A program made the translations under genes and the position numbers. Below are positions 1 through 64,000 of a stretch of DNA of 64,000 nucleotides, piece after piece. The notes beneath the pieces were generated by a model. That model was given only the letters and a program-made list of their open reading frames with translations. It had not been told where the DNA came from and did no database searches. Position 1 is the stretch's first letter; every line of letters starts with the position of its first letter. This DNA comes from Sphingomonas taxi (GTDB lineage Bacteria; Pseudomonadota; Alphaproteobacteria; Sphingomonadales; Sphingomonadaceae): positions 1,054,001 through 1,118,000 of the forward strand of contig NZ_CP009571.1 in assembly GCF_000764535.1 (NCBI RefSeq). Direction: 5' to 3'.

Positions 1-86
1 GACAGCCAGACGTGCGCGTGCGGATCGCTCGCCGCCGCCTGCGCGCCCTTCAGCCGCGGCAAAGTGGCGAGGTCAGTCCCGGCCAT
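1..86 (-). CDS. addA: AddA helicase-nuclease subunit, N-terminal fragment
   Basis: Only the first 28 codons lie in the window; the gene runs off the left edge. The ATG at 86-84 overlaps the end of addB by 14 bases, which suggests translational coupling. The peptide begins MAGTDLATLPRLKGAQAAAS and continues to DPHAHVWL. That matches the N-terminus of alphaproteobacterial AddA just before its Walker A motif (LKGAQ, then HVWLSASAGTGKT in the family). AddA is the UvrD-like helicase subunit of the AddAB double-strand break resection enzyme. The call rests on this short stretch and on the addB neighbour; the catalytic parts are not visible. Confidence 0.75.
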   Translation of the reverse strand, partial: MAGTDLATLPRLKGAQAAASDPHAHVWL

Positions 87-3039
87 ACCATTCGTCCCGG
101 CGCATCAGTTGGTCATATTCGGCATAAGGCGCATATTCCGGCACGAGCTTGGCGGTGAACGGCGCATTGCCGGTCAGCCAATGGCCTGCCGCCTCGATGA
201 AGTTGCTTATCGCGATCGTGGTGAAGTCGGTGGTGACGATCCGGTCGCGCTTGCCCTCGGCGTCGACCGGGGATTCGATATAGCCGAACTGATCGCGCTT
301 CTTGCCGAGCGACCAATATTCGAAACCGCCCGCACGGCCCGAGACGTCGTCGAACCCGCCGCGTTCGGCGATCGCACCGAGCAGGCCGAGCTGGAGGCTG
401 TAGCCGGCCTTGACCGCGGCGGCGGACGGCGGCTTGCCAGTCTTATAGTCGACGATCGCGAGGCTGCCGTCGGGCAGGCGATCGACGCGGTCGTAGCGGC
501 CGGACAGCTTCACCCCCGCCACCTCGATATGCCCCTTGCCCTCGGCGGAGGCGACCTTGCGCCCCTCCGCGTCCTGCACGGCAACCGTCTTTGCGATCCA
601 GTCGATCGCCTCGACCAGCCGCGGCCGCCAGAGCGCACGCATCATCGGATGCGTCCGCTCGTCGTCGAGCATCGCGGTGGCGCGCGGCAGCAGCGCGTCG
701 GCGGCGCAACGGTCGCGCTTCCACCATTGTTCGAGGATGTCGTGCACCGCGGTGCCGCGCCACGCCGCGCTCGGATCGGCGTCGACCGGATCGAGCGGCA
801 TCAGCCCGAGCACCCGCCGCGCGTAAAAGGCGTAAGGATCGGCTTTCAGCCGGTCGATCTCGGTGACCGAAATCGCCTTGGGGCGGCGCGCCGGATCGGG
901 CAGCGGCGCCGGCCGGTCGGCGGGGAGATGCTCGCGCGGATCGTCGAGCGCGTGCGCCCAGCGCTCGAGATCGTGCGCACGGACGAACCGCTCGCCCGCC
1001 ATCGCCTGCAGGCGTAGCCACAGCCGCGACGCCAGCGCCGGCGAGGCGGCATCGCGCCGCGCCCGCGTCACGATCGCCTGCGGCGCGCCGAGCGCCTGGC
1101 CGAATTCATGCGCCGCGACGCCGACCGCGCGCTCAAGCCCCGGCAGCCCCAATGTCGCACGGATACGCGGCGCCAGCCACGGGTCGGGCGCCGGCCGCCC
1201 CGGCCATACGCCCTCGTTGAGCCCGCCCAGCACCATCAGATCGGCGGTCTGCAATCGCGCCTCGATCAGGCCGTAGATCGCGATGCGCGGGTGGCCGACA
1301 CCCGACCCCGGCCGCACCGCGACCTCGTCGAGCAACCCGCGCAGCAGTGGCGCCAGTCCATCGGGCGCGATCCGCGGCGGCCCGGCGGGCGCATCGGCTT
1401 CGAGCGCGTCGAGAAACTCCGCGGCAGCACGCCCCGCCGGCCCCGACCACAGGTCGTCGCCGCACAGCGCCTGCGCCGTCTCGCGCAGCACCGCGAGCAA
1501 GGCCGGCAGCGGCTGCATACCCTGTTCGAACACCAATTCGATCTGCTTGAGCAACCCGACCGGTTCGGCGAACCACGCCGCGGCGCGATCGCGTTTGTTG
1601 GTCAGCAGATGGCCCATGATCCCGTCGAGCCCCGCCGCCGGCCGCGGGCCGCGCAGGCCGCGATCGAGCCCGCGCACGCCGTCGAGCCATGCGCCGCGGA
1701 TGGCGCGGTCGCCCGGCACGTTGCGGACCAGCGGATGTTTGAGAAGCGCGAGCAACGCCATCGGCGCGAAGCGCTGCGCCGCCGCCTCGGCGAGCGCTAG
1801 CAGCAGCGTCCCCGGCGGCAGGATCGAAAGCGGCCGCCCGGCCGAATCGTTGGCCTCGATCCCCCAGCGGCGCAGATGCACCGCCACCCGCCGCGCCAGC
1901 GCGCGATCGGGCGTGACCAAGGCCGCGGTCCGCCCCTCTTCCTCCAGCGCGCCGCGCAGCGCGAGCGCGATCGTCTGTGCCTCCTCGGCCGGCGTCGCCA
2001 GCTCGGCCGCGGCGACGCCGGTCAGCCGGCGGTCCTCCGCCTTCAGCTCGGTCCATTTGCCGGTGAAGGCGGCGGGCGCGAGTGCGTTGGCGATCGCCCG
2101 CCCGCGCACCGCGCCGGCATCCGGCCCCGCGGTGCCGGGCCAATTGGCCACCTCGCCGCGGCCGACGCTCATCCGCTCCAGCATCAGCTTGAGGTGATAT
2201 TGCGGATGCGTCTCGAGCGAGCGGCGGATGTGGCCGGTGACGGGATCGGGCCGGTGCGGCCCGAGCGCATCCCATTCCTCCTGCGGCATCGCCAGGTCGA
2301 GCCCCGCGAACACCGTCATGCCCTGCGGCGCCTCGGCGACGCAGCGCAGCAGCCGCGCCACCGCCGGCGCCGGATCAGTGACGCCCGCCGCGCAGACGAT
2401 CCCCTGCGGCGGTTGCTGGCGCCACCGCTCGGCGACCCGGTCGAGCAGCATCCGCCGCCGCGTCGCTGCGTCGATCAGCCCGAGCCGCGCCAGTTCCGCG
2501 GGCCAGCGTTCGAGCACGATCGTGAAGGTCGACAATGCGCGCTGCCAATGTTCGGTCAGTTCGGGGGCGAGGTCGATATCGCGCAGCGCCGTCGGCGGCA
2601 CCTCCTCGACCAGCAACTGGTCGAGCGTATGGCAGAGCTCGCCCGCGAGGCGCACCGCCTCCGCCGCGTCGATCGCCGCACCGGCGCGCGCGCGCTCCTC
2701 GAAGACGAGCCGGGCGAGGATCATCCGCCGCTGCATCGGCGCGACCGCGGGCGGCGGCGGTGCGCCTTCGTCCGCCGGATCAAGCGCCGCGCCGACCGCC
2801 TCGCCGAGATCGGGGCTGCCGAGCGTCACCAGCCGCGGCAGCAGCAACCCGCCACCGCTCGCGCGGACGAAGGCGCTCGTCACCGCGCGCACCGCACGAT
2901 TGTTGGGCAGCAGCACCAGCCCGCGGGCCAATGTCATCGCATCGCCCCCCGCCCGCCGCAGCAACCCGGCGACGAGCGTGTCGGCGAACGCCTTGTGCGA
3001 GGGAATCGAATAGAGCTGCGGCCTGCGCGCCTCAGCCAT
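73..3039 (-). CDS. addB: Double-strand break repair protein AddB
   Basis: 988 residues, the usual size for alphaproteobacterial AddB. With AddA it forms the nuclease-helicase that resects double-strand ends for RecA. The N-terminus (IPSHKAFADTLVAGLL, then LVLLPNNRAVRAV) is the degenerate helicase-like region. The C-terminal third is a PD-(D/E)xK nuclease, with the core visible as AIVDYKTGKP near residues 861-869 and the preceding RYDRVDRL strand. I see no obvious four-cysteine iron-sulfur arrangement around the nuclease, unlike the Bacillus protein. The ATG overlaps the end of murU by 8 bases and the stop overlaps addA, so this is the middle of a tight operon. Very well supported. Confidence 0.95.
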   Translation of the reverse strand: MAEARRPQLYSIPSHKAFADTLVAGLLRRAGGDAMTLARGLVLLPNNRAVRAVTSAFVRASGGGLLLPRLVTLGSPDLGEAVGAALDPADEGAPPPPAVAPMQRRMILARLVFEERARAGAAIDAAEAVRLAGELCHTLDQLLVEEVPPTALRDIDLAPELTEHWQRALSTFTIVLERWPAELARLGLIDAATRRRMLLDRVAERWRQQPPQGIVCAAGVTDPAPAVARLLRCVAEAPQGMTVFAGLDLAMPQEEWDALGPHRPDPVTGHIRRSLETHPQYHLKLMLERMSVGRGEVANWPGTAGPDAGAVRGRAIANALAPAAFTGKWTELKAEDRRLTGVAAAELATPAEEAQTIALALRGALEEEGRTAALVTPDRALARRVAVHLRRWGIEANDSAGRPLSILPPGTLLLALAEAAAQRFAPMALLALLKHPLVRNVPGDRAIRGAWLDGVRGLDRGLRGPRPAAGLDGIMGHLLTNKRDRAAAWFAEPVGLLKQIELVFEQGMQPLPALLAVLRETAQALCGDDLWSGPAGRAAAEFLDALEADAPAGPPRIAPDGLAPLLRGLLDEVAVRPGSGVGHPRIAIYGLIEARLQTADLMVLGGLNEGVWPGRPAPDPWLAPRIRATLGLPGLERAVGVAAHEFGQALGAPQAIVTRARRDAASPALASRLWLRLQAMAGERFVRAHDLERWAHALDDPREHLPADRPAPLPDPARRPKAISVTEIDRLKADPYAFYARRVLGLMPLDPVDADPSAAWRGTAVHDILEQWWKRDRCAADALLPRATAMLDDERTHPMMRALWRPRLVEAIDWIAKTVAVQDAEGRKVASAEGKGHIEVAGVKLSGRYDRVDRLPDGSLAIVDYKTGKPPSAAAVKAGYSLQLGLLGAIAERGGFDDVSGRAGGFEYWSLGKKRDQFGYIESPVDAEGKRDRIVTTDFTTIAISNFIEAAGHWLTGNAPFTAKLVPEYAPYAEYDQLMRRDEWYGRD

Positions 3040-3787
3040 TGGCGATCAGCGCTTCGGTCTTCGGGATCGCCGCGGGCGTGCCGACGTCGAACCACAGCCC
3101 CTGATGGACCTGCGCATAGGCGCGCCCCGCCTCGATCGCGCGGTTCCAGAACAGGTTGGTGGAGAACGGCCCCTCCGGCCAGTCGCGCAACAGGCGCGGA
3201 TGGAGGATCTGGATGCCGGTATAGACGAAGGGCGCGACCGTCGCCGCCTTGCGTCGCGCGATGATCCGGCCATCCGCGCCGATGCGGAAATCGCCCTGCC
3301 CCCGATGGTTGTTGGCGCGCGCATAGGGCACCACCAGCAGCAAGGCGTCCATCGTCGCATCGTCCCAGCGCGACGCGAGCAATTTCAGCGTGTCGACCGG
3401 TCCGTCGAACCACAGATTGTCGCTGTTGATCACCAGCACCGGATCGTCGCCGAGCAGGCCGCGCGCCTGCACCAATCCGCCGCCGGTCTCCATCAATTGC
3501 GCGCGCTCGTCGCTGATCGCCACCGCGATGCCGTCGTCGCGGTTGGTGACATGCGCCTCGAGCGTATCGGCGAGATAATGGACGTTGACCACGGCGCGTT
3601 GCACCCCGGCGGCGGCGAGCCGGTCGAAGACGTGATCGATCAGCGGCTTGCCTGCGACCTCGACCAACGGCTTGGGCCGCGTCGCGGTCAGCGGCCGCAT
3701 CCGCTTGCCGAGCCCCGCGGCCATCACCATCGCCGTGGCCGGCACGACGCCGCCGGGATCGGGACGCAGGATGCGCTGCCGCGTCAT
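3032..3787 (-). CDS. murU: N-acetylmuramate-1-phosphate uridylyltransferase (MurU-like)
   Basis: 251 residues from the ATG at 3787, which forms an ATGA overlap with the amgK stop; the frame stays open farther upstream but only as amgK shadow. The GT-A nucleotidyltransferase signature is near the N-terminus (MAAGLGKRMRPLT, then RPKPLVEVAGKPL), with the metal-binding NSDN motif after it. In the Pseudomonas putida and Caulobacter recycling pathway, MurU converts MurNAc-1-phosphate plus UTP to UDP-MurNAc after AmgK makes the phosphosugar. The immediate AmgK neighbour supports this over a generic mannose- or glucose-1-phosphate transferase. Specificity is inferred from family and context. Confidence 0.85.
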   Translation of the reverse strand: MTRQRILRPDPGGVVPATAMVMAAGLGKRMRPLTATRPKPLVEVAGKPLIDHVFDRLAAAGVQRAVVNVHYLADTLEAHVTNRDDGIAVAISDERAQLMETGGGLVQARGLLGDDPVLVINSDNLWFDGPVDTLKLLASRWDDATMDALLLVVPYARANNHRGQGDFRIGADGRIIARRKAATVAPFVYTGIQILHPRLLRDWPEGPFSTNLFWNRAIEAGRAYAQVHQGLWFDVGTPAAIPKTEALIANG

Positions 3788-4758
3788 GCGCTCAACGCCG
3801 CCGGATCGCCGCGCAAGGCAGGTGGCACGTTGGCATCGAACCAGCGCGCCACCGGTGCCAGCGCCGGTTGCGCCAGGTCGCGCTCCAGATAGCGCCAGAC
3901 GCGCGGGCATAAGGTCGGATAGCGCGGCTTGCCGTCGCGCTTCCACAGCCGGGTGAAGATGCCGATGATCTTGGCGTTCCGCTGCGCGCCGAGCACGTGA
4001 TAGGCGGCGAGGAAATCGTCGCCCGCCCCCGTCGCGCTCCGGTAGCGCGCCAGCATCGCCGCCTCCAGCATCGGATCGACGTCGCGCCGCGCGTCCTGCA
4101 GCAGCGACACGAGGTCATAAGCGGGATGCCCGGCGAGCGCGTCCTGGAAGTCGAGCAGCCCGAGCCGCCGCTCCGCGCCGACCAGCATCAGATTCTCGGC
4201 ATGATAATCGCGCAGCACGGTGACCGGCGACTCGGTCAGCGCGTGGTCGAACACCGCGTCCCAGGCGGCGCGATAGCCCGGCTCGTCGACGGTGAGCCCG
4301 ACCGCGGGGCAATACCAGTCGACGAACAGCCCCGCCTCGCGATGCAGCACCGCGCGGTCATAGGGCGGCAGGTCGCCGGCGGGATGCGCGCGCAGCGCCA
4401 CCAGCAGGTCGATCGCCGCGGCATAATGCGGCAACGCCGCCGCTTCATCGGCATCGGCGGTCTCGCGCAGCCGCACGTCGCCGAAATCCTCGAGCAGGAC
4501 GAGGCCCTGCGAAAGGTCGGCGGCGTGGATCGCGGGCGCGGCGAAGCCGTGGTCGGTCAGCCATTGCGCGATGCGGATGAACGGCCGCGGGTCCTCGTGC
4601 GGCGGCGGCGCGTCCATCAGGATCGCGCTGCGCCCGGCGCTGGCGACGCGGAAATAGCGGCGGAACGAGGCGTCGCCGGCGACGGGGGAGATGTCCCCCG
4701 ACCAGCCATGCGTAGCGAGGAACGCCGGCGCGCCGGCGGGCGGGGTCATATCGGCCAT
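3784..4758 (-). CDS. amgK: Anomeric MurNAc/GlcNAc kinase (AmgK-like, APH fold)
   Basis: About 324 residues, aminoglycoside-phosphotransferase fold. The catalytic loop is YHAENLMLVG and the metal-binding LLDFQDA follows; these correspond to the HxDxxxxN and DxD motifs, with the usual Asp replaced by Glu-like spacing in the first. AmgK phosphorylates the anomeric carbon of MurNAc or GlcNAc, feeding MurU and bypassing de novo MurNAc synthesis. The start chosen (4758) has GGAAG five bases upstream and overlaps the end of tsaE by 13; an ATG at 4749 that makes an ATGA overlap is an alternative. Older annotations call such genes generic aminoglycoside phosphotransferases. Confidence 0.85.
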   Translation of the reverse strand: MADMTPPAGAPAFLATHGWSGDISPVAGDASFRRYFRVASAGRSAILMDAPPPHEDPRPFIRIAQWLTDHGFAAPAIHAADLSQGLVLLEDFGDVRLRETADADEAAALPHYAAAIDLLVALRAHPAGDLPPYDRAVLHREAGLFVDWYCPAVGLTVDEPGYRAAWDAVFDHALTESPVTVLRDYHAENLMLVGAERRLGLLDFQDALAGHPAYDLVSLLQDARRDVDPMLEAAMLARYRSATGAGDDFLAAYHVLGAQRNAKIIGIFTRLWKRDGKPRYPTLCPRVWRYLERDLAQPALAPVARWFDANVPPALRGDPAALSA

Positions 4759-5192
4759 CGCGGCTTCCATGACGCCGGGACGTCGGCTGTCAAGATTCGT
4801 CCGCCGTCCGGCCCCGGCTGCAAGGTGAGTGCCAGCGCCTGCGGCCAATAGCCCGGCGCCCGCTCGGGCCATTCGACCAGCAGCAGCGTATCGGTCAGCG
4901 CCTCGGCGAGGCCGAGTTCCTCCAGTTCCTCCGCATCCTCGATCCGGTAGAGATCGACGTGCAGCACCGGCAGATTGACCTCGGGCGGCTCATAGGGCTG
5001 GACGATCGCGAAGCTGGGGCTCGGCGCCTCGCCGGCGAGGCCGAGCGCGGCGAGCAGGCCGCGCGCGACGCTCGTCTTGCCCATGCCGAGATCGCCTTGC
5101 AACGTGATGACGTCCCCGGGACGGACGCGCGCGGCGAGCGAGGCGCCGAACGCCTCAGTAGCGGCGGGATCGGGAAGCCGGATGCCGGTCAT
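4746..5192 (-). CDS. tsaE: tRNA t6A synthesis ATPase TsaE
   Basis: 148 residues from the ATG at 5192. TsaE is the ATPase partner of TsaBD in making N6-threonylcarbamoyladenosine at position 37 of ANN-decoding tRNAs. The Walker A motif GDLGMGKTS lies about a quarter of the way in, followed by the family SPSF segment and HVDLYRI. The open frame continues upstream to 5231, but that part runs toward an intergenic repeat and has no family counterpart. A degraded copy of its first 20 codons sits 200 bases upstream, beside divL. It overlaps amgK at its 3' end. Confidence 0.93.
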   Translation of the reverse strand: MTGIRLPDPAATEAFGASLAARVRPGDVITLQGDLGMGKTSVARGLLAALGLAGEAPSPSFAIVQPYEPPEVNLPVLHVDLYRIEDAEELEELGLAEALTDTLLLVEWPERAPGYWPQALALTLQPGPDGGRILTADVPASWKPRWPI

Positions 5193-5234
5193 GCCGACCT
5201 CCGGAATGCACCGCGGCGGGTCGCACGCCACTCC

Positions 5235-5329
5235 ACCGTGCTCCTGCGAACGCAGGAGCCCAGGAGTCCCGATACCCGCCGTCCGTCGCTCTGCTTGGCC
5301 CTGAGTTCCTGCGTCCGCAGGAACACGGT
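5235..5329. repeat. Type A BIME-like palindromic repeat, copy 1
   Basis: An element of about 95 bp whose ends are imperfect inverted repeats: ACCGTGCTCCTGCG on the left, and the complement ACCGTGTTCCTGCG on the right. Each half holds a short hairpin (CTCCTGCGAACGCAGGAG and TTCCTGCGTCCGCAGGAA). A shared internal CTCTGCTTGG-like motif ties it to copies at 25929 and 43342. It lies between tsaE and a duplicated fragment of the tsaE 5' end. Confidence 0.85.
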
Positions 5330-5330
5330 A

Positions 5331-5392
5331 GCTGCAAATGACGCCTCGAACGCCTCCGTCGCGGCCGGATCGGCAAGCCGGATGCCGGTCGT
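5331..5392 (-). pseudogene. Duplicated remnant of the tsaE 5' end
   Basis: Read on the minus strand this encodes TTGIRLADPAATEAFEASFA, against MTGIRLPDPAATEAFGASLA at the start of intact tsaE. The two copies are offset by exactly 200 bases (5147-5190 and 5347-5390 align without gaps). The start codon here is ACG instead of ATG, and the frame runs into the type A repeat after about 20 codons. It lies 17 bases after the divL stop, where the original tsaE start would be expected. Confidence 0.8.
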
Positions 5393-5409
5393 GCTTACGC
5401 CCAGCCCCC

Positions 5410-7761
5410 TCATCGCCGCGGCAATTCCACCGTCACCAGCGTGCCCTCGCCGGGCTGCGAGACCAGCTCGATCCGCCCGCCATGCGCCTCGACGAACTGG
5501 CGCGCGAGCGGCAGGCCCAGCCCCAGCGCACGCTCGCCGGTCGGTTGCATGCCGGGCTCGCCGAACCGGTCGAACGCACGCGCGATACTCTCCGCATCCA
5601 TGCCGAACCCATTGTCGGAGACGACGATCCGCGCGCCCGTCGCGCTGCCGTCGGCGTGCAGCAGGATGCGCCCGCCTTCCGGCGTCGAGGCGACCGCATG
5701 GCGCAGCAGATGCTCGACCACTTCCTTCAGCCGCTTGGGATCGCCGCGCACCCGGCCGGTCGAGCGCGCCAGCTCCACCGCGAAGTCGAGCTTGCGCCGC
5801 TTCGCCGCCGGCCGGATCGTCTCCGCCGCGGCGCGCGCGGTGGCGGCGAGGTCGACGTCGACCCGCTCGATTTCGGCATCGTCGCCGCCCTGCGTCAGAT
5901 CGAGCACATCGTCGATCAGCAGCCCGAGCCGCTCGACCGATTGCAGGATCGCCTCGACATAGCCGTCCGCGTCTGCGGTCAGCTTGCCGGCGAATCCCGC
6001 GTGCAGCATCTCGGCGAAGCCGCTGATCGAGGTCAGCGGCGTGCGCAATTCGTAGCTCATATTGGCGACGAACTGCGTCTTGACGCGATCCGCCGCCTCC
6101 AGCGCATTGGCGCGGTCGCGCAACGCCTGCTCGGCGCGCCGGCTGTCGGTGATGTCGAGCATCGTCAGCAACGCATTGCCGTCGGGCAGCGGTACCGCGG
6201 CGAAGGCGAAATGCCGTCCGTCGGCGAAGGCGACGCGGCCGCCGCGCTGCTGGCGTTCGGTGGTGGCGGAGCGGACCAGCTCGGGGATCAGCGCGGCGCG
6301 ATTGGGCGTCGCGAGCTTCGACGCCGCCGCGGCCGCGAAGGCATCGACGCGCGGATGACCGGCGAGGAATTCCTCCTCGAACCCCCAGACCGCGCGCAAG
6401 CGGTTGTTCCAAAGCTGCAACTTGCCGTCGGCGGCGAACACCGCCAACGCCTCGAACAGATTGTCGAAGGTGGCGGTGCGCACGCGCAGCAGCGTGTCGC
6501 GCGCGCTGGCGAGCTGCACCTCCTCGGTACGGTCCTCGAAGATCGTCAGCAGGCCGCCGTCGGGCAGCGGCTGCGCGACGACGCGCAGATGGGTGCCGCC
6601 GGGCAGATGCCAATTCTCTTCGCTCGCCGTCTCGCCGGGGACGAACCAGCCGCGCCGTTCCGCCTTCCAGCTCGGGAAGTCGCGCACCTCGGGCACGCGG
6701 CTCGCCTCGCGCATCCGTTCGAGCACGCGGTCGAATTCGGGCCGGTCGGCGAGCCATTCGGCGCGCATCGCGAACATCCGCCGGAACGGCTGGTTGCAGA
6801 AGACAAGGCCGCGGTCGGGGCCGAATTGCGCGACACCGGCCGAGAGGCGGTCGAGCAGCGCGCGTTGCGCGTCGGCGAAGCGCTTGGCCCCTGCGCGCGA
6901 CTGTTCGAGATCCTCGATGTCGACCGCGAAGCTCGCCACCCCGCCAGTCGGCAACGGCACGTCGTGCACTTCGAGCGAGCGGCGCTCGCCGCCGATGGTC
7001 GCGGGCAGGACCTCGCGTTGCGGCGCTCCCGACGCCCGCGCGGCATGGGCGCCGGCGCGCGGTCCGCCGCGCCCCGATCCCTCGACCAGTTCGAGCTGGC
7101 GACCGATGACGTCGGCGGCGTCGACGCCGTCGACCGCGCGGACATAGGCGCTGTTGACCATCGCCAACCGCATGTCGCCGCTGCGATACCACATCGGCAA
7201 CGGCGCCGCCTCGATCAGCCCGGTCAGCGCCTCGAAGGCGATCGACAATTGCTCGACCTGATCGCGCAAATGCGTGATCTCCGCCTCGCTGTCGGTGGCG
7301 TCGAGCGTCCAGATGACCACCGCCCCGGTGGCGCCGAGCTCGCCCGGCGCACGGCTGCCGCGAATCGTGATCGCCCGGCCCGAGCCGATCGGATGCAGCG
7401 CCCGGACGAAGCCGCGTCCCGCGCGCTGCGCCGCCTGCACGTCGGTGGCGAGCGCCTCGGCCTCCTCGGCGGGCAGCCCCGCCCCTTCCGCGGCAAGATC
7501 GCCTAGGAAGCGCGGCGCGACGGACAGTCCCAGCCATTCGACCAGTCGCGGCGGCATCTCGATTCGCCCATCGGCGCGTACAAGCATAGCCATCGCCGGC
7601 GAAACGCTCCGCAACACCTCGGCCTCGCGGCTGCGCGCGATCACCGCGGCGGCCTCGCCGCGCAGCCGCCAGCCGACGAACAGCGCGAAGCCGCCGGCGG
7701 CGACCAGCGCCGCCAGCACCGCGCCACACAGGACTGCCGCCATCACCGAAAGCTGGATCAA
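5410..7761 (-). CDS. divL: DivL-like PAS pseudo-histidine kinase with Tyr at the H-box
   Basis: 783 residues. One N-terminal membrane segment (about 5-30) is followed by several PAS-like modules (about 45-550), a HisKA-like dimerisation helix and an HATPase_c domain. The H-box reads MSYELRTPL, so Tyr570 replaces the phospho-accepting His. This is the hallmark of Caulobacter DivL (769 residues, Tyr550), an essential cell-cycle regulator that binds DivK and controls the CckA-CtrA phosphorelay. The ATPase G1 (DNGFGMD) and G2 (ALGLGLPLARQFVEAHGG) boxes are present; the N-box is divergent (EHLLRHAV). The neighbours tsaE, amgK, murU and addB fit the order I recall around Caulobacter divL. Signalling role is inferred by homology. 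Confidence 0.88.
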   Translation of the reverse strand: MIQLSVMAAVLCGAVLAALVAAGGFALFVGWRLRGEAAAVIARSREAEVLRSVSPAMAMLVRADGRIEMPPRLVEWLGLSVAPRFLGDLAAEGAGLPAEEAEALATDVQAAQRAGRGFVRALHPIGSGRAITIRGSRAPGELGATGAVVIWTLDATDSEAEITHLRDQVEQLSIAFEALTGLIEAAPLPMWYRSGDMRLAMVNSAYVRAVDGVDAADVIGRQLELVEGSGRGGPRAGAHAARASGAPQREVLPATIGGERRSLEVHDVPLPTGGVASFAVDIEDLEQSRAGAKRFADAQRALLDRLSAGVAQFGPDRGLVFCNQPFRRMFAMRAEWLADRPEFDRVLERMREASRVPEVRDFPSWKAERRGWFVPGETASEENWHLPGGTHLRVVAQPLPDGGLLTIFEDRTEEVQLASARDTLLRVRTATFDNLFEALAVFAADGKLQLWNNRLRAVWGFEEEFLAGHPRVDAFAAAAASKLATPNRAALIPELVRSATTERQQRGGRVAFADGRHFAFAAVPLPDGNALLTMLDITDSRRAEQALRDRANALEAADRVKTQFVANMSYELRTPLTSISGFAEMLHAGFAGKLTADADGYVEAILQSVERLGLLIDDVLDLTQGGDDAEIERVDVDLAATARAAAETIRPAAKRRKLDFAVELARSTGRVRGDPKRLKEVVEHLLRHAVASTPEGGRILLHADGSATGARIVVSDNGFGMDAESIARAFDRFGEPGMQPTGERALGLGLPLARQFVEAHGGRIELVSQPGEGTLVTVELPRR

Positions 7762-7867
7762 CGCTTACCCCTCGTCACGCCCGACACGGCGTGCACGGCC
7801 CGAGTGTAGAACGCAACCTACGGCAGCAGCAATGAGAGTTGGTGGCACCGTCTCCGCCGGGGCGCGT

Positions 7868-7904
7868 GCAAAGAAAAAGGGCGGCGCCTTTCGGCACCGC
7901 CCCT
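7868..7904 (-). terminator. Intrinsic terminator of ahcY
   Basis: Read on the minus strand: a GC-rich stem (GGGCGGTGCC / GGCGCCGCCC) closed by a GAAA tetraloop, followed by TTTTTCTTT. It begins about 20 bases after the ahcY stop. It is the only hairpin with a clear U-tract that I found in the window. Confidence 0.85.
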
Positions 7905-7925
7905 TCCCACCACGATCGCGGACGA

Positions 7926-9347
<1,422 letters not shown>

Positions 9348-9408
9348 GTGTCATGCTCCTGAAGAAGATGGATGCCGGCCCCTTAGCCGCTCCGGCCGCG
9401 CGGATCAA

Positions 9409-9428
9409 ATATAAAGATATCTTTATAT
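9409..9428. promoter_or_regulatory. 20-bp perfect palindrome, candidate SahR operator
   Basis: ATATAAAGATATCTTTATAT is its own reverse complement. This AT-only island in very GC-rich sequence lies about 60 bp upstream of the ahcY start. SahR, an ArsR-family regulator that responds to S-adenosylhomocysteine, controls SAM-cycle genes such as ahcY, metH and metF in many proteobacteria through AT-rich palindromes. Assignment to SahR is inference from the gene controlled; no sahR gene is in this window. Confidence 0.65.
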
Positions 9429-9447
9429 GTCGTCGGCCGCGGCGCGG

Positions 9448-10065
9448 TCAGGCGGTGCCGGCGTCGGGGACGAGCAGTCGCGCGTCGATCCCCGCCTTGC
9501 CGAAGGCCGCGGTCCAGCGCCGCCCGGCAGGGGTATCGAACAGCAGATCCTCGTCGCCGGCGACATGGAACCAGCCCGGCCGGGTCAGCTCGCCTTCGAG
9601 CTGGCCGTCGCCCCAGCCGGCATAGCCGAGCGCGACGAGATAGCGCGTCGGACCGCTGCCCTCGGCGATCGCGCGCAGCACGTCGACGGTGCTCGACAGC
9701 GACCAGCGGCCGGCGACGTCGATCGTATCCTGTCCGCTCCAGTCGCTCGAATGGACGACGAAGCCGCGCCGCGGATCGACCGGGCCGCCGAAATGCACCG
9801 GCGCGTCGGGCGCGACGCCGTGCGGGATCTCGAACTGGTCGAGCAGATCGTGCAGGCTCAGCCCCTCGATCGTCGCGCCGACGCCGATGCCGATCGCGCC
9901 ATCGGCGTCGTGCGCGCACATCGCGATCACCGCATGGTCGAAGCTGGGGTCGCGCATACCCGGCATCGCGAGAAGGAACTGGCCGGCAAGGAAGGGTCGA
10001 TAGTGCATCGCGGCGAACATAAGCTGCGCCACGGCTTCTGCCATGCTTGAAATCAACGCCGTCAT
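9448..10065 (-). CDS. YqgE/AlgH family protein (UPF0301)
   Basis: 205 residues from an ATG at 10065 with GGGAGG six bases upstream; the longer open frame is a shadow of the peroxiredoxin region. The UPF0301 pattern is clear: LAGQFLLAMPGMRDPSFDHA, then IAMCAHDADGAIGI, FGGPVDPRRGFVVHSSDW and ALGYAGWGDGQLEGEL. The fold is known, but the biochemical role is not settled; the AlgH name comes from a Pseudomonas alginate phenotype. It diverges from the peroxiredoxin gene on the opposite strand, so the two share a 64-bp promoter gap. Confidence 0.92.
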   Translation of the reverse strand: MTALISSMAEAVAQLMFAAMHYRPFLAGQFLLAMPGMRDPSFDHAVIAMCAHDADGAIGIGVGATIEGLSLHDLLDQFEIPHGVAPDAPVHFGGPVDPRRGFVVHSSDWSGQDTIDVAGRWSLSSTVDVLRAIAEGSGPTRYLVALGYAGWGDGQLEGELTRPGWFHVAGDEDLLFDTPAGRRWTAAFGKAGIDARLLVPDAGTA

Positions 10066-10129
10066 GCCCGACCTCCCGCGGCGTGGCGCCGTCCGGCGAC
10101 CACCCGCAATCCAGCATCGGAGACCCAAG

Positions 10130-10609
10130 ATGACGATCACCGTCGGCGACAAGATACCGGCCGCCACCCTGACCAAGGTCACCTCCGATGGCCCGGACCA
10201 GATCACGACCAATGCGTTGTTCGACGGCCGCACCGTCGCGCTGTTCGCCGTGCCCGGCGCCTTTACCCCGACCTGTTCGGCCAAGCACCTGCCCGGCTTC
10301 GTCGACAAGCGCGAGGAACTGGCCGCCAAGGGCATCGACGAGATTGCCTGTATCTCGGTCAACGATCCCTTCGTGATGGGTGCGTGGGCCAAGTCGGCCA
10401 ACGCGGAGGGCATCACGATGCTCGCCGACGGCAATGCCGATTTCGCCGAGGCGATCGGCCTGACGATGGACGGCAGCAAGTTCGCGATGGGCAAGCGCAG
10501 CCAGCGCTACACGATGCTGGTCGAGGACGGCGTCGTGAAGCAGCTCCACGTCGAGGCCCCCGGCGAGTTCAAGGTCAGCAGCGCGGAATATCTGCTCGGC
10601 GAGCTCTGA
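10130..10609 (+). CDS. Peroxiredoxin, Prx5 (hybrid glutaredoxin/thiol) type
   Basis: 159 residues from an ATG at 10130 with GGAGA eight bases upstream. It reduces hydrogen peroxide and organic hydroperoxides at the expense of glutathione/glutaredoxin or thioredoxin. The peroxidatic motif is PGAFTPTCS with Cys49; the Prx5 features HLPGF and the SVNDPFVMGAW segment follow. There is no second cysteine in the usual C-terminal resolving position, so it is probably a 1-Cys or glutaredoxin-dependent enzyme. It diverges from yqgE and ends before a type B repeat, which may help end transcription. Confidence 0.95.
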   Translation: MTITVGDKIPAATLTKVTSDGPDQITTNALFDGRTVALFAVPGAFTPTCSAKHLPGFVDKREELAAKGIDEIACISVNDPFVMGAWAKSANAEGITMLADGNADFAEAIGLTMDGSKFAMGKRSQRYTMLVEDGVVKQLHVEAPGEFKVSSAEYLLGEL

Positions 10610-10659
10610 TCCCGTCGTCCTCCCGGGCAGCGAGGGTGTCGCACCTGCCCTGATATCTC

Positions 10660-10741
10660 CGTCATGCCGGACCTGATCCGGCATCCCGCTTCTCCGCACC
10701 GTCCGAAGAAGCGGGACCCCGGATCAAGTCCGGGGTGACGG
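10660..10741. repeat. Type B BIME-like palindromic repeat, copy 1
   Basis: About 82 bp bounded by inverted ends: CGTCATGCCGGA on the left and a GGGGTGACGG end on the right. Inside are paired GATCCGG / CCGGATC and CCCGCTTCT / AGAAGCGGG arms. The same design recurs at 12997 and 19563. It lies between the peroxiredoxin and amn genes. The remaining gap to 10865 shows no gene. Confidence 0.85.
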
Positions 10742-10865
10742 ATCGGGTTTGGAATGCATCCGAACCACTCTGACGCTCATAGGCGACTGCCTGCCCGCAA
10801 GGGGGGAGGGCCTGCGGGCATGCCATTGTCTTGCCAGCGTCACCACCGCCGCGTAACCATCCGGG

Positions 10866-12302
10866 ATGACACTCGCATCCCGGATCGTCGCCGACCTCGA
10901 CACCCTCTATCGCGCCTCCGTCGAACGGTTGCAGACCGCACTCAACGCCTATCTGACCGACGGTACGCCGCCCTCGCCCGAAAGCCGGGTCGACGGGTCG
11001 TTCGCCTATCCCGTCATCCATTTGCGCTACGCCAGCGTCGGCGACCGCCCGGCGCCGCTGCGCTCGTTCGGCCGGCTCGTCTCGCCCGGCGACTATACGA
11101 TCAGCGTCACCAAGCCGGCGCTGTTCGCCGACTATCTCACCGAACAGCTGACGCTGCTGCTTGAGGATTATGACGTCGAGGTCGAGGCGGTGCCGGGCCG
11201 GCAGGAAATCCCCTTCCCCTATGTCCTAGATCCGGGTCATGCGCTGAGCCTCGACACCGTCTCGGCGACCGAATTGTCGCGTCACTTCCCCGCCACCGAG
11301 CTCGCGCATATCGGCGACGAGATCGCCGACGGCCTCTGGATCTCGGACGGCGGCACGCGCCCGCTCGCGCTGTTCGACGCCTTGCGCACCGACTTCAGCC
11401 TCGCGCGGCTGCGCCATTATATGGGGACGCCGTCGGAACATACGCAGCGCTTCGTGCTGTTCACCAACTATCACCGCTACGTCGACGAATTCGTCCGCTG
11501 GGGCGCGTCGCAGCTCGGGCCGGAAAGCCGCTTCACCGCGCTGTCCGGCGCCGGCAATATCGTCATCGATCATCCCGGCGACGTCGACAAACTGGTCAAC
11601 GACAGCGCGTGGCGGCGGCACCAGATGCCCGCCTATCACCTCATGGCCGACGATCGCACCGGCATCACGCTCGTCAACATCGGCGTCGGCCCGTCCAACG
11701 CCAAGACGATCTGCGACCATCTCGCGGTGATGCGCCCCGAGGCGTGGCTGATGATCGGCCATTGCGGCGGCCTGCGTCCCTCCCAGCGGATCGGCGATTA
11801 TGTCCTCGCCCATGCCTATCTGCGCGACGACCACGTCCTCGACGACGTGCTGCCGCCTGAAATCCCCGTCCCCGCGATCGCCGAGGTGCAGCAGGCGCTC
11901 GCCCGCGCATCGGAGATCGTCAGCGGCCAGTCGGGCGAGGAACTCAAGCGCCGGCTGCGCACCGGTACGATCGTCACCACCGACGATCGCAACTGGGAGT
12001 TGCGCTATTCCGCCTCGGCGCTGCGCTTCTCACTGTCGCGCGCGGTCGGCATCGACATGGAATCGGCGACGATCGCGGCGCAGGGCTATCGCTTCCGCGT
12101 GCCCTACGGCACGTTGCTCTGCGTTTCGGACAAGCCGCTGCACGGCGAACTCAAGCTGCCCGGCCAGGCCAACCGCTTCTACGAGCGCGCGATCAGCGAG
12201 CATATGCGGATCGGCATCGAGACCTGCGAGCAATTGCGGCTGGAGGGCGCCAAGCTGCACAGCCGCAAGCTGCGCGCCTTCGACGAGCCGCCGTTCCGCT
12301 GA
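10866..12302 (+). CDS. amn: AMP nucleosidase
   Basis: 478 residues, close to the 484 of E. coli Amn. It hydrolyses AMP to adenine and ribose-5-phosphate, adjusting the adenylate pool. The N-terminal regulatory domain is recognisable (YPVIHLRYASVGDRPAPLRSFGRL). The C-terminal purine-phosphorylase-like domain holds NIGVGPSNAKTICDHLAVMRP, MIGHCGGLRPSQRIGDYVLA and the substrate-binding VGIDMESATIAAQGYRFRVP. It appears to be a single transcription unit, with the Ala/Lys-rich gene following 80 bp later. Confidence 0.95.
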   Translation: MTLASRIVADLDTLYRASVERLQTALNAYLTDGTPPSPESRVDGSFAYPVIHLRYASVGDRPAPLRSFGRLVSPGDYTISVTKPALFADYLTEQLTLLLEDYDVEVEAVPGRQEIPFPYVLDPGHALSLDTVSATELSRHFPATELAHIGDEIADGLWISDGGTRPLALFDALRTDFSLARLRHYMGTPSEHTQRFVLFTNYHRYVDEFVRWGASQLGPESRFTALSGAGNIVIDHPGDVDKLVNDSAWRRHQMPAYHLMADDRTGITLVNIGVGPSNAKTICDHLAVMRPEAWLMIGHCGGLRPSQRIGDYVLAHAYLRDDHVLDDVLPPEIPVPAIAEVQQALARASEIVSGQSGEELKRRLRTGTIVTTDDRNWELRYSASALRFSLSRAVGIDMESATIAAQGYRFRVPYGTLLCVSDKPLHGELKLPGQANRFYERAISEHMRIGIETCEQLRLEGAKLHSRKLRAFDEPPFR

Positions 12303-12383
12303 GTCGAGCGGGGTCGTCACCGGACTCGGAAACCAACCCGGGCTAATGCGTTACGCTTGCGAACCAATCAGGGAGTTGCTGCC

Positions 12384-12923
12384 GTGGCCGATGAAACCGA
12401 CGACACGCCGAAGTCCGACACGCCCGCGGTGACGCCGCGCCGCCGTTCGCCGCGCAAGACGACCACGACGCGCGCGGCGGCGACCAAGGCTCCAGCAAAG
12501 CCGCGCGGACCGCGCGCCAAGCCCGCCGAACCCTCGACGGTCGAGAAGGTCGAGACCGCGGTGAGCGACGCCGCCGCCAAGACGACGCGCCGCGCCAAGG
12601 CCGCGGTGACCAAGGCCGAAGGCGCGGTCTCCGCCGCCGCCAAGACGGTGAAGCCCCGTTCGACCAAGCGCGCCACGCCGCGCGCCGCGACGAAGAAGCC
12701 CGCCGCCAAGAAGCGCGACTCCGACGGTACCAACAAATGGGGTATCGCCGCGATCGGTGCAGGCGTCGCGACGGTCGGCGCGGTGGCGGCGGCGGCGCTG
12801 CTATCGCTGCGCGGCAGCACGCCCAAGGACGGCAAGAAGGCGCACGGCCCGACCGGCGAAGACGCCTCCAAGTCGTTCGAAGCCGGCATCGCCGACGAGA
12901 ATACGATCCCGGACAAGACTTGA
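12384..12923 (+). CDS. Ala/Lys/Thr-rich basic protein with C-terminal membrane helix
   Basis: 179 residues from a GTG at 12384, with GGGAG eight bases upstream. Residues 15-115 are low-complexity and strongly basic (repeated KPAAKK, TRRAKAAVTKAEGAVSAAAK units), resembling bacterial histone H1-like tails. A hydrophobic helix follows (WGIAAIGAGVATVGAVAAAALLSL), then a short polar tail. The layout suggests a membrane-anchored protein whose basic part binds DNA or another polyanion, but no function can be assigned. Compositional bias makes homology by eye unreliable; the clear ribosome site and frame support it as a gene. Confidence 0.7.
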   Translation: MADETDDTPKSDTPAVTPRRRSPRKTTTTRAAATKAPAKPRGPRAKPAEPSTVEKVETAVSDAAAKTTRRAKAAVTKAEGAVSAAAKTVKPRSTKRATPRAATKKPAAKKRDSDGTNKWGIAAIGAGVATVGAVAAAALLSLRGSTPKDGKKAHGPTGEDASKSFEAGIADENTIPDKT

Positions 12924-12928
12924 TCCGA

Positions 12929-13143
12929 TTCCTCCCCTTTGCGGGGGAGGGCTATCGCGAACGAGGGTCCAAGCATGCGGGTGGCCAACCCCGCTCCGTC
13001 ACCCCGGCCTTGCGCCGGGGTCCCGCTTCTTCGGACGGCGAGAAGAAGCGGGATGCCGGATCAAGTCCGGCATGACGGAGATGTCGGCACCGTCGCAACA
13101 TCCCGATCGATCCTATGCAATAGCCCCGCCCTCGCGGGGAGGA
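12929..13143. repeat. Type C repeat interrupted by a type B repeat (nested)
   Basis: The outer ends are inverted copies: TTCCTCCCCTTTGCGGGGGA then GGGCTATCGC on the left, and the complement TCCTCCCCGCGAGGGCGGGG then CTATTGC on the right. Between them lies an intact type B element at 12997-13078. This fills the 233-bp gap between the Ala/Lys-rich gene and the M2 peptidase; no gene is present. Confidence 0.7.
12997..13078. repeat. Type B BIME-like palindromic repeat, copy 2
   Basis: CGTCACCCCGGC on the left and GGCATGACGG on the right, with the CCCGCTTCTTC / GAAGAAGCGGG central arms and a GGATCAAGTCCGG arm. Orientation is opposite to copy 1, judged by which end carries the GTCATGCC variant. 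Confidence 0.85.
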
Positions 13144-13156
13144 CAATGCTCGCCCC

Positions 13157-14980
13157 TCACCAGCCCGACGGCTTGCCCCTGTTCTGCTGGTCGAGCCACG
13201 TCTTGAGCGGCGCGAAATAGGCGACCAGCGCCTTGCCCGACATCTGCCGCGATCCGGTCATCACCTGCAGCGCATCGGGCCAGGGCTTGGACTGGCCCAT
13301 CGCCAGCATCGCGTTGAGCTTCGTCCCCACCGCCTTGTTGTCGTAGAAGGAACAGCGGTGCAGCGGTCCCTTCCAGCCGGCCTGATCGCACGCCGCCTTG
13401 TAGAACTGGAACTGGAGCACCCGCGCGAGGAAGTAGCGCGTATAGGGCACCGTCGCCGGGATATGATATTTTGCGCCGGCATCGAACTTGGTCTCGTCGC
13501 GCGCCACCGGCGGCGTGATACCCTGATATTGCAGGCGCAGCGCGTCCCAGCCCTTCTGGTAATCACCGCTGCCGATCCTGCCCGAAAAGACGTTCCAGCG
13601 CCATTTGTCGACCAGCAGGCCGAACGGCAGGAACGCCACCTTGTCCATCGCCTGACGCAGCAGCAGGCCGATGTCCTTATCCGCGCTCGGCACCTGCGCC
13701 GGCGCGAGCAGGCCGATCTTGACGAGGTAATCGGGCGTGATCGACAGCGCGACGGTATCGCCGATCGCCTCATGGAAGCCGTCGTTGGCGCCGTTCTTGT
13801 AGAGATAGGGCTGCGCCTTGTACGCGCGCTGATAGTAATTGTGGCCGAGTTCGTGGTGGATGGTGACGAAATCGTCGCCGTTCACCTTAGTGCACATCTT
13901 GATGCGGATATCGTCCGCATTGTCGATATCCCAGGCGGAGGCGTGGCAGATCACCTCGCGGTCGGCCGGCTTGACGATCTGCGACCGCTCCCAGAAGGTC
14001 TTGGGCAAAGGCGCGAAGCCGAGCGACGAATAGAAGGCCTCGCCCTGTTTCACCATCCGCACGGGATCATAGCCCTTGGCGGTAAGCAGCTCGCCGGTGT
14101 CGTAGCCGACGTCGCCCGCCCCCTTCGGCGCGACGATGTCGTAGATATTGCCCCATTCCTGCGCCCACATATTGCCGAGCAGGTCGCTCCGGATCGGCCC
14201 CGTCTTCGGCTGCACCGCATCGCCGTATTTCGCGTTGAGCTTCCAGCGGACATAGGTGTGCAGCGACAAATAGAGCGGCTCGACCTCCTTCCAGATCTGG
14301 TCGGTCAGCGCCTCGAACTGCGCGGGCGTCATGTCATAGCCCGAACGCCACATCGCGCCGACGTCGCCGAAACCCAGCTCCTTGGCGCCGGCGTTGGAGA
14401 TCGCGGTCATCCGCGTATAGTCCTTGCGCATCGGCGCACCGACATTGTCGTTCCAGCTGACCCACATTTCCTTGAGCTTGGCGGGATCGCGCGACGTGCC
14501 CATCGCCGCCTCGATGTCCGAGCCGTTGATCGGCTTGCCGTCGAGCGTGCCCTTGCCCTTGCCGTAGCTCGACGACATCCGCGTGGTCAGCGTCGCCAGT
14601 TCGGTGGCGGCGCCCGGCGTGGTCGGCGCGGGCAGGCCGACGCCGTTCTTGAGCAGGTCGAGCTTGCGACGCGTGTCGAACGACACGCCGGACACGCCGT
14701 TAAACCGCGCCGCCCCCTTCGCCCATTGCACCGCCTTCTCGGTCAGTTCGGCACCGGACTTAGCGGCGAGCGCGTCGGTGTCGTCGGTGATATAGGTGGC
14801 GTTGACCCAGGCGGTCTGCTGCGCCGGCACCGAGAGGTCGGCGGCCTCCTTCTCGACCGCGGCGACATAGGCGTCGGCCTCCGCCGCGGTCGGCCTGGCG
14901 CCAGTGTTGGCGCCGGTCTGGGCGGCGGCGGGCATGACGAACAGGGCCGCGGCGAGCGCGGTGGTGGAAACGAGACGCAT
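13157..14980 (-). CDS. Secreted M2-family peptidyl-dipeptidase (ACE-like)
   Basis: 607 residues. A signal peptide (MRLVSTTALAAALFVMPAAA) indicates export to the periplasm or beyond. The gluzincin zinc motif is IHHELGH, with zinc ligands His376 and His380 and catalytic Glu377. A second conserved block, GFHEAIGDTVALS, supplies the third ligand Glu. Bacterial M2 enzymes such as the Xanthomonas ACE homologue remove C-terminal dipeptides. The length fits a single catalytic domain without a membrane anchor. It stands alone, convergent with the preceding plus-strand gene across the nested repeats. Natural substrate unknown. Confidence 0.93.
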   Translation of the reverse strand: MRLVSTTALAAALFVMPAAAQTGANTGARPTAAEADAYVAAVEKEAADLSVPAQQTAWVNATYITDDTDALAAKSGAELTEKAVQWAKGAARFNGVSGVSFDTRRKLDLLKNGVGLPAPTTPGAATELATLTTRMSSSYGKGKGTLDGKPINGSDIEAAMGTSRDPAKLKEMWVSWNDNVGAPMRKDYTRMTAISNAGAKELGFGDVGAMWRSGYDMTPAQFEALTDQIWKEVEPLYLSLHTYVRWKLNAKYGDAVQPKTGPIRSDLLGNMWAQEWGNIYDIVAPKGAGDVGYDTGELLTAKGYDPVRMVKQGEAFYSSLGFAPLPKTFWERSQIVKPADREVICHASAWDIDNADDIRIKMCTKVNGDDFVTIHHELGHNYYQRAYKAQPYLYKNGANDGFHEAIGDTVALSITPDYLVKIGLLAPAQVPSADKDIGLLLRQAMDKVAFLPFGLLVDKWRWNVFSGRIGSGDYQKGWDALRLQYQGITPPVARDETKFDAGAKYHIPATVPYTRYFLARVLQFQFYKAACDQAGWKGPLHRCSFYDNKAVGTKLNAMLAMGQSKPWPDALQVMTGSRQMSGKALVAYFAPLKTWLDQQNRGKPSGW

Positions 14981-15053
14981 GGATGAAACCCCCTGACGAT
15001 CCTGTGATTGTCGTCAGGATGGCCGCGTCATCGTCCGCGGGTCAAGCCATCGC

Positions 15054-15815
15054 TCAGCCGGCGAGATAGTCGGCGATCGCCTGCCCGAGTTCGGGCTTGG
15101 CGACCGCGCTCATATGGCCGCCGGGGATCTCGCGAAAGACCGCCTGCGGGATCGCATCGGCCAGTGCCGCACCCGAACCGTTGTCGTCGTCCTCCGCGCC
15201 GGTGATGACCGCGACCGGCACGGCGATCGCCTCGACCGCGTCCAGCGGCGTATCCACGAACGTCTCGAGCACGTTGAGCAGCGCGACGGGATCGCCCTTG
15301 GTCGTCTTGAGGAAGGCCTCGGTCATCCATTCGTTGCTGCCGCGCTCGAAACTGCCGAGGTTGGTCAGCACCTTGCGGAAATAGTCGCCGCGGCCCGAGG
15401 TGGTGAGGATGCCGGTTAGTCCCATTCCGGCCATCACCGCCCGCCGCGGCGTCGCGCCATTGACCAGCATCCGCATCGTCGTCCGCCCGCCGAGCGAATA
15501 GCCGCCGAGATCGTAATCGGTGAGGCCGAGATGCGCGATCAGTGCCATGCCGTCGCGCATCAGCGCGTCCGGCGGATAGGCGGCGACGTCATGCGGCCGG
15601 TCGCTGAGGCCGTGGCCACGCAGATCGGGCATGATGACCCGGAAGCCGCGCGCGGCGAGCTTGGCGGCATGACCGTATTTCAGCCAATTGACCTCGGCGG
15701 TCGAGAAATAGCCGTGGATCAGTACGGCGGGCCGCCCCTCGCCCAGCTCGCGCCAGGCGATGCGGGTGCCGTCGAAGCTTTTGAAATACTGCGGGTCGGT
15801 CGGCGAGTCGGCCAC
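15054..15815 (-). CDS. Alpha/beta hydrolase
   Basis: 253 residues. The alpha/beta-hydrolase fold is clear: oxyanion HGYFST loop, MPDLRGHGLSDRP, nucleophile elbow GYSLGG with Ser107, acid-loop region ITGAEDDDNG, and C-terminal GGHMSAVAKPELGQAI with the catalytic His. There is no signal peptide, so it is probably cytoplasmic. The family includes esterases, lactonases and C-C hydrolases, and nothing here fixes the substrate. It lies downstream of no obvious partner; about 74 bp separate its stop from the start of the M2 peptidase on the same strand. Confidence 0.88.
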   Translation of the reverse strand: MADSPTDPQYFKSFDGTRIAWRELGEGRPAVLIHGYFSTAEVNWLKYGHAAKLAARGFRVIMPDLRGHGLSDRPHDVAAYPPDALMRDGMALIAHLGLTDYDLGGYSLGGRTTMRMLVNGATPRRAVMAGMGLTGILTTSGRGDYFRKVLTNLGSFERGSNEWMTEAFLKTTKGDPVALLNVLETFVDTPLDAVEAIAVPVAVITGAEDDDNGSGAALADAIPQAVFREIPGGHMSAVAKPELGQAIADYLAG

Positions 15816-16008
15816 GATCTAGGGTCCTGCTGCTGCGGATACGGAATGGCGATACCCGTTGGGTTGCGAGCGGCGCGATGTCCAGCCTCGATCGCCGCCG
15901 GTGCGGTCGAAGGGGACCCGGATCTGCCGGACGAGACCGTCCAAAATCGAACTTTCCAAAGGGGTGAAACAGGCATACTCTGCCTTCAAAGCTTGTAGGA
16001 GAGCGATG

Positions 16009-16281
16009 ATGGACAATGGTCTGCAAACCCACGGCATGACGCCGGCGGGCGACGAGAGCCTGGTGATCCTCCAGAGCCTGTTGTGCCTGTTGCGCGAGAA
16101 GAACGTGCTCAGCCGCGCCGATATCGAGGAACTGACCGACCGCGTCGCGATGCGCGCGGCGCAGGCGGAGCGCGACCCCCTGCCCTGCTGTTCCGAAGCG
16201 ACGCAGGGCGCGGCGCGCGAGATGGCGCGGATCGGCGATTACGTCGGCCATCGCTATGGCGGCAAGCACCGCCGGATCTGA
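16009..16281 (+). CDS. Small hypothetical protein
   Basis: 90 residues from the ATG at 16009 with AGGAG seven bases upstream (an ATG three bases earlier is also possible). It is mostly helical in appearance, with a leucine-rich segment (ESLVILQSLLCLLREKNVLSR), an AMRAAQAERD helix, a CC pair (PLPCCSE) and a basic C-terminus (GGKHRRI). No signal peptide or membrane segment. I do not recognise the family. A hairpin 37 bp after the stop suggests a single-gene transcript. Confidence 0.7.
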   Translation: MDNGLQTHGMTPAGDESLVILQSLLCLLREKNVLSRADIEELTDRVAMRAAQAERDPLPCCSEATQGAAREMARIGDYVGHRYGGKHRRI

Positions 16282-16317
16282 CCGTCTTCCGTTCACCGCC
16301 CGAGACTGTATAGCGCA

Positions 16318-16343
16318 CGATACCGCCCCCGAGAGCGGTATCG
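16318..16343 (+). terminator. Hairpin after the small hypothetical gene
   Basis: A perfect 9-bp stem (CGATACCGC / GCGGTATCG) with an 8-base loop between a gene end and the next gene on the same strand. There is no U-tract, so a transcription terminator is only a possibility. Confidence 0.45.
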
Positions 16344-16380
16344 CCGGGAGAGGCGCCTGACCCATCACGCATGAGGTCCG

Positions 16381-17004
16381 ATGCAGTCCCGCGACATTGC
16401 TTTCTCCCACGGCCGCCCGCACAGCGTCGCCGAAGACGCCTATGCCCTGCTGATCGGGTGTATCCTGATCGTCGTCGGGCTGATCTTCCTGAAGGCCGCC
16501 GGTCTCGTCACCGGCGGTGTCGCCGGTATCGCGCTGTTGATCTCCTACAAGGTGCCGTTGCCCGCGGGCGTGCTGTTCACGCTGATCAACATCCCGTTCT
16601 TCGCCTTCGCGCACAAGGTGATGGGCGCGCGCTTCGCGGTGAAGTCGGTGCTGGTCAATCTCGGTATCGCCGGTCTGTCCGCCCTCGCGCGCGCGTCGAT
16701 CCACGTCGTCGACATCCACCCCGCCTTCGCCGCGGTCGTCGGCGGCACGGTGATCGGTATGGGGATATTGTCGCTCGCCCGGCATCAGGCCGGCGTCGGC
16801 GGCACCGGCGTGCTCACCTTATGGCTGCAACGCACCCGCGGCTGGAACGCCGGCCGCTCGCAGATCGCGATCGACGTGGTGATCCTCGCCGTCTCCGCAC
16901 CTGTCATCACCGGCACGCAGCTCGCCTGGTCGGCGCTCAGCGCCGCCGCGATGAGCCTGATCCTGATCGCCTGGCACCGACCGGGGCGCTATATCGGGCA
17001 TTAG
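16381..17004 (+). CDS. YitT family membrane protein (UPF0750-like)
   Basis: 207 residues with about five to six hydrophobic helices (for example LLIGCILIVVGLIFLKAAG, VTGGVAGIALLISYKVPLPA, VLFTLINIPFFAFAHKV). The GLVTGGVAGIALL and GVGGTGVLTLWLQ glycine-rich segments are typical of the YitT/DUF161 family of inner-membrane proteins of unknown transport role. Its TAG stop overlaps, on the other strand, the TAA that once ended the PIN toxin gene, so the two genes met tail to tail. Confidence 0.85.
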   Translation: MQSRDIAFSHGRPHSVAEDAYALLIGCILIVVGLIFLKAAGLVTGGVAGIALLISYKVPLPAGVLFTLINIPFFAFAHKVMGARFAVKSVLVNLGIAGLSALARASIHVVDIHPAFAAVVGGTVIGMGILSLARHQAGVGGTGVLTLWLQRTRGWNAGRSQIAIDVVILAVSAPVITGTQLAWSALSAAAMSLILIAWHRPGRYIGH

Positions 17005-17057
17005 CCCGCGGCGCTGGCCTCCTCCAACGATACCAGCCATTTGCCGTAGGGCGTACC
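17001..17057 (-). pseudogene. Detached C-terminal tail of the PIN toxin
   Basis: Immediately after the TAG that ends the PIN frame, the same frame reads GTPYGKWLVSLEEASAAG and then TAA. PIN toxins commonly end with such a segment after the TADRKL motif. This is direct sequence evidence that the stop at 17058-17060 is a nonsense change within a once longer gene. Confidence 0.7.
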
Positions 17058-17420
17058 CTAACAATTGACGATCAGCTTGCGGTCGGCCGTCAGGATTCGC
17101 ATGCCGGTGGATTCCGCCAGCGCCAGATACAGGCAATCATACACCGGGTGGGCGATCGCCAGCGCGATATCCAGCGCGCGGGCGGCAAGCCGATCGGTCG
17201 CTAGAAATGTCAGCGCATCCTCGATCGCCGCGAATCCGGCCACCGCCTGCAATGCATCGATTTCGTTGCGCCGCACCTTTTTCCAGAGCGCGTTGGCAAG
17301 TTCGCTCCGCAACAGATCCGGTGCCACCACATCGCCACCGAGGAACGACGCGGCGAGGTCCGCGCCCTCCTCGGCGACCGCCCATTCGACGGCGACGCTG
17401 GTGTCGACGATCCAGGTCAA
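17058..17420 (-). CDS. PIN-domain toxin (VapC/FitB-like), C-terminally truncated
   Basis: 120 residues as it stands. PIN nucleases cleave RNA with a cluster of acidic residues; here Asp6 (WIVDTSVAVEW), Glu40 (RSELANALW), Asp95 (YDCLYLALAE) and Asp113 (ILTADRKL) are all present. It ends in an in-frame TAG where related toxins continue with a last beta strand and helix, and 18 further in-frame codons remain readable downstream. It overlaps the antitoxin gene by 4 bases. Whether the shortened protein folds and acts is unknown. Confidence 0.85.
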   Translation of the reverse strand: MTWIVDTSVAVEWAVAEEGADLAASFLGGDVVAPDLLRSELANALWKKVRRNEIDALQAVAGFAAIEDALTFLATDRLAARALDIALAIAHPVYDCLYLALAESTGMRILTADRKLIVNC

Positions 17421-17668
17421 GCCTCGCGAAAGCCCTCGCGATCCTCGCGGACGAGCCGCTCGGCCGGTGTCTGCGGCACATCCGGGGTCATTGCGCGGAT
17501 CGCGGCGAGCCTCGCCCGCACGTCACGATGTCCCTCGCCGGCATCGGGCCGCAACCGCTGCAACGCCGCGCGCAACTCCGCCTCGAGCGAGCGACCGTTG
17601 CCATCAGCGGCCCGCTGATAGTCGCGAAGCAGGGCGTCATCGAGGTTCCGGATCAGCACCTGTGCCAT
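17417..17668 (-). CDS. FitA-like ribbon-helix-helix antitoxin
   Basis: 83 residues. The N-terminus (MAQVLIRNLDDALLRDYQRA, then NGRSLEAELRAAL) is the FitA/VapB-type ribbon-helix-helix that binds its own promoter as a dimer. The C-terminal half (TPDVPQTPAERLVREDREGFREA) is the flexible toxin-neutralising tail. It precedes and overlaps the PIN gene by 4 bases, the standard antitoxin-first order. Probably autoregulated; no operator was resolved in the 32-bp gap to asd. Confidence 0.87.
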   Translation of the reverse strand: MAQVLIRNLDDALLRDYQRAADGNGRSLEAELRAALQRLRPDAGEGHRDVRARLAAIRAMTPDVPQTPAERLVREDREGFREA

Positions 17669-17700
17669 AGGGGCGATGCTATCATCGCCACGTCAGCCCC

Positions 17701-18729
17701 TCAACCGTCCTTCTTGAGGTGCCGCCGGCCAAGCAGCTCGGCGATCTGCACCGCATTCAACGCCGCGCCCTTGCGCAGATTGTCGCTGACGCACCACAGG
17801 TTGAGGCCGTTCTCGATCGTCGGATCCTCGCGGACGCGGCTGACATAGGTGGCATCGTCGCCCGCCGCCTCGATCGGGGTGATATAGCCGCCGTCCTCAT
17901 GCTTATCGATCAGCATGACGCCCGGCGCCTCGCGCAGGATGCGCTTGGCGTCGTCGGCGGACAGCTCGTTGGCGAATTCGATGTTGATCGATTCCGAATG
18001 GCCGACGAACACCGGCACGCGCACGCAGGTCGCGGTCACCTTGATCTTCGAATCGAGGATCTTCTTGGTCTCGACCACCATCTTCCACTCTTCCTTGGTC
18101 GACCCGTCGTCGAGGAAGCTGTCGATGTGGGGGATGACGTTGAAAGCGATCTGCTTGGTGAACTTCTTCGCCTCGGCACTGTCGCCGACGAAGATGTTGC
18201 GGCTCTGCTCGAACAGTTCGTCCATGCCGACCTTGCCGGCGCCCGAGACCGATTGATAGGTCGAGACGACGACGCGGGTGATCGTCGCGGCATCGTGCAG
18301 CGGCTTGAGCGCCACCACCATCTGCGCGGTCGAGCAGTTCGGGTTGGCGATGATGTTCCTGGCCTTGTAGCCGTCGATCGCCGCGGCATTCACCTCGGGC
18401 ACGATCAGCGGCACGTCGGGATCCATCCGGTAGAGCGACGAATTGTCGATCACCGTACAGCCGGCGGCGGCGAACTTGGGCGCATAGACCTTGGTCGCCT
18501 CGCTGCCGATCGCGAACAGCGCCATGTCCCAGCCGGCGGGATCGAAATGCTCGATATTCTGCACCTTGAGCATCTTGCCGGTGTCGCCATATTCGATCTG
18601 CTCGCCCTGGCTGCGGCTCGACGCCAGCACGGCGATCTCGTCGAGGGGGAATTCGCGCTCGGCGAGGATGTTCACCATCTCGCGCCCGACATTGCCCGTC
18701 GCCCCCGCGACCACCACCCGATAACCCAT
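17701..18729 (-). CDS. asd: Aspartate-semialdehyde dehydrogenase
   Basis: 342 residues. It reduces aspartyl-4-phosphate with NADPH, the branch step to Lys/diaminopimelate, Thr, Met and Ile. The nucleotide-binding loop VAGATGNVGREM is at the N-terminus and the catalytic Cys132 sits in NPNCSTAQM. The substrate-binding block around CVRVPVFVGHSESINIEF is intact. Single gene, with the toxin-antitoxin pair on the same strand 32 bp after it and mgtC-like 63 bp before it. Confidence 0.97.
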   Translation of the reverse strand: MGYRVVVAGATGNVGREMVNILAEREFPLDEIAVLASSRSQGEQIEYGDTGKMLKVQNIEHFDPAGWDMALFAIGSEATKVYAPKFAAAGCTVIDNSSLYRMDPDVPLIVPEVNAAAIDGYKARNIIANPNCSTAQMVVALKPLHDAATITRVVVSTYQSVSGAGKVGMDELFEQSRNIFVGDSAEAKKFTKQIAFNVIPHIDSFLDDGSTKEEWKMVVETKKILDSKIKVTATCVRVPVFVGHSESINIEFANELSADDAKRILREAPGVMLIDKHEDGGYITPIEAAGDDATYVSRVREDPTIENGLNLWCVSDNLRKGAALNAVQIAELLGRRHLKKDG

Positions 18730-18792
18730 GAAACCCTCCGCTGCGTTGCAGCGCCGCCTAATACGGTTGCGTGGCCACGTCCATCGGCTTTG

Positions 18793-19509
18793 CTAATCGT
18801 GCGTGCTGAGCTGCCACGTCGCGTGGCCGATGCCGTGGACGCGGGCGAGGTGGTCGACCAGCGCGTCCAGCTCCTTGTCCGGCACATTGGTGCTGACCAG
18901 CGTCGCCGTCACCTCGACCAAATCGTCGCCGCGCGCCTCGCTGTCCAGCTCGGCGACGGGCAGTTGCGCATTTTCGAGATGCGCGACGAGCATGTCGCCC
19001 ATCGGCCCCGCCTGCGCCGGATCGACGGTGATCGTCACGGTATAGGTCGCCTCGACCGAATGGCCGACGAGCGGGATGCGGTTGATCGCATCGACCAGCG
19101 GCCGCAGCAGCGTGTTGGCGGCGAGCACAACGACGGTGAGCAGCACCGCCTCGGCGACCATGTCCGATCCCGCGATCGCACCGACCGCCGCCGAACACCA
19201 CAAAGTCGCCGCGGTGTTGAGCCCGCGGACGTTCATCCCCTCCTTCATGATGACGCCGGCGCCGAGGAAGCCGATCCCCGAGACGACATAGGCGATGATC
19301 CGGATCGACTCGACATCGCCGCCCAGCCGCTGGCCGAGGTCGACGAACGCCGCAGCGCCGATCGCGACCAGCGCATTGGTGCGCAGCCCCGCGGTGCGCT
19401 GGCGATATTGCCGCTCGGCGCCGATTGCGGTGCCGAGCACGAAGGCGGTGACGTAGCTGACGAGCGTGTCGAGGAACGGCCAGAGATGGAAGAGGGTCAG
19501 GAAACGCAT
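18793..19509 (-). CDS. MgtC/SapB family membrane protein
   Basis: 238 residues. The N-terminal half has four to five hydrophobic helices with the family motifs GTAIGAERQYRQRTAGLRTNALVAIGAA, GIGFLGAGVIMKEG and VRGLNTAATLWCSAAVGAIAG. The C-terminal 90 residues form a soluble ACT-like domain, with TYTVTITVDPAQAG and VTATLVSTNVPDKELDALV. MgtC proteins in pathogens act on magnesium-limited growth and ATP synthase activity; here the role is only inferred. No magnesium-responsive leader was recognised. Confidence 0.9.
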   Translation of the reverse strand: MRFLTLFHLWPFLDTLVSYVTAFVLGTAIGAERQYRQRTAGLRTNALVAIGAAAFVDLGQRLGGDVESIRIIAYVVSGIGFLGAGVIMKEGMNVRGLNTAATLWCSAAVGAIAGSDMVAEAVLLTVVVLAANTLLRPLVDAINRIPLVGHSVEATYTVTITVDPAQAGPMGDMLVAHLENAQLPVAELDSEARGDDLVEVTATLVSTNVPDKELDALVDHLARVHGIGHATWQLSTHD

Positions 19510-19562
19510 CGGCGGCGTGTAGCGGCGCTGCGCGACGAAATCATGTCAGCGCTGGCCTGCCC

Positions 19563-19644
19563 CGTCATGCCGGACTCGATCCGGCATCCCGCTTCTTCCA
19601 ACCGATGGAAAGAAGCGGGACCCCGGCTTAAGGCCAGGGTGACG
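19563..19644. repeat. Type B BIME-like palindromic repeat, copy 3
   Basis: CGTCATGCCGGACTCGATCC on the left and CCAGGGTGACG on the right, with the CCCGCTTCTT / AAGAAGCGGG central arms. The right arm is more diverged than in the other copies. It lies between the mgtC-like gene and the DPP-IV-like gene, both on the minus strand. Confidence 0.83.
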
Positions 19645-19676
19645 AAGGCATACGCACCGGAGAAAGGGGCCCGCCC

Positions 19677-21938
19677 CTATTTCTTGTTCTTCACGGTCCG
19701 GTCGAGGAATTCGAGGATCGTTCCCCACAGATGCTGGCTGACCCCCGGCCCCGCCACGCGGTGCGTATAGCCGGGGTAGAACATCATCTCGAACGGCGTC
19801 GCGGTCGCCTGCATCCGCGCCGCCACCTTGGTCGAATTGTCGAGGAAGACGTTGTCGTCCGCCATGCCGTGGATCAGCAGCAGCGGATCGCGGATCTTCG
19901 ACGCCTCCTCGACCGCCGCCGAACCCGCATAGCTCTGCGGGTCCTTCGCCGGATCGCCGAGATAGCGTTCGGTGTAATGCGTGTCGTACAGCTGCCAGTC
20001 GGTCACCGGCGCGCCCGATACCGCCGCGGCATAAACGCCCGACGTCTTCTCGAGCATCTTGAGCGACATATAGCCGCCATACGACCAGCCATAAGTGGCG
20101 ATCCTGCCGCCGTCGACGAACGGCAGCGACTTCAGGTAATTCGCCCCGGCGAGCTGATCCTCGACCTCGACCGTGCCCATCGCATGATAGATCTGATCCT
20201 CGAACGCCTTGCCGCGATTGTACGAGCCGCGATTGTCGATCTTGAAATAGACCCAGCCCTGGCTGACCAGATATTGCGGCAAGGCTCCCTGCCAGCCGCG
20301 CGTCACCTGCTGGCCGGTGCCCGGGCCGCCATAATGTTCGAAAAATACCGGGTACGTCTTTCCGGCGACGAGCGGCGGCGTAATCATCTCCCAATAGAGC
20401 GTCGTGCCGTCGGCGGCCTTGATCGTCCCGAACTTGGTCGGCTGATGCTGCGCGAGGAACGGGAAATAGGGATGGCCCGCAACCACCGCATTCTCGTTGA
20501 TCCACGCGATCCGCTTGCCGCTGGTGTCGGCCATATAGACCTGCGTCGGCTGTGCGGAATTGGACCGCGACACGATGAAGCGGCTCGCCGCCTTGTCCAT
20601 CGTCGCATTGTTGGTCCAGCCGCGCTCGGTCAGCCGTTCGATCGCATTGGGTTTGGCGATGTCGACCGCATAGAGATGCTGTTCGAGCACGTCGTCCTTC
20701 AGCCCGGTGAAATACAGCCGCCCCTTCTGCTCGTCGACGCCGACCAGCCCGGTGACCACCCACGGCCCCTTGGTCAGCTGCGTCCACTTGCCGCCCGGCG
20801 TCCAGCGGTAGAGATGGCCGTAGCCGTCGCGCTCGGAACGCCAGATCAGGCTGCCGTCCTTCATCGGCTGGTAGTCGTCCGACAAATTGAGCCAGCTCTT
20901 CGCGCCCGACTTTTCGGTGAACAGCACGCTCGCCTTGCCCGTCTCCGGGTCGACTCGCAGCATGTCGAGCGTCTTCTGGTCGCGGCTCTGCCGCTGCACC
21001 AGCAGGGTCTTGCCGTCTGGCGTCCAATCGACCCGCGCCAGATAGATGTCGGGGTTGCTGCCGAGATCGACCTTGACCTGCCCCGATCCGTCCGGCCGCA
21101 TCACGTACAGCTCGACCAGCACGTTGGGCGTTCCCGCCGCGGGATAGCGCTGCTCATAGGTCTTGGTCCCCGCCGCGCCGATCGATGCGCGGGTAAAGAC
21201 GTGGACCGGCGCTTCGTCGAACTTCTCGACCGCGATGAACCGCTCGTCGGGCGACCACCAATAGCCGGTGGTGCGATGCATTTCCTCCTGCGCGACGAAC
21301 TCCGCCTCGCCGAAGTGGATCGTGCCGCCGCCGCCCTGCGTCACCGCGCCTGCCGCGCCACCGGCGAGCGGCTGCGCGAACAGATTCTGGTCGCGCACGA
21401 AGCTGACATAGCCGCCCTTCGGCGACACGACCGGGTTGAGTTCACCGCCCGGCGTCTGCGTCAGCCGCCGTACCTGCCCGTCGAGCGACGCCAGATACAG
21501 ATCGCCGTCGAGCGGCACGAGGATCGCCTTGCCGTCGGGCGAGAAATCATAGGCGACGATGCCCTTCGACCCGCCGATCCGCGCGCGTTCGCGCTGCATC
21601 TTCTCCGCCTCGCTCAGCTCGGCGCCGCTGCCGACCTTCTTGCTGTCGACCAGCATCCGCTCGGCGCCGGTGCGCGTGTCGCGCGCCCACAGATCGGTGC
21701 GCTCCTTCTCGTCGGCGCGCGGACGCAGGAAGGTGAGCAGGGTCCCGTCGGGCGACAGCCGCACGCCGCGCGGCTGCGAGCCCGACAGATCGGGGCTGCC
21801 GAACACCCGCGCCAGCGTCAGTGCGCCGCCTTCGGGGGCCACCGCGGGCCGAGTCGCGCCGGTCTGCGCCCCCGCCTCAACGGTCATCGCCACGCTCCCC
21901 ACCGACGCGAGCGCCAAGGCCACGATCCATCCCCGCAT
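19677..21938 (-). CDS. Secreted S9 dipeptidyl peptidase (DPP-IV-like)
   Basis: 753 residues from the ATG at 21938, which has a GGAG-rich ribosome site and begins a signal peptide (MRGWIVALALASVGSVAMTV). The longer open frame upstream overlaps another gene antisense and is not family sequence. The N-terminal beta-propeller shows repeated VRLSPDGTLLTFLRP-like blades and the DPP-IV-type EEMHRTTGYWWSPD helix with its Glu pair that reads the peptide N-terminus. The catalytic domain has Ser619 in GWSYGG, Asp in HGMADDNVF and His in YTHRVAG. It removes N-terminal dipeptides in the periplasm. Confidence 0.94.
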   Translation of the reverse strand: MRGWIVALALASVGSVAMTVEAGAQTGATRPAVAPEGGALTLARVFGSPDLSGSQPRGVRLSPDGTLLTFLRPRADEKERTDLWARDTRTGAERMLVDSKKVGSGAELSEAEKMQRERARIGGSKGIVAYDFSPDGKAILVPLDGDLYLASLDGQVRRLTQTPGGELNPVVSPKGGYVSFVRDQNLFAQPLAGGAAGAVTQGGGGTIHFGEAEFVAQEEMHRTTGYWWSPDERFIAVEKFDEAPVHVFTRASIGAAGTKTYEQRYPAAGTPNVLVELYVMRPDGSGQVKVDLGSNPDIYLARVDWTPDGKTLLVQRQSRDQKTLDMLRVDPETGKASVLFTEKSGAKSWLNLSDDYQPMKDGSLIWRSERDGYGHLYRWTPGGKWTQLTKGPWVVTGLVGVDEQKGRLYFTGLKDDVLEQHLYAVDIAKPNAIERLTERGWTNNATMDKAASRFIVSRSNSAQPTQVYMADTSGKRIAWINENAVVAGHPYFPFLAQHQPTKFGTIKAADGTTLYWEMITPPLVAGKTYPVFFEHYGGPGTGQQVTRGWQGALPQYLVSQGWVYFKIDNRGSYNRGKAFEDQIYHAMGTVEVEDQLAGANYLKSLPFVDGGRIATYGWSYGGYMSLKMLEKTSGVYAAAVSGAPVTDWQLYDTHYTERYLGDPAKDPQSYAGSAAVEEASKIRDPLLLIHGMADDNVFLDNSTKVAARMQATATPFEMMFYPGYTHRVAGPGVSQHLWGTILEFLDRTVKNKK

Positions 21939-22118
21939 CCACCTTCTCCAAAAACAACGAGTTGGCGTTCTTACGGCACGGCCCGCCCGCGTAAAGACGG
22001 AATGAGACAGGGTTACCGACGCATAAACCGTCTCTTTACTCGCTTCGGTATAGTTAGTGGGTAGACAAGGGACCAAGTCGGACCGGCTTGGCGGCACGAT
22101 ATCGATTAGCGGGACAGC

Positions 22119-22778
22119 ATGTTGGACACGGCACAGAAGGGTGGGCAAGCGAGCGCTTGGGACGTGGTGACCGAGCTCGGCGAGGCCGACGGCAGCGTGG
22201 CGCATCCGCATCTCAGCCTGCTCATCTCGCCCGCCGCCGCCTCGCGCGACCTGTCCGACGCGGTCCACGCGCTCTGCGCCGTCCACGGTGACCCGCCCGG
22301 CCTCGCGGTGGAGGCGCGCACCTTCTGCGTCCAGCCCGACGCCTGCGACTGGCTGACCGCGGTCGCTGACGCCTTTGTCGGGGAGCGCAGCTATATCGCC
22401 CGCCTCGCCGCCGCCGCCGGCCCCACTCCCTCGACGCCGGGCCAGGCCGAGACCGAGGCGGCGCTGATCGCCAGCCGCCACGCACTCGAAACGCTCGCCC
22501 GCTCCGAACGCCGCGGCTGCGCGACGGGCGCGGTCGCCGCTTTGGTGAATGACTGGACGACGATCCGCCTGCTGCTCGATCACGCCGCCGAACGGTTCGG
22601 GGTCGAGCCGGTCCCCGCCGGCTTCCCGTCGCTCGCCGAAACCGCGTCGAGCGTCACGATGCTCGGCGCGACACTGGCCACCGAACGGGCGGTCCGCTTC
22701 GGCGCGCAGCAGTTGCTCGCGCAGCATCGCGCGTTGTGGGACCTGCTCGAAGCCCGCGCCAGCGCGCGCAACGGCTGA
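22119..22778 (+). CDS. Hypothetical sphingomonad protein
   Basis: 219 residues, Ala-rich and probably mostly helical. No signal peptide or membrane helix. There are no nucleotide-binding or metal motifs that I can identify; notable segments are VVTELGEADGSVAHPHLSLLISPAAASRDL, the Cys-containing TFCVQPDACDWL, and ALVNDWTTIRLLLDHAAERFGV. It reads like a protein family restricted to sphingomonads, possibly DUF6975, but I cannot confirm that. It is followed 78 bp later by moxR on the same strand, and diverges from the DPP-IV-like gene. Confidence 0.72.
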   Translation: MLDTAQKGGQASAWDVVTELGEADGSVAHPHLSLLISPAAASRDLSDAVHALCAVHGDPPGLAVEARTFCVQPDACDWLTAVADAFVGERSYIARLAAAAGPTPSTPGQAETEAALIASRHALETLARSERRGCATGAVAALVNDWTTIRLLLDHAAERFGVEPVPAGFPSLAETASSVTMLGATLATERAVRFGAQQLLAQHRALWDLLEARASARNG

Positions 22779-22855
22779 GCCGGCCCTCGCGTCGCTTGCG
22801 CGGCGCGACGCGATGCGCCAACCAGATTCCCGACACTCCACCGTCGGGAACGGCC

Positions 22856-23701
22856 ATGAAGCGCTTCGAAGGCACGCAAAGCTATGTCGCGACCGACGAC
22901 CTGAAGGTCGCGGTCAACGCCGCGGTGACGCTTCGCCGCCCCTTGCTGGTCAAAGGCGAACCGGGCACCGGCAAGACCGTCCTCGCCTATGAGATCGCCA
23001 AGGCGACCGGTGCCGAGCTGATCGAGTGGAACGTCAAGTCGACCACCAAGGCGCAGCAGGGCTTGTACGAATATGACGCGGTCGCCCGGCTGCGCGACGG
23101 CCAGCTCGGCGACGAACGCGTCCACGACATCGCCAATTACATCCGCCGCGGCAAATTGTGGGAGGCGTTCACCCGGCCGACCCCGCCGGTGCTGCTGATC
23201 GACGAGATCGACAAGGCGGATATCGAATTCCCCAACGACCTGTTGCAGGAACTCGATCGGATGGAATTCCACGTCTACGAGACGAAGGAGACGGTGCGCG
23301 CCGTCGAACGGCCGATCGTCGTCATCACCAGCAACAACGAGAAGGAGCTGCCCGACGCCTTCCTGCGCCGCTGCTTCTTCCATTACATCAAATTCCCCGA
23401 TCGCGAGACGATGCAGGCGATCGTCGACGTCCACTTCCCGGGCATCCAGAAGATCCTGGTGAGCAAGGCGATGGACGTCTTCTACGAGGTCCGCGACGTG
23501 CCGGGCCTCAAGAAGAAGCCGAGTACCAGCGAATTGCTCGACTGGCTCAAGCTACTGCTCCACGAGGACATGCCGCTCGACATCCTCCAGAACCGCGACC
23601 CGACCAAGGCGATCCCGCCGCTGCACGGCGCGCTGCTGAAGAACGAACAGGACATCATGCTGTTCGAACGGCTGGCGTTCATGGCCAAGCGGCAGCGCTG
23701 A
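22856..23701 (+). CDS. MoxR-type AAA+ ATPase
   Basis: 281 residues from the ATG at 22856; the frame upstream is a shadow of the preceding gene. Walker A GEPGTGKT is at 34-41, Walker B LLIDEIDKAD follows, and there is a sensor VVITSNNEKELPDAFLRRC. MoxR ATPases act as chaperone-like factors that load metal or cofactors into partner enzymes, working with a von Willebrand A protein. The VWA partner is encoded two genes downstream, with a CHAP gene between. This subtype accompanies the CoxE-like VWA family. Confidence 0.93.
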   Translation: MKRFEGTQSYVATDDLKVAVNAAVTLRRPLLVKGEPGTGKTVLAYEIAKATGAELIEWNVKSTTKAQQGLYEYDAVARLRDGQLGDERVHDIANYIRRGKLWEAFTRPTPPVLLIDEIDKADIEFPNDLLQELDRMEFHVYETKETVRAVERPIVVITSNNEKELPDAFLRRCFFHYIKFPDRETMQAIVDVHFPGIQKILVSKAMDVFYEVRDVPGLKKKPSTSELLDWLKLLLHEDMPLDILQNRDPTKAIPPLHGALLKNEQDIMLFERLAFMAKRQR

Positions 23702-23768
23702 GCCGCATACCACCACCCATCGTTCCGCCCCTGCAACGACCGGCAACTTTTTGCCGCTTTATTGCGCG

Positions 23769-23776
23769 TTAACCAT
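23769..23776 (+). promoter_or_regulatory. Candidate CtrA half-site
   Basis: TTAACCAT lies 45 bp upstream of the CHAP gene. The 8-mer is like CtrA half-sites in alphaproteobacteria. A second half-site at the classical 7-base spacing is absent, so this is weak. Confidence 0.3.
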
Positions 23777-23820
23777 GACTGCCAATCTGCCAGTCATCCG
23801 CAATGACGTAACTCGCCCCA

Positions 23821-24384
23821 ATGCGGGGCTTATTTCCCAGGTGCGGCCTGCTGGTCGCTGCCGCACAGGCGGCAATGCTTGCCGCCCCTCTCGGCGCGTC
23901 GGCCGGGCTGCTCGACTATGTCGGGCAGTGCGTGCCGTTCGCGCGTGCCGCATCGGGGATCGAGATCTACGGTGATGCCTGGACGTGGTGGAACCAGGCC
24001 GAGGGTCGCTACAACCGCGGCCATCGTCCGCGCCAGGGGTCGGTGATCGTCTTCGCCAAGACCGGCCGCCTGCCGCTCGGTCATGTCGCGGTGGTCAGCC
24101 GGGTCGTCGAGCGTCGCGTGCTGATGCTCACCCACGCCAATTGGTCGCGCCAGAACGGCAAGCGCGGCCATGCCGAACAGGACGTCACGCTGTACGACGT
24201 ATCGCCGGGCAACGACTGGAGCGAGGTCAAGGTCTGGTATCGCGATGTCGAGGGGCTCGGCGGCGGCATCTACCCGGTCAAGGGCTTCATCTACGGCGGC
24301 CACCCCTCGCCGCAACTCACCAGCCGCAACCCCGATTACGTCGGCGCGCTGATCGACGCCTACGTCCCCGGCGCCGGCCGGTAG
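23821..24384 (+). CDS. Secreted CHAP-domain peptidoglycan hydrolase or amidase
   Basis: 187 residues. The N-terminus is a signal peptide (LLVAAAQAAMLAAPLGASA). The CHAP (cysteine, histidine-dependent amidohydrolase/peptidase) catalytic pair is visible as Cys in YVGQCVPFAR and His in LGHVAVVSRV, with the typical YGDAWTWWNQA and RQGSVIVFAK segments between. Such enzymes cut peptidoglycan stem peptides or cross-links, and have counterparts in alphaproteobacterial division and separation. It interrupts the moxR and VWA pair; 31 bp separate it from the VWA gene, so they may be co-transcribed. Confidence 0.9.
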   Translation: MRGLFPRCGLLVAAAQAAMLAAPLGASAGLLDYVGQCVPFARAASGIEIYGDAWTWWNQAEGRYNRGHRPRQGSVIVFAKTGRLPLGHVAVVSRVVERRVLMLTHANWSRQNGKRGHAEQDVTLYDVSPGNDWSEVKVWYRDVEGLGGGIYPVKGFIYGGHPSPQLTSRNPDYVGALIDAYVPGAGR

Positions 24385-24415
24385 ACACGCGCCGCGGCAC
24401 CCCTAAGATGCCGCC

Positions 24416-25594
24416 ATGTTCCTCGCCTTCCTCGACGAGCTTCGCGCCGCCGGCATCCCGGCCAGCCTCAAGGAGCATCTCGTCCTGCTCGAGGCGCTCG
24501 ACGCCGAGGTGATCGACCGCACGCCGGAGGCCTTCTACTATCTCGCCCGCGCCACCTATGTGAAGGACGAGGGGCTGCTCGACCGCTTCGACCAGGTCTT
24601 CGCCAAGGTCTTCCGCGGCATCGCCACCAGCTACGGCGCCGAGACGGCGGATCTGCCCGAAGACTGGCTGAAGGCGGTCGCCGAGCAATATCTCACCCCC
24701 GAGGAGATGGCGCGGATCGAATCGCTGGGCTCGTGGGACGAGATCATGGCGACGCTCAAACAGCGGCTCGCCGAACAGGAAGGGCGCCATCAGGGCGGCA
24801 GCAAATGGATCGGCACCGGCGGCACCAGCCCGTTCGGCAACGGCGGCTACAATCCGGAAGGCGTCCGCATCGGCGGCGAGAGCCGCCATCATCGCGCGAT
24901 CAAGGTCTGGGACCAGCGCGAATTCCGCAATCTCGATTCGACGCGCGAGCTCGGCACGCGCAACATCAAGGTCGCGCTGCGCCGCCTGCGCCGCTTCGCA
25001 CGCGAGGGCGCGGCGGACGAACTCGATATCGACGGTACGATCGACGGCACCGCGCGCCAGGGCTGGCTCGACGTGCGGATGCGGCCCGAACGGCGCAATG
25101 CGGTCAAGCTGCTGCTGTTCCTCGACGTCGGCGGCTCGATGGACCCGTGGGTGACGCTGTGCGAGGAATTGTTCAGCGCCGCCACCGCCGAGTTCAAGAA
25201 TCTCGAATTCTTCTACTTTCACAATTGCCCGTATGAAGGCGTGTGGAAGGACAATCGCCGGCGCTTCTCCGAACGCACGCCGCTGTGGGACGTGCTTCAT
25301 AAATTCGGCCACGATTACAAGCTCGTCCTCGTCGGCGACGCATCGATGAGCCCATACGAGATCAGCCATCCGGGCGGCTCGGTCGAGCATAACAACGAAG
25401 AGGCGGGCGCGACGTGGATGCAGCGGCTGACCAACACCTATCCGGCCGCGGTGTGGCTCAATCCCCTCCCATCACCGCAATGGGGCTACAGCCCGTCGAT
25501 CCGCATGATCCGCGAGCTGATGAGCGAGCGCATGTACCCGCTGACGCTCGCCGGACTCGACGACGCGATGCGCGAACTGACCCGCAAACGGTAG
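24416..25594 (+). CDS. CoxE-like von Willebrand A domain protein
   Basis: 392 residues. The N-terminal half is the COG3552/CoxE-type helical region (FLAFLDELRAAGIPASLKEHL). The C-terminal half is a VWA domain with a MIDAS-type motif, FLDVGGSMDPW, in which the second Ser position of DxSxS is Gly. The middle GGTSPFGNGGYNPEGVRIGG stretch is glycine-rich and conserved in the family. VWA proteins of this kind pair with MoxR ATPases to insert metals or assemble enzymes; the moxR gene is two genes upstream. The target enzyme is not evident here. Confidence 0.9.
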   Translation: MFLAFLDELRAAGIPASLKEHLVLLEALDAEVIDRTPEAFYYLARATYVKDEGLLDRFDQVFAKVFRGIATSYGAETADLPEDWLKAVAEQYLTPEEMARIESLGSWDEIMATLKQRLAEQEGRHQGGSKWIGTGGTSPFGNGGYNPEGVRIGGESRHHRAIKVWDQREFRNLDSTRELGTRNIKVALRRLRRFAREGAADELDIDGTIDGTARQGWLDVRMRPERRNAVKLLLFLDVGGSMDPWVTLCEELFSAATAEFKNLEFFYFHNCPYEGVWKDNRRRFSERTPLWDVLHKFGHDYKLVLVGDASMSPYEISHPGGSVEHNNEEAGATWMQRLTNTYPAAVWLNPLPSPQWGYSPSIRMIRELMSERMYPLTLAGLDDAMRELTRKR

Positions 25595-25641
25595 CGCACG
25601 GTCGGCGAGTCTGATAGAATAGGTCCATATCGGGGAGACTC

Positions 25642-25878
25642 ATGATGCGTTGCCTGCCGTTGCTCATCGCACTCGTTCCCACGCTTGCCGCGGCACAGCC
25701 GACGAAGCCGAAGCCGCCGCTCGTCGACAGATGCGAACGGCCGAGCACCCGCCAGGTGTCGGGCGCGGTCAAGCCCGGCCTCCACAAGCTCGGCGAACTG
25801 CCGCCGGCCAAGCCGATCTACACCGTGGTCCGGGAGATCGACGGCTGCCCGACCCCGGTCAGCGTTCGCCCACGCTGA
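25642..25878 (+). CDS. Small secreted proline-rich protein
   Basis: 78 residues with a signal peptide (MMRCLPLLIALVPTLAAAQP) and a GGGGAGA ribosome site. The mature part is short and Pro/Lys-rich (TKPKPPLVDRCERPS), with two cysteines (RCERP and DGCPTP) that could form one disulfide. No family recognised. It follows the VWA gene by 47 bp and precedes a type A repeat. Confidence 0.65.
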   Translation: MMRCLPLLIALVPTLAAAQPTKPKPPLVDRCERPSTRQVSGAVKPGLHKLGELPPAKPIYTVVREIDGCPTPVSVRPR

Positions 25879-25928
25879 AATCTCGGAACGCTTCGCGACC
25901 ACATGCTCCGCGAAGGGCGATACCCTAT

Positions 25929-26021
25929 CAGTGCTCCCGCGAAAGCGGGAGCCCGGGAGTCACGAACGGCATCAGGCGTTGCTCTGCTTAACCGTGGGTT
26001 CCCGCTGTCGCGGGGACACTG
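25929..26021. repeat. Type A BIME-like palindromic repeat, copy 2
   Basis: CAGTGCTCCCGCGAAAGCGG on the left and a CCCGCTGTCGCGGGGACACTG right end, with the internal GCTCTGCTT motif shared with the other copies. It lies between the small secreted gene and the convergent anmK gene. The rest of this 218-bp gap shows nothing recognisable. Confidence 0.82.
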
Positions 26022-26096
26022 GAGGTGGCGTCAAGCAGAGCATCGCTGAGCCGATCGCTGCCATTGCAGCGTCCATGTCGTCCAACGCGGCACGCG

Positions 26097-27182
26097 CTAC
26101 GGCCGGCTCACCACCCCACCGGGCAGCGGTGCCGCCACCCCGGTTGTCCCCGGAAAGCTGATCGGCAGACCGCGCAGCGTCCGCACCGCCATATAGGCGA
26201 AGCCCTCCGCCTCCATCGCATCGCCGTTCCAGCCCAGCGCATCGCTCGGCTCGGGCGTCAGCCCGGTCCGCTCGCCGATCATCCGCAGCAAGGTCGGGTT
26301 ATGCCGGCCGCCGCCCGCGACGATCAGCCGCCGCGGCCGCGCCGGCAGGCGGTCGATCGCCTCGTTGACGCTCGCCGCGGTGAAGGCGGTCAGCGTCGCG
26401 GCACCGTCCGCCGCCGCCAGCCCGCGCGCCGGCTGAACGGTGAAATCGTTGCGATCGAGGCTCTTCGGCGGTGCCAGTTCGAAGAACGGATGGTCGAGCA
26501 TCCCGGTCAGCACCGCCTCGTCGACCTGCCCCGCCGCCGCCAGCGCACCGTCCGCGTCGAAGCGCGCGCCGGTCTCCGCCTCGACCCAGCTATCGATCAG
26601 CCCGTTCGCCGGCCCGGTATCGAAGGCGACGAGCGTCCCGTCCGCGCCGACGAAGGTGATGTTCCCCACCCCGCCGAGGTTGAGCACCGCCACCGGCTTG
26701 TCCAGCCCCGCGACCAGCGCGGCATGATAGACCGGTAGCAGCGGCGCCCCCTGCCCGCCCGCGGCGACGTCGGCGCTGCGGAAGTCGCTGACCACGGTGA
26801 TGCCCGTCGCCCGCGCCAGCACCGCGCCGTCGCCGATCTGCCACGTCCAGCCGCGATCGGGGCGATGCGCGACGGTCTGGCCGTGATAGCCGATCACCCC
26901 GACGTCCGCCGCCTCGACGCCCGCCTCGCGCAGCAATTTGTGGACGGCGAAGGCATGCGTCCGGTCGATCAGCTCGCCCGCCGCGACCAGATCGGGGCTC
27001 GCGCGCGGCCGGTCGAAGGTCAGCGCCAGCGTCGTCGCCGCGGCGAGCTGCGCGCGCGCCGCATCCGAATAGGCCTCGCCGCGAAACGCCAGGGCGCGCA
27101 CCTGTCCCTCGCCATCGGTCTCGAGCAGCGCCGCATCGATCCCGTCGAGCGACGTTCCGGACATCAACCCTATTGCCAGCAT
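26097..27182 (-). CDS. anmK: Anhydro-N-acetylmuramic acid kinase
   Basis: 361 residues from the ATG at 27182 (a TTG one codon earlier is the alternative). AnmK opens and phosphorylates 1,6-anhydroMurNAc to MurNAc-6-phosphate during cell-wall recycling. Motifs: N-terminal [36 protein letters not shown] and the phosphate-binding [12 protein letters not shown]. It diverges from rimO across a 120-bp gap. In organisms with AmgK-MurU the substrate logic differs (MurNAc rather than its 6-phosphate), so having both routes is of interest. Confidence 0.95.
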
Positions 27183-27302
27183 CAAACGTCACTCCCCTGC
27201 CGCCGCTGTGCCGCCTGCCCCCGCCGGTGTCGAGCGACGAACGACGCCGGACACGGCACCATCTGGCAAAAGCGCGGCGAAACGCCTATGTGCGCCTCTC
27301 TC

Positions 27303-28628
27303 ATGGCAACTCGTCTCCCCTCCCCGCCGCGCGTCGGCATGGTGTCGCTCGGCTGTCCCAAGAATCTGGTCGACAGCGAACGCATCCTCACGCAGCTGCG
27401 CGCCGACGGCTATCAGATGTCCGCCGATTACGCCGGCGCCGACGTCGTGCTGGTCAACACCTGCGGCTTCCTCGATTCGGCGAAGGAGGAAAGCCTCGAG
27501 GCGATCGGCGAGGCGATCGCCGAGAACGGCCGCGTCATCGTCACCGGCTGCATGGGCAAGGAGGCCGAGGTGATCCGCGCCCGCTTCCCGCAGGTGCTCG
27601 CGGTCACCGGCGCGCATCAGTACGAACAGGTCGTCGAGGCGGTGCACGAGGCGGCGCCCGCCCACCTCTCGCCCTATATCGACCTGATCCCCGACGCCGG
27701 GCTCAAGCTGACGCCGCGTCATTACAGCTATCTGAAGATCTCGGAGGGCTGCAATCACCGCTGTTCGTTCTGCATCATCCCGAGCCTGCGCGGCGATCTC
27801 GTCAGCCGCCGCCCCGACGCGATCCTGCGCGAGGCGGAGAAGCTCGTCGCCGCCGGCACGCGCGAACTGCTCGTCATCAGCCAGGACACCAGCGCCTACG
27901 GCATCGATATCCGCAAGGAGCCGCGGCTGTGGAAGGGGCAGGAGGTCGTGCCGCACATGACCGACCTCGCCCGCGAGCTTGGCAGGATCGCCCCCTGGGT
28001 CCGCCTCCACTACGTCTATCCCTACCCCCATGTCGATCAGGTCATCCCGCTGATGGCCGAGGGGCTGGTGCTCCCCTATCTCGACATTCCGTTCCAGCAT
28101 GCCGCGCCGTCGGTGCTCAAGCGCATGAAGCGCCCCGGCAACGACGCCAAGGTCCTGAGCCGCATCCATCAGTGGCGCGAGATCTGCCCGGACATCGCGA
28201 TCCGCTCGACCTTCGTCGTCGGCTTCCCCGGCGAGACCGAGGCGGACTTCGAATACCTGCTCGACTGGCTCGACGAGGCGCAGCTCGACCGCGTCGGCGC
28301 ATTCCGCTTCGAGCCGGTCGAGGGCGCCGCCGCCAACCTCCTGCCCGATCACGTGCCGGAGGAGGTGAAGGAGGAGCGCTACCAGCGGATCATGGCGAAG
28401 ACCGCCGCGATCAGCGCCGCCAAGCTCGCCGCGAAGATTGGCCGCACCCTCCCCGTCATCATCGACGAAGTGGGTGAAGAAGGCGCCACCGGCCGCAGCC
28501 AGGCCGACGCCCCCGAGATCGACGGCCAGGTCTTCCTGCGCGATGCCGCGCACCTCGCGGTCGGCGACATCGTCCCGGTGGCGATCGAGGACGCCGACGA
28601 ACACGATCTGTACGGCGTACCGGTTTGA
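27303..28628 (+). CDS. rimO: Ribosomal protein S12 methylthiotransferase RimO
   Basis: 441 residues from the ATG at 27303; an in-frame ATG at 27288 would add five residues. It adds a methylthio group to the conserved Asp of ribosomal protein S12. The N-terminal MTTase domain has Cys18 ([12 protein letters not shown]), Cys54 (VNTCGF) and Cys83 (TGCMGK) for one iron-sulfur cluster. The radical SAM motif CNHRCSFC (Cys150, 154, 157) binds the second. The C-terminal TRAM domain ends the protein. [12 protein letters not shown] distinguishes RimO from MiaB. Confidence 0.96.
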
Positions 28629-28643
28629 CGCAGTGCGGTCCGG

Positions 28644-28682
28644 GTCCTCTCCCGTTGCGCGGTGAACGTCGCGGGAGAGGAC
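28644..28682. terminator. Hairpin between convergent rimO and small kinase genes
   Basis: An 11-bp perfect stem, GTCCTCTCCCG / CGGGAGAGGAC, with a 17-base loop, in the 60-bp gap between two gene ends on opposite strands. It could terminate both, but there is no U-tract. It resembles half of a type C repeat. Confidence 0.45.
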
Positions 28683-28688
28683 GGAGGG

Positions 28689-29180
28689 CTAGGGTCGATG
28701 CAGAACGACGTCGAATCCTTCCTCGGATGCTGGCGGAACGAAATGCTTCGTTATTTGCGCGAAATCGTCGTCGCTCACGGTAAATTCGTGCGTGCCGTCG
28801 TCATTTCGCCGGCGTAACCGGGATTTGCAGACGTCATCCGGAACGTCGAGGTAATGGAGCTGGTGAGCACAGCCCGCCTCTTCGAACACGGTGCGCATCC
28901 ATGCCCGGCTTGCCGGTGTATTCGCCGGAAAGTCCAACACCACGGATAATCCCGCCCGCAACAGATCGACCAGATGCGCGCGCATCGCATCGCGCAGCCG
29001 CGCTGCGTTGCGAACATAGTCGGCAAGACTGTTCTGCTCGCCCGGATACAGGCGTGCCAGCCAGTAATCTTCCCTCACCACGACCGTGTGGGGCTGTTTT
29101 CCTAGAGCACCGGTAAGCGTGGATTTCCCGGCAGCGATCTTGCCGCACACGAGGTGCAGCGTCGGTTGTTCCAAAGACAT
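28689..29180 (-). CDS. Small P-loop kinase (zeta-toxin-like AAA family)
   Basis: 163 residues. Walker A is near the N-terminus: LHLVCGKIAAGKSTLTGALG. An EDYWLARLYP segment and the LDFPANTPASRAWMR region match small P-loop kinases related to zeta toxins, Gnt/Cmk-like kinases and the 'AAA family ATPase' of about 160-170 residues. A lid-like RLRRRNDDGTHEFTVSDDDF follows. There is no adjacent antitoxin gene, so a toxin role is not supported. Base use looks less GC-biased than the neighbours, hinting at acquisition. Substrate unknown. Confidence 0.82.
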   Translation of the reverse strand: MSLEQPTLHLVCGKIAAGKSTLTGALGKQPHTVVVREDYWLARLYPGEQNSLADYVRNAARLRDAMRAHLVDLLRAGLSVVLDFPANTPASRAWMRTVFEEAGCAHQLHYLDVPDDVCKSRLRRRNDDGTHEFTVSDDDFAQITKHFVPPASEEGFDVVLHRP

Positions 29181-29486
29181 GGTTCGATACCCTTCGCAGA
29201 TGCACGCAGCATCATGATAGTCACAAGCGGATAGACCCGGCCCGACGCATCAGGCCGGGTGGTTAATTCGTCCGCTGTTCGCAATCGCGATGGGAATGAC
29301 GAAAGGCATGGCACGAAGATGCCACCCCTCCTTTCGTTAGTCCAGCGTGAGATGGCATCGAAGGCCGGTGTTCGAACCACGACGGTGCCGCTTCCTGATA
29401 TCACCGTAGGACACCGCCAGCCGCGCTCGACGCCCGCGCGCCGATTTCACTTTCGCCAGACCACCCGGATGTGGCAGCCTTCCGCG
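29181..29486. other. 306-bp intergenic region with one hairpin
   Basis: Divergent promoter space between the small kinase and the serine hydrolase. It contains a perfect 8-bp hairpin at 29235-29260 (ACCCGGCC / GGCCGGGT, 10-base loop) and a TTCGAA-containing stretch near 29370 that is not a tRNA arm. An open frame into the serine hydrolase crosses part of it but has no family character. No gene or clear promoter was recognised. Confidence 0.5.
29235..29260. terminator. Short intergenic hairpin
   Basis: ACCCGGCC and GGCCGGGT pair perfectly over 8 bp with a 10-base loop. It lies upstream of both flanking genes, so a structural or leader role is as likely as termination. No U-tract. Confidence 0.3.
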
Positions 29487-30878
29487 ATGCTGCACAAGAC
29501 GCTCGCGACGCTCGCTCTCCTTCTCACCGCCAGCCCCCTCGCCGCCCAGACGCTCACCCCCGCCGAACAGACCGCGGTCGACAAGGTCGTCGCCGATGCG
29601 CTCGCCACCACCGGCACGCCCTCGGCGCAGGTCGCGATCGTGCGCGGCGGGCGGATCGTGCTGACCAAGGCCTATGGCAAGCAATCGGACCGCGACGCCG
29701 CACGCCCCGACGCGCCCTATCAGATCGCCTCGATCTCGAAGCAGTTCACCGCCGCGGCGCTGCTGCTGCTCGAGGACGACGGCAAAGTGTCGCTGGACGA
29801 CACCGTCGCCAAATGGCTGCCGGGGATCAGCGGCGGCGACCGGATCACCATCCGCCAGTTGCTCAGCCACACCTCGGGCCTGCAGGATTACTGGCCGCAG
29901 GACTACAGCTTCAAGGCGATGGAGACGCCGACCACGCCGCAGGCGATCGTCGACCGCTGGGCGAAGAAGCCGCTCGACTTCGCCCCCGGCACGCAATGGC
30001 AATATTCCAACACCGGCTATGTCGTCGCCGGCCTGATCGCCGAAAAGGCCGCGGGCGAGCCGTTGCTGACCCTCCTCGAACGCCGCGTCTTCAAGCCGCT
30101 CGGCATCACCGCGATCGATCAGGACAAAGCGATCGGCGCCCGTTTCCCCTCGGGTTATCACCGCAATGCGCTCGGCCCGGTCCGCGTCGCGCGTCCCGCC
30201 GCCGACGGCTGGCTCTATGCCGCGGGCGAATTGTCGATGAGCGCCGGCGACCTCGCCAAATGGGACGTGGCGCGTCTGAACCGCAGCCTGCTCCCCGCCG
30301 ACGACTGGGCAGCGCAGGAGAAGCCGGTGCTGCTCGCCGACGGCAGCACGACCAATTACGGCCTCGGCGTCAGCCTCGGCAAACGCGCCGGCCAGCCCTA
30401 TGTCGAACATAGCGGCGAGGCGGTCGGCTTCCTGTCAGAGAATATCGTCTATCCCGAACAGAAAGCGGCGATCGTCGTCCTCACCAACGCCGATTTCGGC
30501 AACGCCTTCGTCAGCATCGCGCAGGGCATCGCCAAGGTCGTCCTTCCCGCCGATGCCGACGCCACCGAGGCGGCGAAGACGAAGGCGGCGCGCGCGATGT
30601 TCGACGCGCTGCGCGGCGGCACGCTCGACCGCACGCTGCTCACCGCCAACGCCTCTTATTATTTCACGCCGCAGGTGCTCGCGGATTATCGCACCAGCCT
30701 GTCGGCGCTCGGCGCGCCGACCAGCTTCGAGAAAGCGGGACAGACGCAATTACGCGGCGGCTTCGTGCAGCGCCGCTACACCGTGACCTATCCCGACCGG
30801 AAGCTGTCGATCGGCACCTTCGCCGAGCCCGACGGCACCGAGCGCTACGAGCAATTCCTCGTCAGCCCGGCGACCTGA
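29487..30878 (+). CDS. Secreted serine hydrolase of the class C beta-lactamase/DD-peptidase fold
   Basis: 463 residues from the ATG at 29487, which starts a signal peptide (LATLALLLTASPLAA). The active-site SxxK tetrad is Ser82-Ile-Ser-Lys85 (QIASISKQF); the YxN element is QYSNTGY, and HSGEAVG stands at the KTG position. These features define the beta-lactamase family of penicillin-binding-protein-like esterases and peptidases. A C-terminal extension of about 110 residues is beta-rich. With HSG instead of KTG, it is more likely a peptidase or esterase than a resistance enzyme. The aminopeptidase gene starts one base after its stop. Confidence 0.9.
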   Translation: MLHKTLATLALLLTASPLAAQTLTPAEQTAVDKVVADALATTGTPSAQVAIVRGGRIVLTKAYGKQSDRDAARPDAPYQIASISKQFTAAALLLLEDDGKVSLDDTVAKWLPGISGGDRITIRQLLSHTSGLQDYWPQDYSFKAMETPTTPQAIVDRWAKKPLDFAPGTQWQYSNTGYVVAGLIAEKAAGEPLLTLLERRVFKPLGITAIDQDKAIGARFPSGYHRNALGPVRVARPAADGWLYAAGELSMSAGDLAKWDVARLNRSLLPADDWAAQEKPVLLADGSTTNYGLGVSLGKRAGQPYVEHSGEAVGFLSENIVYPEQKAAIVVLTNADFGNAFVSIAQGIAKVVLPADADATEAAKTKAARAMFDALRGGTLDRTLLTANASYYFTPQVLADYRTSLSALGAPTSFEKAGQTQLRGGFVQRRYTVTYPDRKLSIGTFAEPDGTERYEQFLVSPAT

Positions 30879-30879
30879 T

Positions 30880-32244
30880 ATGCCCGACACCCTGCTCCAG
30901 CCCGACCGCGGCCAGCCCGCCCGCTCCATCGCGCTGATCGCGCCCGACGCCTATGACGCATGGCTCGCCGCCCAGCCGCCACGCGTCCGCACCGCGCTCG
31001 CCGCGCAACGCTTCACCGGCAAGTCCGGCAGCCACGCCATCTACGCCGACGAGGACGTGCAGGCGATCGTCGTCGCCGCCGCACCCGACGTCTGGACGTT
31101 GGCGAAGCTCGCCGAGGCGCTCCCCGCCGGCACCTATCGCGTCGGCGGTGCGATCGGCCCCGCCGCGCTCGGCTGGCTGCTCGGCCAATATCGCTTCGAT
31201 CGCTATCGCAGGGCGGACGACACCGGCGCGCGCATCCTCCTGACGCAGGACGCCGCAGGTATCGAGGAGACCTTGCGCCTCGCCGCCGCGACCGGCTGGG
31301 TGCGCGATCTCGTCAATACCGGCGCGGGCGACCTCGGCCCCGCCGAGCTGGAAGCCGCCGCCGAACGGCTGGCGCGCGATCATCAAGCGAGCGTCACCAT
31401 CACCCGCGGCGACGCGCTTGCCACCGGCTATCCGCTGATCCACGCGGTTGGACAGGCGGCGGTCAAGGAGCGCGCGCCACGGCTGATCGAGCTCGAATGG
31501 GGCGACCCCGCGCATCCGCGCATCGCCTTGGTCGGCAAGGGCGTGGTGTTCGATACCGGCGGGCTCGACATCAAGCCATCGGCCGGCATGCGGCTGATGA
31601 AGAAGGATATGGGCGGTGCGGCGCATGCGCTTGCGCTCGCCAGCCTCGTCATGGCGGCGCGGCTGCCGGTGCGCCTGCACCTGCTGATCCCGGCGGTGGA
31701 GAATGCGATCGCCGGCAATGCCTTCCGTCCCGGCGACGTGCTGCGCAGCCGCCTCGGCCCGACGATCGAGAACACCAACACCGATGCCGAAGGACGGCTG
31801 ATCCTCGCCGACGCGCTCACCCGCGCCGGGGAGGCGCATCCCGAGCTGATCCTCGACTTCGCGACGCTGACCGGCGCGGCGCGCGTCGCGCTCGGCCCCG
31901 ATTTGCCGCCGCTGTTCACCGACGACGAGACCCTCGCGGCGGACCTGCTCGCCGCCGGCACCGCGCTCGACGACCCCCTGTGGCGATTGCCGCTGTGGGA
32001 CGGCTATGACGAGATGCTCAAGTCGGACATCGCCGACATGGTCAACGCCCCTGACGGCGGCTTCGCCGGCGCGATCACCGCCGCGCTGTTCCTGCGCCGC
32101 TTCGTGCCGAAGGACACGATCTGGGCGCATATGGACGTCTTCGCCTGGCGCCCCTCCGCCAAACCGGGTCGTCCGAAGGGCGGCGACGCCTATGCGCTGC
32201 GCGCCTGCTACGCGCTGCTCAAGCGGCGCTATGGCACGCGGTGA
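30880..32244 (+). CDS. M17 leucyl aminopeptidase family protein
   Basis: 454 residues, no signal peptide, so cytoplasmic. It removes N-terminal residues from peptides using two metal ions. The M17 catalytic domain shows [30 protein letters not shown] and the signature [14 protein letters not shown] with its Asp and Glu metal ligands. The N-terminal domain is short and diverged compared with PepA (about 500 residues). Only one base separates it from the serine hydrolase, and it overlaps the DUF2867 gene by 4, so the three form an operon. PepA itself would be larger, so no symbol is given. Confidence 0.93.
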
Positions 32245-32750
32245 GCGTCACCCGCCGCGATCCGCCCCACTCGAGCCGTATCGCCGACTGGTATGACGGC
32301 GCGGACCTGCTCGATTGCTATGCCGCGCCGCTGCCGCCCGGGCATGATGGCGATATCCTTACGATCGCGCGGGCGATCCTCGACCGCCCGAGCTGGTGGT
32401 TCCGCGCGCTGCTGGGGATACGCGACGGTTTCGCGCGCAGTGCCGGCCTGCAGACGACGGGGGATATCCGCAACGCGGTCCGCGCAGACGCGCGCGTCGC
32501 CTTCTTCCCGATCCGCGCGCAATCGGCGGACGAGATCATCCTCGGCGAAGACGACCGGCACCTCGATTTCCGCCTCTCGCTGCTCGTCGACCGCAGCGCC
32601 CACCGCACCGGCACCGTGTTCGCGACGACGGTGGTGCGCTGCCGCAACCGGCTCGGCCACGCCTATCTCACGGCGATCACGCCGTTCCACCATCTCGTCG
32701 TCCGATCCAGCCTCGCGCGCGCAGAGGCCGCCGGCTTCATCGCGGACTAA
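32241..32750 (+). CDS. DUF2867 family protein
   Basis: 169 residues from a GTG that makes a GTGA overlap with the aminopeptidase stop. It has the DUF2867 pattern: an early hydrophobic [13 protein letters not shown], the [19 protein letters not shown] helix, the beta-rich [18 protein letters not shown], and the family end [20 protein letters not shown]. The fold resembles lipid- or polyketide-binding START-like proteins, but the function is unknown. No signal peptide or membrane segment. It ends seven bases from the convergent TonB-like gene. Confidence 0.83.
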
Positions 32751-32756
32751 CGAAGG

Positions 32757-33497
32757 TCAGCGATCGATCGTCGGCGGATCGATGTCCCATTGCTGGTCGC
32801 GCAGCACCGTCGATCGCACCGGCCGCCCGGCCGCATCGCGCCACGGATCGTAGCGGAAGCGCTTCTCGATCGCCGCACAGGTCACCTGATCCATCAGCGC
32901 ACTGCCGCTCGACCGCGCGATCGTGCAGCCGGTGACGCGGCCGTTGGTTTCGACGCGATAGCGGACGCCGACGACGCCGCGAAAACCGGTGTCGAGGATC
33001 GCGTCGGGGATGTCCGATCCCTTGATCCGGCCGCTGACCAGCCGCGGCACCTTTTCCCAGCCGCTGCCGTCGCCATCGCCGTCGCCGCCCGCGCCATTGC
33101 CGTCGCCGATCCCGCCGGCGCCGGTGCCCGGCCCCGCCCGGTCGGATGCGCCGGAGGTCGCCTGCGCGCCGATATTGGGCAGCGGCGCGACGACGATCGG
33201 CGGCGGTGGCGCGATCTGGACGATCGGCACCGGCGCGGTGACCTCGGTCGCCTTGGAGCGGAGATTGGGCGGCGCCGCCCGGCCGCTCGGCCGGTTGATC
33301 CGCTTGGGCGGCGGTATGACGCGCTCCGGCGGCGGCGGCTCGGGCGCGACGGTGAAGGTGGCCAGCGCGCTCTGCATCGGGGTGACGCCGCCCCGGAAAG
33401 CGAGCCCGAGCCACAAGGCATAGCCGAGCGCCGCGACGATGACGGCGGTCAAAGCGGCGGCGCCGAGCCGTTCGCGTAGGGGAGCAGGCGCGATCAC
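32757..33497 (-). CDS. TonB-like energy-transduction protein
   Basis: 246 residues from a probable GTG at 33497. It has one N-terminal membrane helix (LTAVIVAALGYALWLGLAF), a proline-rich periplasmic spacer (APEPPPPERVIPPPKRI and VQIAPPPPIVVAPLP), a Gly/Asp-rich linker, and a C-terminal TonB-type domain (FRGVVGVRYRVETNGRVTGC, then EKRFRYDP). Such proteins couple inner-membrane proton force to outer-membrane receptors. ExbB and ExbD are not adjacent. The start is uncertain because no clear ribosome site is seen. It lies downstream of and on the same strand as tpiA. Confidence 0.82.
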   Translation of the reverse strand: MIAPAPLRERLGAAALTAVIVAALGYALWLGLAFRGGVTPMQSALATFTVAPEPPPPERVIPPPKRINRPSGRAAPPNLRSKATEVTAPVPIVQIAPPPPIVVAPLPNIGAQATSGASDRAGPGTGAGGIGDGNGAGGDGDGDGSGWEKVPRLVSGRIKGSDIPDAILDTGFRGVVGVRYRVETNGRVTGCTIARSSGSALMDQVTCAAIEKRFRYDPWRDAAGRPVRSTVLRDQQWDIDPPTIDR

Positions 33498-33565
33498 GAT
33501 GGCAAGATGATGCCGCACCCCGCCTTTCGCAACGCTGACCGGGGTTCGGCGACCGCTCGCGCGTG

Positions 33566-34312
33566 CTACACCCCGGCCGCCGCCTCGATGATCGGCACGA
33601 ACTTCGCGGCGGTCAGGCTCGCCCCGCCGACCAGCGCACCGTCGACATTGTCGCAGGCGAGGATCGTCGCGGCATTCTCCCCGGTCACCGATCCACCGTA
33701 CAGGATGCGCACGCCGTCGGCGGCATCGCCGATCAGCGTGCGCAGCTTGGCGCGGGCGATCGCGTGGATCGCGCAAATCTGCTCCAGCGTCGGCGTGCGA
33801 CCCGTGCCGATCGCCCAACGCGGTTCGTAGGCGAGCGTGAACCAGCTGCCGTCGGCATTGTCGGGGACCGACTTCTCGATCTGCGCCTGCACCACGCGTT
33901 CGGCGCGGTCGGCGTCGCGCTCCGCCTCGGTCTCGCCGCAGCAGGAGATGACGTGCAGCCCTTGGCGCCGCGCCGCCGCCGCCTTCGCCCAGGCATCGTG
34001 GCTGGTCTCGCCCTGGTCCATCCGTCGCTCGCTGTGGCCGACGATGGTGAAGCGCGCGCCCGCCTCGGCGACCATCGCGGCCGAGACGCAACCGGTATGC
34101 GCGCCGCTGTCCGCCTCGTGCACGTCCTCGGCGCCGATCAGCAGCCCCGGTGCCCGTTCCGCCGCGGGCGCGATCAGCGTGAACGGCACCGCGACCATCA
34201 CGTCGACGCCCGGCGCGCCGGCCGCCGCCGCCGCGATGCCGTCGAGTTCGGCGAGCGCGGCACGCGATCCGTTCATCTTCCAATTGCCCGCCACCAGCTT
34301 GCGCCGCGTCAT
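33566..34312 (-). CDS. tpiA: Triose-phosphate isomerase
   Basis: 248 residues, full-length TIM barrel. It interconverts dihydroxyacetone phosphate and glyceraldehyde-3-phosphate. The catalytic residues are visible: Asn and Lys in AGNWKMNG, His in VGHSERR, and Glu in LAYEPRWAIGTG. The phosphate-gripper YGGSV and GALVGGASL close the barrel. The ATG has AGGAGGT just upstream. It diverges from ppiD across 109 bp, the usual order beside the trp region in sphingomonads. Confidence 0.97.
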   Translation of the reverse strand: MTRRKLVAGNWKMNGSRAALAELDGIAAAAAGAPGVDVMVAVPFTLIAPAAERAPGLLIGAEDVHEADSGAHTGCVSAAMVAEAGARFTIVGHSERRMDQGETSHDAWAKAAAARRQGLHVISCCGETEAERDADRAERVVQAQIEKSVPDNADGSWFTLAYEPRWAIGTGRTPTLEQICAIHAIARAKLRTLIGDAADGVRILYGGSVTGENAATILACDNVDGALVGGASLTAAKFVPIIEAAAGV

Positions 34313-34421
34313 CCGACCTCCTGTTTTACATGTTCAACAAACTGTGCCCGCCCGCGCGCTTGATGGCAAGCCGCTGCGCCCCTAAAGACGCTGCTCTTCA
34401 AGAGGGACGATCGGCCTTTTC

Positions 34422-36383
34422 ATGCTCAGCTTTTTCCGCCGGATCATCAATTCCAAGGCCGGCATCGTCGTCACCTTCATCGTCCTCGGCGTGATCGCGC
34501 TCGCCTTCGCGGCGGGCGACATCACCGGCTTGGCGGGGAATGGCACCAGCCTGTCGGGCAACAGCGTCGCCACCGTCGGCGGCCAGAAGGTCACCGCCAC
34601 CGAGCTGCGCGGCCGCGTCCAGACCGAGCTGCAGGCGGCATCGCAGGAGGCCGCCCGCCAGCAGCAGCCGGCGCCGACGATGCAGCAACTGCTCGACCAG
34701 GGCGGATTGCAGGCGACGCTCGACCGGACGATCAACGGCCTCGCGCTCGAAGCGTTCGGGCGCGGCCAGCATATGATCGTCAGCAAGCGCTCGGTCGACG
34801 GCGTGATCGCCAGCATCCCCGGCCTGCGCGGCCCCAACGGCCAGTTCGACCCCGCCAATTACCAGCGCCTGCTCGCCGACCAGAAGCTCACCGACGCGCA
34901 GGTCCGCACCGACATCGCCCGCGACATCATCGCGCAGCAGCTCATGCTGCCGACGCAGGGCGCGACGCAGGTGCCGATGAAGGTCGCGCTGCCCTACGCC
35001 TCGCTGATGCTCGAAAAGCGCTCGGGGCAGGTCGCCTTCGTCCCCGCCAAGGCCGTCGACACCGGCCCGGCGCCGACCGACGCCGAGCAGCAGGCCTTCT
35101 ATCGCCGCAACATCCAGCGCTACACCGTGCCCGAGCGGCGCGTCGTCCGCTATGCGGTGGTGACGCCGGAGCAGGTCAAGGCGCGCGCGGTGCCGACCGA
35201 CGCCGAGATCGCCGCCGCCTACAATCAGCAGCGCAGCCGCTTCGCCGCCGCCGAGAAGCGCGACATCAGCCAGGTGGTCGTCGCCGATCAGGCGGGGGCC
35301 AATGCGCTCGCCGCCAAGGTGAAGGCCGGCACGCCGATCGCCGATGCCGCACGCGCCGCCGGGCTGGAGCCCGCGGTGCAGACCGGTCTCACCAAGCCGG
35401 CCTATGCCGCCACGAGCAGCGCGGGTATCGCCGACGCCGCCTTCGCCGCGCCCAGCGGCGGGGTAATCGGCCCGGTGCGGGGTCCGCTCGGCTGGGTCGT
35501 TGCCCGCGTCGAGAAGATCGAACAGGTGCCGGGCAAGACGCTCGAACAGGCGAAGCCGGAACTCGTCGCCGAATTGTCGACGCGCAAGCTGCAACAGGCC
35601 CTCGCCGACGTGCACGATTCGCTCGACACCGCGCTCGGCAAGAACGCCACCTTCGACGAGGCCGTCGCCGACCAGAAGCTCAGCGCGCAGACCACGCCGC
35701 CGTTGCTCGCCAACGGCACCAACCCCGACGCCCCGGCGGCACGGCCCGACCCGGCGGTGGCGCCGATCGTCGCCGCCGCCTTCCAGATGGCGGAGGGTGA
35801 TCCGGCGCAGTTGGTGCCGGTCGGCCAGGACGGCGGCTTTGCGGTCGTCGCGATCGGTCGCGTCGTCCGCGCCGCGCCGCGGCCGCTCGATCAGGTGAAG
35901 ACGCAGGTGATCGCCGACGTCACCGCCGATCGCGCACGCACCGCCGCGCGCAAGCTGGCGACGGATATCCTCGCCAAGGTCAACAAGGGCACGCCTTTGG
36001 CGCAGGCGATGGCCGCCTCGGGCCGCGCGCTGCCGCCGGTGCAGACCGCCGGCGCCAGCCGTGCGCAGCTCGCCGCGGCGCAGGGCAACGTCCAGCCGCC
36101 GCTCGCGCTGCTCTTCTCGATGGCGAAGGGCAATGCCAAGCTGCTGGAGGCGCCGAACAACGCCGGCTGGCTGATCGTCAAGCTCGATACGATCGTTCCC
36201 GGCAATGCCGCCGGCACGCCCGCCGCCGTCGCTGGCGCACGCGGTAGCATCGCCCGCGTCGTCGGCCGCGAATATGCCGAGCAATTCGCGCGCGCGGTCC
36301 GCAATGCGGTCGGCGTCAAGACCGATGCCGCGGCGCTGGCACGCGTCCGCGCCGATCTCGCCGGCAACACCGGCGGCAATTGA
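34422..36383 (+). CDS. ppiD: Peptidyl-prolyl isomerase D (PpiD/SurA-N type)
   Basis: 653 residues. A single N-terminal membrane anchor (MLSFFRRIINSKAGIVVTFI, then VLGVIALAF) is followed by a SurA_N-like chaperone region and a parvulin-type PPIase region (VVADQAGANALAAKVKAGTP, then GVIGPVRGPLGWVVARVEKI). PpiD is an inner-membrane periplasmic chaperone that meets proteins leaving the Sec channel. The parvulin core is weakly conserved, as is common in alphaproteobacterial PpiD. trpE starts one base after its stop, so the two are probably co-transcribed. Confidence 0.9.
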   Translation: MLSFFRRIINSKAGIVVTFIVLGVIALAFAAGDITGLAGNGTSLSGNSVATVGGQKVTATELRGRVQTELQAASQEAARQQQPAPTMQQLLDQGGLQATLDRTINGLALEAFGRGQHMIVSKRSVDGVIASIPGLRGPNGQFDPANYQRLLADQKLTDAQVRTDIARDIIAQQLMLPTQGATQVPMKVALPYASLMLEKRSGQVAFVPAKAVDTGPAPTDAEQQAFYRRNIQRYTVPERRVVRYAVVTPEQVKARAVPTDAEIAAAYNQQRSRFAAAEKRDISQVVVADQAGANALAAKVKAGTPIADAARAAGLEPAVQTGLTKPAYAATSSAGIADAAFAAPSGGVIGPVRGPLGWVVARVEKIEQVPGKTLEQAKPELVAELSTRKLQQALADVHDSLDTALGKNATFDEAVADQKLSAQTTPPLLANGTNPDAPAARPDPAVAPIVAAAFQMAEGDPAQLVPVGQDGGFAVVAIGRVVRAAPRPLDQVKTQVIADVTADRARTAARKLATDILAKVNKGTPLAQAMAASGRALPPVQTAGASRAQLAAAQGNVQPPLALLFSMAKGNAKLLEAPNNAGWLIVKLDTIVPGNAAGTPAAVAGARGSIARVVGREYAEQFARAVRNAVGVKTDAAALARVRADLAGNTGGN

Positions 36384-36384
36384 G

Positions 36385-37887
36385 ATGACGGCGACGACCG
36401 CCGCCGTCGAGACGCTCGCCGCCGGTCGCCCGGCGTTCGTCTGGCGGCGGCAGGTCGCCGACACCGAAACGCCGGTCGCCGCCGCGCTCAAGCTGATCGA
36501 GCCAGGGCGCGGCGACTATCTGCTCGAATCGGTCGAAGGCGGCGCGACACGCGGGCGACACAGCCTGATCGGCCTCGCCCCCAACCTCGTCTTCCGCGCG
36601 CACGGCGATACCGCCGAGATCAACCGACATTGGGCCACCGACCGCGACGCTTTCGTACCGACCGGCGTCCCGACGCTCGAGGCGCTGCGCAAGCTGGTCG
36701 CCGAATGCCGGGGCGACGTGCCCGCCGAACTGCCCAAGGCGCTCGCCTGCCTCGTCGGCTATTTCGGTTATGAGACGATCCGACTGGTCGAACGGCTCGA
36801 CGCGCCCGCCGCCGATCCGCTCGGCCTGCCCGACATGCTGTTCGTCCGCCCGACGGTGATCTGCGTGTTCGACCGGCTCGCCGACGCGCTCTATCTCGTC
36901 GCGCCGGTGTGGCCCGATGCGGCACACGACCCGGCGAAGCTCGTCGCCGATGCGGAGGAACGGCTCGACGGCGTCGCCGCCCGCCTCGCCAATACGCCGC
37001 TGCCCGCACCGGTACAGGCGGTCCCGGACGATCTCGCTTATACCCCGGCGATCCCGCCTGCGGATTACGCCCGCATGGTGGCGCGCGCGCAGGCCTATAT
37101 CGCTGCCGGCGACATCTTCCAGGTGGTGCTGGCGCAGCGCTTTTCGGCGCCGTTCGCGCTGCCGCCGTTCGAGCTGTACCGCAGCCTCCGCCGGATCAAC
37201 CCGTCGCCCTTCCTCTACCATCTCGACCTGCCCGGCTTCGCGCTGATCGGGTCGAGCCCGGAGATCCTCGTCCGCGTCCGCGACGGCGAGGTCACCATTC
37301 GCCCGATCGCCGGCACCCGTCCCCGCGGCAAGACCGCCGCCGAGGACGAGAGCAACCGCGACAGCCTGCTTGCCGATCCCAAGGAACGCGCCGAGCATCT
37401 CATGCTGCTCGATCTCGGTCGCAACGATGTCGGCCGGTCCTCCGCGCCCGGTTCGGTGCGGGTGACGGCGAGTTATGGCATCGAGCTGTACAGCCATGTC
37501 ATGCACATCGTCTCGAACGTCGTCGGGGTGCTGTCGCCCACCGCCGATGCGATCGACGCGCTCCTCGCCGGATTTCCGGCCGGCACGGTCAGCGGCGCCC
37601 CCAAGGTGCGTGCCTGCCAGATCATCGCCGAGCTCGAACCCGAACGCCGCGGCGCCTATGCCGGTGGTGTCGGCTATTTCTCGCCCGACGGCTCGATGGA
37701 CAGCTGCATCGTGCTGCGCACCGCGGTGGTGAAGGACGGCACGATCCACGCGCAGGCCGGCGCCGGCATCGTCGCCGACAGCGATCCCGCGTCGGAACAA
37801 CGCGAATGCGAGGCCAAGGCCGGCGCCATCCTCGCCGCCGCGCGCGATGCGGTCGGCCGCGCCGCCGAAGGCGGCTTCGGCCAGTAA
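36385..37887 (+). CDS. trpE: Anthranilate synthase component I
   Basis: 500 residues from the ATG at 36385. It makes anthranilate from chorismate with ammonia from TrpG, the first committed Trp step. The feedback-sensitive N-terminal region includes LLESVEGG and the chorismate-binding C-terminal half includes FLYHLDLPGFALIGSSPEIL, PIAGTRPRGKT, ERAEHLMLLDLGRNDVGR and the CIVLRTAV end. It follows ppiD at one base and is separated from trpG by a convergent small gene, so the Trp genes are split into two units. No leader peptide or attenuator was seen. Confidence 0.96.
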   Translation: MTATTAAVETLAAGRPAFVWRRQVADTETPVAAALKLIEPGRGDYLLESVEGGATRGRHSLIGLAPNLVFRAHGDTAEINRHWATDRDAFVPTGVPTLEALRKLVAECRGDVPAELPKALACLVGYFGYETIRLVERLDAPAADPLGLPDMLFVRPTVICVFDRLADALYLVAPVWPDAAHDPAKLVADAEERLDGVAARLANTPLPAPVQAVPDDLAYTPAIPPADYARMVARAQAYIAAGDIFQVVLAQRFSAPFALPPFELYRSLRRINPSPFLYHLDLPGFALIGSSPEILVRVRDGEVTIRPIAGTRPRGKTAAEDESNRDSLLADPKERAEHLMLLDLGRNDVGRSSAPGSVRVTASYGIELYSHVMHIVSNVVGVLSPTADAIDALLAGFPAGTVSGAPKVRACQIIAELEPERRGAYAGGVGYFSPDGSMDSCIVLRTAVVKDGTIHAQAGAGIVADSDPASEQRECEAKAGAILAAARDAVGRAAEGGFGQ

Positions 37888-37889
37888 CC

Positions 37890-37913
37890 GCCGCCGCGTC
37901 GAGGCGCGGCGGC
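37890..37913. terminator. Hairpin between convergent trpE and the small secreted gene
   Basis: A 9-bp perfect stem, GCCGCCGCG / CGCGGCGGC, with a 6-base loop, starting 3 bases past the trpE stop. A U-tract is not present. Confidence 0.4.
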
Positions 37914-37926
37914 AGGGGATTAGCGA

Positions 37927-38349
37927 TCAGGGCACCGAAGCATCGGCATCCTGCTTGGCACGACGCTCCGCCGCCCATTGGCGGTTGGTCGCCAGCGCAC
38001 AGCCGCTCTGGCCGCCGGTGCCGACCGGCGAACAGGTGTCGGGAAGGCCGCCGGCAGCCCGGCCGACCTGGTCCATCGTCGCGGCGCGATTGCCCCATGC
38101 CTGGTTCTTGGCCGGGATCGGACCGCTGTCGCGGAACTGCTTGGGGATGCGATAGGGCTGTTCGAGCGTCGAGCAGATGACGATCTCGGTATCGCTGCTT
38201 TGCGGGCATTTCTGGCCGACGCCGAGCGTGACCGCGCGCACGCGCTGCGGCGGCGTGCCCGACCCTGCCGTATCCGCCACCGGCGCGCTCTGCGCACCGG
38301 CAACCGCGGGCAACGCGATCAAAGCGGCAATCATCAACGGGCGGAACAT
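37927..38349 (-). CDS. Small secreted hypothetical protein
   Basis: 140 residues with a clear signal peptide ([20 protein letters not shown]). The mature part has four cysteines ([25 protein letters not shown] and [15 protein letters not shown]), enough for two disulfides. I do not recognise the family, but the [20 protein letters not shown] segment resembles proteins often annotated hypothetical in sphingomonads. It lies convergent to trpE and divergent from trpG, so it probably has its own promoter. Confidence 0.75.
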
Positions 38350-38500
38350 GGCATGCGTCTCCTTTGCGACCTCAACGTGCAGGCGACGCAGTTTCTCCCG
38401 GCGCGCGACACGGAGCGGTTATAAGCGCCCGGAGATTGCTACAGGATTGCCGGGACGCAACAGGCGTTGCACCGGCGCGGGCATCGTTTATGGCGGCGCG

Positions 38501-39085
38501 ATGATCTTGGTCGTCGACAATTACGACAGCTTCACCTGGAACCTCGTCCACTATCTCATGGAGCTGGGCAGCGAGGTGGAGGTGGTGCGCAACGATGCCA
38601 TTTCGGCGGGACAGGCGCTGTCGTCGGGCGCGGAGGCGTTCCTGATCTCGCCCGGCCCGTGTACGCCGACCGAGGCGGGGGTGAGCCTCGATCTCGTCGC
38701 CGCCGCTGCCGATGCCGGCCGGCCGTTGCTTGGCGTCTGCCTCGGCCATCAGGCGATCGGCCAGCATTTCGGCGGTCGTGTCGAGCGCGGCGGGCTGATG
38801 CACGGCAAGACCTCGCCCGTCGCCCACGACGGTACCGGCCTGTTCGAGGGCCTGCCCTCGCCGTTCACCGCGACGCGCTATCACAGCCTGATCGTCAACG
38901 ACGTCCCCGCACCGCTGGTGGTGAATGCGCGCGCCGACGACGGTAACGTTATGGGCTTCCGCCACGCGACGCTGCCGATCCACGGCGTCCAGTTCCATCC
39001 CGAAAGCATCGCCACCGAACACGGCCATGCGATGCTCGCCAATTTCCTGCGGATCGCCGGCATCGCGGTCAAGGCGCCGGCGTGA
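38501..39085 (+). CDS. trpG: Anthranilate synthase glutamine amidotransferase (TrpG/PabA)
   Basis: 194 residues from the ATG at 38501. It hydrolyses glutamine and passes ammonia to TrpE, and may also serve PabB. The class I amidotransferase triad is visible: Cys80 in [12 protein letters not shown], and His with Glu in FHPESIAT. The oxyanion block [11 protein letters not shown] is intact. Its stop overlaps the GTG start of trpD by 4 bases. A 150-bp leader region upstream holds no gene that I can support. Confidence 0.95.
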
Positions 39086-40077
39086 CGATCCTGACGCTGC
39101 TGCCCGATCCGTCGACGCCGCTGTCGCGCGAGAGCGCGGCGCAGGCCTTCGCCGACATCCTCGACGCGCGCGTGTCGGAAGAGGCGATCGCCGCCTTCCT
39201 CATCGCTTTGTCCGACCGCGGCGAGACGAGCATCGAGATCGCCGAGGCCGCGCGCGCCCTTCGCGCCCGCCTCATCCCGATCGCCGCCCCCGCCGGCGCG
39301 ATCGACGTCTGCGGCACCGGCGGCGACGGCCATCACACGCTCAACGTCTCGACCGCGGTGGCGTTGGTCGTCGCCGCCTGCGGCGTGCCCGTCGCCAAGC
39401 ACGGCAACCGCGCCGCCTCGTCCAAGGCGGGCGCCGCCGACACGCTCGAGGCGATCGGCCTCGACTTGGAGGTCGCCGGCGCCACCGCCGAGGGCAGCCT
39501 CGCCGATCTCGGCATCGCCTTCCTGTTCGCCGCCAACCATCATCCCGCGATGGCGCGGATCACCCCGATCCGCCGCCGCATCGGCAAGCGCACCATCTTC
39601 AACCTGATGGGGCCGCTCGCCAATCCGGCGCATGTCACGCATCAGCTGATCGGCATCGCCCGCCCCGATTACGCCGGCCTCTATGCCGAGGCGCTCGACC
39701 AGCTCGGCACCGCCCGCGCCGCGGTGATCTCGGGCGAGGAGGGGCTCGACGAACTCTCCACCGCCGGCCCGAGCATCGCGGTCAACGTCGGCAGCGCGAC
39801 GCTGCCGCGCACGATCGTGCCAGAGGACGCCGGCCTGCCGCGCCATCCGCTCGCCGCGATCCGCGGCGGCGACCCCGCCTATAACGCCGCCGCGCTGCGC
39901 CGCCTGCTTGCCGGCGAGCCGGGCGCCTATCGCGACGCGGTGCTGCTCAACGCCGCCGCCGCGCTGGTCGTCGCCGGCCACAGTCCCCATCTCACCGCCG
40001 GCGCGCACGCCGCCGCGGCCGCGCTCGACGACGGCCGCGCGGGCGCGCTGCTCGACCGCTGGATCGCCTACCGATGA
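39082..40077 (+). CDS. trpD: Anthranilate phosphoribosyltransferase
   Basis: 331 residues from a GTG that forms a GTGA overlap with trpG. It transfers phosphoribose from PRPP to anthranilate. Motifs: [20 protein letters not shown] near the N-terminus, [19 protein letters not shown] for PRPP and anthranilate, and [14 protein letters not shown]. Its stop overlaps trpC by 4 bases. Confidence 0.96.
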
Positions 40078-40850
40078 CCATCCTCTCCCGCATCATCGAA
40101 ACCAAACGCGCCGAGGTCGCCGCACGCAAGGCGACCACGAGCCTCGCCGATCTCGACGCACGCATCGCCGCGGTGACCAAACCGCGCGGCTTCCGCGCCG
40201 CGCTCGACGCCAGGCCGGGCCACGCGCTGATCGCCGAGATCAAGAAGGCGAGCCCGTCGAAGGGCCTGATCCGCGCCGATTTCGATCCCCCCGCCCATGC
40301 CCGCGCCTATCAGGCGGGCGGCGCCGCCTGCCTGTCGGTGCTCACCGACGAGCAATGGTTTCAGGGCTCCGACGACTATCTCATCGCCGCGCGCGCCGCC
40401 TGCGACCTGCCGGTGATCCGCAAGGATTTCATGGTCGATCCGTGGCAGGCGACCGAAAGCCGCTCGATCGGCGCCGACGCGATCCTCATCATCGTCGCCG
40501 CGCTCGACGACAACCAGATGGCGGAGATCGAGGCATCGGCGCGCGACTGCGGCATGGACGTACTGGTCGAGGTGCACGACGCGCACGAACTCGACCGCGC
40601 GCTCAAGCTCAAGTCGCGACTGATCGGGGTCAACAACCGCGACCTGCGCGACTTCACCGTCGATTTCGCCCGCACCTACGAACTGGTCGACAAGGCGCCC
40701 AAGGGCTGCACCTTCGTCGCCGAGAGCGGGCTCGAGACGCGCGCCGATCTCGATGCGATGGCCGCACACGGCGTGCACTGCTTCCTGATCGGCGAGGCGC
40801 TGATGCGCGCCGACGACGTCGAGGCCGCGACCCGCGCGATGATCGAATGA
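40074..40850 (+). CDS. trpC: Indole-3-glycerol phosphate synthase
   Basis: 258 residues, single-domain TrpC without a fused TrpF. It closes the indole ring from CdRP. The barrel motifs are [20 protein letters not shown] (with the catalytic Lys), [32 protein letters not shown] and [15 protein letters not shown] overlaps with both trpD and moaC make this a coupled run. Confidence 0.97.
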
Positions 40851-41314
40851 GCGGGCTCACCCATCTCGACGCCGACGGCGCCGCGCATATGGTCGATGTC
40901 GGCGACAAGGCGGTGACCAGCCGCCGCGCCGTCGCCACCGGCCATATCGCGGTCGCCGCGGATGCGCTCGCCGCGATCCGCGACGGTGCGGCGAAGAAGG
41001 GCGACGTGCTCGCCGTCGCCCGCGTCGCCGGCATCATGGCGGCGAAGAAGACCGCCGAGCTCATCCCGCTCTGCCACCCCCTCCCCCTCACCCGCGTCAC
41101 GCTCGATCTGGTGCTCGACGACACCGGCATCACCGCCACCGCGCTCGCCGCGACCGACGGCAAGACCGGCGTCGAGATGGAAGCGCTCACCACCGTGTCG
41201 GTCGCGCTGCTGACCATCTACGACATGGCGAAGGCGATGGACCGCGGCATGATGATCACCGGCATCCGCCTGCTCGAAAAGGCCGGCGGCAAGTCCGGCG
41301 ACTGGCGCGCCTGA
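40847..41314 (+). CDS. moaC: Cyclic pyranopterin monophosphate synthase MoaC
   Basis: 155 residues. It forms cyclic pyranopterin monophosphate from the product of MoaA, an early molybdenum cofactor step. Signature sequences: [51 protein letters not shown] and [10 protein letters not shown]. It overlaps trpC by 4 bases. Joining the molybdopterin genes to the trp run is a conserved alphaproteobacterial arrangement without an obvious metabolic reason. Confidence 0.97.
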
Positions 41315-41318
41315 CGCC

Positions 41319-42500
41319 ATGGCGCTGTTGCCGATCGCCGAGGCGCAAGCCCGCCTGTTCGCCTCGGCGGCCCCGGTCGCCGTCGAAGAGGTACCGCTCG
41401 CTCAGGCGCACGGACGCTGGGCCGCCGCCGACGTCGGCGCCCGCCGGACGCAGCCGGCGACCGATCTGTCGGCGATGGACGGCTATGCCATCCGCTTCGC
41501 CGACCTCCCCGGTCCCTGGACGCTGATCGGCGAAAGCGCCGCCGGCCGCCCCTTCGCCGGCGCGGTCCGCCCGGGCGAAACGGTTCGGATCTTTACCGGC
41601 GCGGCGATGCCCGCGGGCGCCGACACGGTGATGATCCAGGAGGAAGTCGCCGCCGACGGCACGGCAATCCGGCTGACCGGCGAAGGTCCGCCGACGCAGG
41701 GCCGCAACACCCGCCGCCGCGGCCTCGATTTCACCACCGGTGACCGGCTGATCGCGCAGGGCGAGCGGCTGACCGCCGCGCGGATCGCGGTCGCGGCGAC
41801 CGGCGGCGTGGCGACGATCGCCGTCCACCGCCGCGTGCGGGTCGCGATCTGCGCGACCGGCGACGAACTGGTCGAGCCCGGCCGCGGCGCCTCGCCCGAC
41901 GCGCTCCCCGAATCGAACCGCGCGATGCTGGCGGCGCTGCTCGCCGACCTGCCGATCGAATTGATCGATCTCGGCATCCTCCCCGACGATCTCGCCACGT
42001 TGCGGGACGCCTTCGCCGGTGTCGAAGCCGATTTGCTCGTCACCACCGGCGGCGCTTCGGTCGGCGACCACGATCTCGTCCGCCCTGCGCTCGAGGCGGC
42101 CGGCGGCAGCATCGACTTCTGGCGGATCGCGCTGCGCCCCGGCAAGCCGATGATGGCGGGCCGGCTCGGCGACACGATCCTGCTCGGCCTGCCCGGTAAT
42201 CCGGTGTCCGCGTTCGTCACCGCGTTGCTGTTCGTCAAACCGCTGGTCGCGCACCTCGCGGGCGCCGCCGACCCGCTACCGCGCACGACGATGACCATCC
42301 TCGGCGAGGACCTGCCCGCGAACGGCCCGCGCACCGACTATCTGCGCGCCGAGCTGCGCGACGGTCGCGCCTTTGCCTCGACCATCCAAGACAGTTCGAT
42401 GCTCCTCACGCTCGCCCGCTCGCACTGCCTGATCGTGCGGCCGGTCGACGCGCCTGCCACCAGTGCGGGCGACTCGGCACAAATCCTCGTCATCGCTTGA
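41319..42500 (+). CDS. moeA: Molybdopterin molybdenumtransferase MoeA
   Basis: 393 residues. It inserts molybdate into adenylylated molybdopterin. The domain order is typical: N-terminal DLSAMDGYAIRFADL, IFTGAAMPAGADTVMIQEE, the MoCF-binding ATGDELVEPG and TTGGASVGDHD, and GLPGNPVSAFVTALLF. It starts 4 bases after moaC and ends 58 bp before lexA, whose own promoter lies in the gap. Confidence 0.96.
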   Translation: MALLPIAEAQARLFASAAPVAVEEVPLAQAHGRWAAADVGARRTQPATDLSAMDGYAIRFADLPGPWTLIGESAAGRPFAGAVRPGETVRIFTGAAMPAGADTVMIQEEVAADGTAIRLTGEGPPTQGRNTRRRGLDFTTGDRLIAQGERLTAARIAVAATGGVATIAVHRRVRVAICATGDELVEPGRGASPDALPESNRAMLAALLADLPIELIDLGILPDDLATLRDAFAGVEADLLVTTGGASVGDHDLVRPALEAAGGSIDFWRIALRPGKPMMAGRLGDTILLGLPGNPVSAFVTALLFVKPLVAHLAGAADPLPRTTMTILGEDLPANGPRTDYLRAELRDGRAFASTIQDSSMLLTLARSHCLIVRPVDAPATSAGDSAQILVIA

Positions 42501-42513
42501 CGGGCGCTATCCT

Positions 42514-42539
42514 GTTCCCTAGAAGTTCCGCGTCTGTTC
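42514..42539 (+). promoter_or_regulatory. Tandem SOS boxes upstream of lexA
   Basis: GTTC occurs at 42514, 42525 and 42536, each spaced by exactly 7 bases: two overlapping copies of the alphaproteobacterial GTTC-N7-GTTC LexA site. They lie 20-45 bp upstream of the lexA ATG, as expected for autorepression. The three-half-site arrangement is directly visible. Confidence 0.9.
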
Positions 42540-42558
42540 CGACGGGGAAGGTCCGCTC

Positions 42559-43242
42559 ATGCTCACGCGCAAGCAACACGAGCTCGTTTGCTTCATCAAC
42601 GACCGGCTGGAAGAAACCGGCATCTCGCCCTCGTTCGAGGAGATGAAGGAAGCGCTCGACCTGAAATCCAAATCGGGCGTGCATCGCCTGATCAGCGCGC
42701 TCGAGGAACGGCATTTCATCCGCCGTCTGCCCAACCGTGCCCGTGCGCTCGAAGTGCTGCGCATGCCGGAACGGTCGGAACGCAAGCCCGCGCCGGCCGC
42801 CCCGGCCGTGCCCCCTGCCAAGACCGGCAACGTCCGCCCCGCGGCGACGCCGGCCAACGACGTCATCGAAATCCCGCTGCACGGCCGCATCGCCGCCGGC
42901 GTGCCGATCGAGGCGTTCGAGGGAAGCTCGATGCTCGCGGTGCCGGCCGCGCTGCTCGGTTCGGGCGAACATTATGCGCTGGAAGTATCGGGCGATTCGA
43001 TGGTCGAGGCGGGCATTCTCGACGGCGACTATGCGCTGATCCGCCGGACCGAAGTCGCCCGCGACGGCGAGATCGTCGTCGCGCTGATCGACGACAGCGA
43101 GGCGACGCTCAAATATTTCCGTCGCGAGGGCGCGATGGTCCGGCTCGATCCGGCCAATCGCGCCTATGAACCGCAACGCTACGTGCCCTCGCACGTCCGC
43201 GTGCAAGGCAAATTGTCGGGCATCCTGCGCCGCTACGATTGA
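42559..43242 (+). CDS. lexA: SOS repressor LexA
   Basis: 227 residues. The N-terminal winged helix ([20 protein letters not shown], then [20 protein letters not shown]) binds the SOS box. The linker is long and Pro/Ala-rich. The C-terminal peptidase cleaves itself at Ala113-Gly114 (RIAAGVP), with catalytic Ser147 ([10 protein letters not shown]) and Lys185 (EATLKYFRR). Activated RecA triggers this cleavage during DNA damage. Two overlapping GTTC-N7-GTTC boxes sit just upstream, and the ATG has a GGAAGG site. Confidence 0.97.
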
Positions 43243-43341
43243 GCCGCCGGCGGGATCGCATATGGGCCTCCATGTATGCCCAACGCTTTCCACCCTCTCT
43301 CGGTCACCCCGGACTTGTTCGAGACCTCTGCGAACGTCATC

Positions 43342-43436
43342 CCAGTGCTCCTGCGAAAGCAGGAGCCCAGGAGTCCGGAACGCCATACGCCGTTGTTCTG
43401 CTTGGCTCTGGACTCCTGCGTCCGCAGGAGCACTGG
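43342..43436. repeat. Type A BIME-like palindromic repeat, copy 3
   Basis: CCAGTGCTCCTGCGAAAGCA on the left and a GCAGGAGCACTGG right end, with inner CTCCTGCGAAAGCAGGAG and CTCCTGCGTCCGCAGGAG hairpins. It is 7 bases from the comEC stop and fills most of the 201-bp gap to lexA. Confidence 0.85.
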
Positions 43437-43443
43437 CGGACTT

Positions 43444-45564
43444 TCACGGGGCACCCCATCGACGCTTTCTATGGTGCTCGCCCGTCACCGCCGGCATGAC
43501 CCGCACGGCAGCGAACCACGGATGCGCATCCGCGTCGCGCCGCACCGTCCGCACGTCGCCACCCGCGAAGGTCACCGCGACCCCGCCGGTCCGCCGCAGC
43601 ATCGGCGCGTCCAGCCGGAGCCAGCGCGGCCGGCACGTTCGCGGCAGATGGCGTTCGCTCACCACCACATCCGCACGCGCACAGGCCGTCGCGAGATCGT
43701 CGCGGTTCACCGGATACAGGCTCCGCGTCGCCAGCACCCGCCAGCGCCGCCCGCCCGCATCCACATCGACCGCACAGGCATCGCGCGTGCAGCGCGCCGC
43801 CGCCTGCTCCCCCAATAGCATCCCCGCGTCGGCGCCGCCGTTTTCGGCGAGCATGTCCCGCGTATAGTCCCCGGCCCGATCACGCAGCAGCGCCAGCCCG
43901 CCGCCGACACGCACCGCCATATGCCGCCCGTCGCCCGTCACCAGCAGGTCGGGCGCGGGCGTCAGCCACGTCCAGCCCGCACCGATGACGAGCGGTACCA
44001 CGCCGAGCCGCCGCCACCGCGTCCGCCACAAAGCCAGCCACAATCCCCCCGCCACCAAGAGCGCAAACGCCGCCGCCGGCATCGACGGCAGCGCAAGCGA
44101 CGATCCCGGCGCAGCGGCGACCGCATGCGCGAGGACCAGCAACAGGCGTAAGGCGACATCGGTCGCCCACCAGACCGGCCCGCCGCAGCCCAAGGCGTCG
44201 AGCAGCAGGGCGAGGGCCTCCAGCGGCATCACCACGAAGGTGGTGAGCGGGATGGCGACGATGTTCGCCGCCGAGCCGTAGAGCCCCGCTTTGTGGAAGT
44301 GATAGACTGCGATCGGCATCAGCGCCGCCTCGACGACCAGCCCGGTGAGCAGCAGCGACACCAGCGATCGCAGCACGCGAGCCATTCGCCCCTCCTCGCG
44401 CGGCGCGAACCATGATTCGACACGCGGATGCTCGTGCAGCGCGACGATCGCCGCGATCGCCGCGAAGGACAGTTGGAAGCTCGCGCCGGTCACCGCCTCC
44501 GGCCAGACGAGCAGCACCGTCATCGCGCCCGCGGCGACCAGCCGCAACGTCACCGCCTCGCGCCCGAGCACCAGTGCCCCCAGCACCAGCAGCGATGCGA
44601 CGCAGGACCGGATCGTCGGCACCTGACTGCCGGTGAGCCAGGTATAGCCGATCGCCGCCAGCGCTCCTGCCGCCGCCGCGACCAGCGGCAACCGGACGCG
44701 GATCGCCAGCCACGGCCACAAGGCGAGCAGCCGCATGACCAGCAGCATCGTCGCACCGACGGCTGCGGTGATGTGCAACCCGCTGACCGACAAGAGATGC
44801 GCGAGGCCGGCGCGGCGCATCGCTTCCGAATCGTCCGGGGTGATCGCACCCTCGTCACCGGTGGCAAGCGCGGCCGCGATCCCGCCGCGGCTGCCGTCCA
44901 GCCGGGCGGTGATATGATCGGTCAGCCGCGTCCGCAGGCCACCCCCCGCCGGGGCGGGCCGGATCACCGTCACCGGCGCGAAACCACGCCCGGTCGCGCC
45001 GATACCCGCGAACCACGCCACCCGTGCGAAATCATAGGCGCCGGGCACCGCGGCGTCGGGCGGCGGCATCAGTCGCGCCCGCAGCCGGACGACCGCACCC
45101 GCCCCCAGGTCCGCCGGTACGTCCGCCGCGGCGAGATTGACCCGCAGCCGCGTCGGCAGGCCCTGGCCGGCGTCGGCGCGGATCGTCAGCCGCATCAGTC
45201 CGCGCGCGATCAACGGCTCGGCCCGCTCGACGCTGCCGCGTACCACCGCGACGACCGGGCGTGCGAGCACCGGTTCGGCGACCCGCTCCGCCCGCCACCA
45301 GATCAGCGCCAACCCGGCGGCGACGGCCACGGCACCGAGCGCGACGACCCGCGCAGCCCGGTCGCCGCGTGCCAACCCGATGGCGGCGAATGCCACGGCG
45401 GCGCACAGCAGCAGCGTCGTCGTCCACGTCCGCGGATCGGGCAGCACGAACCACGCCGCGATCCCGCCACCGAATGCCACCGGCAGCCACAGCACCAACT
45501 GATCGCGTTCCGCCTCCAGCCATTCTTCGATACCGACGCGCAACCGTTCCATGGCGCGGGGCAT
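43444..45564 (-). CDS. comEC: ComEC/Rec2 DNA-uptake channel family protein
   Basis: About 706 residues; the start is uncertain (45564 here, 45618 also open). An N-terminal DUF4131-type region with membrane helices is followed by an OB-like segment. The Competence domain comes next (AHLLSVSGLHITAAVGATML, then SQVPTIRSCVASLLVLGALVLGR) with about eight helices, then a C-terminal soluble part. ComEC carries single-stranded DNA across the inner membrane in transformation. The C-terminal region lacks the HxHxDH motif of the metallo-beta-lactamase-like domain. It diverges from gltX with a gap of about 80 bp. Confidence 0.9.
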   Translation of the reverse strand: MPRAMERLRVGIEEWLEAERDQLVLWLPVAFGGGIAAWFVLPDPRTWTTTLLLCAAVAFAAIGLARGDRAARVVALGAVAVAAGLALIWWRAERVAEPVLARPVVAVVRGSVERAEPLIARGLMRLTIRADAGQGLPTRLRVNLAAADVPADLGAGAVVRLRARLMPPPDAAVPGAYDFARVAWFAGIGATGRGFAPVTVIRPAPAGGGLRTRLTDHITARLDGSRGGIAAALATGDEGAITPDDSEAMRRAGLAHLLSVSGLHITAAVGATMLLVMRLLALWPWLAIRVRLPLVAAAAGALAAIGYTWLTGSQVPTIRSCVASLLVLGALVLGREAVTLRLVAAGAMTVLLVWPEAVTGASFQLSFAAIAAIVALHEHPRVESWFAPREEGRMARVLRSLVSLLLTGLVVEAALMPIAVYHFHKAGLYGSAANIVAIPLTTFVVMPLEALALLLDALGCGGPVWWATDVALRLLLVLAHAVAAAPGSSLALPSMPAAAFALLVAGGLWLALWRTRWRRLGVVPLVIGAGWTWLTPAPDLLVTGDGRHMAVRVGGGLALLRDRAGDYTRDMLAENGGADAGMLLGEQAAARCTRDACAVDVDAGGRRWRVLATRSLYPVNRDDLATACARADVVVSERHLPRTCRPRWLRLDAPMLRRTGGVAVTFAGGDVRTVRRDADAHPWFAAVRVMPAVTGEHHRKRRWGAP

Positions 45565-45644
45565 TTGAAGGCGCAGAAGCCGCGTGCTAGGGCCCGCGGC
45601 GGCCGCTCCGGCCGTCACGTCTCGAACCTTGGGAGCAAGCGCGG

Positions 45645-47051
45645 TTGAGCGCCACGAACGATAATCCTGCGACGATCGTCACGCGCTTCGCGCCGTCGCC
45701 GACCGGCTATCTGCATCTCGGCGGTGCGCGCACCGCGCTGTTCAACTGGCTCTACGCGCGCCATCATGGCGGCACGTTCCTGCTGCGCATCGAGGACACC
45801 GATCGCGCCCGCTCCACCCAGCCGGCGATCGACGCGATCCTCGGTGGGCTCAAATGGCTCGGCCTCGACTGGGACGGCGACGCCGTCTTCCAGTTCGCCC
45901 GCGCCGACCGTCATGCCGAAGTCGCGCATCAGATGGTCGCCAGCGGCCATGCCTATCGCTGCTACATGACCGCCGAGGAGATCACCGCCCAGCGCGAGGC
46001 GGCGCAGGCGGCGAAGCAGCCGCTGCGCATCCGCTCGCCGTGGCGCGACGCCGATCCGGCGACCGCACCCGCGGGCCAGCCCTTCGTCGTCCGCCTCAAG
46101 GCGCCGCGCGACGGCGCGACGACGATCGAGGATCGCGTCCAGGGGTCGGTAACCGTCCAGAATGCCGAACTCGACGATCTGATCCTCCTGCGCTCGGACG
46201 GGACGCCGACGTACATGCTCGCGGTGGTGGTCGACGACCATGACATGGGCGTGACGCACGTCATCCGCGGCGACGACCATCTCAACAACGCCTTCCGCCA
46301 GCTGCCGATCTACAAGGCGAACGGCTGGCCCGAGCCGATCTACGCGCATATCCCGCTGATCCACGGCACCGACGGCGCCAAACTGTCGAAGCGTCACGGC
46401 GCGGTCGGCATCGAGGCCTATCGCGACGAATTGGGCATATTGCCGGAAGCCTTCGACAATTACCTCCTGCGCCTCGGCTGGGGCCATGGCGACGACGAGA
46501 TCATCAGCCGCGAACAGGCGACCGAATGGTTCGACCTCGCCGGCGTCGGCAAGAGCCCGTCGCGCTTCGACCTCAAGAAGCTCGAGAACCTCAACGGTCA
46601 TTATATCCGCGCCGCCGACGATGCCCGCCTCGCCGCGCTGATCGCGCCGATCGGCGGCTATGCGGACACGGAGTTGCTGACCCGCGCGATGCCGGTGCTC
46701 AAGGCGCGCGCCGCCAATCTCAACGAACTGAGCGAGGGCGCGCGCTTCCTGTTCGCCCACCGCCCGCTCGACCTCGATCAGGCAGCTTCGGACCTGCTCG
46801 GCGGCACCGCACCCCAGCTTCTCGCTGCGCTGCACGCCGCGCTTGACGCGGTGCAGCAGTGGGATCAGGAGGCTCTCGAAGCAGCGGTACGGCAGGTCGC
46901 CGAGGCCCAGGGCGTCAAGCTCGGCCAGGTCGCCCAGCCGCTCCGCGCCGCTCTCACCGGGCGCAAGACATCGCCCGGAATCTTCGACGTGCTCGCGCTT
47001 CTCGGCAAAGAGGAAAGCCTCGGCCGGATCGCGGACCGAATGGCAGTCTGA
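45645..47051 (+). CDS. gltX: Glutamyl-tRNA synthetase
   Basis: 468 residues from a TTG with GGGAG nine bases upstream. A class I enzyme, it charges tRNA-Glu, and in alphaproteobacteria one of two GltX copies can misacylate tRNA-Gln for GatCAB. The HIGH-like motif is [11 protein letters not shown] and the KMSKS-like motif is [11 protein letters not shown]. Which of the two alphaproteobacterial types this is cannot be told from sequence by eye. gltA follows 16 bases after its stop. Confidence 0.96.
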
Positions 47052-47067
47052 TAGGAAGGACAACGAC

Positions 47068-48351
47068 ATGACCGACGCCGCCAAAGTATCCGTGGACGGT
47101 AAGGATTTCGACTACCCGGTCATGTCCGGCACGGTCGGGCCGGATGTCGTCGACATCCGGAAGTTCTACGCCCAGACCGGCGACTTCACCTACGATCCGG
47201 GCTTCACCTCGACGGCGTCGTGCCAATCGAAGCTGACCTATATCGACGGTGACGAAGGCGTTCTGCTGCACCGCGGCTATCCGATCGGCGAGCTGGCGGA
47301 AAATTCCAGCTTCATGGAGGTCGCCTACCTACTGCTCAACGGCGAGCTGCCCGAGAAGGGCGAGCTGGCGCAGTTCGAGCATACCATTTCGCGGCACACG
47401 ATGGTGCATGAGCAGCTCGCGACCTTCTTCCGCGGCTTCCGTCGCGACGCCCATCCGATGGCGATCCTCTGCGGCGTCGTCGGCGCGCTGTCGGCCTTCT
47501 ACCACGATTCGACCGACATCCACGATCCGGTGCAGCGTACGATCGCCAGCCACCGCCTGATCGCCAAGATGCCGACGATCGCCGCGATGGCGTACAAGTA
47601 CAGCGTCGGCCAGCCGTTCCTGTATCCCGACAATTCGCTCAGCTACACCGGCAACTTCCTGCGCATGACCTTCGGCGTCCCGGCCGAGCCTTATGAGGTG
47701 AATCCGGCGGTCGAGAAGGCGATGGATCGCATCTTCATCCTCCACGCCGACCACGAGCAGAACGCGTCGACCTCGACCGTGCGTCTCGCCGGTTCGTCGG
47801 GCGCCAATCCGTTCGCGTGCATGGCGGCGGGCATCGCCTGTCTGTGGGGGCCGGCGCATGGCGGCGCCAACGAGGCGGCGCTCAACATGCTGCGCGAAAT
47901 CGGCACGCCCGAGCGCATCCCCGAATTCATCGCCCGCGCCAAGGACAAGAACGATCCGTTCCGCCTGATGGGCTTCGGTCATCGCGTCTACAAGAACTAC
48001 GATCCGCGCGCGACGGTGATGCAGAAGACGGTGCGCGAGGTGTTCGACGCGCTCAAGGTCAACGATCCGCTGTTCGACACCGCGCTGCGGCTCGAGGAAC
48101 TGGCGCTCAGCGACGAGTATTTCATCGAGAAGAAGCTGTTCCCGAACGTCGACTTCTATTCGGGCGTGATCCTGTCGGCGATCGGTTTCCCGACCTCGAT
48201 GTTCACCGTCCTCTTCGCGCTCGCCCGCACCGTCGGCTGGGTCGCGCAGTGGAACGAGATGATCACCGATCCCGACCAGAAGATCGGCCGTCCGCGCCAG
48301 CTCTACACCGGCCCGACGCAGCGTAGCTACGTTCCGGTGGACCAGCGCTGA
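47068..48351 (+). CDS. gltA: Citrate synthase (type II)
   Basis: 427 residues from an ATG with GAAGGA seven bases upstream. It condenses acetyl-CoA and oxaloacetate at entry to the TCA cycle. The type II N-terminal beta region ([20 protein letters not shown]) and catalytic His/Asp segments ([33 protein letters not shown] and [18 protein letters not shown]) are intact. The length and the C-terminal [16 protein letters not shown] fit hexameric, NADH-sensitive enzymes of Gram-negatives. Confidence 0.98.
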
Positions 48352-48554
48352 TGCGCCGCGCCCGGCCGGTCCTGCTTTCCGTCGGCGTCCTCATGGCGCT
48401 GATGGGGATGCTGTGGATCGGCCAGGGCCTCGGTTACATCCACTGGCCTGAGTCGAGCTTCATGCTCGACCAGCGGCCGTGGGCCGACCGAGGCGTCGCG
48501 CTCGCCGTCGCGGGGCTGCTTCTGATTCTGGTGGCGCGACGGATGCGGCGGTAA
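48351..48554 (+). CDS. Small two-helix membrane protein
   Basis: 67 residues; its ATG shares one base with the gltA stop (TGATG), suggesting coupled translation. Two hydrophobic helices (VLLSVGVLMALMGMLWIGQG and GVALAVAGLLLILVARRM) flank a short loop. The GQGLGYIHWPESSFM loop resembles a small family annotated 'hypothetical, two TM' next to various genes in proteobacteria. No function assigned. Confidence 0.72.
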   Translation: MRRARPVLLSVGVLMALMGMLWIGQGLGYIHWPESSFMLDQRPWADRGVALAVAGLLLILVARRMRR

Positions 48555-48569
48555 GTCGATCGCCGTATA

Positions 48570-48718
48570 ATTCCTCCCCCGCCAGGGGGGTGGCACGGCG
48601 CAGCCGTGTCGGAGGGGGAGGAAAGGGTGGGAGCCCGCTTCTAAGGCTCCCGCCCTTTCCTCCCCCTCCACCATTCGGCTGGAGCCGAATGGTCCCCCTC
48701 CCCCTTGCGGGGGAGGAT
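48570..48718. repeat. Type C palindromic repeat, complete copy
   Basis: About 149 bp made of inverted ends (ATTCCTCCCCCGCCAGGGGG and the complement AAATCCTCCCCCGCAAGGGG) around a strong central hairpin (GGAAAGGGTGGGAGCC / GGCTCCCGCCCTTTCC) and smaller arms such as CATTCGGCTGGAGCCGAATG. It lies between two convergent gene ends, so it may also stop transcription from both sides. Confidence 0.85.
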
Positions 48719-48773
48719 TTCAAGAAAGTCACGGTTCGGAAATGCCGATCCCCGACATCCTGCGGCGATGCCC

Positions 48774-50117
48774 CTAAATCGGCAGCGACAGTGTGAACCG
48801 CGCACCGTCTCCCGGCACGCTCTCCACGGCAAGATCGCCTCCCATCGCCCGCGCCAGCCGGCGCGCGATATAGAGGCCGAGGCCGTTGCCGCCCGCCTCG
48901 CTCGGATCGACCCGCTCGAACTTCTCAAAGATGCGGGCCTGATCCTCCGGCGCGATACCCTTGCCCTGATCCGCGACGACCGCTTCGGCCATGTCGCCGC
49001 TGCGGCTGACCGTGACGCTGACGACGCCACCCTCGGCCGAATAGCGCAGCGCGTTGCCGATCAGATTGACCATGATCTGCAAAGCCCGACGAAAATCCCC
49101 GGAGGCCGGCACGCGCAAGTCCGGCAAGGGGCGCGCGATCGCCACGCCGGCATTGGCGGCGCGAACCGACAGCAGGCCGGCCGCGCGCCGGGCGACGTCG
49201 GCAAGATCGATCGCCTCGGTTTCCAGTGAGAAATCGGCGCGCTCGACCGCCTGCAGATCGACGAGGTCGTCGACCAGTCCGAGCAGATGGCGACCGGCAT
49301 TGGCGATATCCGATGCATAATCGACATAGTCGCGTTGCACCGGCCCCTCCGCCTCGGCGTGGATCGTGTCGGCGTGCGCGATGATCCGCGCGAGCGGCGA
49401 GCGCAACGCGCGATCGAGCCCCTCGGTGAAGTCGGTCGAGATCGTCGCCTCGACCGGCGCAGGCGCGGTTTCCGCGACGCGCGCCACGCCGGCCAGCCCG
49501 GCGAAATCGCCCGCGGCATCTTCCTTGACCGTCGCGGTCAGCAGCATGCGCGTATCGCCGCTGCGTAGCCGCGCGTGCTGCTCGTCGAACGGGCGCCGCC
49601 GCGCCACCGCCTCGAGGATCGGCAAGGCGCCACTCTCGGTCGCATCGAGCGTGAACAGCGAAGTCAGCGGCTGGCCGAGCAGCCCGAGCGCATCGAGCCC
49701 CAGCCGCCGCGCCGGATCGATCGAGACGAAGGTCAGTCGCAGGCCGGCGTCGGTCTCCCACGACATCGCGCCATCCTCGATCACCGTCGCCAGCGGTCGT
49801 TCCGCGACAGGCTGCGGGCGCAAGCCGCGCCAGCCGCTCACCGCCATCCGCACCCCCTCGCCGTCCGGCTGCACCCGCACCCAGAGTTCGAGGTCCGCGT
49901 CCTGATCGGCGACCGTCACCGACCGCGACACCAGGATGCCGAGTCGCCGCGCGAGCCGCACCACCGTCGCCAGCTGCGGGATCGCCAGCGTCGCCCCGAT
50001 CGCCCCGCCGGCCTGATCGTTGAGCGCCATCAGCGCCGGGTCGGCGGCGATCAACCGCCCCTCGCCGTCGAGCGAGGCATGGCTTAGCGGCATGTCGGGA
50101 ATGCTGTCGACCCTCAT
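48774..50117 (-). CDS. PAS-type sensor kinase lacking the phospho-accepting His
   Basis: 447 residues from the ATG at 50117. The N-terminal half has PAS-like modules (GEGRLIAADPALMALNDQAG, and a second around residues 110-215). The HisKA-like helix reads FTEGLDRALRSPLARI: Arg236 stands where His is expected and Ala follows where Glu is expected. The HATPase_c domain looks complete: N-box MVNLIGNALRYSAEGG, G1 VADQGKGIAPED, G2 GNGLGLYIARRLARAMGG. No membrane helix. The start overlaps the DUF2336 gene by 4. It could bind ATP and act as a scaffold or sensor rather than autophosphorylate. Confidence 0.9.
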   Translation of the reverse strand: MRVDSIPDMPLSHASLDGEGRLIAADPALMALNDQAGGAIGATLAIPQLATVVRLARRLGILVSRSVTVADQDADLELWVRVQPDGEGVRMAVSGWRGLRPQPVAERPLATVIEDGAMSWETDAGLRLTFVSIDPARRLGLDALGLLGQPLTSLFTLDATESGALPILEAVARRRPFDEQHARLRSGDTRMLLTATVKEDAAGDFAGLAGVARVAETAPAPVEATISTDFTEGLDRALRSPLARIIAHADTIHAEAEGPVQRDYVDYASDIANAGRHLLGLVDDLVDLQAVERADFSLETEAIDLADVARRAAGLLSVRAANAGVAIARPLPDLRVPASGDFRRALQIMVNLIGNALRYSAEGGVVSVTVSRSGDMAEAVVADQGKGIAPEDQARIFEKFERVDPSEAGGNGLGLYIARRLARAMGGDLAVESVPGDGARFTLSLPI

Positions 50118-51214
50118 CGCACCGCCTCGCGAGTGAGCGCCGCGATCGCCATGCGCAGATCGTGGTGCAGCGTCAACGGCGCCAGCGCCGACCGCGCCGC
50201 CTCCGCCGACACCGTGACGATCGCGTCGAGATCGTCGGCGAACGCCTCGATGTCGCGGCGCGGGTCGGCATCCGCCAGGGCGAGGGCGATCCGTGCGATC
50301 GCGCTCCGGTCGAGCCCGGCTGCGCGCAAGGCCAGCCACAACCTGTCGCCTTCGGGTTCGAGGACGATCGTCCGCGCGCCCTCGAAGTCGAGATCGACCG
50401 CCCGGCCGAGCACCGCGATGAACAGCAACAGCCGCCGGTCGCCCAGCGTTTCGATCAGCAGTTCGCCGACCTCGTGCGGGCGCGCGTCGATCGCCGCCGC
50501 CAGCCGCACCGCGGCAGCTTCGGGGCGCTGCCCCTCGTCGTGTGCGGCGAGATTGCGTTGTGCCGCCTCAACGATTGCGCGGTCGACGCCGCCGTCCTCG
50601 CCGCCCGCAGCGACCTGCGCCTCGCGGATCGCGGCCGCGACCCACCAGACCAGTTGATGATGGCGTTCGGCGGGCAGGATGCCGGTCACCACCCCGCCCT
50701 GCTCGGCAGCGGCGCGGCGCCGGGTCTCCGCCGACAGCAACGCGCGCGCGGCTGCGGCGACGACGCCGTCGTCGACCTCGGCGAGCCGGACCAGCAGGCT
50801 CGCCTGTTCCGGGGTCGCGGCGCTGGGCGCGAGGCGCGCGGCGATAAGATCGCAGGACACCTGGGCGAGCAGCTCGTCGATCAGCAGCCGGTCGCGCAGC
50901 AGCCCGGCGCGGGACAGTCGCCGCACCACGTCGTCCTGCGCCGTCAGCAAATGCTCGGCGCGTGTTTCGGCACCACGTCCAGACAGGATGCGCGCCGCAT
51001 GACGACGGATCTCCGTCTCGATCCCCTGCACGACGCCGCTCAGCACCCGGCCCAGCGTCAGCCGCGTCCGCTCGTCGAGCCGCGCCTCTTCGGCGAGGAA
51101 GAAGTCCGCGATCGCTCCCGTCAGGCGTGCGTCCGCCCGCGCGGCGAGCCGGCGCGCTGCATTGATACGGGTGTCCAGCACATCCCGCTCCGTCTGTTCC
51201 GGTCCGACCGCCAT
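50114..51214 (-). CDS. DUF2336 family protein
   Basis: 366 residues, all-helical in appearance, resembling HEAT-like repeats. The N-terminal part (RLAARADARLTGAIADFFLA, then RLDERTRLTLGRVLSGVVQGIE) and the middle (VRLAEVDDGVVAAAARALLSA) have the DUF2336 pattern found in alphaproteobacteria. The function of that family is unknown. It overlaps the pseudokinase by 4 bases and follows the membrane protein gene by 34, so all are probably co-transcribed. A role as a protein-interaction partner of the kinase is a guess. Confidence 0.85.
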   Translation of the reverse strand: MAVGPEQTERDVLDTRINAARRLAARADARLTGAIADFFLAEEARLDERTRLTLGRVLSGVVQGIETEIRRHAARILSGRGAETRAEHLLTAQDDVVRRLSRAGLLRDRLLIDELLAQVSCDLIAARLAPSAATPEQASLLVRLAEVDDGVVAAAARALLSAETRRRAAAEQGGVVTGILPAERHHQLVWWVAAAIREAQVAAGGEDGGVDRAIVEAAQRNLAAHDEGQRPEAAAVRLAAAIDARPHEVGELLIETLGDRRLLLFIAVLGRAVDLDFEGARTIVLEPEGDRLWLALRAAGLDRSAIARIALALADADPRRDIEAFADDLDAIVTVSAEAARSALAPLTLHHDLRMAIAALTREAVR

Positions 51215-51248
51215 GGCCTGACGCTACCTCTCTATCATTAAGACAGCG

Positions 51249-52430
51249 CTAAGGGTGCCGCCGCAATCGTTCGATTGCAGCGGCAAGCGTGGCGGCGGCG
51301 TAGACGGCGGCAAGACCGAGCCCGACGGCGGGCGCCGAGACGATCGCACCGCACCAGAGGAGCAGCAGATAGGCGGGCGCACTGCCCCACCAGCTCCGCC
51401 GCGGTCGGTGCCCGAGCGCGCGTTCGCCGAGCACCGCAAGCAGGACGAGACCGATCGCCAGGATCTCCGGCGCGCCGTCCGCCTGTGCCTGCGCAGCCTG
51501 TCGACCGTAGAACAACGCCGCCAGCGCCGGCAGGCCACCGGCAAGCCGCTGCAACCAGCGCTCCGCCGCCGGCTCGTCGCGCAGGTCCGCCAGCGTCGCG
51601 GCCAGCGACAGGCCGAGCGTGCCGAGCACCGTCAGCAACAGCCCCGATCCCGGATAGGCGATGGCGATCAACGTCAGCCCTAGCACGCCGACGACCCCCG
51701 CGCCCGCCGCCACCGCGGTCGCCGGAACGGCGCGCGGCACGAGCAACGGGATCACCGTGCGCGCGAGCGGCGCCGTGACGAATCGCTCGAACCAGCCGCT
51801 GCGGCCGGAGATCATCGCCGCCAGCACCGTCCGCCCCCGCGCCTCCAACGCCGCCGCGGCATGGCCGACGCCGTGGCCACCGCGGATCGCCTCCTGTGGC
51901 AGCAGCACGTGCACCGCATGCGCCTGCGAGGCGAGGCGCACCAGCGTCGACTGGACGTCATAATCACGCGGCATCGCGGCCAGCTCCGCGAGCCGGCGCG
52001 GATCGAGCCGCGCCACCCCCGCCCAGACCATGCCGCTGCCCACCCGCTCATAGCCCAGCGCCGCCTGATCCTCGGGCATCACCAGCAAGGCGTCGCCGCC
52101 GTCCCGCGCCAGCGCCGCCAGCGTCTCCGCGGTCGTTGTCAGGCCGTCGGCGAGCATCAGCACGCGGGCCAGCGGGTGGAGCTTCTCCGCCGCCTCGGCC
52201 GCGGTGCGGACCGTATCGACCGCGACGCCGCGCTTGCCGATCCGGCTGATCGCGCCGAGCAATTCCGGCGTCAGCCGCGCGACGAGGATCACGATCTGCG
52301 ACGCGCCCGACGCGATCAGCAGGCGTGCCTGATATTCGATGAGCGTCACGCCGCCGAACGGCAGCGTCGCGGTCAGCATCGCGGGCCGATCATCCGCGTC
52401 GTGCATGGCGAAGAGAAGGCCGGCGAGCAT
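51249..52430 (-). CDS. Nucleotidyltransferase-like membrane protein resembling a decayed IPCT/DIPPS enzyme
   Basis: 393 residues. The N-terminal 190 have a GT-A nucleotidyltransferase look (ATLPFGGVTLIEYQARLLIA, then ASQIVILVARL; MPEDQAALGYERVG). A GWFERFVTAPLARTVIPLLV link leads to five to six hydrophobic helices. This layout and link match bifunctional inositol-phosphate cytidylyltransferase / CDP-alcohol phosphatidyltransferases. The catalytic CDP-alcohol motif DGx2ARx8Gx3Dx3D is not there; the equivalent stretch reads LADLRDEPAAERWL. It lacks the Gly-rich GxGxR loop too. I infer a degenerate or repurposed enzyme. Confidence 0.7.
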   Translation of the reverse strand: MLAGLLFAMHDADDRPAMLTATLPFGGVTLIEYQARLLIASGASQIVILVARLTPELLGAISRIGKRGVAVDTVRTAAEAAEKLHPLARVLMLADGLTTTAETLAALARDGGDALLVMPEDQAALGYERVGSGMVWAGVARLDPRRLAELAAMPRDYDVQSTLVRLASQAHAVHVLLPQEAIRGGHGVGHAAAALEARGRTVLAAMISGRSGWFERFVTAPLARTVIPLLVPRAVPATAVAAGAGVVGVLGLTLIAIAYPGSGLLLTVLGTLGLSLAATLADLRDEPAAERWLQRLAGGLPALAALFYGRQAAQAQADGAPEILAIGLVLLAVLGERALGHRPRRSWWGSAPAYLLLLWCGAIVSAPAVGLGLAAVYAAATLAAAIERLRRHP

Positions 52431-52495
52431 CCGGCCGCTGTTAGGCGGTGATGCCGCCCCTGCCTAGAGCCACGCGCGCTTTGTCGCGCGTCGCC

Positions 52496-52786
52496 TCAGA
52501 GCCGGTCGATCGACCGCCGCAGCTTGGCGAGCAGTGCCGCATCGTGGGGCAGTTCGGCCGCCTGCGTCGCGAGCGCCATCAGACGGACCGCGCCGAAGCT
52601 CGCCGCCAGCCCCTTCAATCGCGCCGCCGCGCCGCGCCATTCGTCGTCGTCCTGCGCCGCCTCCAGCGCGACCAGGCCGCGCTGCGCGCTCTCGACGAAC
52701 GCCAGCCGCAACTCGGCGATCAGCGCCGGTTCGTCACCCACTGCCGCGGCCAGCGCCGCATCGATCGCACCTGGATCATAAGCCAT
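52496..52786 (-). CDS. Hpt-like domain protein without the phospho-accepting His
   Basis: 96 residues, a four-helix bundle by pattern. FVESAQRGLVALEAAQDDDE and AARLKGLAASFGAVRLMALA match the Hpt consensus, where the His-x-Leu-Lys-Gly element holds the phosphorylated His. Here the position four before Gly59 is Ala55, so it cannot carry phosphate in the usual way. It is the first gene of the four-gene minus-strand operon and diverges from the coiled-coil gene across about 100 bp. It could bind a receiver domain without transferring phosphate. Confidence 0.82.
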   Translation of the reverse strand: MAYDPGAIDAALAAAVGDEPALIAELRLAFVESAQRGLVALEAAQDDDEWRGAAARLKGLAASFGAVRLMALATQAAELPHDAALLAKLRRSIDRL

Positions 52787-52885
52787 CGCCGGTATGTAGC
52801 GCCGCGCTGCTTAACCAAGTGTTGCGGTTTTGCTTTATGAGGGTCGCGAAGACGGGTAGGTTCGCCATCGAAGAACGGGGGTTCC

Positions 52886-55186
52886 ATGATCATCGACATG
52901 CGGGCAGACAGCGCCACCAGCGACGCTTACGCCTCTGGTGAGCACGATCGGATCGGCGGCTATATGGCGGAAAACGAAGGCGAATGGCAGGCCGAGCCGC
53001 TTCCCTGGACGGACGCGGCCGAGCCGGAGTCGCCCCGGTCCGCATGGCTGCCGCCGGTGATCGCGCTGCTCGCCTCGCTGCTCTGGCTGGGCGGCATGCT
53101 GTGGCTGGCGCGCGATCAGCTGCCGTTCCTGCTGCCCGTCGACCTCGCGCAGTTCATCGCCGCGCTCGCGGTCGTGCCGGTGCTGATCGGCATCGTCTAC
53201 CTTCTCGCGATGCGGACCAGCCGGCGCGAGGCGCGGCGGTTCGGCGCCACCGCCGCGGCGATGCGCGCCGAGGCCGCGAGCCTCGAACGCACCGTCGCGA
53301 TGCTCTCGCACGCGCTCGACGGCAACCGCCGCCAGCTCGCCGAGCAGGTCGCGACGCTCAAGACCATGGGCGACACCGCCAGTGAGCGCCTCACGTCGGT
53401 CAGCCGGGGCATGGCCCAGCAAATCGACCAGGCGGAAGCCCACGCCTACGCCCTCTCCCAGGCCGCCACCGATGCGCAGCAGAGCCTCGGCGTACTGCTT
53501 GCCTCCTTGCCGCGCGCGCAGGCCGATGTCCTCGATATCCAGCATCTGCTCGACGATACCGGCCTTGCCGCGAGCGAGCATGCCGCGGCGCTGTCGGCGC
53601 AGCTCGCCGCGCTCGCCGAACGTGGCCGCGAGGCGGAGAACGTCACCGGTAGCGCGGCGCAGAAGCTCGCGGCGCATATCGCCTGCATGGAGGCGACCAG
53701 CGAAACCGCGAGCGCACGGCTCGAAGCCGTTACCGGCAGCATGTCGGACGCGGTCGACGGCCTGCTCGACCGTACTGCCGATGCCGTCGACGAGGCGCGC
53801 AAGGGCATCGCCGTGCAGGGCGAGGCGATGCTGGCGATGCTGCGCGTCAATCAGGCGGCGCTCGACAGCGCCGCGCGCGACAGCGTCGATGCGCTCACCG
53901 AGCGGGTCGCGGGGCTGGAGGACGTGATCGATCGCGTCACGTTGCGCCTGCACGACCAGCGGATGGCGAGCGAGGAACTGCTCGCCGGACTCGACGGCGG
54001 CATCGGGCAGGTCGAGACCCGCCTCGACCAGCTTCACGTGCACGGCGTCGAACGATCGCAGATGCTCGCCGCGTCGATCAGCGCGCTCGGCGGCTCCGCC
54101 GACGCGATGACCGAGGCGTTACGCGCTGGCGACGTCATGGCATCGCGGACGATCTCCACCACCGAATCCTTGCTGATCGCGCTCGATGCCGCGGCGCGCG
54201 AGATCGACGAGACGCTGCCCGAGGCGCTCGGCCGGCTCGATGCCAAGGTCCTGGCCAGCAAGCAGGTCGTCGTCGCCGCCAAGCCCGAACTGCTGGCTTT
54301 GGTCGCCGCCGCGGAAAGCACACACGAGGCGATCGAGGCGATCGCGGGCGTCATCTCCGAGCAGAGCGGCACGCTGGATCAGCTTTCGGGCACCCTGCTG
54401 CAGACGTTGAGCGAGGGGCGTGCCAAGGCGGATGCGCTCGGCATGATGGTCGACGAGACGATCGAACGGACCCACCGCTTCGCCGAGGACGCCGCGCCGC
54501 GGCTGGTCGACGCCTTGCTCCGCGTCCGCGAGACCGCGACGGTCGCTGCCGACAAGGCGCGGGAAACGCTTTCCGCGGTCATCCCGGATGCCGCGGCGCA
54601 ATGGGAGCAGGCGGGCGCCGAGGCGATGCGCCGCGCCACCGGCGACACCGTCGAGCGTCAGGTCCGCGCCATCACCGATGCGACCGGTGAAGCGGTCGAG
54701 GCGGCGACCCGCGCGACCGAGCGCCTGTCCGCACAGGTCCGCCAGATCCTCGAACAGACCGCGCTGGTCGAAGCGAAGATCGATCAGGCACGCAACGAGC
54801 GCGACGAGGCGGAACACGATACGTTCGCCCGTCGCGCCTCGCTGCTGATCGAATCGCTCCACTCGGCGTCGATCGACATCACCAAGGCGTTCGCGCCCGA
54901 AATATCGGACAGCGCCTGGGCGGCCTATCTGAAGGGCGACCGCGGCGTCTTCACCCGCCGTGCGGTCCGCGTGCTCGACCCCGCCGACGCCCGCGACATC
55001 GCCCGGCTGTACGACGACGACGAGACGTTCCGCGAGGCGGTCAATCGCTACATCCACGACTTCGAGAGCATGTTGCGCAACATCCTCGCCCAGCGCGACG
55101 GCTCGCCGCTCAGCGTGACCTTGCTGTCGTCCGACATGGGCAAATTGTACGTGGCTCTGGCGCAGGCGATCGAGCGGCTGCGCTGA
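52886..55186 (+). CDS. Large two-TM coiled-coil protein (TipN-like layout)
   Basis: 766 residues. The N-terminus is a soluble tail of about 50 residues, then two membrane helices near 54-75 and 88-108, then about 500 residues of Ala-rich coiled coil. A conserved-looking C-terminal segment follows (ARRASLLIESLHSASIDITK, then FRENV-like FREAVNRYIHDFESMLRNIL and LLSSDMGKLYVALAQAIERL). This layout resembles polarity factor TipN of Caulobacter, but by shape only. It diverges from the Hpt-like gene, sharing a promoter region that holds TTAACCAA. Function unassigned. Confidence 0.82.
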   Translation: MIIDMRADSATSDAYASGEHDRIGGYMAENEGEWQAEPLPWTDAAEPESPRSAWLPPVIALLASLLWLGGMLWLARDQLPFLLPVDLAQFIAALAVVPVLIGIVYLLAMRTSRREARRFGATAAAMRAEAASLERTVAMLSHALDGNRRQLAEQVATLKTMGDTASERLTSVSRGMAQQIDQAEAHAYALSQAATDAQQSLGVLLASLPRAQADVLDIQHLLDDTGLAASEHAAALSAQLAALAERGREAENVTGSAAQKLAAHIACMEATSETASARLEAVTGSMSDAVDGLLDRTADAVDEARKGIAVQGEAMLAMLRVNQAALDSAARDSVDALTERVAGLEDVIDRVTLRLHDQRMASEELLAGLDGGIGQVETRLDQLHVHGVERSQMLAASISALGGSADAMTEALRAGDVMASRTISTTESLLIALDAAAREIDETLPEALGRLDAKVLASKQVVVAAKPELLALVAAAESTHEAIEAIAGVISEQSGTLDQLSGTLLQTLSEGRAKADALGMMVDETIERTHRFAEDAAPRLVDALLRVRETATVAADKARETLSAVIPDAAAQWEQAGAEAMRRATGDTVERQVRAITDATGEAVEAATRATERLSAQVRQILEQTALVEAKIDQARNERDEAEHDTFARRASLLIESLHSASIDITKAFAPEISDSAWAAYLKGDRGVFTRRAVRVLDPADARDIARLYDDDETFREAVNRYIHDFESMLRNILAQRDGSPLSVTLLSSDMGKLYVALAQAIERLR

Positions 55187-55202
55187 GCCACAGGCACGGC
55201 GA

Positions 55203-55412
55203 TCAGTTGATCGTCGTATGTTCCGGCGAGGATCGATCGTCGGTGAGATCGTCGATCGCCATCGCGATGCGCGCGGCGATATGGTGCCGCCCCTCCTCGT
55301 CCATCAGCACGAGCGCGCGGGTCAGCAGATCGAGCGTCTGAAGGCTGGTCGGGGTCACGCGCGCGGCCTTCCACGATCGGGCGGCCCCGGCGGCCACCCT
55401 GTCCCGCACCAT
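55203..55412 (-). CDS. Small hypothetical protein
   Basis: 69 residues from an ATG at 55412. The N-terminal 20 residues are basic; the rest is helical with TLDLLTRALVLMDEEGRHHI and AARIAMAIDDLTDDRS. No signal peptide. I do not recognise the family. It is convergent with the coiled-coil gene, ending 17 bases from it. A longer frame on the same strand that overlaps the coiled-coil gene is a shadow. Confidence 0.6.
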   Translation of the reverse strand: MVRDRVAAGAARSWKAARVTPTSLQTLDLLTRALVLMDEEGRHHIAARIAMAIDDLTDDRSSPEHTTIN

Positions 55413-55470
55413 AACAGATGCAGGACGCGGAATGCTGGCGGCGAGATGACATCGGCGTCATCTCGCCCGC

Positions 55471-55755
55471 TCACACCGCGTTATACACCGCCTCGCGATT
55501 GAAGAGGTCAAGCATCTGCGGCGTGACCCAGCCGAAGCGGTAATTGGCGAAGAACAGGACGAACAGCAGGGTCGCGACGATCGTCACGCGGATCGCAAGC
55601 CGGCCGAGGCGGAAGTCGTGCGGGGCGCTTTCGGCCTGCCCGGCGACATAGTCGCCCCCCACCTCGCGCGTCGTGCGGACGCCCCAAGGCAGGACAAGGA
55701 AGACCGAAAACGCCCAGAACAGGACGTAGATCGCCAGCATCGACGTCCAGCGCAC
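55471..55755 (-). CDS. DUF1467 family membrane protein
   Basis: 94 residues from a GTG at 55755 (MRWTSMLAIYVLFWAFSVFL). It has two hydrophobic helices and the family segment LPWGVRTTREVG between them. DUF1467 proteins are small alphaproteobacterial membrane proteins of unknown role, commonly found after rnj as here, with a 5-base gap. The second helix runs through RVTIVATLLFVLFFANYRFGW. Confidence 0.87.
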   Translation of the reverse strand: MRWTSMLAIYVLFWAFSVFLVLPWGVRTTREVGGDYVAGQAESAPHDFRLGRLAIRVTIVATLLFVLFFANYRFGWVTPQMLDLFNREAVYNAV

Positions 55756-55760
55756 GGGGA

Positions 55761-57416
55761 TCAGGCCTCGACGATCAGCACGTCGACGATCGGCTTCTTG
55801 CCGGTCCAGCGAGTCGCGACGCGACGTACCGCGAGGCGGATGTCCTCGCGACGCCGGTCGAGCTCGCGCTTCTGGCCCTTCATCGCCTCGGCAGCGGCTT
55901 CGGCGGCATCCTCGACGAACGCGGCGCGATCCTCCTCGACCGGCACGCCCTGTACCCGGATCTGCGGCCGGCCGAGCGCGCGCCCGTCGCGACCGATCGC
56001 CACCGCGACCGAGATCTGGCCGTTGATCGCCAGACGGCGCCGCTCGTTGATCGTCGAGCCGTCCGCCGGCAGGATCACGTCGCCGTCGAGCACCAGCCGG
56101 CCGACACCGGCATTGCCGATCTTCTCGACCTTGCCCGGCAGCAGGCGCAGGATGTCGCCGTCGCTCTGCACGATCGACTGCGGCACGCCCTCGCTCAGCG
56201 CGAAACGGGCATGCTCCATCATGTGGCGCATTTCGCCGTGGACGGGGATCAGCACCTCGGGGCGGATCCACTTGTACATCTGGGCGAGTTCCGGGCGGCC
56301 CGGATGACCGGAGACGTGGACGTGCGCCTGACGCTCGGTAATCATCACCACGCCCTTGCCCGCCAGCGTGTTCTGGATCTTGCCGATCGCCACCTCGTTG
56401 CCGGGAATCTGCTTCGACGAGAAGATCACCGTGTCGCCAAGGTCAAGCTTGATCGTATGCGAGCCGTCGGCGACGCGGGCGAGCGCGGCGCGCGGTTCAC
56501 CCTGGCCGCCGGTGGCGACGATCAGCACCTTGTTCTTGGGCAGGCGCATCGCCGTCTCGGGATCGACCGTCTCGGGGAAGTCGCCGAGATAGCCGGTGGC
56601 ACGCGCGACCTTCAGGATCCGGTCGAGCGAGCGGCCGGTGACGCACAATTTACGCCCGGTCTCCTTGGCCACCTGACCCAGCGTGTGCAGGCGCGCGGCG
56701 TTCGAGGCGAAGGTGGTGACGAGCACCCGCCCCTTGGCCTTGGCAACCTGTTCGGCAAGCCCGACCCGCACCGACGCTTCCGACCCCGACGCGTCCTTGT
56801 TGAAGACGTTGGTCGAGTCGCAGACGAGCACGTCGACACCCGCATCGCCGATCCGGCTGAGCTGTTCGGGGCTGGTCGGCTTGCCGATCACCGGGGTGGG
56901 ATCGAGCTTCCAGTCGCCGGTGTGGAACACCCGGCCGGCCTTGGTCTCGATGACCAGCGCATTGGGCTCGGGGATCGAATGCGACAGCTCGATGAAGCTG
57001 ACGCCGAACGGCCCGATCTGCACGCCGGCGATGCCGCCGTCCTTGCCCGGCTGGATGACGCGCAGCTTGACGCGATTGGCGTTGCCCTCTTCCTCCAGCT
57101 TGCCGCGGATCAGCCCGGCAGTGAAGGGCGTCGCGTAGAGCGGCACGCCGAGGTCCTCGGCGAGATACGGCAGCGCGCCGATATGATCCTCATGGCCGTG
57201 GGTCAGCACGATGCCGACGAGATCGTTGATGCGATCCTCGATGAACGAGAGATCGGGCAGGACGATGTCGATGCCGGGATAGGCCGCATCGGCGAAGGTC
57301 ACGCCGCAATCGACCATCAGCCATTTGCCGGCATGGCCGTAGAGATTGACGTTCATGCCGATCTCGCCGGAGCCGCCGAGAGCACAGAAGAGAAGTTCGT
57401 TGGTCTTGGGAGTCAT
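55761..57416 (-). CDS. rnj: Ribonuclease J
   Basis: 551 residues. It is a metallo-beta-lactamase-fold nuclease with 5' exonuclease and endonuclease activity in RNA maturation and decay. The zinc motif HGHEDHIGALPYL places ligands at His73, His75, Asp77 and His78. The beta-CASP region includes CDSTNVFNKDASGSEASVR, TFASNAARLHTL, ATGGQGEPRAAL and HVSGHPGRPEL. The C-terminal domain ends the protein. coaX is 56 bases upstream on the same strand. Confidence 0.96.
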   Translation of the reverse strand: MTPKTNELLFCALGGSGEIGMNVNLYGHAGKWLMVDCGVTFADAAYPGIDIVLPDLSFIEDRINDLVGIVLTHGHEDHIGALPYLAEDLGVPLYATPFTAGLIRGKLEEEGNANRVKLRVIQPGKDGGIAGVQIGPFGVSFIELSHSIPEPNALVIETKAGRVFHTGDWKLDPTPVIGKPTSPEQLSRIGDAGVDVLVCDSTNVFNKDASGSEASVRVGLAEQVAKAKGRVLVTTFASNAARLHTLGQVAKETGRKLCVTGRSLDRILKVARATGYLGDFPETVDPETAMRLPKNKVLIVATGGQGEPRAALARVADGSHTIKLDLGDTVIFSSKQIPGNEVAIGKIQNTLAGKGVVMITERQAHVHVSGHPGRPELAQMYKWIRPEVLIPVHGEMRHMMEHARFALSEGVPQSIVQSDGDILRLLPGKVEKIGNAGVGRLVLDGDVILPADGSTINERRRLAINGQISVAVAIGRDGRALGRPQIRVQGVPVEEDRAAFVEDAAEAAAEAMKGQKRELDRRREDIRLAVRRVATRWTGKKPIVDVLIVEA

Positions 57417-57472
57417 TTAGGTCTTTCAAAGAATGTGGCGCCCGGCGGGCCGATGGATGGCGCGAGCGCGTC

Positions 57473-58255
57473 TCAGCCGATATGGGCGTTTTGGTACATG
57501 ATCGCCAGCCCCTGTATCGTCAGGTCCGGCTCGATGACGTCGAACACGTCGGTATGCTGTTCGAACAACGTGGCGAGGCCGCCGGTGGCGATGACCTTGA
57601 CCGGGCGGCCGATCTCCGCCTTCATCCGTCCGACCAGCCCTTCGATCATCGCGATATAGCCCCAATAGATGCCGATGGTCATCTGATCGACGGTGTTGCG
57701 GCCGATCACGCTGCCGTTGTTCTTGGGCGCCTCGATCGCGATCCGCGGCAGCTTGGCGGCGGCGCTGACCAGGGCGTCGAGCGACAGGTTGATCCCCGGC
57801 GCGATGATGCCGCCCTTGTAGGCGCCCGAATAATCGCTCGCGTCGAAAGTGGTCGCGGTGCCGAAGTCGATGACGATCAGGTCGCCGTCATGCAGCGCAT
57901 GCGCGGCGATGGTGTTGACGGCGCGGTCGGCGCCGAGGCTCTGCGGCTCGTCGACGTCGAGCACGATGCCCCATTCCACCGGCGCGCGGCCGGCGATCAG
58001 CGCCTCGCTGTGGAAGTATTTCTGGGCCAATACCTGGAGATTGTGCAGCGCGCGCGGCACGACGGTGGCGATGATGACCGCGTCGATCTGGCTGCGGTCA
58101 TGGCCTTCGAGCGCGAGCAACTGGCTGAGCCAGACGGCATATTCGTCGGCGGTGCGCCGCGGATCGGTGGCGATGCGCCAGCGTGCCTTGATCGTCCGCC
58201 CCTCGACCAGCGCGAAGACGACATTGGTATTGCCGGCATCCACCGCGAGCAGCAT
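57473..58255 (-). CDS. coaX: Type III pantothenate kinase
   Basis: 260 residues from the ATG at 58255. It phosphorylates pantothenate in the first step of CoA synthesis, and belongs to the ASKHA fold. Motifs: N-terminal [12 protein letters not shown], the substrate-binding [43 protein letters not shown] and the phosphate-binding [10 protein letters not shown]. It starts two bases after birA ends, and leads into rnj. Confidence 0.96.
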
Positions 58256-58257
58256 CG

Positions 58258-58965
58258 TCAATCCTTCAGGACAGAAACGTCGGCGGCGTGAATGACATGC
58301 CGCTCGCTCGACGCCAAGCGCAGGATGAGCGCGCCGTCCGCGTCGAGCCCGTCGAACAGGCCGTCGCGCGTGCCGCCGTCCGGCAGTCGCACGCTGAGCG
58401 CGGTGCCGACCGGATGCGCTGCGGCGAGCCAGGCATCGCGGACCGCGGCAAGCCCCTGCCCGCGCCACACCGTCAGCCAGCGGCCGAAGGCTTCCGCCAG
58501 TACGTCGAGGAAAGCCTCCGCAGTCACCACGGCCCCGGCGGCGGCGAGGCTCGTCGTCGCGCGATCGGGAAGATCGGGGTGATGCGCCAGATTGACCCCG
58601 ATGCCGACCACCACCGCGTCCTCGCAGCGCTCGAGCAGGATGCCGGACAGCTTGGCGTCGCCGATCAAGAGATCGTTGGGCCATTTCAGCCGGGCAGCGT
58701 CGGGCAAGAAGACGCTGACGGCTCGATGCAGCGCCACCGCGGCGACCAGCGCCAGCGTCGCAGGCTGGGGATCGGCGGGGCGCAGGTGGACCAACGTACT
58801 GGCGTAGAGATTGCCGGGCTCGGACACCCATTGGCGCCCGAGCCGGCCCTTGCCGGCGGTCTGGCGCTCGGCGCGGAGCCAGAGCCCCTCCTCGGCGCCC
58901 TGGCGCGCGAGGAGGCGCATGTCGGCGTTGGTCGAGCCCGTCTCCGCGACGGTCCGGATCGTCAA
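58258..58965 (-). CDS. birA: Biotin--[acetyl-CoA-carboxylase] ligase
   Basis: 235 residues, without the N-terminal DNA-binding domain of E. coli BirA, so a ligase only. It activates biotin as biotinyl-AMP and transfers it to the carboxyl carrier protein. Motifs: [15 protein letters not shown], the biotinyl-AMP loop [12 protein letters not shown], and [18 protein letters not shown] with [11 protein letters not shown]. It overlaps nuoN by 4 bases, so it is the tail of the nuo operon. Confidence 0.95.
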
Positions 58966-60416
58966 ATCGCCGGGAACAGCGCGCGCGCCGCAGCCATCGT
59001 CCAGCCGCCGAGCAGCGGAATCGCCAGATAGCCGAGCGGCGAGACGAAGGCGGCGGTCAGCACGATCAGCCCGCCCTCGACCGGGTTGTTGCCCTTCGGG
59101 AAGGCCGGTGCCGGCTCGTCGAAGTACATCGTCTTGACGACGCGCAGATAGTAGTAAGCGCCGATCGTCGAGGCGGCGATACCGATCACGGCGAGCGGGA
59201 ACAGGCCGGCGCGCACCGCGGCGTCAAACACCGCAAACTTCGCGTAAAAGCCGAACAGCGGCGGGATGCCGGCGAGGCTGAACATGAAGATGGCGAGCGC
59301 GGCCGCAAGGCCCGGGCGGGTGCGCGACATGCCGGACAAAGCCGCAATGCTTTCAACGGGTTGGCCCTCGTCGTCGCGCATCTGCAACACGATCAGGAAC
59401 GAGCCCAGCGTCATCGCGATGTAGATCGTCATATAGATCAGCACGCCCGACACGCCTTCGGGCGTGCCGGCGGCGAGACCGACGAGCGCGAAGCCGACAT
59501 TGTTGATCGACGAATAAGCGAGCAGCCGCTTGATGTTGGTCTGGCCGATCGCCGCCACCGCGCCGAGCAGGATCGAGGCGAGCGCGGCGAAGATCACGAT
59601 CTGGCGCCACTGGTCGGTCGCCGGCCCCATCGCCTCGACCGCAACGCGGACCGCGAGGCCCATCGCCGCCACCTTGGGTGCGGAGGCGAAAAAGGCGGTG
59701 ACCGGCGTCGGCGAGCCTTCGTAGACGTCCGGCGTCCACATATGGAACGGCACCGCGGCGATCTTGAAGGCGATACCCGCGAAGACGAAGACCAGGCCAA
59801 ACAGCAGGCCGAGCGACTGCGGACCCGCATAAGCGGCGGCGATGCCGGTGAACAGCGTGGTGCCCGAGAAGCCGTAGACCAGGCTGATGCCGTAGAGCAG
59901 GATGCCGCTCGCCAGCGCGCCGAGCACGAAATATTTCAGGCCCGCCTCAGCCGAGCGCGTGTCGCGGCGCATGAAGCTCGCCAGCACATAGGCGGCGAGG
60001 CTCTGGAGTTCGAGGCCGACGTAGAGCGTCAGCATGTCGCTCGCCGAGACCATCAGCCCCATGCCGGCGGCGGACAGCAGGATCAGCACCGGATATTCGG
60101 GACGCAGATCGTCACCGTGCGTGCGCTGGAAGAAGTCGGGCGCGATCACGATGCTCACCGCCGCGGCGACGAAGATCAGCACCTTGGCGAAGGCGGCGAA
60201 GGCGTCGGCACGATACAGGCCGTCGAACGCCGCCCCGCCGTAGCTGGCCGGGCCGAGCAAGGCGAGACAGGCGCCGGCGAGCACCGCGACCGCGGTCCAC
60301 GAGACGGCCCGCGTCGACGCCGATCCGCCCCAGGCGGACACCAGCATCAGGACGACGGCGCCCGCGCCGAGGATCACCTCGGGCAGGGTCATGGCGAGAT
60401 TGGCGGCGTAATCCAT
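58962..60416 (-). CDS. nuoN: NADH-quinone oxidoreductase subunit N
   Basis: 484 residues from the ATG at 60416, which shares one base with the nuoM stop. It is one of three antiporter-like proton-pumping subunits of complex I, with about 14 membrane helices. The family core is visible as [18 protein letters not shown] (with the key Glu) and [31 protein letters not shown] (with the key Lys). It is last of the nuo subunits here. Confidence 0.97.
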
Positions 60417-61945
60417 CAGTGAGCAATTCCGTGGGCGGCAGGCGCCGTGGCGAGGGGCTTGCCGGCAGTCGGCTGGGAATCGGAGACGGGCGTCGCGCGA
60501 TCGATGCGGGCGAGCAGCACGCCGACATCCTTGCGCATCGGCGCCATGAAGCTCTCCGGATAGACACCCATCCACAAAGCGACGGCGGCGATCGGCGCGA
60601 GCAGCCACAATTCGCGATGCGACAGATCCTGCATCTCGCGCACATCGTCCGACTTGATCTCACCGAAGACGACGCGACGATAGAGATACAGCATATAGGC
60701 CGCGCCGAGGATGATGCTGGTCGTGCAGAGCAAGGCGATCCAGGTCGACACCTGATAGGTGCCCATCAGCGCCAGGAATTCGGCGACGAAGCCGCTGGTT
60801 CCGGGCAGGCCGATCGACGCCATGGTGAAGAACAGGAAGAAGAGCGCGTAGCGCGGCATGTTGATCGCCAGACCGCCGTAGCGGCTGATCTCGCGGGTGT
60901 GCAGCCGGTCATAGATGACGCCGACGCACAGGAAGAGCGCACCCGACACCAGCCCGTGGCTGAGCATCATGATCATCGCGCCCTCGATCCCCTGCCGATT
61001 GAAGGCGAAGAGGCCGATGGTGACGATCGCCATATGCGCGACCGACGAATAAGCGATCAGCTTCTTCATGTCGGACTGCACCAGCGCGACGAGCGAGGTG
61101 TAGATCACCGCCACCGCCGACAGGCCGAAGATCAGCCAGGTAAGCTGGCCCGAGGCTTCGGGGAACATCGGCAGGCTGAAGCGCAGGAAGCCGTAGCCGC
61201 CGAGCTTAAGCAGCACGCCGGCGAGGATCACCGACCCCGCGGTCGGCGCCTGCACGTGCGCGTCGGGCAGCCAGGTATGGACCGGCCACATCGGCATCTT
61301 CACCGCGAACGAGGCGAAGAAGGCGAGCCACAGCCAGGTCTGCACGTGCGCCGGGAAGTCATAGGCCTGCAACGCCGGGATGCTCGACGTACCGGCGGTT
61401 TGCGCCATGTAGAGCATCGCGATCAGCATCAGCAGCGAGCCGAGCAGCGTGTAGAGGAAGAATTTGTACGAGGCGTAGATGCGGTTCACCCCGCCCCAGA
61501 TGCCGATGATCAGATACATCGGGATCAGCCCTGCCTCGAAGAACAGGTAGAAGAGGAACAGATCCTGCGCCGCGAAGGTGCCGATCATCAGCGTTTCGGT
61601 GAGCAGGAACGCCGCCATATATTCGGGCACGCGATTGGTCACCGAGCGCCAGCTCGCGCCGATGCAGATCGGCATCAGGAACACGCTGAGCATGATGAGC
61701 ATCAGCGCGAAACCGTCGATGCCGAGATCCCAGCGGAAGAAGCCGAACGCCGGGCCCTGCTCGACGAACTGCCATTGCGCGCCACCGATATCGTAATTGG
61801 CCCACAGCAGGATGCCGAGCGCCAGATCGACGAAGGTGGCGGCCAGCGCCAGCATACGGGCGGTGGCGGCGGGGACGAACAGGCAGGCGATCGCCGCGAG
61901 CGCGGGGATCAGCAGCATGATCGAGAGGATGGGCAGCCCGCTCAC
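60416..61945 (-). CDS. nuoM: NADH-quinone oxidoreductase subunit M
   Basis: 509 residues, about 14 membrane helices. It is the middle antiporter-like subunit of complex I. Hallmarks: [20 protein letters not shown] with the key Glu, [31 protein letters not shown] with the key Lys, and [20 protein letters not shown]. An ATGA overlap links it to nuoL and a TGATG overlap to nuoN, so the three subunits are translationally coupled. Confidence 0.97.
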
Positions 61946-64000
61946 TGTGCGATCGCCCAGGTGACGACGGCGGTCAGACCGATCAGCATGACGAAGGCAT
62001 AGGTATAGACATATCCGTTCTGGAGCCGGCCCGCGAGCCGGCTGGAGAGCTGCACCACCCAGGCCGAACCGTTCGGCCCGAACCGGTCGATCGTCTGTTC
62101 GTCACCGCGATGCCACAGCAGACGGCCGATGGCGAAGGCGGGACGGACGAAGATCAGGTGGTAGAGTTCGTCGAAATAATATTTGTGGACGAGGAAGCGG
62201 TACAGGATGCGGAACTGGTCGGCGACCGCCGCCGGGAAGCTCGGCGCCTTGATATAGGCATACCAGGCGGTGAACAGGCCGAGCAGCATCGCGATCGTCG
62301 CCGACAATTTGATCGGCACCGGCACCTCGTGCATCGCGTGCATCAGATGTTCGCGGAAGGCGATGTCGCCCTTCCAGAACAGCTCGCCCGCATCGGGTTC
62401 GATGAAATAGCGGTGGAAGACGAAGCCCGCTGCGATCGCGCCGATCGACAGGATGACGAGCGGCACCAGCATCGGCCACGGACTCTCGTGCGGGTGATAA
62501 CCACCGGTCCCCGCGGGCAGGTCCTGCTGCGACGCGCCGTGCGTCGACGGCCGATCGCCGCTGTCCTCGGCCTGCGCCGGATTGCCGTGCGCCTCGTCGG
62601 CGTGATGCGCGTCATGCCCATGCGCGTGGTGCGCATCGTGTCCGTGCGCGTCGTGCGCATGATCGTCATGGCCGTGGCCATGCGCGTCGTGCAGCGCGTG
62701 CTGGATATGCTCCGACGCGGCCCAGCGCGGCTTGCCCCAGAAAGTGAGGAACATCAGGCGCCACGAATAGAAGCTGGTGATCAACGCGACGAGCACGCCG
62801 ACGAACCACACGCCCGGTTCGCCCGCCGCCCAGCCGGCCTCGATAATCGCGTCCTTCGAATGGAAGCCCGCGAAACCGATGCCGAGCGGATTGCCGAACA
62901 CCGCGGGCAGGCCGACGCCGGTGATCGCCAGCGTACCCATCATCATGCCCCAGAAGGTCAGCGGGATGCTTTTGCGCAGCCCGCCGTAATAGCGCATGTC
63001 CTGCTCGTGGTGCATCGCGTGGATCACCGAGCCCGCCCCGAGGAACAGCAGCGCCTTGAAGAAGGCGTGCGTGAACAGGTGGAACATCGCCGCGCCATAG
63101 GCGCCGACGCCCGCCGCGAAAAACATATAGCCGAGCTGCGAGCAGGTCGAATAAGCGATGACGCGCTTGATGTCGGTCTGCACCATGCCGACGGTCGCGG
63201 CGAACAGGCAGGTCGCGGCGCCGACCGCCATCACGACGTGCAGCGCGGTCGGCGACATTTCGAACATCGGCGACAGGCGGCAGACCATGAAGACGCCGGC
63301 GGTGACCATCGTCGCCGCGTGGATGAGCGCCGACACCGGGGTCGGGCCTTCCATCGCGTCGGGCAGCCAGGTGTGCAGGCCGAGCTGCGCCGACTTGCCC
63401 ATCGCGCCGACGAACAGCAGCAGGCAGAGCACCGTCATCGTATCGACGCGCATGCCGAGGAAGCCGATCGTCGAGCCCGCCATCGTCGGCGCCGCGGCGA
63501 GGATCGCCGGGATCGAGACGGTGCCGAACACCAGGAAGGTGCCGAAGATACCCAGCATGAAGCCGAGATCGCCGACGCGGTTGACGACGAACGCCTTGAT
63601 CGCGGCGGCATTGGCGGACGGCTTGCGGAACCAGAAGCCGATCAGCAGGTAGGAGGCGAGACCGACGCCTTCCCAGCCGAAGAACATCTGCACCAGCGTA
63701 TCCGCGGTGACGAGCATCAGCATCGCGAAGGTGAACAGCGACAGATAGGCGAAGAAGCGCGGCTGGTCCGGGTCCTCGCTCATATAGCCCCAGCTATAGA
63801 GGTGGACGAGCGCCGACACGCTGGTGATGACCACCAGCATGATCGCGGTGAGCTGGTCGACACGCAGCGACCAGTCGACCGCCATGTCGCCGCTGACGAT
63901 CCATTTGAGCACCGGCACGACGGTCGCGGTGTTGGTGCCGGCGAGGAAGCCGAGGAAGATCGGCCAGCTCAGCAGGCACGATAGGAACAGCGCGCCGGTG
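61942..64000 (-). CDS. nuoL: NADH-quinone oxidoreductase subunit L (N-terminus outside the window)
   Basis: 686 residues are visible and the frame is still open at the window edge; a GTG at 63918 lies in mid-protein and is not the start. It is the distal proton-pumping subunit of complex I, whose lateral helix spans NuoM and NuoN. Core motifs: [18 protein letters not shown] (with the key Glu), [31 protein letters not shown] (with the key Lys) and [17 protein letters not shown]. Between two C-terminal helices lies a His-rich loop (DNA about 62500-62710) unlike E. coli NuoL. Confidence 0.97.

What the first reader, a model, noticed from the sequence alone, without database searches (positions are those of the whole stretch)
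48774..55186. Four-gene operon of signalling proteins without their catalytic His, opposite a giant coiled-coil protein
One operon encodes an Hpt-like protein, a decayed IPCT/DIPPS-like membrane protein, a DUF2336 protein and a sensor kinase. Both two-component parts keep their fold signatures but have lost the phosphorylated histidine. The genes overlap or nearly abut, and the divergent gene encodes a two-TM coiled-coil protein. Together they look like a non-catalytic sensing and scaffolding module at the membrane, perhaps for polarity or cell cycle. I know of no described system with this set.
Basis: partly seen in the sequence, partly recalled or inferred. Interest (0 to 1): 0.72.

Follow-up and report, generated by a model that had tools for sequence, protein, structure and literature searches.

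The report
Operon of a phosphate-free phosphorelay
A bacterial signalling relay seems to have lost its response regulator and then the histidines that carried phosphate, yet its genes are kept beside a gene for a likely membrane scaffold protein, which suggests that it now works by binding rather than by passing phosphate.

Summary
Related families carry the parts with intact His and a dedicated response regulator (RR). Where the kinase was read, 12 of 12 RR-bearing genomes have its His, 5 of 60 RR-less ones do. Likely course: RR loss, then His loss, proteins retained. HK is not DivL, which is encoded elsewhere in the window. CC belongs to a class-wide family that probably includes the polar-growth proteins GPR/RgsE (inferred). 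Best reading: an ATP-gated, phosphate-free complex at the membrane. ATP binding, complex formation and output are untested.

The parts
52496..52786 (-). HPT: 96-aa Hpt-like protein without the phospho-His (A55 at the His column; R56, K58 and G59 of the motif kept)
52622..52624 (-). codon 55 of HPT, where 7 of 7 homologues from other families and from genera g86 and g8 have His
   Evidence: for the column; position computed from the coordinates
51249..52430 (-). MEM: 393-aa pseudo IPCT-DIPPS-like protein (nucleotidyltransferase fold plus membrane CDP-alcohol-transferase fold, motifs lost)
50114..51214 (-). divergent DUF2336 protein, all-helical model (mean pLDDT 86.5)
48774..50117 (-). HK: 447-aa pseudo histidine kinase (sub-threshold PAS_4, HisKA without His, intact HATPase_c); overlaps the DUF2336 gene by 4 nt
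49410..49412 (-). codon 236 of HK (Arg at the phospho-acceptor His position)
   Evidence: position computed from the coordinates
49053..49055 (-). codon 355 of HK, N-box Asn of the ATP site
   Evidence: position computed from the coordinates
49287..49289 (-). codon 277 of HK, the one invariant His found (AGRHLL stretch; also in the canonical relatives L203 and L209)
   Evidence: position computed from the coordinates
52886..55186 (+). CC: 766-aa coiled-coil protein with two N-terminal hydrophobic segments (by eye) and a conserved C-terminal domain; divergent from HPT

Best explanation
The operon descends from a working phosphorelay (Hpt and a CheY-like RR encoded opposite CC, and a DUF2336-linked canonical kinase). 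The sphingomonad lineage lost the RR, then the phosphorylatable His of both HK and HPT. The remaining proteins were kept as a complex that signals by binding and shape change instead of phosphate transfer. HK still binds ATP and acts as an ATP-dependent switch (inferred from the invariant ATP site). HPT and DUF2336 are docking partners (inferred). MEM holds the complex in the membrane as a substrate- or lipid-sensing pseudoenzyme (inferred). The output is the organisation or activity of CC, a two-TM coiled-coil scaffold of the GPR/RgsE kind (inferred). Shown: gene set, residue losses, ATP-site retention, purifying selection, absence of the RR from the derived genomes searched. Inferred from living relatives: the order of the losses. 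Not shown: ATP binding, complex formation, location, phenotype.
For: Five genes collinear in 54 of 80 loci and mapped again in other genera of the family. HK acceptor column: 8 of 107 rows have His, namely 6 canonical kinases and 2 of 3 g25 rows; 0 of 39 further loci, chosen as strong P0001 hits. HPT: His in 0 of 120 listed homologues (of 1958), 0 of 56 readable of 57 rows from L002-L110, 2 of 36 rows from other genera, 7 of 7 rows from other families and genera g86 and g8. HK also lost the neighbouring Glu in 98 of 98 derived rows. ATP-site residues kept in 98 of 98 and, for N, G1 and G2, in 52 of 52 of a partly overlapping set. dN/dS 0.07-0.37. Dedicated RR in 15 of 75 genomes (9 of 27; 6 of 48); kinase read in 72 of them: His in 12 of 12 with the RR, 5 of 60 without (Fisher p 4e-10, ignoring kinship). 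Within G000 the best match to the canonical kinase of L190 is this HK. HPT with His is encoded opposite or near CC in 4 of 7 CC-bearing loci of other families of the order and 2 of 20 loci of the class.
Against: HPT is undetected in 25 of 80 loci (23 with the other four genes, L098 without CC too, L105 at a contig end), so a third of the loci do without it. Genus g86 (G150, G085) and G012 keep HK His without the RR, so His loss does not follow RR loss at once. Two of three g25 kinases have His in a degenerate motif, and two derived HPTs have His at the column (L293, L317). MEM lost its motif also in G052 and G012, whose HKs have His. One His (H277) is invariant in HK. HPT was seen in only 4 of 7 CC-bearing loci of other families (L182 is cut near CC). 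The test of RR against His ignores kinship. No interaction, ATP binding or localisation was measured, and CC was not aligned with a named GPR sequence.
Confidence: 0.55

Rival explanations
1. DivL-like sensor: HK uses its DHp surface to bind the phosphorylated receiver of another system (such as DivK~P) and passes this on by allostery; HPT binds a receiver in the same way.
For: DivL shows that an alphaproteobacterial pseudo-kinase can read a phosphorylated RR (PMC4211667, passages). HK keeps a recognisable DHp region and HPT keeps most of the Hpt motif around the lost His.
Against: The window has its own DivL. Caulobacter DivL binds an ATP analogue weakly (PMC4211667, passages) and the window DivL has His in place of the N-box Asn (my reading), while HK keeps the ATP-site residues checked. 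No receiver gene was seen in the operon.
Confidence: 0.2
2. Trans-kinase: HK forms mixed dimers with, or phosphorylates, another protein in trans, using its intact ATP site; its own His is not needed.
For: ATP-site residues invariant; G000 has 35 HisKA matches, this HK and DivL among them, that could include partners.
Against: The obvious partner, HPT, has also lost His. The Glu next to the acceptor is lost (98 of 98) and the residue at the Thr position varies.
Confidence: 0.15
3. The relay still works with another acceptor residue, such as the invariant H277 of HK.
For: H277 is 98 of 98 and 52 of 52.
Against: H277 is also present in the canonical kinases L203 and L209 that keep the usual His, so it seems to predate the loss. 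HPT has no highly conserved His (at most 60 of 121 and 8 of 36), and the dedicated RR was not found in G000.
Confidence: 0.05
4. Random decay of unused signalling genes.
For: Motifs are lost in three proteins; HPT is undetected in 25 of 80 loci; HK residues at the His column vary widely.
Against: dN/dS 0.07-0.37; HK found at E <= 1e-60 in 297 of 397 family genomes, 71 of 96 genera (this includes genera g86 and g25, where His occurs); ATP site invariant; gene order kept.
Confidence: 0.05

Closest known systems
DivL (pseudo histidine kinase of the CckA-ChpT-CtrA pathway)
   Same: HisKA-HATPase protein without the phospho-His, in Alphaproteobacteria
   Different: HK shares 31% over 233 residues with the window's own DivL, is shorter, has residues other than Tyr at the site, sits with DUF2336 and MEM, and keeps its ATP-site residues
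Pseudo-Hpt proteins of plants (AHP6 type; recalled; the listings are mostly plant papers)
   Same: Hpt fold without the His
   Different: Bacterial, encoded next to a kinase that has lost its His too
IPCT-DIPPS of Archaeoglobus fulgidus (PDB 4mnd) and AF2299 (4o6n)
   Same: Same two-domain fold over 366 residues (predicted model)
   Different: Catalytic motifs lost in the window and in most relatives read
GPR of Agrobacterium / RgsE of Sinorhizobium
   Same: Two N-terminal TM segments and apolipoprotein-like coiled coil; the CC family includes a 2121-aa open frame with 8 PF01442 stretches
   Different: CC is 766 aa, lies beside this operon, and was not aligned with GPR or RgsE; four other large members tested do not pass the PF01442 cut-off
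Hmr pathway of Caulobacter (PMC11481889, outline and passages)
   Same: A putative relay that includes an Hpt without the HxxKG motif, with genes in adjacent and divergent operons
   Different: HmrB function was lost when either of two His was replaced; no homology with the present proteins was tested

Membership tests
DivL | Tyr (or another residue) in place of the phospho-His | tested here: inconclusive
   His absent, but the residue is R, K, Q, A, P and others, not Tyr
DivL | is the genome's DivL (no other, better DivL present) | tested here: not met
   a protein with SYELRTPL that matches DivL 4q20 at 6.6e-37 lies at window 5410-7761; it is 31% identical to HK; HK itself matches 4q20 at 1.1e-22, below other kinases
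Canonical histidine kinase (HisKA + HATPase_c) | phosphorylatable His in HisKA | tested here: not met
   R236
Canonical histidine kinase (HisKA + HATPase_c) | ATP-binding N, G1, F and G2 boxes | tested here: met
   98 of 98 derived rows
Hpt phosphotransfer domain | Hpt fold by profile | tested here: inconclusive
   24.4 bits, cut-off 24.6
Hpt phosphotransfer domain | phospho-His in H-x-x-K-G | tested here: not met
   A55
IPCT-DIPPS | two-domain fold | tested here: met
IPCT-DIPPS | CDP-alcohol-transferase motif and nucleotidyltransferase G-x-G-T-R signature (motifs recalled) | tested here: not met
   absent in the window protein
GPR/RgsE | two N-terminal TM segments and apolipoprotein-like coiled coil | tested here: inconclusive
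   TM by eye; PF01442 22.1 bits against a cut-off of 90
GPR/RgsE | direct sequence relation to a named GPR/RgsE | not tested
   no named sequence was at hand
GPR/RgsE | localisation at the growing pole | not testable with these tools
   needs microscopy

The most novel reading that the evidence does not exclude
Most of a phosphorelay (kinase and Hpt) has been turned into a phosphate-free, ATP-gated protein complex that has been kept across most sphingomonad genera and controls a polar scaffold of the GPR/RgsE kind; the loss of the response regulator was the first step.
Probability: 0.4. Interest if true: 0.85.

Novelty: new variant of a known kind. Interest (0 to 1): 0.66.

Why it matters
Single pseudo-kinases such as DivL are known. 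Here two steps of one relay have lost the phosphate site, in a lineage that lacks the receiver, with living relatives that still have the old residues. That makes the evolution of phosphate-free signalling directly testable, and the link to a GPR/RgsE-like scaffold would give an entry point to sphingomonad polarity. In the library searched (open-licence PubMed Central papers, no preprints) DUF2336 gave 0 papers. One search (TipN and Sphingomonas) gave 2, neither read. Of the papers listed (20 of 75; 19 of 20; 15 of 16; 20 of 104; 12 of 25; 11 of 12), none is on this gene set by title and abstract start.

Tried and rejected
TipN as the identity of CC: rested on recalled architecture only; one search found no paper that looked relevant, and no TipN sequence was at hand. 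DivL as the identity of HK: rejected. DivJ: the NCBIfam DivJ model gives 124 bits against a cut-off of 1000. DUF2336 fold: no PDB match at E <= 0.001, which does not show a new fold. MEM as a tracker of the His losses: rejected. My first reading of the Hpt column as Arg in all rows was off by one and is withdrawn. The 25 loci without a detected HPT were rescanned with an HMM; the best match had E 0.048, so no divergent copy was recovered. The HK tree is a quick tree with SH-aLRT only; it needs at least 2 changes between His and not-His and cannot tell loss from regain in genus g25. The Fisher test ignores kinship.

Full report
What is there. The minus strand encodes HPT (52786-52496), MEM (52430-51249), DUF2336 (51214-50114) and HK (50117-48774); the plus strand encodes CC (52886-55186). 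Spacing is 65, 34 and -4 nt within the operon and 99 nt to CC, which fits one transcription unit; transcription was not tested. Pfam finds HATPase_c in HK far above its cut-off, HisKA below it, Hpt 0.2 bits below it and DUF2336 above it; MEM has no match and CC none above a cut-off.

The phosphate sites. In HK the acceptor column holds Arg (R236). Of 107 aligned rows, 8 have His: six canonical kinases next to DUF2336 in other genera and two of three rows of genus g25. In 39 further loci, chosen as strong hits to HK, none has His. The Glu next to the His is lost in 98 of 98 derived rows. In contrast the Asn residues of the N box, the Asp and Gly of G1, the Phe of the F box and the Gly of G2 are kept in 98 of 98, and the N, G1 and G2 residues in 52 of 52 rows of a partly overlapping set. 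In HPT the column is A55. His is absent in 120 of 120 listed best homologues (of 1958 found), in 56 of 56 readable of 57 rows from L002-L110, and in 34 of 36 rows of other genera; it is present in 7 of 7 rows from other families and genera g86 and g8. The residue after it is basic in both groups (Arg in 35 of 36, Lys in 1; Lys or Arg in 7 of 7).

Selection. Across eight Sphingomonas loci dN/dS is 0.07-0.37 for HK and 0.10-0.32 for the other four genes, against 0.02-0.16 for gltA and gltX. The genes are under purifying selection but evolve faster than these housekeeping genes.

Ancestry. Seven fetched loci from other families of the order carry a CC match. In four of them (L171, L177, L184, L188; families f4 and f5) an HPT with intact His lies opposite or beside CC, and a CheY-like RR follows it (L171, L184, L188; L177: by position). 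L171 also has a second Hpt-like gene. Close CC homologues of known origin come from Kordiimonas, Temperatibacter and Eilatimonas. DUF2336 is next to a canonical kinase in further loci. G007 shows HPT with His, RR, MEM, flagellar genes, DUF2336 and a canonical kinase in one stretch; G052 shows RR, second Hpt, MEM, Wzi, FlgK, an FlgL-like gene, DUF2336 and a canonical kinase, with no HPT found. Genus g86 keeps both His but lacks the RR. The dedicated RR is present in 15 of 75 genomes (9 of 27, at 53% identity or more, where the other 18 gave only weak receiver matches; 6 of 48 at E <= 1e-25). HK was read in 72 of these: 12 of 12 with the RR have His, 5 of 60 without it do (G150, G085, G012, G024, G109). 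The kinase tree places the derived HKs in one group of 41 rows (SH-aLRT 99), which includes the three g25 rows, two of them with His. The simplest order is RR loss, then His loss; kinship is not corrected for.

HK is not DivL. A 783-aa DivL with Tyr at the site lies at 5410-7761 of the same window. It shares 31% over 233 residues with HK. Its N-box Asn is replaced by His (my reading). In Caulobacter, DivL binds an ATP analogue with a constant of 57 uM and showed no kinase or phosphatase activity (PMC4211667, passages). Within G000 the best match to the canonical kinase of L190 is HK itself, which fits descent from that kinase.

CC. Its family is found in 94 of 289 genomes of the class at E <= 1e-15, with a conserved C-terminal domain. 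Two N-terminal hydrophobic segments are visible by eye in 19 of the 20 class loci fetched (the printed piece is too short in L375). Open frames in the class reach 2752 aa. Of five large members tested, L359 (2121 aa) passes the PF01442 cut-off with 8 stretches, L360 matches it weakly, and L357, L358 and L361 do not. GPR (2115 aa) and RgsE (2089 aa) are membrane-anchored, apolipoprotein-like proteins needed for normal polar growth, and distant RgsE homologues were reported in Emcibacterales and Rhodospirillales (PMC8262873 and PMC7327166, passages). I infer that CC is of this kind; a direct alignment was not made. Of the 20 class loci, 2 have an HPT with His near CC, 3 have a DUF2336 gene near it, and 15 have neither.

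Mechanism. Shown: a conserved gene set, loss of the phosphate sites of both relay proteins, absence of the RR from the derived genomes searched, and retention of the ATP site. Inferred: HK is an ATP-driven switch, HPT and DUF2336 are docking parts, MEM is the membrane anchor and CC the output. I give this 0.55, the DivL-like sensor 0.2, the trans-kinase 0.15, another acceptor 0.05 and decay 0.05.

Limits. The module is not universal: HPT is undetected in 25 of 80 loci, 23 of them with the other four genes. The loci are the best 80 of 142 and include close relatives. HK counts in other genera come from genomes chosen by a strong HK match. One invariant His (H277) remains in HK, but it is also in the canonical relatives L203 and L209. 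Papers were read as passages only (PMC11481889 with its outline; PMC4211667, PMC8262873, PMC7327166, PMC9938171); others were seen as search listings.

Noticed in passing
window 5410-7761 (-): DivL orthologue: SYELRTPL with Tyr for His, and apparently His in place of the N-box Asn, so its ATP site looks degraded too.
   Followed up: partly
L228 (G000:C1:1478000-1497000), 8486-10431: CDP-alcohol transferase with the full motif beside myo-inositol-1-phosphate synthase, like the genes that flank MEM in genus g86.
   Followed up: partly
L171, L184, L188, L235: CheY-like RR after or near Hpt and CC, with a second Hpt-like gene in L171 and L235; a close RR relative was not found in the derived sphingomonad genomes searched.
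   Followed up: partly
window 54848-55183 (+): C-terminal domain of CC, conserved across the class and without a Pfam match.
   Followed up: partly
L208, L209: FlgK and a flagellin-family (FlgL-like) gene between MEM and DUF2336 in two early-branching genomes, which hints at a flagellar past of the kinase (Pfam for L208 only).
   Followed up: no
L228 331-774 (-): Another Hpt-like protein with His (AHTLKG) in the window's genome (E 1.9e-4 to the HPT profile).
   Followed up: no
L293, L317: Two derived HPTs with His at the acceptor column beside kinases that have Val or Thr there; chance or regain.
   Followed up: no
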